A DNA stretch of 33,050 nucleotides from Myxococcales bacterium (GTDB lineage Bacteria; Myxococcota_A; Polyangia; Polyangiales; SLQV01): contig SLQV01000212.1 of the NCBI GenBank assembly GCA_007131285.1, positions 1 to 33,050 on the forward strand, given 5' to 3'. The translations under genes and the position numbers were made by a program. Shown here in pieces: positions 1 to 33,050 of the stretch (position 1 is its first letter; the number at the start of each line of letters is the position of its first letter). The notes beneath the pieces are model-generated. The model saw only the letters and a program-made list of their open reading frames with translations, ran no database searches and was not told the origin of the DNA.

Positions 1-175
1 CAGGGCCTTCCTGAGTGTCAGCGTTCAGGGGTCGCGTACCCGCGTACAATGTCTCTATGAGCACGGTCTCAATGAACACGCGCTCCACTTTCCGTCCCAG
101 CTGCACCTGCGGTCGCGTTCGCCTTCGCGCATGCTTGGCTAGACGTACCCCTGGCTAGACGCGCGGCGCGAAGTA

Positions 176-183
176 GATGCCTG
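176..183. repeat. Target site duplication, left flank of MITE copy 1
   Basis: GATGCCTG is repeated exactly at 358-365 immediately after the right end of the element. This defines both element boundaries and points to a recent insertion. Confidence 0.9.
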
Positions 184-357
184 GTAACCGTTCAGGGGGT
201 CCAGAAAGCAAAAACGCTGCGGAAAGAAGCAAGTGGGCGTTGGGGACCCGCTTGCCGGCTTTAGGCCACTCTTTAGAGGTACAGTGGGGGAGGGTTTGCG
301 GGATTTGCTCCCGTAAATCCGGGGGCATGCGTGTAAAATGCCCCCCTGAACAGTTAC
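184..357 (+). mobile_element. MITE copy 1, IS66-like ends, perfect 8-bp TSD
   Basis: A 174-bp element without a gene. The left end reads GTAACCGTTCAGGGGG (184-199) and the right end CCCCCCTGAACAGTTAC (341-357), an imperfect terminal inverted repeat beginning GTAAC. It is flanked by a perfect 8-bp duplication, GATGCCTG, at 176-183 and 358-365. Ends beginning GTAA with 8-bp target duplications are typical of the IS66 family, so mobilisation by an IS66-type transposase is inferred. Two hairpins abut in the right half: 292-302 with 310-320 (two G-T wobbles) and GGGGGCAT 321-328 with ATGCCCCC 338-345. A second young copy lies inverted at 30916-31075 and an old one at 27045-27184. Confidence 0.9.
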
Positions 358-365
358 GATGCCTG
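358..365. repeat. Target site duplication, right flank of MITE copy 1
   Basis: Exact copy of GATGCCTG found at 176-183, directly after the terminal GTTAC of the element. Confidence 0.9.
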
Positions 366-436
366 AACCGGAAGCCGCGTTTGAGATTCCGGGGCGTTCG
401 GTTCGCGTTTTAGAGCCGCGATGAAAGTGTAGCGAG

Positions 437-1462
437 TTATGCCCGCCGCTGTTCAAGTAGCTCCCTCAAAGCTGAAGGCATATAACGGCGCGCGCGTCGC
501 GTGATGACGTTCTCTTTCTTCTGCCACAGCAGTCCGAGATAGATAATGCCAAGGCCTATGGCGGAAAGCGCCACGGGAAATAGCCACATGTCGCTGAATA
601 CGTGATGGGCGACGTAGCCGAGATAGAGCGCAACCCCAAGCGCGCCGAATACTACAAATACCCGGCGAACAAGCACCGCTCCCACCCCAACTAACATCAG
701 ATTGATACAAAAATATACGAACTTTGACAGTTCGCTTTCTGATTCCTGCAATGAAAGACCGCACCAGAAGGTGATAATGCCAAACAAATACATCCAGAAA
801 GCGTAGTCTCCGGACCTAGATGAACGCAAATCTATCCAGAAAGAAAGCAAGAGCATTGCGAGGCCGAAGTACAAAGACACCTGAGTGCGGAGCTTGAAGT
901 CGGCTGCGCCGTCTGCGAGCAGCGGCGCTAGGTCCATCGAAAGATACCAAAGCGTGAGTGCGATGGGCATCAAGAGAAACGGATAACGGTACCGGTAGGC
1001 GATGATGGCGCCGGCCGCGAGGGTCCCAAGTTCCATGTAAAGCCAATGCCACTTGATATAACGATGGTAGTCTCGATATGCCGTTTCATCTGGCCACCAT
1101 CCCATGCCTTGCTGCAGGCCGTAAATGGCAAGAGGTGTTAACGCCACAACAAAAGCTGCACAAAGTCCGGAAGGAACGATGTGGTCGCCACGCCGAAAGC
1201 GGTTAGCTAGCGCTATTCCGCCAGCGGCATATAGTAAAGTGATTCCTAGGATCCCCCAGCCGCCAAACGTTTCCCAGCTCAGGTTCATGAATATCGTCAT
1301 GGCGCCTATGGCGATCAGTCCGCCGAGGTAATAGAGCACATGCGTAAAATCGAAGCGAGGAGTGGTCGGTGTTTTTGAAAACCATAGATCGGCGAGTTGT
1401 GTGGCCTGTTCTCGGCTGATAATGGATTTCTCAACAGCTAAGTCGAGTTGCTTCTGGTTCAC
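437..1462 (-). CDS. DUF2157-like polytopic membrane protein
   Basis: Encodes 341 aa. The N-terminal 30 residues form a small soluble segment with the pattern LDLAVEKSIISREQATQL. This resembles the start of DUF2157 membrane proteins, where a short helical region precedes a polytopic domain. About ten hydrophobic segments follow, from residue 41 to 313, and the cytoplasmic tail is basic (TRRARRYMPSALRELLEQRR). The start is a GTG at 1460-1462, chosen because AGAGGA lies just upstream and because the open frame further upstream (to 1603) runs into a palindrome and is Pro/Arg-rich. Function is unknown, and family membership rests on pattern only. The upstream region carries a long palindrome (1518-1686) about 55 bp from the start codon, and a MITE sits about 80 bp past the stop. 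Confidence 0.8.
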   Translation of the reverse strand: MNQKQLDLAVEKSIISREQATQLADLWFSKTPTTPRFDFTHVLYYLGGLIAIGAMTIFMNLSWETFGGWGILGITLLYAAGGIALANRFRRGDHIVPSGLCAAFVVALTPLAIYGLQQGMGWWPDETAYRDYHRYIKWHWLYMELGTLAAGAIIAYRYRYPFLLMPIALTLWYLSMDLAPLLADGAADFKLRTQVSLYFGLAMLLLSFWIDLRSSRSGDYAFWMYLFGIITFWCGLSLQESESELSKFVYFCINLMLVGVGAVLVRRVFVVFGALGVALYLGYVAHHVFSDMWLFPVALSAIGLGIIYLGLLWQKKENVITRRARRYMPSALRELLEQRRA

Positions 1463-1934
1463 GTTGTCCTCTGTAACATGTCGCCTTGTCGGTCTAATAG
1501 AAGGTAAGGGTTCAGGGGGGTGCGGCCCTGAGCCATCCCCGTCAATGAGCCTGGGGGACGAAAGCCGCGGGGAAATGGGCCTTTCGTGCGCGGACCCACC
1601 CACCCCACCATACTTACTCCAGGCCCATTTCCCCGCGGCTTTCTGCGTCTCGAGTTAATGAGGGGATCGCTCAGGGTGCGGCACCCAAAAACATCAGCAG
1701 TAGAGGGCAAGCGGGTGTGCGCGGGCCGCGCGCAACGGTAGGCCATCTTTCCGCGGTGTCGTGGGGGAGGAGGCGTCGGGCGTTTCGCCCACCTGCATGC
1801 GCTGCGGCCCCATGAACCGAGCTGCGGGGGCGCTATAGCATGCGTATCCGGGGTGCCCCCACGCGTAGCGCCCGGGCACGGGCCTCGAATAGAGGTAGGC
1901 GACCAAATCCTCGACGCGCTAGTCTGCCAAGTCT
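1463..1934. other. Divergent intergenic region with palindrome
   Basis: 472 bp between a minus-strand and a plus-strand gene. It contains the palindrome at 1518-1686 and, just before it, GTAAGGGTTCAGGGGGG (1504-1520), which matches the MITE terminal repeat at 15 of 17 positions. No convincing gene was found between 1690 and 1934, and no clear promoter was recognised for the 1409-aa gene. Confidence 0.5.
1518..1686. repeat. Long palindrome with a perfect 23-bp core
   Basis: The core arms 1560-1582 and 1621-1643 are exact reverse complements of 23 bp, separated by 38 nt. The complementarity continues imperfectly outward: 1518-1559 pairs with 1644-1686, sharing stretches such as GGGGAT, GCTCAGGG and the outer GGGTGC/GCACCC. 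The total arm length is about 65 bp. No target duplication was found. It could be a palindromic repeat element, a cruciform or an RNA hairpin in the leader of the DUF2157-like gene. Confidence 0.8.
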
Positions 1935-4900
1935 ATGACGCGTCTGACGCTTGGGGTATTGGCTTTGGTCGGGCTATGTTGGTCGCTTTCGGCGCAGGCG
2001 GCGCCGTTGCCGCTCGAGCATGTGCCGGCGCCGTTACGCGCCTGGGTTCCCTGGGTCTTGCACGCAACCTCCGACCTGCGCTGCCCGCCGCTAGATAAGG
2101 GTGGGCGCCAGTGCGAGTGGCTTGCCAGTCTAGCGCTCGACGTCGATGCGAGCGGCGTGAGCTTCGTCGCCCGTGTCGATTTAGACCGGCCAGGTTTCGT
2201 ACGCCTGCCCGGCGACAGCGCCACAACGGTAGCGGTGCTCAGCGAGGGCAAGGATAAGCCGCTTGTGCCGGTGTGGGTAGACGGAGAGTGGCGGGCTTTC
2301 GTAGGTGCCGGCGAACGCACGCTGACCGGCCGTTTGACCTGGCAAGCGAGGCCTGACGCGATGGCGCTCCCGGATGGTTTCGCCGCGGTGACCGTTAATG
2401 GTCTCGCGGAGGACGGGTATCGCATCGATGGGGGTCGTTTGGTTTTGCGCGCGCGAGGCGGCACCGGCTCCGGGGCCGAATCGGACGCAGTAGAGGTGCA
2501 GGATGGGATGCACGTCGAGGTGCAGCGACGCGTCGTTGCGGGGCGCCAAACCATGGTCGAGACGCGGGTGTTGTTGGAGGTTTCCGGCCGGCCGCGCATG
2601 GTGGAGGTGCCGGGCGCCTTGCTCGAGGGGTTTGTCTTGCATGCGCTCGACACACCTCTCGGCGCTGAGGTGACCGGTCAGCGCGCGCTGGTTCTCGAAG
2701 CGCTGCCGGGTGAATGGGACGTTCGTGTCGTGGGCCGGGCCGCGCCCGAGACGCTGCGCTTTGTGCCGGAATCCGCCCAGGCCCTGCCTGATTTGCTTGC
2801 GGGTGAGACCTGGGTTGTGAGTTCGAGCGCTCTACCCATTGCCGCCATTCTCGGTGGGAGCCCCGTCGATCCCGCCCAAACCCGCCTGCCTTCAGACTGG
2901 CAAGGTGAGCGCGCTTTTCGCCTGGTGCCTACAGCAACCCTCGCCGTTACCCTTGGGCAGCCGGAAGAAGTGCGAGGTTCGCTGACGCTTCATCGCGAGC
3001 TTTGGCTAGATTTCGCGGGCAAAGAGCTGAGCGGCCGCGAGCACCTCAGCGGCACGCTCTTAAGCGAAAATGGGCGCGGCGTTGAGCGTTTGCGGCTCAA
3101 CGCGCAAGCCCCTTGGGTACCCGGTCGCGTTTTGCTCGGGGGCGTGCCCCGGCTCATCACGACGGACCCCACAAGTGGACTTCCGGGCATCGAAGTGCCT
3201 TCCGGACCCTTCGATCTGGTGGCGGAGATGCACGCCTCGCTTAAGCGTCCGATTCAAGCGCAGCCCGTGCTGCCTTGGCATACGGAGGCTACCGAGGCGA
3301 CGGGGCTGATCCATCTGCCGCCGGGCTTTTTGCTGCTCGGCGCCAAGGGCGTGGTCGCATCGGAAAGCTGGCTCGGCGCGTGGGATCTTTGGTTGGCCTT
3401 CGTCTGGTTTCTATCGGTCTTCTTGGCCTACAAGCTCTTTGGCTGGCGGGTAGCCTTGCTTGCCTTGGTGGCCTTGGGCCTCTCTTTGAGCGCCGCGGCG
3501 GCGCCGCGTTCGGTTTGGGTATGGCTGCTCGCAGCGCTCGCGAGTCTTTCGGCCGTTACCGGTTTGCTCGAGAGTCGCCCCGCGTTGGGGCGCGGCCTGA
3601 GGCAGGCGTTTCGCTTCTTGACGCTCGGCGCCGCACTCACGCTCGTCGGCTACCTTATCCCCTTCACCCTCAGCGACGTGAAACTGGCGCTCTTTCCCGC
3701 CCTTGAATCGGGCCATGCCATGGAGCTAACGGCTGAGAGTATGGCCGCATCTTCCCTGCGAGGCGCGCCCGCGCCGCGCCGCCGCAGCGCGCCGCGGGCT
3801 GATGCGGCGGCCGAATACGAGATGCTAGCCACCGCGGAGATGAATGAAGATGTGATCGCAGGCGATAGCCCCCAAGCGCCGCCTCACAAAAGCACGCACT
3901 CTCAAAGCCAGCAGCTTGTGCGCAAAAAGCTCGAAAGCCCGCCGGGACCTGCCGGTGCGGGCGGCGGCGCCTCCCTCGGTGATGCGCATCAGCTCGCCGC
4001 GGTGCAGACGGGCACGGGCCTGCCTCTCTGGCGCTGGCGGACGCACGCGCTCTCCTGGCCGGGCCCGGTCGCGGCTTCGGCGTCCTTCCGTTTATGGCTC
4101 GCGCCGCCCTGGCTCGTTGCGCTGCTGCGCTTAGTGCGGTCGCTGCTGGTGTTGGCTTTGGCCGGGCACTGTTTGCACCGCCTCGCACGCGACTATCGTG
4201 AGCTGTCCCCGGCGCAGAACACCGGCACAGCACCGCTCGCCGCCTCGCTTGCGCTGCTGGCGGGTTTGCTCCTGCCAGCCAGTGCCGCCGGTCAGTCAGA
4301 AGGCGCCGGCTTTCCCAGCGAGGCCATGTTAAGCGAGCTGCGCGACCGCCTCGCAGCGCCGCCGGACTGCGCCCCCGGTTGCGCCGCCGTGGCGCACATT
4401 CAAGTGCGAGCGAACGTCACGCACCTTGCCCTGGAGGTAGACATTGAACACGCCGCCCGCGTCGTCAGTGCCTTGCCCACGCTTGGCGCCGGCGGGTGGC
4501 CCGAGCGCATCGTCACCCGCGGCAACGAAGCAATACGCGTGACGCGTGTGGACAGCCTGCTCTTGCTGGAGGCACCCGCAGGCCGCCACCGGATCAGGCT
4601 TGAAGGCCGTCTCGACGACGAGGTCGCCGCCCTCAACTTACCGTATGCGCCGCGGAAGCTAACGCTGGACCTCGATCACGTGCTGGTCGAAGGGGTGCGC
4701 GATGGCCTGCCTGCGGGCAATACACTCACCCTGCGCAAGGTCGCGGCCCGCGTCGAGCAACCAGGCGACCTGGCTGCGCCAGGTCCACAGCGCCAAAGCG
4801 TCGAGCCGTTTGGCCATGTTGTCCGCACCCTCGCGCTGACCTCCCAGTGGCAGCTCAGCACGACGCTTTCCCGCGAGAATCCCTCGAGTGGGGCACTCCA

Positions 4901-6164
4901 CGTGCTGCTGCCACGTCTACCGGGTGAAACGCCGCTGAACGATCAGGTTGAGGTGCTGGGCGATGCGCTTAAGGTCACGCTGCCCGCCGGTGCGGGCGCG
5001 CTCACGTTCGAGTCACGCATTGAGGCGCGGCCCCAGCTCAGCCTCACCCGTGTGTCGAGCCCGCAGGTCGAAACGTTCTGGCGCTTGCGCAATGCCGGGC
5101 CGTGGCAGGTCCGGGCGGCCCGCCCAGGTGAGCTGCAAGCTGCCCCAGGCGGCATGTTGGAATGGACGCCCTCGGCGGGAAGCACAAGTCTCGATGTAGG
5201 CATCTCACCCCTCGCTGGTAGCCCCGGCGCGACAACAACCCTGACCCATGTGAAACTCCGGGAGCATCAGGGTGCAACCACTCGCCGCTCAACGCTAACC
5301 CTCAGCTTGCGCTCAAGTGTGGGTGAGGCGTTCTCGCTGCCGCTGCCCAAGGGCGCCGTGCTTAGCCACGTAAAGCGCGCCGGCGAGTTCATGGCTACCA
5401 ACAGCAGCGCCGAGGGGTTGCGTCTTGCGGTGCCGCCCGGTGAGCAAGAGGTCGAGGTCGAATGGACCGCGCCCCACGTGCCCGGCTTCCGGCTGCGAAC
5501 CTCTGCGCTGAGCTTGCCATTCCCCACCCGCAACGTATCGCTCGCGCTTGACGTCGGGGCACCGCGTTGGCTGCTCTGGCTGCAAGGGCCTGGTGCCGGT
5601 CCCGCGCTGCTGTTCTGGCCGACTGTCCTGCTGCTCGCGTTGCTCGCTGTTGTGCTGGGACGCTTGCCGCTACATCTCACTGCGCTGTCGTGGTTTCTGC
5701 TGGGTCTTGGTTTGACGCAGAGCCTCCCAGCGGCGGGGCTCACGCTGGTTGCCCTCTTTGCCACGTGCCTCTGGCGGCGGCGCGTCGAGCTCGCCAATCC
5801 CTATCTTTTTAACCTACGGCAGCTCTTGTTGTTGTGGTTGATGCTGCTTGGCCTTGTGACCTTGCTCGATGCGCTGCGCACCGGCTTGCTCGGCGTGCCG
5901 AAAAGCTACGTCGCGCACGTGATCGGTGGCGACGGAGCCTCTCTGCTTGAATGGTTCAGCGCGGCCCAGGTTTCGTCGCTGCCCCAAGCCACTGTTCTCT
6001 CCGCACCGATGTGGTGCTACCAGCTGCTGATGTTTGCCTGGGCTCTCTGGCTTGCCACGGCCTTGCCAAGCTGGGTGCGCTGGATCGGTGGCAGCATCGT
6101 TCAAGACGGCCTCATCAAGCCCCTTAACCGCCGCCAATCATCGAGTGCACCACCTGCTACGTAA
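1935..6164 (+). CDS. Large membrane protein with two related periplasmic halves, unknown function
   Basis: Encodes 1409 aa. Residues 1-22 look like a cleavable signal peptide (ending SAQA). A large beta-rich external region runs to about residue 475 and is followed by about four membrane segments (478-600). A low-complexity linker rich in Ala, Ser, Pro and Gln follows (about 605-700), then membrane segments near 723-745 and 765-785, a second external region (about 790-1215) and four or five C-terminal membrane segments (1223-1388). The start of the second external region (from about 797) resembles the first (from about 25): both have a Cys pair, a beta-strand series, a GAGERTLTGRL / PAGRHRIRLEGRL hairpin and a later D/EG...GRLVLR-like strand. 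This suggests internal duplication. I recognise no named domain. The ATG has no clear Shine-Dalgarno sequence. A hairpin follows the stop, and catalase begins 106 bp later. Confidence 0.88.
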   Translation: MTRLTLGVLALVGLCWSLSAQAAPLPLEHVPAPLRAWVPWVLHATSDLRCPPLDKGGRQCEWLASLALDVDASGVSFVARVDLDRPGFVRLPGDSATTVAVLSEGKDKPLVPVWVDGEWRAFVGAGERTLTGRLTWQARPDAMALPDGFAAVTVNGLAEDGYRIDGGRLVLRARGGTGSGAESDAVEVQDGMHVEVQRRVVAGRQTMVETRVLLEVSGRPRMVEVPGALLEGFVLHALDTPLGAEVTGQRALVLEALPGEWDVRVVGRAAPETLRFVPESAQALPDLLAGETWVVSSSALPIAAILGGSPVDPAQTRLPSDWQGERAFRLVPTATLAVTLGQPEEVRGSLTLHRELWLDFAGKELSGREHLSGTLLSENGRGVERLRLNAQAPWVPGRVLLGGVPRLITTDPTSGLPGIEVPSGPFDLVAEMHASLKRPIQAQPVLPWHTEATEATGLIHLPPGFLLLGAKGVVASESWLGAWDLWLAFVWFLSVFLAYKLFGWRVALLALVALGLSLSAAAAPRSVWVWLLAALASLSAVTGLLESRPALGRGLRQAFRFLTLGAALTLVGYLIPFTLSDVKLALFPALESGHAMELTAESMAASSLRGAPAPRRRSAPRADAAAEYEMLATAEMNEDVIAGDSPQAPPHKSTHSQSQQLVRKKLESPPGPAGAGGGASLGDAHQLAAVQTGTGLPLWRWRTHALSWPGPVAASASFRLWLAPPWLVALLRLVRSLLVLALAGHCLHRLARDYRELSPAQNTGTAPLAASLALLAGLLLPASAAGQSEGAGFPSEAMLSELRDRLAAPPDCAPGCAAVAHIQVRANVTHLALEVDIEHAARVVSALPTLGAGGWPERIVTRGNEAIRVTRVDSLLLLEAPAGRHRIRLEGRLDDEVAALNLPYAPRKLTLDLDHVLVEGVRDGLPAGNTLTLRKVAARVEQPGDLAAPGPQRQSVEPFGHVVRTLALTSQWQLSTTLSRENPSSGALHVLLPRLPGETPLNDQVEVLGDALKVTLPAGAGALTFESRIEARPQLSLTRVSSPQVETFWRLRNAGPWQVRAARPGELQAAPGGMLEWTPSAGSTSLDVGISPLAGSPGATTTLTHVKLREHQGATTRRSTLTLSLRSSVGEAFSLPLPKGAVLSHVKRAGEFMATNSSAEGLRLAVPPGEQEVEVEWTAPHVPGFRLRTSALSLPFPTRNVSLALDVGAPRWLLWLQGPGAGPALLFWPTVLLLALLAVVLGRLPLHLTALSWFLLGLGLTQSLPAAGLTLVALFATCLWRRRVELANPYLFNLRQLLLLWLMLLGLVTLLDALRTGLLGVPKSYVAHVIGGDGASLLEWFSAAQVSSLPQATVLSAPMWCYQLLMFAWALWLATALPSWVRWIGGSIVQDGLIKPLNRRQSSSAPPAT

Positions 6165-6166
6165 TG

Positions 6167-6195
6167 CACCGGTTCCGGCGCCGTCGGCACCGGTG
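6167..6195 (+). terminator. Hairpin after the 1409-aa gene
   Basis: CACCGGT (6167-6173) pairs with ACCGGTG (6189-6195), extended by CCG (6175-6177) with CGG (6185-6187) across a 1x1 mismatch, and a 7-nt loop. It begins 2 nt after the stop codon. It has no U-tract, so it may be a weak terminator or mRNA-stabilising hairpin. Confidence 0.45.
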
Positions 6196-6270
6196 AAATC
6201 AGAGGGCGCGTGGTGCCGGGGTTGCCAAGCTGCGCCGTTGGCTTTAGTTCGTTTATGAGCAGGAAAGAAT

Positions 6271-7752
6271 ATGAAAGATTCGTCGAAAGCCGAAAAGCGA
6301 GTGCTAACCAACGAAGCTGGGGCACCCATCGAAAACAACGAGCATTCGCAGCGTGCGGGCGCCGCTGGGCCCACCTTGTTGCAAGACCATCACCTGGTGG
6401 AGAAGCTCGCCCGTTTCAACCGTGAGCGCATTCCCGAGCGCGTCGTCCACGCCGTTGGCACCGGCGTCTACGGCACCTTCGAGACCACCCACGCATCGGT
6501 GAGCCAATGGACGTGCGCGAAGCTCTTTGCGCAGGCGGGCAAGCAGACGCCGGTCTTTTTGCGTTTCTCGACGGTGGCGGGCTCCCGCGGTGCTTCAGAC
6601 ACCGTGCGCGACCCCCGCGGTTTTGCCGTCAAGTTCTACACGGAAGAGGGCAACTGGGACCTTGTCGGCAACAACACGCCCGTGTTCTTTGTCCGGGACG
6701 GCATCAAGTTTCCCGACTTCATCCACTCGCAAAAGCCCGACCCGCACACCAACCGCCAGGAGCCCGACAACGTCTGGGATTTCTTCGCCCATTCACCGGA
6801 AACCACCCATCAAGTGGTGTGGCTCTTCGGCGATCGGGGCTTGCCCGCCTCCTACCGCCACATCGACGGTTTTGGTTCCCACACCTTCCAGTGGGTCAAC
6901 GCCGAGGGGGCGCGTTTCTGGGTGAAGTTTCACTTCAAGACCGACCAGGGCATCAAGTGTTTTACCGCGGAAGAAGCGCGCGCAGCCGCGGCTGAGGACA
7001 CGCTGCACGCACACAGCGACATGTACGCGGCCATTGAGCGCGGCGACTTCCCCTCCTGGACGCTCAAGGTGCAGGTGATGCCCGAGGCCGAAGCCGCGAA
7101 CTACCGCTTTAACCCCTTCGACCTGACGAAAGTGTGGCCGCACGCGGACTACCCGCTCATTCCCATCGGCAAACTTACGCTGAACCGGTTGCCGGAGAAC
7201 TACTTTGCGGAAGTGGAGCAAGTCGCGTTCAATCCGGGCAGCTTTGTGCCGGGCATTGGCCCTTCACCCGACCCGATGCTTCAGGCGCGCCTCTTCGGTT
7301 ACGGCGATGCCCAGCGCTACCGCCTTGGCATCAACCACACGCGTCTGCCGGTCAATGCGCCTAAGTCCGTATCCGGAGGGGCCTCCAACTACGGCCGCGA
7401 CGGGGCGATGGCCTTCGATGGCAACGGCGGTCGCAGCGTAAACTACACGCCCAACACTGTGGGCGGCCCGGCGCCTACCGGTGCGCCCTACGCGCTTGGT
7501 TACGACGCCACGGGGTCCGTCGGTCAGCACGGCCTTATCGCCCACCGTGACGATGATGACTTCGGTCAAGCAGGCGCCCTCTATCGTGTGATGGATGCCG
7601 CCGCGAAAGACCGCCTCATCGCTACCCTCGCCCAGCAGCTGAGCGGCGTTCGCCGCGAAGCCGTACGCGAGCGCGCCCTCGCCAACTTCACCCAAGCCGA
7701 CGCCGACCTCGGCCACCGCCTAACCCAAGCCCTAGGCGCCGCCCGCGGCTAA
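6271..7752 (+). CDS. katA: Monofunctional haem catalase
   Basis: Encodes 493 aa, the usual size of a small-subunit catalase, which converts hydrogen peroxide to water and oxygen. The distal catalytic His is H60 in ERVVHAVGTGVYG. The distal Asn is N134 in DLVGNNTPVFF. The proximal haem-ligand Tyr is Y344 in RLFGYGDAQRYRLG. The diagnostic blocks RFSTVAGSRGASDTVRDPRGFAVKF, split here around residues 98-122, and FNPFDLTKVWPHADYPLIP (280-298) are intact. The start ATG is preceded by AGGAAAG at good spacing. There is no signal peptide, so it is probably cytoplasmic. No OxyR- or PerR-type gene is adjacent; the only Fur-family regulator in the window lies about 5.4 kb away and looks paired with a COG0523 gene. 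A hairpin follows the stop. Confidence 0.97.
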   Translation: MKDSSKAEKRVLTNEAGAPIENNEHSQRAGAAGPTLLQDHHLVEKLARFNRERIPERVVHAVGTGVYGTFETTHASVSQWTCAKLFAQAGKQTPVFLRFSTVAGSRGASDTVRDPRGFAVKFYTEEGNWDLVGNNTPVFFVRDGIKFPDFIHSQKPDPHTNRQEPDNVWDFFAHSPETTHQVVWLFGDRGLPASYRHIDGFGSHTFQWVNAEGARFWVKFHFKTDQGIKCFTAEEARAAAAEDTLHAHSDMYAAIERGDFPSWTLKVQVMPEAEAANYRFNPFDLTKVWPHADYPLIPIGKLTLNRLPENYFAEVEQVAFNPGSFVPGIGPSPDPMLQARLFGYGDAQRYRLGINHTRLPVNAPKSVSGGASNYGRDGAMAFDGNGGRSVNYTPNTVGGPAPTGAPYALGYDATGSVGQHGLIAHRDDDDFGQAGALYRVMDAAAKDRLIATLAQQLSGVRREAVRERALANFTQADADLGHRLTQALGAARG

Positions 7753-7778
7753 ACGTTGCTTTGCCGGGGGCAATGTTT
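7751..7778 (+). terminator. Probable katA terminator hairpin
   Basis: AAACGTTGC (7751-7759) pairs with GCAATGTTT (7770-7778) with one G-U pair and a 10-nt loop, overlapping the stop codon. The short T-run is part of the stem, so this is a modest terminator candidate. Confidence 0.45.
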
Positions 7779-8402
7779 GCAGAAAGCCTCCGGTTGTTTG
7801 GGTGATGACGCCGCGTCGCTTCTGCTCTTCGGCCTCGAATGCGGACGCATAGCGGGATCCTGGCCTGACGAAGGGGAAAATGGCAGCGAGAGGCGAATGT
7901 AGAGCGGTCGAGGATCAGCCGGAGGCTCAGGCGTTTTACGGCCGCGGAGGCCCGGCTCAAAGATGCTTGCGTTGTGCAAGCATAAGCATGATCCATGCAA
8001 CTATATGCTTGCTGTGAGATATCGCCGTTTTCAACCGGCACAACGCAGCCATAGTGTGCGAGGGCTCGGGGCACGCGCCGCCAACCGGTTGCGCGCCCTG
8101 CTGCGGCGCCTGTTCTGCCTCTAGACTCCGCCTAGTTTTCCGGGCCCAGTGTTGGGGGCGTATCGTGCCCGGTGCGTTAAGTGTGGTGCCTTCTGCCGGC
8201 CCGGTGCGGATTTAAGTGGACCGCTAGGTGCCGCCGCAGGGTTAGGGCTCATGCGTGTCCGGCTCTCGGGCCTGAGCCGGCCGTGCGGCCTCGCCAAAAA
8301 TCCCGCGCGTTCCAAAAGGCACGCTGCGGTTGCGTGGCGGTGGGCGCGCGTGCTCAGGCCCTCAACCGAACACGCAGCTCGCTTAACCGATCACGCATGG
8401 GG
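7753..8402. other. 650-bp intergenic region between katA and a convergent gene
   Basis: No gene is supported. Short frames on both strands lack ribosome sites and have no recognisable domains. The only structure noted is the katA hairpin and a cluster of ATGCTTGC motifs: a perfect hairpin 7963-7970/7976-7983 and a further direct copy at 8005-8012. Confidence 0.5.
7963..8012. repeat. ATGCTTGC inverted and direct repeats
   Basis: ATGCTTGC (7963-7970) and GCAAGCAT (7976-7983) form a perfect 8-bp inverted repeat around GTTGT. A third ATGCTTGC follows in direct orientation at 8005-8012. Between them lies the smaller palindrome-like GCATGATCCATGC. Possibly a protein-binding site cluster; no gene start is close. 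Confidence 0.5.
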
Positions 8403-10349
8403 TTAGGCCGCGTTTAGCGGCGTCTTTTTGGGGGAGAGGCCCTTGGGTGAGGCGGCGTCTTGGGGGTTCGGGCGCAGAAGGGCGAGCAGGGCGCTTAGGG
8501 TTTCGGGTTCGATGGGGGTGCGGTAGGTGTGAGAGAAGTCGTTGGGGCCTCGACTGCGGCGGTAGGGTTTGCCTAGGAGCTGACGTAGCGCGGCGAGGTT
8601 GGGGCCGAAACGGGCCGGGTCGACCTCCAGCCGCAGGCGAACCCGTGGCTTGGTCCGCGGCCCGCGACTCAGCGTGAGCGCGAGGGCAAAGCCTCGATCC
8701 GCGGAGCGCAGCGCTAATGCCACAGCCAGAACTTGGCCGGTGGCCCCGCGTGCTGCCCGCCGGTCAAGCGCGGCCTCGGGTTGAATGTGGCCTAGGCGTT
8801 GGGCGAGTACTTCCGCGCCTTCCCGCAGCAGCGACGCGCTCAACTCCGCGCGTGCCAGACCAAGCCTTAGCAAGGGTGGCGTGAGCGCTAGCCATGCTGC
8901 GAACCACAGGACGGTCGGCAGATGAATCCAGCGTTGGAGGTCGGGCACGCACCAGAAACCCAGTAGAAGCGCAATCACCCCCCCGGGCAGCCACGGAAGT
9001 ATTAGGCCTAGCCCGCGGGATAGGTGCTGTCTCATGCGCTGACGCAGGCGCTGCGGGGCGCACTCGGAAACCGTGCTGAAGACGTCGCGCGTTTCAACAA
9101 GTGGCGTCCAGGTTGCAACGGTATCAGGGTTTCTCCAGGGCATATGCGCTAGGCAGAGGGCGAGCATGCAGGCTGCCGCCAGCACAGACCAACCCAAGCC
9201 CAACGCCAGTAAGACGCACCCGAACATCGCCCCCAGGCTCGCCACAGCGGCGCACAACCAGAGCGGTAGACAGAAACCGCCCAAGTTTAGGTTGCTTAGG
9301 CCGACACGGTCGCGGCGCGAACGCGCGCTCGCGGTCGCCCATCTCACGTAGATGCCGAACGCAAGGGACAAGAGCAGGCCGAGGACCAAGGCCGGAAGGC
9401 GCGGTATCAGCAAGTCTGCCGCCATTCCAAGTTGGTTCCCGGTCCGCGTGAGCGAGGCCTGATCGGGATCGGTGCGGTGGCCTTGGTCAACTTGTGCGTT
9501 AGCTTCAGACCCTGATGCGGCGGGCTCTTTCCTGCTACCGGATGCACTCAAGTGTTGTCCGGGATGCTTCGAGCGAGCGGGAAGGGTCGCGCCGATGGCC
9601 CAGCGCGTCTCGCGCGGCACGTGCTCACGCGCGAAGGTCGCAAAGTGTTCCCCGTCGACCCACGTCTCGCTCACCCGCACCAGGTCCGATTCGCCCGGGA
9701 GCGGACGGGCGCCTGGGGGCAGCTTGAGACGCACAGACGCTTCAAATAAGTCGTGCTCCCAGGGCGGAAAGACATAGTTCAGATGGACTAAATCGCCGCT
9801 CTGCGTGAGCACATCAGCCGCTGGCCCTTCGTGCTCGAAACGGATCGCGTAGTCGCCCCGTCGCAGTCCTCTGCCCCGGGGAAATGTCAGGCTTAGCGTG
9901 CCCACGCTCTGCTCGACCCCCGCCTTATAACGTTCGAGCACGCGTCCGCGTTCTGTGCCGGGCGCACGTTCCGTGCGGACGATCGATATAGCCCGTATGT
10001 GCGCTCGCTGGAGTGCCGGCATAAAGCCACGAAGGTCGAGCGCTCTCAGCTCGCCCCCTTCCACCCGCAGATAAAGGTGAACCACCTGCCGAAGTCTGCG
10101 TGCCTCAACATCTGCTTCGATATCGATGCGCGCACCTTTGATTGCAGCTTCCGTCCAGGCCGAAACCCGAGCTGCGCTGCCTAGTGTTCCTGCGAAGCAC
10201 GCCGCAGTGAGCATTACAGACAATCGAGCCCACGCCGCCGGTAAGCCTCGGCGCAACGCGCGCGACGTCCGCGTTGCGCAAGGCGATGCTAACGCGTCCC
10301 AGGACAAGCCTAAGTCGCGTGGTTGTTGGTTGTCCGTTGCTGTGGCCAT
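8403..10349 (-). CDS. Membrane protein with N-terminal external domain, unknown function
   Basis: Encodes about 648 aa from the ATG at 10347-10349; an upstream in-frame start at 10460 is possible but gives a basic, low-complexity extension. Near residues 40-60 of the chosen protein is a signal peptide or anchor (LSVMLTAACFAGTLGSA). A beta-rich external domain of about 200 residues follows, with a Ser/Gln-rich spacer. Then come about five membrane segments, starting at IPRLPALVLGLLLSLAFGIY, and a basic cytoplasmic C-terminal domain of about 120 residues. The arrangement (external domain, membrane core, cytoplasmic tail) recalls DUF2207-type proteins, but I see no diagnostic motif and leave the family open. 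It is transcribed divergently from the Cys-rich lipoprotein gene. Confidence 0.8.
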   Translation of the reverse strand: MATATDNQQPRDLGLSWDALASPCATRTSRALRRGLPAAWARLSVMLTAACFAGTLGSAARVSAWTEAAIKGARIDIEADVEARRLRQVVHLYLRVEGGELRALDLRGFMPALQRAHIRAISIVRTERAPGTERGRVLERYKAGVEQSVGTLSLTFPRGRGLRRGDYAIRFEHEGPAADVLTQSGDLVHLNYVFPPWEHDLFEASVRLKLPPGARPLPGESDLVRVSETWVDGEHFATFAREHVPRETRWAIGATLPARSKHPGQHLSASGSRKEPAASGSEANAQVDQGHRTDPDQASLTRTGNQLGMAADLLIPRLPALVLGLLLSLAFGIYVRWATASARSRRDRVGLSNLNLGGFCLPLWLCAAVASLGAMFGCVLLALGLGWSVLAAACMLALCLAHMPWRNPDTVATWTPLVETRDVFSTVSECAPQRLRQRMRQHLSRGLGLILPWLPGGVIALLLGFWCVPDLQRWIHLPTVLWFAAWLALTPPLLRLGLARAELSASLLREGAEVLAQRLGHIQPEAALDRRAARGATGQVLAVALALRSADRGFALALTLSRGPRTKPRVRLRLEVDPARFGPNLAALRQLLGKPYRRSRGPNDFSHTYRTPIEPETLSALLALLRPNPQDAASPKGLSPKKTPLNAA

Positions 10350-10611
10350 GCTCGCGTGCGTGTTTCGGTCTCTGCGCTTTGACCGGGCGTGGGTAAATCT
10401 AAGCGCGAGACAAGGGTTTCGGCCACTTTGGTGCAGGGTGTTGGCGCCGTTGTGCAGCAACTAGAGCGGGTCTATGCACGCTGTCACACAGCTTAGCCGA
10501 AGGCACGACAGGCTGGCGGCTCACGCTAACATGCCCCAGACGATGGTGGGTCGCGGGTATGGCATGCCACTAAGTGGTGATGTGGTTGTGGTAATAGAAT
10601 AGAAATCCGCG

Positions 10612-10617
10612 TATACT
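10612..10617 (+). promoter_or_regulatory. -10 element of the Cys-rich lipoprotein gene
   Basis: TATACT lies 7 nt before the GTG at 10625, in an unusually AT-rich patch. No good -35 is seen at 16-18 bp; TTGTGG (10586-10591) is 20 bp away. If this is the promoter, the transcript would begin at or next to the start codon, that is, leaderless. Confidence 0.45.
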
Positions 10618-10624
10618 GAAGCGT

Positions 10625-11623
10625 GTGAGGGGGCAGTTTATTGAATTCAATGTGAGTGCAGCGCTGGGCTGCACGGTCGGCTGCCTAGCTAGACTTGGTC
10701 TCGCGCTGGCGCTGCTCTTCGGCACGTCGTGTTCGGCGGATCGAAGTGGTCTCGGCTCCGAGGACCCTACACAACAGCCCGAGCCGCAGGTGCAGTGTGG
10801 ATCAAGCGTGTGCGCCGCAGGCCAGATGTGTTGCGCGGAGCAATGCGTGGCTGCGCGCTGTGATGATGGCAATCCCTGCACCGTAGATATTTGCGGCGTT
10901 ACCGGCTGTATTCACGCGGTCTCTGAGGGCACGCGCTGCAATGACGGTCTATTCTGCAACGGCGTCGATAGCTGCGGAAGTGATGGCAATTGTTCAGTGC
11001 ACAACGGTGATCCTTGCGTCGGCAACCTCACGTGTGATGAAGGATTAGGCACGTGCGTCGGTTGCGACGAAACTAGCCCGTGTCCCGAGGCCAGTGAAGA
11101 GGTCTCCGAGTGTGACTTTAGCGGGCTCGGGGTGTGTGAACAGATTGGCAGTCGTACCCGTACCACGACGACGTACGCATGTGTTGACCGCGTCTGCATT
11201 CCTTCGGAATCCCAGCAAAACGAAGCCTGTATCCGTCGCACTGAGGACGCCGCATGTGATGACGGCAACGCATGCACGCGGGATGATAAGTGCAAAGACG
11301 GTGCGTGTACGGGCACGCTGCGCGAGTGCGCCGCCGATTTGCAAGTCGATCCAAGCGATCCCTGCGTTGATGTGGCGTGTGATCCCGGGTCGGGCTGTCT
11401 GGTGAAGCCAACGGAAAACAGGTGTGAATATCAAGATCTGCCAGTCGAATCTCTGAATAGAGATCGCGACTGCCGCACGTACCAATGTCGCGACGGGGTG
11501 TGTCAAGAACACCCCGCGAGGCAGCCCGCCGGCACCGTCTGCCAAGATCCGGTAAGTCTTCAATGCGGCACATGTAATCCCGGCGGAGTGTGTAGCGGTC
11601 TCGATGCGGAAGCTTGCTCCTGA
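10625..11623 (+). CDS. Cys-rich lipoprotein with slime-mould-type (CTDC) repeats
   Basis: Encodes 332 aa. The N-terminus has a hydrophobic segment, LGLALALLFGTSC, ending in a probable lipidated Cys, although the lipobox is not canonical. The mature part holds about 40 cysteines in under 300 residues. Repeats of the form CDDGNPCTVDIC...GC and CDDGNACTRDDKCKDGAC match the Dictyostelium-type CTDC repeat common in myxobacterial surface proteins. These are probably disulfide-bonded domains on the cell surface, and the function is unknown. The start is uncertain: GTG 10625 follows a -10-like TATACT by only 7 nt, while GTG 10652 and an ATT at 10640 (preceded by GAGGGGG) are alternatives. Confidence 0.85.
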   Translation: MRGQFIEFNVSAALGCTVGCLARLGLALALLFGTSCSADRSGLGSEDPTQQPEPQVQCGSSVCAAGQMCCAEQCVAARCDDGNPCTVDICGVTGCIHAVSEGTRCNDGLFCNGVDSCGSDGNCSVHNGDPCVGNLTCDEGLGTCVGCDETSPCPEASEEVSECDFSGLGVCEQIGSRTRTTTTYACVDRVCIPSESQQNEACIRRTEDAACDDGNACTRDDKCKDGACTGTLRECAADLQVDPSDPCVDVACDPGSGCLVKPTENRCEYQDLPVESLNRDRDCRTYQCRDGVCQEHPARQPAGTVCQDPVSLQCGTCNPGGVCSGLDAEACS

Positions 11624-11709
11624 ACGCTTGCGCCGCCGGCCCATCTGTAGCGAGTCACATGCGCCGTTAGCGTGGCGCGGTGCGTGCGTAAGCCGTTCCT
11701 CCGCCTTTG

Positions 11710-12750
11710 CTAGCTGCCTGACCAGAGGAGCGCGCCGTAAGCCGCGTATGCAAGCAGCAAGAGCGTGCCTTGAGGGCGACCAAGTGTTCGACCGAAAAGG
11801 CACATGGGAAGAAGGACAAAGCTCAAGGCGATCATCCAAGGCAAGTCGCGTGTAAGCAGCTCGGTAGGTAGGCTGAGTGATGTAATACTGGCCGTTGTGC
11901 CTAAAATTCCAAGAATATTAAAGATGTTGGATCCGAGAACATTCGTGAGGGCGAGAGCCCCCTGGCCTTTGCGGGCGGCGATGACGGATGTGAAAAGTTC
12001 GGGAGCGCTCGTGCCACCCGCCACGATAGTCAGACCGATCAGCGTGTCTGATACGCCGAAGTTGCGGGTCAGGTTCACGGCTCCTCGGACCAGCCACTCC
12101 GCACCAACGCTAAGCCCTACGATGCCCAAAAGCACCGCTGTGCTGTTCAACACGAGGGCGGCCCTTCCGGTGCGTCCGAAAGAGGCCGTATCGACGTGCT
12201 CACGTGCGTGGGTCTTGGTTGGGGTAGCTAATGCTGGGTCGACCAAACAAGGCGAGGTCGTTGCGTCGGTGCGAGTGGCCACGCGCGTCAACCCGGCAAC
12301 TTGACCGCGGCGCTTCACGCCTAGGATCGCGCCGAAAAGCACCAAACCGCCGAGCAGTGTCAGCCCGTTGCTTCGGGAGAGCGTGCCGTCGTAGGCGCAG
12401 GCAGCAAGCGCAACACTGGTGGCGAACATGACGCGCCACTCAAAGCGCAGCGTTGCTCGGCTTACGGTGATCGGGCAGAGCAAAAGCGTCAGTCCTAGCA
12501 CCGCGCTGCTGTTGACAATGTTTGAGCCGACCACGTTGCCAAGCGCGAGCCCGGCGCTGCCGGCGAGGGCCGCGCGCACGGACACCACAAGCTCTGGCGC
12601 GCTTGTGCCCGCAGCAACCACCGTAAGTCCGACGATGGCGGGGGCGATCCGGGCCAGCAGTGCCAGGCCGCTGGCGCCCCGTACGAGGGCCTCTCCCGCC
12701 AACAGTAGAAGTGCCAAGCCGCCGCACAGCCACAACAGGTCAACAAGCAT
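11710..12750 (-). CDS. Ca2+/Na+ antiporter, CaCA family (YrbG-like)
   Basis: Encodes 346 aa from the ATG at 12748-12750, just before the first membrane segment. The two alpha-repeats that form the cation site are clear: GTSAPE (48-53) with GNVVGSN (71-77) and GTSAPE (246-251) with TNVLGSN (269-275). They sit in two homologous five-helix halves joined by a hydrophilic loop of about 50 residues (148-196). This is the layout of the YrbG/TIGR00367 branch of cation/Ca2+ exchangers. The loop is longer than in E. coli YrbG and rich in Thr and Ala. The substrate (Ca2+, or another divalent ion, against Na+ or H+) is inferred from the family. No Shine-Dalgarno sequence stands out. No operon partner is apparent. 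Confidence 0.93.
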   Translation of the reverse strand: MLVDLLWLCGGLALLLLAGEALVRGASGLALLARIAPAIVGLTVVAAGTSAPELVVSVRAALAGSAGLALGNVVGSNIVNSSAVLGLTLLLCPITVSRATLRFEWRVMFATSVALAACAYDGTLSRSNGLTLLGGLVLFGAILGVKRRGQVAGLTRVATRTDATTSPCLVDPALATPTKTHAREHVDTASFGRTGRAALVLNSTAVLLGIVGLSVGAEWLVRGAVNLTRNFGVSDTLIGLTIVAGGTSAPELFTSVIAARKGQGALALTNVLGSNIFNILGILGTTASITSLSLPTELLTRDLPWMIALSFVLLPMCLFGRTLGRPQGTLLLLAYAAYGALLWSGS

Positions 12751-13167
12751 TGCCAAGCATGGCGAAGCTAGGGCATGGACGCACGCGGTATCCAGCACGC
12801 GCCGCAGGATCTGCAAGCCTCGGCCTCATGTGTGCGTGGCGCGCGTGCCTGGGGCCGCCGTGCGGCCGCACCGAACAGGCCGCGGGTCCCCCCGAGGCGC
12901 GCGTTGGCTGCTTGGCTCGTGAGCGCTCAAGCACAGACCCTCAGCCCGCTGCCTCGCCGCACGCCTAGCTGCACCCCCGGGGTCGTCTCGGCGTGCCGCC
13001 TTCCATTCGGCCTCCCCCGCACCAGGAGTCTGGTGGGCAAGGCTGCCTCTCGGTCTTCAGCGGGACGTTGCGGGCGCAGTCCCGCTCCGAATCAATACCA
13101 GGGGCCGACGCGGGTGGGTGGCGAATGCGCGCCTGAACGCTGAGAGGCGCGCATTCGCGCCTGTCGC
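12751..13167. other. Intergenic region between antiporter and Fur-family gene
   Basis: About 417 bp, GC-rich. No supported gene. The only structure is the 14-bp hairpin at 13121-13158 just after the stop of the Fur-family gene. No promoter for the antiporter gene could be identified by eye. Confidence 0.5.
13121..13158 (-). terminator. Hairpin downstream of the Fur-family gene
   Basis: GCGAATGCGCGCCT (13121-13134) pairs perfectly with AGGCGCGCATTCGC (13145-13158) around a 10-nt loop. It lies 10 nt past the stop of the minus-strand regulator gene. No T-run follows, so termination efficiency is uncertain. Confidence 0.55.
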
Positions 13168-13611
13168 CTAGGCGAGCGCCTGTGTACGACAGCGAGGACA
13201 ACGGCCGACGACTTGGAGTTCAGCTTCCGCTACGGCGTTCCGCCACGCGGTTTCTCTCGGTAGCGATAGCGTCGAGTCCGGCAAGCAGGCAACGGCGCCG
13301 CATTCGGTACAAGCAAAGTGAGGGTGCAAGTGTTTCGCGGCTGCGCCGTCGTCCACCAGGGCCTGATACCTCGCGACGCCCTCGATGCGGCTCACGACGC
13401 GTGCGAGGCCGCTCTCCGCCAAGCGAAGGAGGTTGCGGTAAAGGGTGGCCTGATCCCAGGGCGAAGACGCGAGCGCCTGAACAACCTCCGTATGTGACAG
13501 TGGCCGTTCCGAATCGGCAAGCAAGCGGAGCACCGCAAGTCTCGGCTCAGTCGCTCGAATCCCTGATTGCTTCAGTCGGTCCCGCCAGTACTCCGCGTCC
13601 TCGTCACTCAT
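13168..13611 (-). CDS. Fur-family metalloregulator, probably Zur-like
   Basis: Encodes 147 aa. The N-terminal winged helix runs to about residue 80, with the recognition-helix pattern WDQATLYRNLLRLAESGL (52-69). The dimerisation domain has the His cluster HLHPHF (94-99) and two CxxC pairs for structural zinc, CTEC (101-104) and CPRC (138-141). The family represses metal uptake or stress genes when bound by its metal. It is divergent from a COG0523/CobW GTPase gene, a well-known Zur target, so zinc sensing is the best guess, but Fe (Fur) or peroxide (PerR) cannot be excluded from motifs alone. The ATG at 13609-13611 is preceded by GAGATGTC; a -10-like TAACTT is 9 nt before the start. Confidence 0.9.
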   Translation of the reverse strand: MSDEDAEYWRDRLKQSGIRATEPRLAVLRLLADSERPLSHTEVVQALASSPWDQATLYRNLLRLAESGLARVVSRIEGVARYQALVDDGAAAKHLHPHFACTECGAVACLPDSTLSLPRETAWRNAVAEAELQVVGRCPRCRTQALA

Positions 13612-13678
13612 GACATCTCGAAGTTAGCCCGCCGCGCTAGTCGCCACAAGGCGGCGCCGGACAAAGCCGCTCGGCCAG

Positions 13679-13693
13679 CGCAAGCTATTTGCG
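13679..13693. promoter_or_regulatory. Candidate Fur/Zur-type operator
   Basis: CGCAA-GCTAT-TTGCG is a perfect 5-bp inverted repeat with a 5-bp centre, in the 112-bp gap between the divergent Fur-family and COG0523 genes. Its right half overlaps a possible -35, TTGCGT (13689-13694), of the COG0523 gene. Position and symmetry suit a repressor site; the half-site is not a textbook Zur box. Confidence 0.4.
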
Positions 13694-13716
13694 TTACGTG
13701 TCGGTTGGGTTAGATT
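13689..13716 (+). promoter_or_regulatory. Putative promoter of the COG0523 gene
   Basis: -35 TTGCGT (13689-13694), 16-bp spacer, -10 TAGATT (13711-13716). The -10 ends 7 nt before the ATG at 13724, so the mRNA would be leaderless or nearly so, in line with the absence of a Shine-Dalgarno sequence. Confidence 0.35.
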
Positions 13717-13723
13717 GCGACCG

Positions 13724-14959
13724 ATGAGTTCTCAGGTGTCGCGCGCGCAATCGGATTCAAGTGGGCGTCTCCCGGTGACGGTTCTATCGGGATTCCTCGG
13801 CGCTGGAAAGACAACGTTGCTGAACCACGTCCTGCACAACCGTGAAGGGTTGCGCGTCGCGGTCATCGTGAACGATATGAGCGAAGTCAATATCGATGCG
13901 TCGCTCATCGAGCGGGGAGGGGCAGCCCTGTCGCGAACGGAAGAAACGCTTGTGGAAATGTCCAACGGCTGCATTTGCTGCACCCTGCGCGACGATCTTC
14001 TGCGTGAGGTTGCTGAGCTCAGTCGCGCCGGCCGTTTCGACTACTTGCTGATCGAGTCTACGGGCATTTCCGAGCCCATTCCGGTTGCGCAGACCTTCAC
14101 CTTTGAGGACGAATCAGGTGTGTCACTCAGTCAAGTGGCCCGCCTCGATACCTTGGTGACCGTAGTCGACGCCGCCCGCTTCCTCGCCGATTTGAACAGT
14201 GCCGATGATCTGAGGGAACGTGGCGAATCTTTGGGCGAGGCTGACGAACGTACCGTAGCGGACTTATTGGTCGAGCAGGTGGAGTTTGCGGATGTCATCG
14301 TCCTCAACAAGCTTGATCGCGTCGCGCCGGACGCGGCTTTGCGTGTCGAGGGCGCGCTAAAAGCGCTGAACCCTGGCGCAAACATCCTGCGCGCGGTGCG
14401 AGGACATGTTCCGGTAAGCGCTATCGTCAATACGGGGCGCTTTGATTTCGAGCAAGCGTCGCAAGCTGCCGGCTGGCAACGCGAACTCGCCGGTCAGCAC
14501 ATCCCCGAAACAGAAGAATACGGTATTCGTTCGTTCGTTTATCGCCAGAGCCGCCCCTTTGATGCGGTCAAGCTGCAGCGCTTGCTTGAGGCGGATGCAA
14601 CCTGGGAAGGCGTTCTGCGCTCAAAGGGCTTTTTCTGGGTCGCTGCAGCGCACGCCATCGCGTACGAGTGGTCGCAAGCGGGTGGCACCAGCGAGGTCAA
14701 GGCTGCGGGTCACTGGTGGGCGGCGGTGCCTAAAGCGCACTGGGGGCACGCCGACGGCGAGCGTCCCGACCAAAAAGCCGACTGGCATCCGCGTTTTGGC
14801 GACCGCTGTCAGCAGCTCGTCTTTATCGGTCAAGGTATTGACGAGGCAGCGCTGCGCCGGAAACTAGATGATTGCCTGTTAGATGAGGCGCTTGCGGCAG
14901 CGGAAAGCGATGCCTGGACGCAACTGCCCAACCCATTTCCATCGCTGTTGATCGAATAG
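13724..14959 (+). CDS. COG0523/CobW-family GTPase, probable zinc metallochaperone
   Basis: Encodes 411 aa. It is a G3E-type P-loop GTPase: Walker A GFLGAGKT (23-30), the metal-binding CICC (83-86), ESTGISEP (111-118) and the guanine motif NKLD (195-198). A CobW C-terminal domain follows, with a His/Trp-rich stretch ([13 protein letters not shown]). The [19 protein letters not shown] segment and overall length resemble the ZigA/YciC zinc-responsive branch, which delivers Zn to client enzymes under zinc limitation, rather than the shorter cobalamin CobW. It is divergent from a Fur-family regulator with a candidate operator between them. ATG 13724 was preferred over the TTG at 13715. No cobalamin genes are near. 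Confidence 0.92.
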
Positions 14960-15612
14960 AGACTTCAGGTTCGGTGCCCGTAGGCAATCGGACGTTCGCG
15001 GAAGATTGCCCCCATGGCGGTGACACCTGCACACGCAAAGCCGCGCGTGTCGTTCGGCGAAGCAGACGCACATCAGATGCGTGGGGCTGCGTGACCCGAG
15101 AAGAGGTGCGCCGCCTTGCCTCATGCGGCTGCGCTAATGTCATCGGTTGCGCGTAGGACGGCGTGGGCGCTTTGCCCGACGTAGCGCCGCAGTTGGGGTC
15201 GAATCACCCCGCGAGACTGCCATACGCGAGCCAGATGACGGGAACGATGCCGTCCAAGCTCGGGTTTCGCCGTAGGCCGACCCTCGGGGACATGGCTTAA
15301 CTTCGCGCTTCGGCCGACGAAGACGCTGAAGCAAGCGCTTGAGCCCGGCGGCCAACCGCGCGCGATTGAGCTAGGGCATGGCAGCGGGAGCATTCTGCCG
15401 TGCGCGCGAAGTTCGCAGCCTCACGCGCTTGGCAGAGGCCCTGCCTGAATGAAAGCCAAGCGTTAGCGGGCAGTGCGCTGAGCAGAGGTTAACCGATCTG
15501 GTTTAGGGTCAAATCGGTTTCAATGCTCACCGATGGCGTGAGCCTGCATCGTCTGTAAGGGCGTGTGGGTGAAGTCGGGCATGGAACGTGCGTTGCGTCC
15601 TGCAAGTCGGCT
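14960..15612. other. Intergenic region between COG0523 gene and vWA lipoprotein gene
   Basis: About 650 bp. A 90-codon open frame on the minus strand (15121-15393) has no start context or recognisable domain and I do not call it; decayed coding DNA cannot be excluded. AACCGAT (15491-15497) and ATCGGTT (15513-15519) form a 7-bp inverted repeat with a 15-nt centre about 100 bp before the vWA gene. No promoter is evident. Confidence 0.45.
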
Positions 15613-16686
15613 ATGAATCCGACGTCCGCAAGTATCTGCTTAAGTGTTTCGTCCTTAGGGCTATTGTTCGGAATCGGGTGCATGGCTGTACCCGATGCCG
15701 CCGAGGGCTTGCACGGGGAAGAGGCTACGGAAAATCGCCCGCTTCTCCCTGTTGCCGTGCCGCCCAACAGCACCGAGCGCGTCGACCCCATCAACCCTGA
15801 TACGTGTGCGGACCCGTGTGGGTGCTTCGAGGAAGTCGCGACGCAGTCACTCGCCGAAAAAGCCGTTTCGGTGCTTTTTGTGGTGGATCGTAGCGGGTCA
15901 ATGCGCGCGGGGCTGGGTCACGGCGGACCCGAGCGCTGGGGCGCGATGCAGCAGGCCCTTGCGCATGCCTTGCCTCGGATAGAGGCAAATCCAGGCTCGA
16001 AAATGGGCGCAATGCTCTTTCCTTCGCATGGTAAATGTTCGGTTCGGTCCAGACCCGAAGTGGGCCTGCAATCTCGAGCAGATGCGGTCCTAGACCTTGT
16101 GAGTTCGAGTAACCCCAGCGGAGATACACCGATGCGTCAGGCGCTGGAGAGAGCCCACACTTACTTCAGCCAGCAACCGGCGGATGATAGCACGACTCGT
16201 GCGGTGGTACTCGTGACCGACGGTCTCCCAAACTGTGGCGGCAACATTGCGCAGGTCGGCAATCGCATAGAAGAATTGCAGGCGCTGGATATTCCAACCG
16301 CGGTACTCGGGCTGGGCTTGCCAGGTAATCCGAACTTGCACACTCTGGCTGTCAAGGGAAACCTGACCGCAGCGAATGGAAGCTTCTATGACGTGAACGA
16401 CCCAGAGGCGTTTAGTGCATCGCTGGACCGGATTGCACGGGCTTCGAGCCGTTGTCTCTACACGGTGACAAGTCCGGGGTCGGAGGACTGGTCAATCGAC
16501 CAGGTACTCAACGCAGGCGAGCCGCTCGACGCGTCGCAATGGACCCTTGACTCACACACCGGCGATGCGTGGACCATTCGATTGGAGACTGACCTTTGCG
16601 CCAACGTCATCGACGGCAACATCACCGTTGCGCTCAGTATCACCTTCGACAACCCGGCGTGCACACCGGTAGGCAGCCTAATTTAG
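15613..16686 (+). CDS. vWA-domain lipoprotein
   Basis: Encodes 357 aa from the ATG at 15613. A signal segment, SVSSLGLLFGIGC, ends at a probable lipidated C23. A short Cys-containing spacer (CADPCGC, 65-71) precedes a von Willebrand factor A domain from about residue 85. The metal-ion-dependent adhesion site is complete: DRSGSM (92-97), T172 in GDTPM and D203 in VTDG. Such domains bind protein ligands through a divalent cation, usually in surface adhesion or complex assembly. The C-terminal 90 residues are an additional small Cys-containing domain. The partner is unknown. An upstream GTG at 15565 would add 16 residues without improving the signal peptide. No clear ribosome site. A long hairpin follows the gene. 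Confidence 0.9.
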   Translation: MNPTSASICLSVSSLGLLFGIGCMAVPDAAEGLHGEEATENRPLLPVAVPPNSTERVDPINPDTCADPCGCFEEVATQSLAEKAVSVLFVVDRSGSMRAGLGHGGPERWGAMQQALAHALPRIEANPGSKMGAMLFPSHGKCSVRSRPEVGLQSRADAVLDLVSSSNPSGDTPMRQALERAHTYFSQQPADDSTTRAVVLVTDGLPNCGGNIAQVGNRIEELQALDIPTAVLGLGLPGNPNLHTLAVKGNLTAANGSFYDVNDPEAFSASLDRIARASSRCLYTVTSPGSEDWSIDQVLNAGEPLDASQWTLDSHTGDAWTIRLETDLCANVIDGNITVALSITFDNPACTPVGSLI

Positions 16687-16701
16687 TTGCCCAAATGCAA
16701 A

Positions 16702-16762
16702 CGCGCAGTGCGCCTACTACGCTCGCCCTCCGTGAGGGCAGGCGTAGCGGGCGCACTGCGCG
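16702..16762. terminator. Bidirectional 29-bp terminator hairpin
   Basis: Arms 16702-16730 and 16734-16762 are complementary over 29 positions apart from two 2-nt mismatches, with a 3-nt loop (CGT). It sits between the convergent vWA and TRL lipoprotein genes. On the minus strand the stem is followed by TTTGCATTT, a moderate U-rich tail, so it best serves the TRL gene. Confidence 0.8.
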
Positions 16763-16776
16763 CCTAGCAGCGACGT

Positions 16777-17097
16777 CTACTCACCGCTAACGATGACGCA
16801 GTACTTCGCGTAGAGGCCGAGGATATTGTAGTAGTGGTTGTCAATCGTTGCGATGTTGGTCACACCGCCAGCCTTAGCGGCCGTGGCGATGCTGGAGTCA
16901 CCCGTGGTGACAACGCCGAGAATCGAGGTGGCGCAGGCTTCACCCTTCTTGGTGCCAAGTGCATTGGGAACAGCCAGTTCACCGCGATGCGAGTCCGTGT
17001 AAATCGTTGCCCGGTTGGTGCCGGAGAACGCGTAACCAGCGCAGCCCGAAAGGGAAGCGCCGAGTGCCAAAATAGTAATTGCCAGAACATGTTTCAT
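16777..17097 (-). CDS. TRL-like small lipoprotein
   Basis: Encodes 106 aa. The signal peptide ends in the lipobox SLSGC, with lipidated C19. The mature part matches the TRL family: KKGEACATSILGVVTTGD (50-67), an AAKAGGVTNIATID strand and NILGLYAKYC (91-100). The paired Cys (C55, C100) is typical. The family's role is unknown; members are small periplasmic or outer-membrane lipoproteins. The start is very secure: AGGAGG lies 8 nt before the ATG, the best Shine-Dalgarno sequence in the window, suggesting strong expression. The strong hairpin 16702-16762 lies just after the stop. Confidence 0.93.
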   Translation of the reverse strand: MKHVLAITILALGASLSGCAGYAFSGTNRATIYTDSHRGELAVPNALGTKKGEACATSILGVVTTGDSSIATAAKAGGVTNIATIDNHYYNILGLYAKYCVIVSGE

Positions 17098-17101
17098 AAA
17101 G

Positions 17102-17109
17102 ATTCCTCC
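17102..17109 (-). promoter_or_regulatory. Strong ribosome binding site of the TRL lipoprotein gene
   Basis: On the minus strand the leader reads AGGAGGAATCTTT directly before the ATG. This is a full anti-16S match, which most genes in this window lack. Confidence 0.85.
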
Positions 17110-17365
17110 TCTGCGAGTACCGCAGCTTTCGCGGCAGAATGCTCAGAGGTGCCCAGGTTGTCAACATGTAAGTGCATGCGCTACTGCTCAGTACGGTCAC
17201 GACATTCGACCCAATTCGGTCAAGCGGTGATCCGCATATCTGGTCAGTGAAGCCGAGCTCTACCTGAAGCGTGTCGGCGCGCCTGCCCGCGCAAAAGATG
17301 CGGAGAAACCATAGATGCATTAACCTACGCTGCGCGTTCGGCGCGTGTCCGGGGGCGCCCTTCCT

Positions 17366-18649
17366 ATGTTTGAGTTCAGCGTTCCCACGAAGGTTTACCA
17401 AACGCCCACCCTCGGCGTTTGCGTCGCCGGTATTTTAGAGCAGGCCGGCGCGCGCCAGGTGGGCGTCATGCTGGATGAGCAGCTGCTCGCAGCCCCCCCG
17501 GCTCTGGAGCTCTTAGGCGCCCTCGAGAACAAGGTCAGGGTCGAACGCTACCCTCACCACGCGACCCTGCCTACCACGGCCTTGGTGGATGCCTATGCGC
17601 GCGCTTTGCGCAAACGTACGCCGGAGTTTCTGCTGGCCATCGGTGGCGGGACGACACTTGACCTTGCGAAGGCGGTGGCGGCCTTGACGCTGTCCGAGGG
17701 ATCGATTGAGGTCTATCAAGGAACGGGCCGCCGGCTGGGCGCATCGATTCCCACCATCATGGTGCCTACCACGGCGGGCACGGGCTGTGAGGTCAGTAGT
17801 ACGGCACTCCTTGTGCACGAGGCCACAAGTGCTTTTCAGGAAGTAAGTGCGCCGTCGATGGCCCCGCGCTTCGCGGTGCTTGCACCGACGCTACTCACTT
17901 CTTTGCCCCAGTCGCTTCGGGCGGCCGAGGGGCTGGTGGCCTTCGCGCATGCCGTCGAAGCCTGGTTATCTCCGAAAGGTAGCGCGTTGACAAGGGTGCT
18001 CGCGCTGGAGAGCATCAAAAGCCTCCGGCGGAGTCTGCCCGTCGTGGTGGAAGACCCCAGCGATCTCCGTGCGCAAGGTGAGGTGCAGCTCGCAGCAACG
18101 CTTGCGGGGATTGCGCTTGAGAACTCGACGCGAGGTCTGGTAGCCACAATAGGTCATAGTATAGCGCTTTTGGCGCCGATCTCATTTGCACAGGTGGTAG
18201 CCAGGGCATTGCCGGCGCTACTCCGAGAGCTCTGTTGTAGTGCTGAATCACCATCGTCCGGCACGGCGCTAGAGGGGCCGCGGGCCGTTCACGCAGATCG
18301 GGGCCTGCTTGGTGAGGCTGTCGCGGGTGCAGGCTGGTCAGGGGTGGGGGGCACCTGTGCGAGCGCGGCGCTACAAGGTCTTGGCGTTGCGTTGCTGGGC
18401 ACGCCGCCGCAAGGCGAATCGTACGCGTGTCGGCAGAGTGCGACTCGTTTGGCCAATGCCCTGCTCGAGCCCTTCATTTCCGCTGGGCTGTGGCGCTGTC
18501 TCGGTGAGCCCGTCGACGTGTTTGGCGCGGGTCGCACGCTTCGAGACGCGGTAGCTCAGCGCTGGAAGCAGTCGCCTGCGCTTCAGATCGCCGGTCTCAC
18601 GTCTGCGTCCGTAGAGCGCATCCTTGACGGGGTCGGCGCAGGCCTCTGA
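17366..18649 (+). CDS. Iron-alcohol-dehydrogenase-like protein with degenerate metal site
   Basis: Encodes 427 aa from ATG 17366 (GTG 17345 is an alternative). The N-terminal dinucleotide-binding domain is intact: GGGTTLDLAK (93-102) and PTTAGTGCEVSSTA (134-147), the hallmarks of group III iron-dependent dehydrogenases. The metal site is not intact. Aligning to the family, the Asp ligand is V191 and the His of the second ligand is kept at H195. The His of the next ligand (first His of the usual HAMAH) is A260, with the adjacent His kept at H264, and the last His ligand (PHG) is I272. Three of four ligands are therefore lost, so ordinary Fe/Zn-dependent alcohol oxidation is unlikely. It lies 51 bp before the RegB-like kinase on the same strand and could be a nucleotide-binding pseudoenzyme. 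Confidence 0.85.
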   Translation: MFEFSVPTKVYQTPTLGVCVAGILEQAGARQVGVMLDEQLLAAPPALELLGALENKVRVERYPHHATLPTTALVDAYARALRKRTPEFLLAIGGGTTLDLAKAVAALTLSEGSIEVYQGTGRRLGASIPTIMVPTTAGTGCEVSSTALLVHEATSAFQEVSAPSMAPRFAVLAPTLLTSLPQSLRAAEGLVAFAHAVEAWLSPKGSALTRVLALESIKSLRRSLPVVVEDPSDLRAQGEVQLAATLAGIALENSTRGLVATIGHSIALLAPISFAQVVARALPALLRELCCSAESPSSGTALEGPRAVHADRGLLGEAVAGAGWSGVGGTCASAALQGLGVALLGTPPQGESYACRQSATRLANALLEPFISAGLWRCLGEPVDVFGAGRTLRDAVAQRWKQSPALQIAGLTSASVERILDGVGAGL

Positions 18650-18700
18650 GGGCACGCAGCGACACACGTTCTCGACAATCGCGGCGGACGGGGTTGAACC

Positions 18701-20053
18701 ATGAACACTCGACGTATCCGAACTCGGGCTATCTCGCCAACGCATGGCCTCGGGGTGTTGGTGCGTCTTCGTTATCTAGCGGTCCTAGCGCAGGCAACGA
18801 CGCTTGGGATCGTTGGCCTAGGCCTGCGGGCGGCGTTGCCGTTCCTGCCTTTGGCCCTTCTGGTAGGTTTTACGCTGGCCACCAATGTGGCCGTGCACGC
18901 TTTTATCCGCGTGAGGCGTTCCCGCCCCGAGCCGGTCGGCGGGCACTTAGTCAACGCGCATTCCTCGGCAGTGGTCGGCGTTTTGGTCGCGTTAGATGTC
19001 GTCATTCTTACTGGCCTTCTGGCGTGCAGCGGAGGTCCGGCCAATCCGTTCACGGTGCTCTATTTAATACATGTCGTTTTGGCGGCGATGATCGCAAGCG
19101 CCGCTTGGATGTGGTTGGTCGTTGTTTTATCGAGTGCGGGCTATGGCCTGCTTTTTTTCTTCGCCTGGCCCCTGCCCGCGGAGCTTGGGGGGGAGGGGCA
19201 TCACGGCGTGTCCCGCCACGACCTCGACGCTCACGACCACCATGCTGAAATGGTCACATCGGGCTACTCAGCGCATTTACAGGGTATGTGGTTGGCCTAC
19301 ACGCTTGCAGCGATATCCATCGGGGCATCGGTTTCCTGGCTGGCTCAGGCTCTTCGCTTGCATCGTGAGGAGCGCGGACGCACCGAGCGCCTCCTGGGCC
19401 TAGCAACGCTTGCGGCGGGCGCTGCCCATGAGATCGGTAATCCCTTGGCGACGATTCGATTGGCGGCGTCTGAGCTTGATGCGCGGCTGCGCCGCGACGG
19501 GGCGGCACCGGAACTTATCGAAGACCTCGATCTTATCCAGAAGGAGACCGGGCGTGCCGCCGCGGTACTGCGTCGCATGGCGATCGGTGCGGGCGAACTG
19601 AGGGGCGAGGCGCCAACGCCGATGACTGTTGTTGCGCTCTGTCAGCGTCTTGAGAGCGAGTTCGGCCGCGATCGCGTTTGCTTCGAAGGTTCCGGGCTAG
19701 CAGAAACGGTGCACTGGCCGGCAGAGGCCGTGGTTCAGGCACTCAGTCAGATCGTGCGCAATGGACTCGAGGCAGCACCGCATGAAGCCGTCCGCGTGAC
19801 CGTTGCGTCCCACGGAGCAACGCTACTGTGGTCGGTTACCGACACAGGTCCAGGACTCGGTCCCGACGCGCTTGCGCGCTTGGGGGAGCCTTTTTTCACC
19901 ACCAAGACAGGAGAGGGGCGGGGCCTTGGCGTTTTCATCGCACGCACGCTCATCGAGCACTTGGGCGGACGTCTCGTGTATCGCCGACCCCCAGGCGGTG
20001 GCACACAGGCCTTGGCAGAGCTGCCGGTGCGCCTTGCCGTGGGCGGGGGTTAG
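18701..20053 (+). CDS. regB: RegB/PrrB-type sensor histidine kinase
   Basis: Encodes 450 aa. About six membrane helices occupy residues 25-216. The second half of the sensor carries GGPANPF (111-117), the GGxxNPF ubiquinone-binding signature of RegB/PrrB/ActS kinases. A His-rich loop (about 166-192, including GHHGVSRHDLDAHDHH) joins helices five and six. The phosphoacceptor is H243 in AAGAAHEIGNPLAT, and the ATPase domain has an N-box (RNGLEA) and DTGPGLG and GEGRGLGVFIA motifs. In RegB proteins a redox Cys lies in a RCxxIL-type helix after the H-box; here the matching segment is GRAAAVL, with Ala at 286. Redox control would therefore act through quinone only. It is followed by its cognate regulator. 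Confidence 0.88.
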   Translation: MNTRRIRTRAISPTHGLGVLVRLRYLAVLAQATTLGIVGLGLRAALPFLPLALLVGFTLATNVAVHAFIRVRRSRPEPVGGHLVNAHSSAVVGVLVALDVVILTGLLACSGGPANPFTVLYLIHVVLAAMIASAAWMWLVVVLSSAGYGLLFFFAWPLPAELGGEGHHGVSRHDLDAHDHHAEMVTSGYSAHLQGMWLAYTLAAISIGASVSWLAQALRLHREERGRTERLLGLATLAAGAAHEIGNPLATIRLAASELDARLRRDGAAPELIEDLDLIQKETGRAAAVLRRMAIGAGELRGEAPTPMTVVALCQRLESEFGRDRVCFEGSGLAETVHWPAEAVVQALSQIVRNGLEAAPHEAVRVTVASHGATLLWSVTDTGPGLGPDALARLGEPFFTTKTGEGRGLGVFIARTLIEHLGGRLVYRRPPGGGTQALAELPVRLAVGGG

Positions 20054-20169
20054 AGGTGTGTGGCGTGCTCTTGCCTGCCCCGCCCCTCCCGCTTGCGAGG
20101 GGGCATCGTTTCTTTGGGAGGGTCTTTGGGCTGAATGCGCACGCAAAAGGAGCTACACCGATAAGGACC

Positions 20170-20742
20170 ATGGAGCGTTTCGGCGACGGAGCAAAGGCAA
20201 CATTTCTCGTCATTGATGATGATGAAGCGCTGCGTACGCGGCTCGTTCAAGCGCTGCGCGAGCGGGACTTTAGCGTGGCCGAGGCGTCGAGTTGCGCGTC
20301 TGGTTTAGCTCTGGCGCGCGCGTTGCGACCGCAGCGCGCGCTTGTGGATTTGCGCATGCCTGGAGAGTGGGGGCTTCGCCTTGTCGCGGACCTCAAGGCT
20401 GCGCTTCCTGATCTGAAAATCGTGGTATTTACGGCGTACGGCAGCATTGCAACGGCGATTGATGCCTTGCGTCTCGGTGCGGTCAACTACCTGCAAAAGC
20501 CGGCGAGTATCGCAGAGATTTTGCACGCCTTCGAGCCCTGCCTCGAAGGCGGCGAGGCGGCCGCCGAACCCCACGGGCCGGAGAGACTCGAAGACGTGCC
20601 CAGTTTGGCGCGTGCGGAGTGGGAGCATATCAATCGCGTGCTCACCGAATGCGGTGGCAACATCCGGCGTGCTGCCAAGCTCCTAGGGCTCCATCGGCGC
20701 ACGCTACAGCGTAAGCTTATGAAATGGCCGGTGTTGCGCTGA
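20170..20742 (+). CDS. regA: RegA/PrrA-type response regulator
   Basis: Encodes 190 aa from ATG 20170, preceded by AAGGA at good spacing. The receiver domain has the acidic triad (D16-D18), phosphoacceptor D60 in LVDLRMPG, T88 and K110. A linker leads to a Fis-type helix-turn-helix (about 148-184) with GLHRRTLQRKL (173-183), which is highly characteristic of RegA/PrrA/ActR. In other bacteria these proteins control respiratory, carbon-fixation or redox-balance genes when phosphorylated by RegB. It starts 116 bp after the kinase gene, likely in the same transcript. Its targets are unknown here. Confidence 0.93.
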   Translation: MERFGDGAKATFLVIDDDEALRTRLVQALRERDFSVAEASSCASGLALARALRPQRALVDLRMPGEWGLRLVADLKAALPDLKIVVFTAYGSIATAIDALRLGAVNYLQKPASIAEILHAFEPCLEGGEAAAEPHGPERLEDVPSLARAEWEHINRVLTECGGNIRRAAKLLGLHRRTLQRKLMKWPVLR

Positions 20743-20919
20743 AAGCTGCAGCGCCTTCCGGCAGCAAGCCTAAGGCACGGGTGTGCAACAGGCATCGGTT
20801 TTGTGGTCAGCGTTGCGGTCCGTCAAAGGACACGGAGAGAAGACCCGCACTTGCTTGGAGCCTCGGACATTGGCTCTGATGTGCCATCGAGGCACGCCAC
20901 GACCCGGACCGATCCGTTG

Positions 20920-22557
20920 CTAACTATCGGCCGAAAGGCCGAAGCGGCGGGCGATGCGGCTACCGACGCGCATGCCGTCGAGGGCGGCGCTTACGATACC
21001 GCCCGCGTACCCTGCGCCTTCCCCGGCCGGGTAGAGACCGCCGAGCGTAGGTGCCTCGAGAGACGCTGCATCGCGAACAATGCGCACGGGGCTGCTCGTC
21101 CGCGTCTCGACGCCGACAAGTACGCCCTCTTCCGAAAGAAAACCGCGTAGTTGTCGGCCAAAGCGACCGAGTGCCTGACGCAGTGCCTCCGCAAGCGGCA
21201 GTCCGGAAGCATCCAGCACCTCTGCCACATCGCACGCTGTCAGCCCCGGAATGTAACTCGAGGGGGGTAGCGTGGAAGACGAGCGTTTGGCTAAAAAGTC
21301 GCTGACGCGGGTGGCGGGGGCGCGAAGCAACCCTCCACCCGCCGCGAATGCTGCATGTTCGAGACGCTTTTGTGCTTCGACCCCCGCCAGAGGACCTTCG
21401 CGTAAGCCCAGTGCCTGAATGGCGCTTACGGATACCGCTGCCACAAGTCCGGAGTTGGCAAAAGGGGAGTTGCGCTTCGAGAGGCTCATGCCGTTCACGA
21501 CGAGAGCGTCGTGTTCGGTCGCAGCCGGGACTATCCAACCCCCGGGGCACATGCAGAACGAGAATACACTGGTGTTACCGACATCCGCCGTGAGCCGGTA
21601 GGCGGCGCTGCCAAGATTCGGGTGTCCTGCATCCTTGCCGTATTGAATGCGGTCGATGAGCACTTGGGGGTGCTCGATGCGTACACCCATTGCGAAATCC
21701 TTAGCTTCAAGTGCGAGATCAGCCTCGATCGCGGTCTCAAAGATATCGCGCGCTGAGTGCCCCGTAGCCAGAACAACGGCATCCGCTTCCAGCATGGTAC
21801 CATCCGCAAGCGTTACGCCGCGGATGCAGCGTCCGCGGTGCGCACCACTGGCGGCGGTCTCGCTGGCGAAGCCGACCACGCGCGCTCCGAACCGGAATAC
21901 GACGCCAACACTCTCAAGTCGCTCGCGCAGCGCGGTCACTATCTTGGGGAGTTTGTTGCTGCCGATATGGGGTCTGGCATCGATAAGGATAGCTTCCGGA
22001 GCCCCGTGCATTGCTAGGATGTCAAGCACATCACGCACCGGGCCACGCTTGGTGGCACGGGTGTAAAGCTTGCCGTCGCTGTAGGTTCCTGCGCCGCCCT
22101 CGCCGAAGCAGTAGTTGCTGTCTGCGTCGACACGCCCGTCTTGGTTTAGGCCCTTGAGATCCCGGCGACGCGGTTGAACCTGCTTGCCACGGTCAAGAAC
22201 CGTGCTGCGAATGCCTTGACACGCAAGCGTATAGGCGCAGAAAAGTCCGGCCGGGCCGCAGCCAATAATCACGATGTGAGGCCGGTCCCGAACCGCTTTC
22301 GGAACTAAACGTGCATTGCTTTCCGTGACGGCGGCAAGGTCGGTCTTCGATGCAGCGGATGCCCCCGGTGGCGTGCCGAGCGCCAGCAGTAGGTCGATGC
22401 GAACTCGGCCGCCTCGAGCGTCGATACCGCGGCGCACGACGCGATGCACTGGCACGGCATCGCGCGGCACGCGCAGCGCGTGGGCCAGCGCTTTGGCGAT
22501 GCGCTCCGGGTCAAAACCTTCGTCGACGCTCAGCTTGAGCGCGAGGGTCGAGGGCAT
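20920..22557 (-). CDS. COG2509 FAD-dependent dehydrogenase-like protein
   Basis: Encodes 545 aa. A ferredoxin-like N-terminal region (about 1-88) precedes the FAD domain with GCGPAGLF (99-106). The family signature FGEGGAGTYSDGKLYTR (151-167) is complete, and CPGGWIVPAATE and NGMSLSKRNSPFANSGL follow. This is the uncharacterised COG2509 group; the substrate is not known. The ATG at 22555-22557 has AAGG 5 nt upstream and was chosen over the GTG at 22570-22572, which directly follows the TGA of the upstream gene. Either way the two genes are essentially contiguous and form an operon with the pterin enzyme. It converges on regA. Confidence 0.93.
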   Translation of the reverse strand: MPSTLALKLSVDEGFDPERIAKALAHALRVPRDAVPVHRVVRRGIDARGGRVRIDLLLALGTPPGASAASKTDLAAVTESNARLVPKAVRDRPHIVIIGCGPAGLFCAYTLACQGIRSTVLDRGKQVQPRRRDLKGLNQDGRVDADSNYCFGEGGAGTYSDGKLYTRATKRGPVRDVLDILAMHGAPEAILIDARPHIGSNKLPKIVTALRERLESVGVVFRFGARVVGFASETAASGAHRGRCIRGVTLADGTMLEADAVVLATGHSARDIFETAIEADLALEAKDFAMGVRIEHPQVLIDRIQYGKDAGHPNLGSAAYRLTADVGNTSVFSFCMCPGGWIVPAATEHDALVVNGMSLSKRNSPFANSGLVAAVSVSAIQALGLREGPLAGVEAQKRLEHAAFAAGGGLLRAPATRVSDFLAKRSSSTLPPSSYIPGLTACDVAEVLDASGLPLAEALRQALGRFGRQLRGFLSEEGVLVGVETRTSSPVRIVRDAASLEAPTLGGLYPAGEGAGYAGGIVSAALDGMRVGSRIARRFGLSADS

Positions 22558-22572
22558 GCGACCTTGCGTCAC

Positions 22573-23130
22573 TCAGCGCTGTCCTAAAGTGCCGCGGGGG
22601 CGTTTCTGGGTAGGCACGCTGGCGATTGCGCTGAGTTCATCGGCGCTCATCGTGGTGCAACCTCCCTGTCCCGTCGACTCTTCAAGCTCAACAGACATGG
22701 AGGCAATGAGCGCACGGTTAAGGTCTCGTCGCCCCAGTTCCCGCCATAGGTCAATGGCAAAACTCACGGTCAGGTGCTCAATCACCGCATTTTCGATTTC
22801 AAGAACTTTGACGTCCTTCGTAGGTAGAACGTATCGATCCGAGCAAAGGGTGAAGTCCACGGATGCATCATCCCAAGAAGAGATGCTGAGGTGGGGGCAG
22901 TGGAGGGGCAAGAGAAAGTGCTCATTCCATGCATCGCATACGGTTTGCGTCGCATTTCGCAGGTCGCGGAGGTTTAATAAGCTTCCGAAATCGAAGCGAT
23001 TAAGGCTGACGGTGAGTCCAGCGCGGTAGGAATGGCCATGGAGTCGCTCCTTCGTGCCGTCGGGACTGACCGTCATATGGGCCACGTCGAACTTTAGGGA
23101 GTCTTTTCGCACATGTAGCTGTCGTAGCAT
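22573..23130 (-). CDS. 6-pyruvoyl-tetrahydropterin synthase family protein, PTPS-III-like
   Basis: Encodes 185 aa. Zinc ligands are H18 (KFDVAH), H31 and H33 (LHGHSY). The motif before HGH is ERLHGH, that is, ExxHGH with E28. This replaces the CxxxHGH of classical PTPS/QueD. The ExxHGH form defines PTPS-III, shown in several bacteria to make 6-hydroxymethyl-dihydropterin for folate synthesis in place of FolB. A second catalytic His (NEH, about 105-107) and the substrate-anchoring Glu (VELEESTGQGG) are present. The protein is longer than QueD (about 120 aa), with an extra segment around 60-150. No queC, queE or queF is nearby, which also argues against queuosine synthesis. First gene of an operon with the COG2509 protein. 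Confidence 0.88.
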   Translation of the reverse strand: MLRQLHVRKDSLKFDVAHMTVSPDGTKERLHGHSYRAGLTVSLNRFDFGSLLNLRDLRNATQTVCDAWNEHFLLPLHCPHLSISSWDDASVDFTLCSDRYVLPTKDVKVLEIENAVIEHLTVSFAIDLWRELGRRDLNRALIASMSVELEESTGQGGCTTMSADELSAIASVPTQKRPRGTLGQR

Positions 23131-23608
23131 CGCTCAAAGTTCCCCTGTTGTCGCATGGGTTTTCTTCCTAGGGAAGACGCCATACTTGTTTGCGTGACTT
23201 AGCTTGAGGTCATCAGTCGGCCGTGTACTCATTCGAATATCTCGCGCGTTTCCTAAGTGCCGTCGCGCATGCACGGATGCGAGAGTTCTCGCCTCAGGCC
23301 GCTCAGTCTGCGCGATGCCCCTCGACCAAGTCCACGGTTCACCGCGGTCACCGTAGACAGCAAACCCCACTAGGCCGCTGCTTGCACCCCAGCGGGTCTT
23401 GGCGCGTCTCATTGGCTAAAGGTTGCTGCGGCCACCTCTGGTCGAACCGTAGTGCAGGCAACTCGCCGGCGCACCCCTTCTTCCGGAGATTTAGGCGTGT
23501 ATTTAGGGGGGTAAGTCAAAAAGTTCCGCTGTACAGGGGAAAACCACCTCGGCGCAGTCGGGGGGCAGCTGTAACCCCTGGATTCGCTCTTGCTCCTTAG
23601 TCCTAGGC
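23131..23608. other. Divergent intergenic region, 478 bp
   Basis: Lies between the pterin-enzyme gene and the cytochrome lipoprotein gene. Open frames on both strands here lack a ribosome site or recognisable domain. The downstream part has short G- and C-runs. I see no convincing riboswitch or promoter. Confidence 0.45.
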
Positions 23609-24520
23609 ATGTGGAACGATGTTACAAATCAGCTGGCCGGCGCGGGACCGCACTCCCCATGCTCTACGTTGTGGCTGGGTTTGTTAGGTGCCGGTTTGAG
23701 CTTGAGCGCCTGTGTGGCCGGATCGGTTAACACGCCCTTTCCCGGACGGGAGAGCGGATACGCCGCCGCCGACACCTCAAAGGATGTTTCACTCGAGGAA
23801 ATTACGGCGAGTGTTCAACGCGAAGGCTCAGCGGGCTCAGTCTCGAGTGAGCACTACTTGAGGCTATTCGAGGCCGCGGCTGACGTGCTGATAGCTCAGT
23901 GTGCCGCTTGCCATCGTGACGGGAACTTCGACCTGCGTTCGCGTGATGCTATCCGTGAAGGCGTCTTTCTCTACCCGGGTTTAGTCAAGCGAGGCGAGCC
24001 CGAGTTGAGCCGCCTCTTGACGAAAGGCGCGCATGCAGGCCCCGCCTTGCTGGGGGCCGAAGCTGAGACCGTCGCAGCCTGGATCATAGCCAGTGCATCG
24101 CAAAACAAAGCTGAGGTGGCGGACGACCCCTTGCCCGTGTCTCAGTCGATGGCGCCGGTGGCGCTCGAGGAGGGTGACATGGCTATTGCACTCGGCGAGC
24201 TAGGTCTAGCGGAGGGATTTCTGAGGTTGAAGGCGACGCTAGTTGACGGCGACCTCACCCTAAGCCACGCCGAGATTGGCCCTGGGCCGAACCTAGACGC
24301 GCGCTTCGATGCGTTGCACGTGAGCTTGCGCAGTGGCGAGTCCGACAGCATTCACTACGCCTTTAGGCAGCGCCGCGTCTACGCGCCCGCGCGCACGCGT
24401 ACCCGCGTTCCTGGTGTGCACATGATCCGGCTCAACGATACGCCAGAAGAGAGCCCGGAGACGGATTCCTTTGAGCTCGCCCTCCACTTTGACAATCTGG
24501 TACTGTCCACGGCAAGCTAG
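23609..24520 (+). CDS. Lipoprotein with one c-type haem motif
   Basis: Encodes 303 aa. The signal peptide ends in the lipobox LSAC, lipidated C35. A single CAACH (98-102) lies in the sequence IAQCAACHRDGNFDLR, typical of small cytochrome c domains in myxobacterial and planctomycete lipoproteins, with the domain ending around residue 160 (ETVAAWI). No distal Met is evident in the usual position after the CxxCH, so the sixth ligand is uncertain and the haem could be high-spin or the fold non-canonical. Residues 175-300 form a beta-rich domain of unknown role. It may carry electrons at the outer surface, but no redox partner is adjacent. The start has no strong ribosome site. Confidence 0.8.
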   Translation: MWNDVTNQLAGAGPHSPCSTLWLGLLGAGLSLSACVAGSVNTPFPGRESGYAAADTSKDVSLEEITASVQREGSAGSVSSEHYLRLFEAAADVLIAQCAACHRDGNFDLRSRDAIREGVFLYPGLVKRGEPELSRLLTKGAHAGPALLGAEAETVAAWIIASASQNKAEVADDPLPVSQSMAPVALEEGDMAIALGELGLAEGFLRLKATLVDGDLTLSHAEIGPGPNLDARFDALHVSLRSGESDSIHYAFRQRRVYAPARTRTRVPGVHMIRLNDTPEESPETDSFELALHFDNLVLSTAS

Positions 24521-24656
24521 CGCGCAGCACGCGCGGCACCGCGAGTCCAGGCCGCGTCTGCAGCCGCGGGTTACATGCGTCGGCTGCGTGCAAGATCTCA
24601 AAATGAGCTGGCGTTCCCCGGCATGCCCGCGTCACCGGTGCCTGCGCCTGCGCCTG

Positions 24657-24674
24657 GAGCGCGTGTTTGCGCTC
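24657..24674 (-). terminator. Short hairpin at the end of the 670-aa gene
   Basis: GAGCGC (24657-24662) and GCGCTC (24669-24674) form a perfect 6-bp stem with a 6-nt loop, touching the stop codon of the minus-strand gene. No T-run; weak candidate. Confidence 0.3.
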
Positions 24675-26686
24675 TAATCCCTATCGGTTTGGGCGCGCGC
24701 TTCAAGTGAGGTCAGGATGACGCTGACCAGGGTATCGAAGTTGGTTTCGAAGTTAAGACTGACGTCCCGGGCGTCTGCGCGCGCTTCGCGTGCGCTGGAC
24801 CAAAAGCGAATGCCGGCAGTTTCGAAGAGCGCTCCGAGGCGTGGATCGAGATCGATGCCGGCTTCGTGAAGCCCTTTGAGCAGCAAGCTGCCCAAACGAA
24901 AGTAACCGAAGCTGCGCCCTGACTGCTCTCGCAGTCGTTGCGCCTCGGTGACGCTGCCGAGCGCGGGCTCGAATGTTCCGGTGCTGACGCGCTTCATGCG
25001 GTCGATTAGTGCTTTGCGGTCAGGACCGGTGCCGAAGTAGGTGGTATCGCCGCTACGCATGGCCGCGAGAAAGTAGCTCGTGCTTGCTTTAGACTGCGTT
25101 GCGTGTCGGCCGCCTTTGGCGGCCGTAGGCGTGGTCTTGGGAAAGGTGAGCGCAAGTAAAAAGTCATCTTTCGAGATCCGCTCTTTGCGTTTAAGGCGTA
25201 CGAACCTCCCCTTTGGCCAGACTTTGGCGAGCGCGTCCTGGCTCAAAATGTCTTCGAGGTAGCGCCTGCTTGCGCGATCCTTGAGAATGTCGAGGACCTG
25301 ATCGACTTGGGTGCGTACGTCTGCAAGGGGCGTTTCAGAAACTGACAGGGTCCATTCTGAGCGCCACGTGTCAACATAGTCTAAAACGAGTGCACTTGGA
25401 CCTGAACCGTGTTTAGTCGCGTCTGCGTCTCTAGGCTCGGCGGCGCCTACTTCGGGATTCGCGTCGCGTTCTTGGCGTTGCAGACCGTGTCCGGTGGCGT
25501 GCACCGTACCGGCGTTTTTCGTGAACGATGCGATAAGCGTCTTGCTGAAGTTGAGTAAGGGTGCAGGCGCTTGGGTGTCCTCAAGGTAGGCAATGAACAA
25601 AGGTCCCAGCGCTGGGCCAGGTTCGACGGGCGCACCCGGAAGCAAGGCAATGGCGCTCGTCGCGTGGCTCGGCAGATTCCAGAAAGCTTCGGGTGCCGCG
25701 CCTTGGGAGGCGAGTGCCTGAATGCTGTGCCGGTACAGCCACGAATCACCCTCGCGGAGGGTCAGGCTTGCTTGCCCGTGAAGAAGGTTGTCCTTGAGCG
25801 TGAGCCGCAGACGGCCCTGTTCTAGGGCCTTGAGATTGTTGCGCCAGCTCGAGACTGTCGTGGGCAATGCCGCGCTTACCTTGGGAAACGCTCGCAGAAG
25901 TGGGGCGATTGGCGACTCGCTATCGCCTTCGATCCATGCAAGCAGGGGCTCGTAGCGGTGCTGGAGGCGGCTTAGATCCACAACGAGGTCGATGTCGCCG
26001 TCGGGAGCGGGCGTCTTGTGAATCCCGGCCCGGAGGTAGTCGATAAGCGCGGGATCCGGGAGGCCACTGATGCCGCAAACCAGGCGGTGGGGTGCGGTGC
26101 CGAGCGCCTCTACGAGCACGCAGCTAGAGCCGACCTGGGTTCGTCGTGTGGTTAACGGTCGCGCATCCTCGTTGACACGAGGCAGCAGCTCAAGCAACGC
26201 GTCCGCATTGGCAACGGGCAGCGCGTAAGCTCCGCGAAGGTCTGGGTCGAGGGCGTCGCCGCTGAGCAACACGCCGAGCCCAACCGTGGCCGATGTCAGG
26301 AACGCATCGGTGAAGCCGGGAATCTGGCTCTCCGCTACCTTCTGCCACTCGAGGCCCGGCACCGCGACGGCGAGGACCTTGTCCGCGAACGTCCCGGGTG
26401 CTGAGATTTGGCCGTAGGCCACCAAATTAGCCGGTGCGTCTGCCTCCTCGGGGGCGGCCTCGGTGGGCAAGACCGCGCGAGTAGGCTCGATGTCTTGTGG
26501 CGCCTGCGGGCGCTGCTCCTTGGCGGCACCGCCGCAGCGAGACAGTCCGACGCCCACGCAAAGCGCGAATGCCACCGCCAGGCCGTGCAGAACGCAGCGC
26601 GGCACACGACGGTGCCCGCATGCGGCGTTGCGGGCGCGCCTATTACGCCCTTGAAACCGGTCTGCCCCCGAATTGGGGACGTCCAT
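24674..26686 (-). CDS. Putative lipoprotein, unknown function
   Basis: Encodes 670 aa from the ATG at 26684-26686. A GTG at 26603-26605, just before the hydrophobic segment VPRCVLHGLAVAFALCVGVG, may be the true start. The segment ends in GLSRC, a possible lipobox. After a Pro/Glu/Ala-rich linker the mature protein is a mixed alpha/beta region of about 550 residues without a recognisable motif. It has weak internal similarity between parts with LADVRTQVDQVLDIL and the flanking LLxxL patterns. Upstream in-frame codons extend to 26833 but are rich in Arg and unlikely to be translated. No operon partner is evident. Confidence 0.75.
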   Translation of the reverse strand: MDVPNSGADRFQGRNRRARNAACGHRRVPRCVLHGLAVAFALCVGVGLSRCGGAAKEQRPQAPQDIEPTRAVLPTEAAPEEADAPANLVAYGQISAPGTFADKVLAVAVPGLEWQKVAESQIPGFTDAFLTSATVGLGVLLSGDALDPDLRGAYALPVANADALLELLPRVNEDARPLTTRRTQVGSSCVLVEALGTAPHRLVCGISGLPDPALIDYLRAGIHKTPAPDGDIDLVVDLSRLQHRYEPLLAWIEGDSESPIAPLLRAFPKVSAALPTTVSSWRNNLKALEQGRLRLTLKDNLLHGQASLTLREGDSWLYRHSIQALASQGAAPEAFWNLPSHATSAIALLPGAPVEPGPALGPLFIAYLEDTQAPAPLLNFSKTLIASFTKNAGTVHATGHGLQRQERDANPEVGAAEPRDADATKHGSGPSALVLDYVDTWRSEWTLSVSETPLADVRTQVDQVLDILKDRASRRYLEDILSQDALAKVWPKGRFVRLKRKERISKDDFLLALTFPKTTPTAAKGGRHATQSKASTSYFLAAMRSGDTTYFGTGPDRKALIDRMKRVSTGTFEPALGSVTEAQRLREQSGRSFGYFRLGSLLLKGLHEAGIDLDPRLGALFETAGIRFWSSAREARADARDVSLNFETNFDTLVSVILTSLEARAQTDRD

Positions 26687-27300
26687 GCGCCGCGCGGGTG
26701 TCGACAAGACGCTGCGCCCGCCCGCCGGGCGTGGCTCTTTGCCCCGAGGTAATAACGAGCGGGTCGCTTGTGCATCGAGACGCTGTGCGGCGTCGAAAAC
26801 GGCAGCCTGGTTCATGCGCGGGCAAAATGACATGCGCGTCCTGCTCTGTCATCCATCCGCGCAGACCGAGCAGCAGTTCTGCGGTCTGCCGTAGCGCATG
26901 TATGGTGTCGTCGCGGTTCAGACCACGCGCGGGCGTATGAAGGTCTGAGGCGTCCGCAAACGCGCTCGATGCCGCGTGACCAGCGCGTTTTCGGGTGCCG
27001 CACAACACAACACGGGTCTCCGCGCCGAGATCATAGAGCGTTGCTTAAGCGTGCAGGGGATCGGGCACGCAAAAAGTCAGCACAAGGGTGCCAGCGGGTG
27101 TTGAGGCCCAAGCGGGAGAGCGGGTTCGGGATTCACGCCCGAACCCTCGGGGGCATGCGGGTAAAATGCCCGCTAAACCGTCAGCAAGTTGCTAGGAGGT
27201 GCGCCGGATCCCGGGCAGGCCTCGCGGCGAGATGAACTCCGCCTAGAGACCAGGTTTGTGGGGGGGCCAGACATGGCTTGCGCGGGCCGGGCACCCGGCT
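26687..27300. other. Intergenic region with decayed MITE copy 3
   Basis: About 610 bp. It contains the diverged mobile element 27045-27184. The rest is without a supported gene: frames on either strand are short, Arg-rich and lack ribosome sites. Confidence 0.5.
27045..27184 (+). mobile_element. MITE copy 3, old and decayed
   Basis: About 140 bp, related along its length to copies 1 and 2. The left end TTAAGCGTGCAGGGGATC aligns with GTAACCGTTCAGGGGGTC, and GCGGGTGTTGAGGCCC aligns with GTGGGCGTTGGGGACCC. The core GGGGGCATGCGGGTAAAATG is almost identical to the young copies. The flanking octamers AGCGTTGC (27037-27044) and CAAGTTGC (27185-27192) share their last five bases, consistent with an eroded 8-bp target duplication. 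Both hairpins persist: GGGTTCGGG/CCCGAACCC (27122-27130/27138-27146) fully paired, and 27149-27156/27166-27173 with one mismatch. Confidence 0.72.
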
Positions 27301-27873
27301 TCATGGCGCTTCCCATAAACCCCAGGTCTGTAGGACGAACCCGGCACTGAAGCGTTCGTGGTCGGCACTTGGGTCTGCGAAGATGGGGCGGAGCTGCTCC
27401 TTCGCGAGCTCATTGAAGTGGCCGTCGTGAGTGGCTCCATGGAAGTAGTAAAGCCTTTCATTGAGCGCGACGCTTAGAACACAGGAACGCGGCCCCTCTT
27501 GAGCGTTGGACACCACGACCGCCCAGTCGCCTGGACGATAAATAAACGCTGTATACGCTGCGTGCTGGTGAGTCCCCGGTGGGTTGATCAGCACTGCCCA
27601 CGCTGTCGCCGTAGCGCGACGGGTGTGCAGGGCCTCGGCGTCTTCGTGACGCGTTGGGCATGTGTCGTTTAGTTCCTCGAGGATCGCGACCAGCGTCTCG
27701 CGACTCTCGGGTTCAAGCTTGCTCCAAAGGATAGAGGAGCCGCCCTCGTACGCTTTGGTACTCGACGTCGTTTGCGCCTCGTTCTCCGTGCTTTGGGCGC
27801 ATGCGCAGAGCGCCAGCGCCACAACGAGTCCGGTGATGCTAAGCGTGCTGCGTCCTGCGCATTTCATTGCCAT
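27301..27873 (-). CDS. Small lipoprotein, unknown function
   Basis: Encodes 190 aa. The signal peptide ends in ALCAC, with a probable lipidated C25. The mature region has two more Cys, in NDTCPTRHEDAEALHTRR and GPRSCVLS. It also has a run of aromatic residues, YTAFIYRPGDWAVVVSN and LYYFHGATHDGHF, suggesting a compact beta domain. No family was recognised. ATG 27873 or the ATG two codons later could serve as start; neither has a clear ribosome site. Divergent from the class IV aminotransferase gene. Confidence 0.8.
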   Translation of the reverse strand: MAMKCAGRSTLSITGLVVALALCACAQSTENEAQTTSSTKAYEGGSSILWSKLEPESRETLVAILEELNDTCPTRHEDAEALHTRRATATAWAVLINPPGTHQHAAYTAFIYRPGDWAVVVSNAQEGPRSCVLSVALNERLYYFHGATHDGHFNELAKEQLRPIFADPSADHERFSAGFVLQTWGLWEAP

Positions 27874-28086
27874 GCTGCGACGCTACCGCCAAGCACGGTC
27901 CCATGCACGTTGGCGACAGGGTCTTTGTCGTAAAGTGTCCGTCTTTTTCGATAAAATAGCGGTGAGCGCGCAAGCTACTGAGTGATCGCGCGCGCTTCGC
28001 ATGCCCAGAGATGCGCGCCATGGACATGCTGGTGCTAGGGCGCAATCTTGTTGAGACCGTTGCCACGGCACTACGGCGCCACCACA

Positions 28087-28108
28087 CCACGGAACCACGG
28101 AACCACGG
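28087..28108. repeat. CCACGGAA short tandem repeat
   Basis: Two full CCACGGAA units (28087-28094, 28095-28102) and a partial CCACGG (28103-28108), with related CCACGG/CTACGG words just upstream, 50-70 bp before the aminotransferase start. Could vary in copy number or be a binding site. Confidence 0.6.
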
Positions 28109-28156
28109 CACGTCTCTCCTTGACCGCAAGCGCTGCTTCGCCAAAGTGCGCCTCTT

Positions 28157-29032
28157 ATGGAGGATGCCGATGCGCTCGCTTGGTGTGATGGGCAGGTGTG
28201 CGCTGCAAAAACGGTGCGGATAGGTCCGCTGGATCGCAGCTTTCTCTACGGTGATTCCGTATTCGAGGTGTTTCGGACTTATGGCGGGAATCCCTGTCAG
28301 CTGGAGGCCCATGTGGCGCGTCTTGAGGCCTCGGCCACCCAGCTCCGTTTCGTTGAGGTTCCACCGCGTACGGAGCTGATGGTGGCGGGCGCGACGCTGA
28401 GCGCGTCGGCCTACGCCCACTTTGGGCGCGACGTATATATCAGGCTGCTGCTCAGCCGGGGCAGTGGTCCGATTCGCTACCAGCTCGACGATCTTGGCGC
28501 TCCGTGTCTCCTAGGCCTCGCGCTTCCGCTGAGCCCGCCGGATCCCGCGCTCTATCGGATCGGCGCCGCGCTGCGATCGATGCAGGTCTGGCGACCCGCA
28601 GACAACGTTTTCGCGTTGCACACGAAATCCAGCAACTACCTGCCACATATCATGGCGCTTGATGAGGCGCGCCGGGCCGGGGCCGACGATGCCCTTGTGC
28701 TCGGCCCGCAGGGAGAAGTCCTCGAAGGCTCCACCAGCAACGTGTTTTGGGCGCGCCGAGGCGAACTGTTTACGCCAACTTCCCGCTTGCCCATCCTCGA
28801 CGGCATCACGCGCAGGACGGTTCTGGGGTGCATTGAGCGGGCAGGACTTACGCTCCACGAGGGGGTGTATTTCCCCTGCGACATTTACGCTGCCGACGAA
28901 GTGTTTATCACCTCGTCGATTCGCGAAGTGCTGCCTATCACGGTCCTCGATGGCAGGCCCGTCGGCCAAGGCGCGCCCGGTCCTTTCTCCCAACACCTGC
29001 TCGAAGCCTATCGGAACGAGGTCTGCAACTAG
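28157..29032 (+). CDS. Class IV PLP-dependent aminotransferase (IlvE/Dat/PabC fold)
   Basis: Encodes 291 aa. The fold-type IV pattern is clear: DRSFLYGDSVFEVFRTYGG (26-44), PLP lysine K157 in HTKSSNYLP, the glutamate loop LEGSTSNVF (189-197) and LDGITRR (214-220). Members include branched-chain aminotransferase, D-amino-acid aminotransferase and aminodeoxychorismate lyase. EGSTSNVF occurs in the last two more than in IlvE, but the KSSNYLP segment is ambiguous, so I leave substrate open. A lyase role would fit folate synthesis, but the pterin gene is 5 kb away. The ATG at 28157 gives the normal N-terminus; no Shine-Dalgarno sequence. gpmA follows 108 bp downstream. Confidence 0.92.
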   Translation: MEDADALAWCDGQVCAAKTVRIGPLDRSFLYGDSVFEVFRTYGGNPCQLEAHVARLEASATQLRFVEVPPRTELMVAGATLSASAYAHFGRDVYIRLLLSRGSGPIRYQLDDLGAPCLLGLALPLSPPDPALYRIGAALRSMQVWRPADNVFALHTKSSNYLPHIMALDEARRAGADDALVLGPQGEVLEGSTSNVFWARRGELFTPTSRLPILDGITRRTVLGCIERAGLTLHEGVYFPCDIYAADEVFITSSIREVLPITVLDGRPVGQGAPGPFSQHLLEAYRNEVCN

Positions 29033-29140
29033 CTTCCGCTCGAGACTCGAGTCGCAACGCGCGGCAGGAGGGGCAGTTGAAGTCGGCGGCTCGATGTCTC
29101 GCCCTTGAGTCGTCGGGCACACGGCGCTAGGACGCTAGGT

Positions 29141-29833
29141 ATGCCAGGAACGTTAGTACTGCTTCGTCACGGTGAGTCGCAGTGGAATTTAGAGAACCGC
29201 TTTACGGGCTGGGCAGATGTGCCCCTTACCGAGAACGGCCGCAGAGAAGCCAGCGCCGCGGGCGAACTGCTCAAGCGGCACAAGCTTGCCTTCGACGCGG
29301 TGCACACTTCGGTGCTGGTGCGGGCGATCAAAACCGCGAACCTCGCACTCGAAAGTGCGGAACAGCAATACCTGCCAGTCACGCGCACTTGGCGCTTAAA
29401 CGAACGTCACTACGGCGCGCTGCAGGGGCTAAACAAAGCCGAGACAGCAGAGAAGCATAGTCCTGAACAAGTACAGATCTGGCGCAGATCTTACGCGACA
29501 CCGCCGCCTGCGCTCGCGTTAGATGACTCTCGTCATCCTCGATTCGACCCGCGTTACGCGGCGCTGCCCAGTGAATGCTTGCCAGGAGCTGAGTGTCTCA
29601 AGGATACGCTCGAGCGCATGCTTCCCTATTGGCAGGACCAGCTTGCCCCTGCGCTTAAGACTGGACAGTCTGTGCTGGTGGTCGCTCATGGAAATTCGCT
29701 GCGCGCACTGGTTAAGCACCTGAATCGCATCAGCGATGCCGACATTATGGAGCTCAATATCCCCACAGGAAAGCCGTGGCGCTTCAAGCTCGACAGCGAT
29801 TTGAAGCCCGAACAATCCGGTTACCTCGAGTAA
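29141..29833 (+). CDS. gpmA: 2,3-bisphosphoglycerate-dependent phosphoglycerate mutase
   Basis: Encodes 230 aa. It interconverts 3-phosphoglycerate and 2-phosphoglycerate in glycolysis and gluconeogenesis in the cytoplasm. The phosphohistidine is H10 in [10 protein letters not shown], with catalytic E88 in [14 protein letters not shown] and H182 in [14 protein letters not shown]. The substrate-loop sequence [15 protein letters not shown] (19-33) and IPTGKPWRF near the end are typical of GpmA rather than the short phosphatase relatives. The start ATG 29141 follows AGGA/TAGGT; an upstream start at 29105 adds 12 residues not seen in the family. A hairpin lies 8 nt after the stop. Confidence 0.96.
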
Positions 29834-29840
29834 AAATCAA

Positions 29841-29878
29841 GTTGGGTCAGGGCGTCGCCGTCGCGCCACCGACTCAAC
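29841..29878 (-). terminator. Convergent terminator between gpmA and CAP gene
   Basis: GTTGGGTC (29841-29848) pairs with GACTCAAC (29871-29878) with one G-U pair, and GGCG (29851-29854) with CGCC (29864-29867) inside. On the minus strand the stem is followed by TTGATTTTTA, a U-rich tail, so it is a good intrinsic terminator for the CAP gene; in the other direction no U-tract follows. Confidence 0.65.
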
Positions 29879-29892
29879 ACCGCTGAGAGTCG

Positions 29893-30534
29893 CTAACGCG
29901 CGACCGCTAGCAGCGTCCAAAAGTACGTGAGCCGCGTTCCAGGTCGAACGCAGCGGCCTATCCCAGCGAGGGAATAGTCCGGGCCAAGCATGTTCTGCCG
30001 ATGGCCATCGCTAGCGAACCACTGCTCGAAGGTAGCGTCTCCGCTAGCTGAGCCGGCTGCAAGATTTTCCGCTCCTGCAACTCGGCCGTCGCATGCCGGT
30101 TCGAAGCCCGCAGCACACATGCGCTCGACAAACGTCGAGCCGTCAGGTCCGGTGTGCGAAAGTACTTCTTCGTTCGCGAGCACGCACGCGAAGTCCCGAG
30201 CCGCACGCACAAGCGACGCCTCCGCAGCAAGCGGCTCGAGTGACGCCTGCACCCGGAGTTCATTGATGCGCGCAAGAGCTGCTTGCTCCTCAGCTTCGAG
30301 CGCGGCGGGGTCTGTCGCCGCGCGCCCTTGCGCCGCTGGCGAGCTGCGCACCGCATCATCGGCGCCGCAGCCCGTGGTGGAGCCAATGAGGTTCATGGTG
30401 CCGAGGACGGCGGCGCACGCTGCGAGCGTGCTCAGCATTCTCGACCGCCACGCGTCGCCTAAAGCCAGCGCGTTCCGCCGATCAGCGCGATGCGTAGACG
30501 CGCGCGGTGTTGGATTGTTACATTGGTTCACCAT
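29893..30534 (-). CDS. CAP-domain (SCP/PR-1) lipoprotein
   Basis: Encodes 213 aa. An N-terminal hydrophobic segment, MLSTLAACAAVLGTMNLIG (33-51), ends in a possible lipobox STTGC. The CAP domain follows, with LSHTGPDGSTFVERM, AGAENLAAGS, FASDGHRQNMLGPDYSLAGIG and a final YFWTLLAVA strand, all standard for the family. Bacterial CAP proteins are secreted and poorly understood. The ATG at 30534 is favoured since the n-region then has basic residues; ATG 30438 is possible. TACAAT (30541-30546, minus strand) stands 6 nt before the 30534 start, suggesting a leaderless mRNA. A U-tailed hairpin follows. Confidence 0.88.
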   Translation of the reverse strand: MVNQCNNPTPRASTHRADRRNALALGDAWRSRMLSTLAACAAVLGTMNLIGSTTGCGADDAVRSSPAAQGRAATDPAALEAEEQAALARINELRVQASLEPLAAEASLVRAARDFACVLANEEVLSHTGPDGSTFVERMCAAGFEPACDGRVAGAENLAAGSASGDATFEQWFASDGHRQNMLGPDYSLAGIGRCVRPGTRLTYFWTLLAVAR

Positions 30535-30540
30535 GCCTAG

Positions 30541-30546
30541 ATTGTA
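30541..30546 (-). promoter_or_regulatory. -10 element of the CAP-domain gene
   Basis: TACAAT on the minus strand, 6 nt before the ATG at 30534. No convincing -35. Transcription from it would start at or next to the start codon. Confidence 0.4.
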
Positions 30547-30758
30547 CGCTGGAGTCAGCGTCGCAGCGAGCCAACCCCCTGACTTCCTTGCGTCACGTCG
30601 CGGGCACTACGCGTCTACCCGGTCCCGATAAGGCTACGGTCGAGGCGCGCCCATTTAGACCCTTCAGTCTAAGGCCGATCCTCGGTCATCCTACGCGCGC
30701 CGCTTGCAAAGCATCTTGCACTCATCAAGGCAGAACAAGCCACCGGGGGCGTGGCTGC

Positions 30759-30816
30759 GGGTTCCGCCGGGGATCTCGGGCGGAATCCCCAGCTGGGTTT
30801 TACAGCGCGGCGCTGT
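30759..30816. repeat. Cluster of three palindromes
   Basis: GGGTTCCGCC (30759-30768) pairs with GGCGGAATCC (30779-30788) with one G-U. CCCAGCTGGG (30788-30797) is a perfect palindrome followed by TTTT. ACAGCGCGGCGCTGT (30802-30816) is a 7-bp palindrome around one base. These follow one another with almost no gap, 100 bp before the MITE. Confidence 0.65.
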
Positions 30817-30907
30817 GCCCAGCGCGGGGGAGGGGGAGAGGGCCTTGCCGACGTGGCCCCGGCGCGCGCCGCCGTCGGTTGCCACTTGATGCAGGCTCAA
30901 TCTGCCT

Positions 30908-30915
30908 CTTCGTCG
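30908..30915. repeat. Target site duplication, left flank of MITE copy 2
   Basis: CTTCGTCG, repeated exactly at 31076-31083. Confidence 0.9.
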
Positions 30916-31075
30916 GTAACTGTTCAGGGGGGCATTTTACACGCATGCCCCCGGGTTTTCGGGAGTAAATCCCGCAAACCCTCCCCCAAAAAACCTAAAG
31001 CCGGCAAGCGGGGCCCCAGCGCCCACTTGCTTCTTTCCGCAGCGTTTTTACTTTTTGGACCCCCTGAACGGTTAC
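30916..31075 (-). mobile_element. MITE copy 2, inverted relative to copy 1, perfect 8-bp TSD
   Basis: A 160-bp element in the opposite orientation to copy 1. Terminal sequences are GTAACTGTTCAGGGGGG (30916-30932) and CCCCCTGAACGGTTAC (31060-31075). The flanks are an exact 8-bp duplication, CTTCGTCG, at 30908-30915 and 31076-31083. It is nearly identical to copy 1 except for a small internal deletion next to the Gly/Thr-like G-run segment (copy 1 has extra bases around 265-285). Two abutting hairpins are kept: 30928-30935/30945-30952 and 30953-30963/30971-30981. Confidence 0.9.
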
Positions 31076-31083
31076 CTTCGTCG
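31076..31083. repeat. Target site duplication, right flank of MITE copy 2
   Basis: CTTCGTCG, exact copy of 30908-30915, directly after the terminal GTTAC. Confidence 0.9.
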
Positions 31084-31185
31084 GATTACGCCTTGTGCGC
31101 TGCAACGGAAGGCCAACGCCGTCCTGCGCGTATCTGTCCATGGTGCAGCTCGCTATTCTAGGCGCTGCGCCGGGGGCGTCAGCGG

Positions 31186-32991
31186 TCACTCGCAGGGTGT
31201 TTCCGTCAAGGGCTGATCGGCGAGCGCTAAGGCGCTGTCGTTCGTGGAGTACGTCAACGTGGCGGTTCCGGGGGCGCGGCTCTCGGCGACAGCGAAGCAT
31301 CGCGGCAACCCGTGGGGCTGGCTGATGCGCAGATGTGTCGCCGCGCTAGGCCGCGGTGGTAGGGAGATGGCCGCGCCTGTCTGGCTACCGCGGCCCTGCT
31401 GCGCATGCCAACTTTGGGGCGTGTGGAGGGGCATGAGGGCCTGCGAACCCGGCGTCGCAGCCGGCTGCGATGCCATCCAGGCTGCACTTAGACCCGCGCT
31501 TTGCGCGGTAGCGCGCAGCCGCAGCAGGGCGTGGGGTGGAGTGGCACTGGCTTCACTTAGCAATACCGTTACGCTGGCAGCGCTTTGTACGTCGGCGCTC
31601 GACGTATTTCCCAGCCTGAGTTGGGCAATATCTAGGGCGCCATCTCCGTTAAAATCGCCGGCTACCACGCTATGGATAAAGCCCGAAGGTAACGCGACTT
31701 GGGGTTTTAAGGGCCGAAAGTGCACGCGTTCGCCGTCACGCATGCCGTAAAGGATTTTGCTTTCAACCTGCTTGAGCCGATGCACCCAGAAGTGTGGGTC
31801 ATTTTGGCCAACTACCAGGTCGCTTTTGCCGTCACCGTTGAGGTCGACGAGGAGAGGGCCCCAGCCAGCCGCAAGCGAAAAAAGGCCCGCAGTGTGGGCC
31901 TCGGACGCGTAGATCCGGGGCGCCGTGGCGCGGAGCAGCGCGTGCCCTTGATAAAACGCGCGCGTTTCGCCTTTGGGACGTGAGCGCAAAATCGGCGGGT
32001 AGGTGCTGCCCTCGTTTGTGAAGAACAGGGTCGCACGTCCGCTACCGTCGAGATCCGCCGCAGCGATGCCGCGAAAAGTTGCCTGCTCGTCGCCGATATC
32101 GGCGGGCCTGAAGCCACGGCCGTCGCCGTAGGCCACGATAGGAGCGCTGGCTTGTGCCGCCACCGCAAGGTCGAGGATGCCATCGGCATCTGCATCGACG
32201 GCGAGTAGGTGCAGCGTTCCGGGGGTATGAAAGACTTCCCGCGGAGGCCCAAACGGCGGCGCGTCCTCGCCTGAGTTGAGGCCGCGCAACACGCGCACGG
32301 GGCATGGTCCTGTCTCTGCCACGCAGCCTACCGCGATATCCACTCTCCCGTTTCCATCAAAGTCTCCCCAGGTAAGCGCGGTCAAGCGCTCTGCGCGGGG
32401 GGCGGTCCAGAGGGTACGCACTCTAAACGTATCAAAGCCGGTTGCGGTTTCGCTGAAGGTCCAAGCGAGGAGAGCGTCGTCCCGCAGTGCTAGCCAGTGA
32501 TGGCGGTCATCGCCCCGGTACCAACCCGCGACGGCGCGCATTTCCCCCGCGCCGCTCGCACTTGCGTTCGATGAAGACGCGTGGCTATGGCGCTCCGAGG
32601 GCGCGGTTGGCAGGGGCAGGGGGTGCCGCGTTAGAACGCCGGCCCGGTAACATAAGATAACGGGCTCAACGGCACCCGCGACTAGGCAGTCACCTGCTGG
32701 GTGGTTGACAACGCCGAGGGCCGCGAGAGGTAGCGCTGGATCCGTTAGTGCAACGTCGAGTGGTGCGCTGAGAGCCTCGGGCCGGAAAACCGGCACCCCT
32801 TCTGCGGCCTTGGGTAGGCGCTCTGACGGATAGAGTGCGCTGGTCAAAACCAGACCAGTGACCCACACTGCAAGGGTCGCGCCCCCTACGATCACAAGCT
32901 TGCGGCCCGAGATTGGGGCGCGCGCCCGCTCCGGTGCCTCGCTGTGGTTTGTGCTGCTTTTCTGCTCCCCCATGCTCGCGCGATTGTTCAT
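31186..32991 (-). CDS. FG-GAP/VCBS-repeat membrane-anchored protein
   Basis: Encodes 601 aa. A cytoplasmic N-terminus of 30 residues, Gln/Ser/Arg-rich, leads to one membrane anchor (31-52), so most of the protein is external. At least five calcium-loop repeats are seen: DFDGNGRVDIAVG (210-222), DADADGILDLAV (267-278), DLDGSGRATLFF (313-324), DLNGDGKSDLVVG (383-395) and DFNGDGALDIAQL (446-458). These make a beta-propeller of the FG-GAP/VCBS type. The C-terminal 130 residues are less conserved and may resemble an ASPIC/UnbV module (HALLRLRATAQSAG). Family members act in adhesion or cell-surface binding; no specific ligand is inferred. The start ATG lacks a clear ribosome site; a second ATG follows six codons later. 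Confidence 0.9.
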   Translation of the reverse strand: MNNRASMGEQKSSTNHSEAPERARAPISGRKLVIVGGATLAVWVTGLVLTSALYPSERLPKAAEGVPVFRPEALSAPLDVALTDPALPLAALGVVNHPAGDCLVAGAVEPVILCYRAGVLTRHPLPLPTAPSERHSHASSSNASASGAGEMRAVAGWYRGDDRHHWLALRDDALLAWTFSETATGFDTFRVRTLWTAPRAERLTALTWGDFDGNGRVDIAVGCVAETGPCPVRVLRGLNSGEDAPPFGPPREVFHTPGTLHLLAVDADADGILDLAVAAQASAPIVAYGDGRGFRPADIGDEQATFRGIAAADLDGSGRATLFFTNEGSTYPPILRSRPKGETRAFYQGHALLRATAPRIYASEAHTAGLFSLAAGWGPLLVDLNGDGKSDLVVGQNDPHFWVHRLKQVESKILYGMRDGERVHFRPLKPQVALPSGFIHSVVAGDFNGDGALDIAQLRLGNTSSADVQSAASVTVLLSEASATPPHALLRLRATAQSAGLSAAWMASQPAATPGSQALMPLHTPQSWHAQQGRGSQTGAAISLPPRPSAATHLRISQPHGLPRCFAVAESRAPGTATLTYSTNDSALALADQPLTETPCE

Positions 32992-33050
32992 AGGCTAGGA
33001 GACATAGTGCCATCCGCGACGTGCTGGAATCGCTATTGCTGTCTGTGCGG

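Follow-up and report, generated by a model that had tools for sequence, protein, structure and literature searches.

Elements A and B, two short repeats in the 33,050-nucleotide stretch of DNA that we analysed (the window), represent a new MITE family of the ordinary kind, a genomic parasite. The best explanation of the data (probability roughly 0.93) is that they belong to a non-coding MITE family of high copy number, whose cutting and joining is done by the transposase of an IS66-family insertion sequence of the same genus, one that has tnpC only and carries the same 16-bp terminal inverted repeat. In the mechanism that we propose, this IS66 element, living now or formerly in the same genus, would supply the transposase, and the enzyme would act in trans on the MITE via the shared 16-bp terminal inverted repeat. 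Each insertion would then produce an 8-bp staggered target duplication, and some MITE copies may still be mobile. What emerges is an IS66-derived MITE present in many copies, along with fragments of the probable parent from the same genus. The repeats also help to account for the broken assemblies of these genomes, with a number of contigs terminating within them.

The coordinates, termini and both target octamers that an earlier note on this DNA had given for A and B proved exact to the base (Table 1). The octamers are identical on both sides of each element, GATGCCTG for A and CTTCGTCG for B, and the 16-bp terminal inverted repeats GTAACCGTTCAGGGGG and GTAACTGTTCAGGGGG differ from each other at one position. 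The earlier note had described the two elements as nearly identical; they are indeed related copies, but their identity is only 87%, and B is inverted and shorter by 14 bp in its central part. The hallmarks on which the assignment to IS66 had been based, ends beginning GTAA and 8-bp duplications, were present in A and B as well as in the family copies. Furthermore, two copies in the window had been missed at first reading, one at 27046-27181 and a disrupted one at about 1504-1817. The alignment of the latter scored 87 to A and 79 to B, and the maximum among shuffled sequences, which were scored against B, was 54. Genes encoding a CAP-domain protein, an aminotransferase, a phosphatase and an FG-GAP repeat protein lie near element B, and we noticed no tie between them and the MITEs.

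Table 1. Mobile elements, target duplications and neighbouring genes in the window, with same-ended repeats from other genomes
Feature	Position	Strand	Basis or remark
Element A, IS66-type MITE, 174 bp	184-357	+	terminal repeats GTAACCGTTCAGGGGG / GTAACTGTTCAGGGGG
Left 8-bp target duplication of A, GATGCCTG	176-183	.	direct sequence
Right 8-bp target duplication of A, GATGCCTG	358-365	.	sequence
Element B, IS66-type MITE, 160 bp	30916-31075	-	87% identical to A, inverted, shorter middle
8-bp target duplication of B, CTTCGTCG	30908-30915	.	
8-bp target duplication of B, CTTCGTCG	31076-31083	.	
Third IS66-type MITE copy, degraded	27046-27181	+	BLAST, local alignment
Fourth IS66-type MITE copy, degraded, split by the element at 1528-1674	1504-1817	+	alignment
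Second MITE, 146-147 bp, IS10-like ends CTGAGCCATCCCC... / ...GGGGATCGCTCAG	1528-1674	+	sequence comparison
Class IV aminotransferase gene	28157-29032		
Histidine phosphatase gene	29105-29833		
CAP-domain protein gene	29893-30534		
FG-GAP repeat protein gene	31186-32991		
Other IS66-ended repeats	L119-L135 (G022); L136-L137 (G030); L050 (G011)		

The MITE family is short (about 155-175 bp), non-coding and dispersed, with 16-bp terminal inverted repeats. The genome-wide search for further copies that the earlier note had called for yielded 42 matching places in the genome of origin (a 3.1 Mb draft in 216 contigs) and 44 matches in a sister genome of the same genus, many of them with differing 8-bp duplications. 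The 15-base end TAACNGTTCAGGGGG occurred 35 times in the genome of origin, compared to zero occurrences of its reversed control. The two genomes together provided 59 distinct complete copies, whose flanks we analyzed. Of these, 41 had an 8-bp duplication in which no more than one base disagreed (19/28 in the genome of origin and 22/31 in the sister genome), while 0.93 were expected when partners were shuffled. In 29 of the 59 copies an exact 8-bp duplication was the longest match, and two copies showed an exact 9-bp match that was absent in the 8-bp register. There were 40 different octamers among the 41 duplications and, thus, many separate insertions. A recognisable duplication was absent in 18 of the 59 complete copies, as would be expected for old copies. 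The orthologous intergenic region of element A in the sister genome (G001), consulted for an empty-site comparison, was heavily diverged. Across the phylum, 379 genomes were sampled, and full matches to the MITE occurred in two, both belonging to this genus. Spread by plasmids was considered and rejected, as there was no match among 72,556 plasmid records.

If the repeats were instead a selected structured RNA or regulatory element, for example one resembling a terminator, that had been dispersed in some other manner, their transposon-like ends would be secondary. The interior does form strong hairpins, and in a rough test the insertion sites lay mostly outside long reading frames, as this alternative would have it. 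However, the folding energies are ordinary for the composition (z -1.2 and -0.6), compensatory changes showed no excess (18 observed, 21.6 in shuffles), and there was no Rfam match in the window. Moreover, it takes transposition to produce exact 8-bp duplications at many sites. We therefore rejected a structured-RNA function, which we regard as very improbable.

Turning to the enzyme behind the proposed IS66-mediated transposition, the window was reported to be without an IS66 transposase gene, and this is borne out by the sole PF03050 match of the genome, which sits on contig C3. It is a C-terminal fragment of 150 residues, lying where the contig ends (PF03050, E 8.7e-7; NF033517, E 9.5e-24, partial), and (A)TAACTGTTCAGGGGGG follows about 25-40 bp behind its stop codon, the terminus being altered (ATAACTG...). 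In the sister genome, four transposase 3' fragments (L188, L189, L190 and L191) are 86-97% identical to the C3 fragment, and each is followed by GTAA(C/G)CGTTCAGGGGG; the right end expected of the IS66-type parent is GTAACCGTTCAGGGGGGTGGCGACG. These four ends have different flanks, mostly at contig breaks, as is expected of a multi-copy element. A further candidate, L146, was rejected as a plain IS66 3' end, since it holds an inserted IS10-like MITE. On the left side, in the sister genome, GTAACCGTTCAGGGGGG lies about 65 bp before a transposase reading frame at L145; the left-end terminus GTAACCGTTCAGGGGGGCGCGAAAG precedes the IS66-type N-terminus by the same distance, and this N-terminus matches DUF6444. 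The left and right IS66 ends with the same 16 bp are on separate contigs in G001. Neither the genome of origin nor its sister, both drafts that break at these repeats, yielded an intact transposase gene in assembly.

Related elements were found elsewhere in the same order. A 1550-bp element in another family (L174) has the ends GTAACCGTTCAGG and the octamer CGGTAAGT on both sides, and its only frame is a frameshifted IS66 tnpC, while at L138 the exact 16-bp end stands before an IS66-type N-terminus. Among IS66 loci retrieved with a general PF03050 search, none had ends that matched when up to three mismatches were allowed. The parental element that the earlier note had predicted thus appeared in part: IS66-type transposase fragments adjoin the same 16-bp terminus on both sides, but in what appears to be a tnpC-only arrangement rather than with tnpA, tnpB and tnpC. 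We did not encounter the three-gene form, as the approximately 65 bp from left end to tnpC in G001 are too short for tnpA plus tnpB and L174 has the tnpC frame only. Consequently, the parent appears to carry only tnpC. Members with tnpC only are known in the IS66 family, so that tnpA and tnpB are not defining for the family as a whole; we take the tnpC-only type to be the ISBst12 group. Some IS66 relatives have an extra small reading frame on the opposite strand between one end and tnpC (L170:1057-1467, L202:1204-1569 and L203:1783-2187). This frame might be an accessory gene, and that of L170 has no Pfam match.

The MITE resembles tnpC-only IS66 elements in its ends beginning GTAA, in its 8-bp target duplication and in the related transposase that, within the genus, borders on the same terminal repeat. 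It differs in that it has no gene and has only the ends in common with them: the similarity covers 16-17 bp (about 22 of 25 at the left end), and the interiors are unlike. As judged from sequence, similarity confined to the ends gives no demonstration that the MITE arose by simple internal deletion of this IS66, and it is what one would commonly see when an IS mobilises, in trans, a MITE that shares its ends. The mobilising enzyme could alternatively be a transposase of another family with similar ends, and the genome of origin indeed yielded no intact IS66 transposase. However, the identical 16-bp end adjoins IS66 transposase fragments on both sides within the same genus, and the related element at L174 has such ends and made an 8-bp duplication. 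We consider another enzyme highly unlikely, and mobilisation in trans by an IS66 transposase is what these data suggest.

Compatible with this explanation, and concerning present activity only, is the possibility that the family is extinct, its copies being remnants of an earlier IS66 burst and an active transposase no longer being present. Consistent with extinction, the genome of origin shows only the transposase fragment with its altered terminus, and many copies are diverged (mean identity 89%, minimum 77%, among complete copies in that genome). On the other hand, six A-type copies in the same genome show 95% identity or more to one another, which suggests a rather recent burst, and the duplications are mostly intact; furthermore, an intact transposase copy may be missing from a draft that breaks at repeats. 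We regard extinction as a real possibility, at somewhat less than even odds.

The fourth IS66-type copy is interrupted by a second MITE, which surfaced as a repeat at 1503-1677 in a search with positions 1-6500 of the window. It has the ends CTGAGC(C/G)ATCCCCTCA, the end form being given as CTGAGCGATCCCC, and is surrounded by the 9-bp repeats GGTGCGGC(C/A) at 1519-1527 and 1675-1683. Its inverted right end agrees at 15 of 16 bases with the IS10 end, a sequence that was confirmed beside IS4-like transposases in plasmids. The sister genome contains about 40 or more copies of this IS10-like MITE, and most copies have 9-bp duplications.

The sister genome has the IS10-like MITE at this same position, with a target of about GGTCNAGAN, in L343, L351, L352, L353 and L354, and in L349, which is partly readable; at L331 the MITE lies within the right end of the IS66 itself. 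Each insertion lies some 15 bases inward from the end of an IS66-type element. In seven cases (three with one mismatch) matching 9-bp repeats were found on both sides, each fitting its own host copy, in a sample that is biased because the query included host flank. Within a locus the two 9-mers agree, and they vary from locus to locus, a pattern better explained by independent insertions than by the copying of one composite. Two unrelated MITE families of one genus might interact, the IS10-like MITE repeatedly and independently entering one fixed site about 15 bases inside IS66-type ends and perhaps silencing them or hitchhiking, a reading to which we give an even chance. With this nesting, the use of one mobile element by another as a preferred landing site becomes open to test.

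Parental families have been described for several bacterial MITEs: MITECca01 has an IS982 parent (PMC9769881), MITEPye1 is assigned to the IS1182 family (PMC11578231), and MITEPsy1 to ISPsy2, tentatively of the IS5 family (PMC3189936). Like these three, the present family is short, non-coding and multi-copy, with terminal repeats matching a parental IS and with mobility in trans proposed; it differs from them in its parental family, IS66, and in its 8-bp duplication. IS66 elements with 8-bp duplications have been tabulated (PMC3281130). We found no description of an IS66-type MITE in the literature, where coverage was incomplete and absence is weak evidence.

Three genomes from other families of the same order (G022, G030 and G011) also contain MITE-like repeats that share the 16-bp end and have 8-bp duplications. 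Their interiors are unrelated to that of the present MITE, and they form independent families. Such different same-ended repeats in other genera suggest that IS66 ends probably gave rise to MITEs several times in this order. In G022 there are 150 exact ends, and many contigs break in these repeats.
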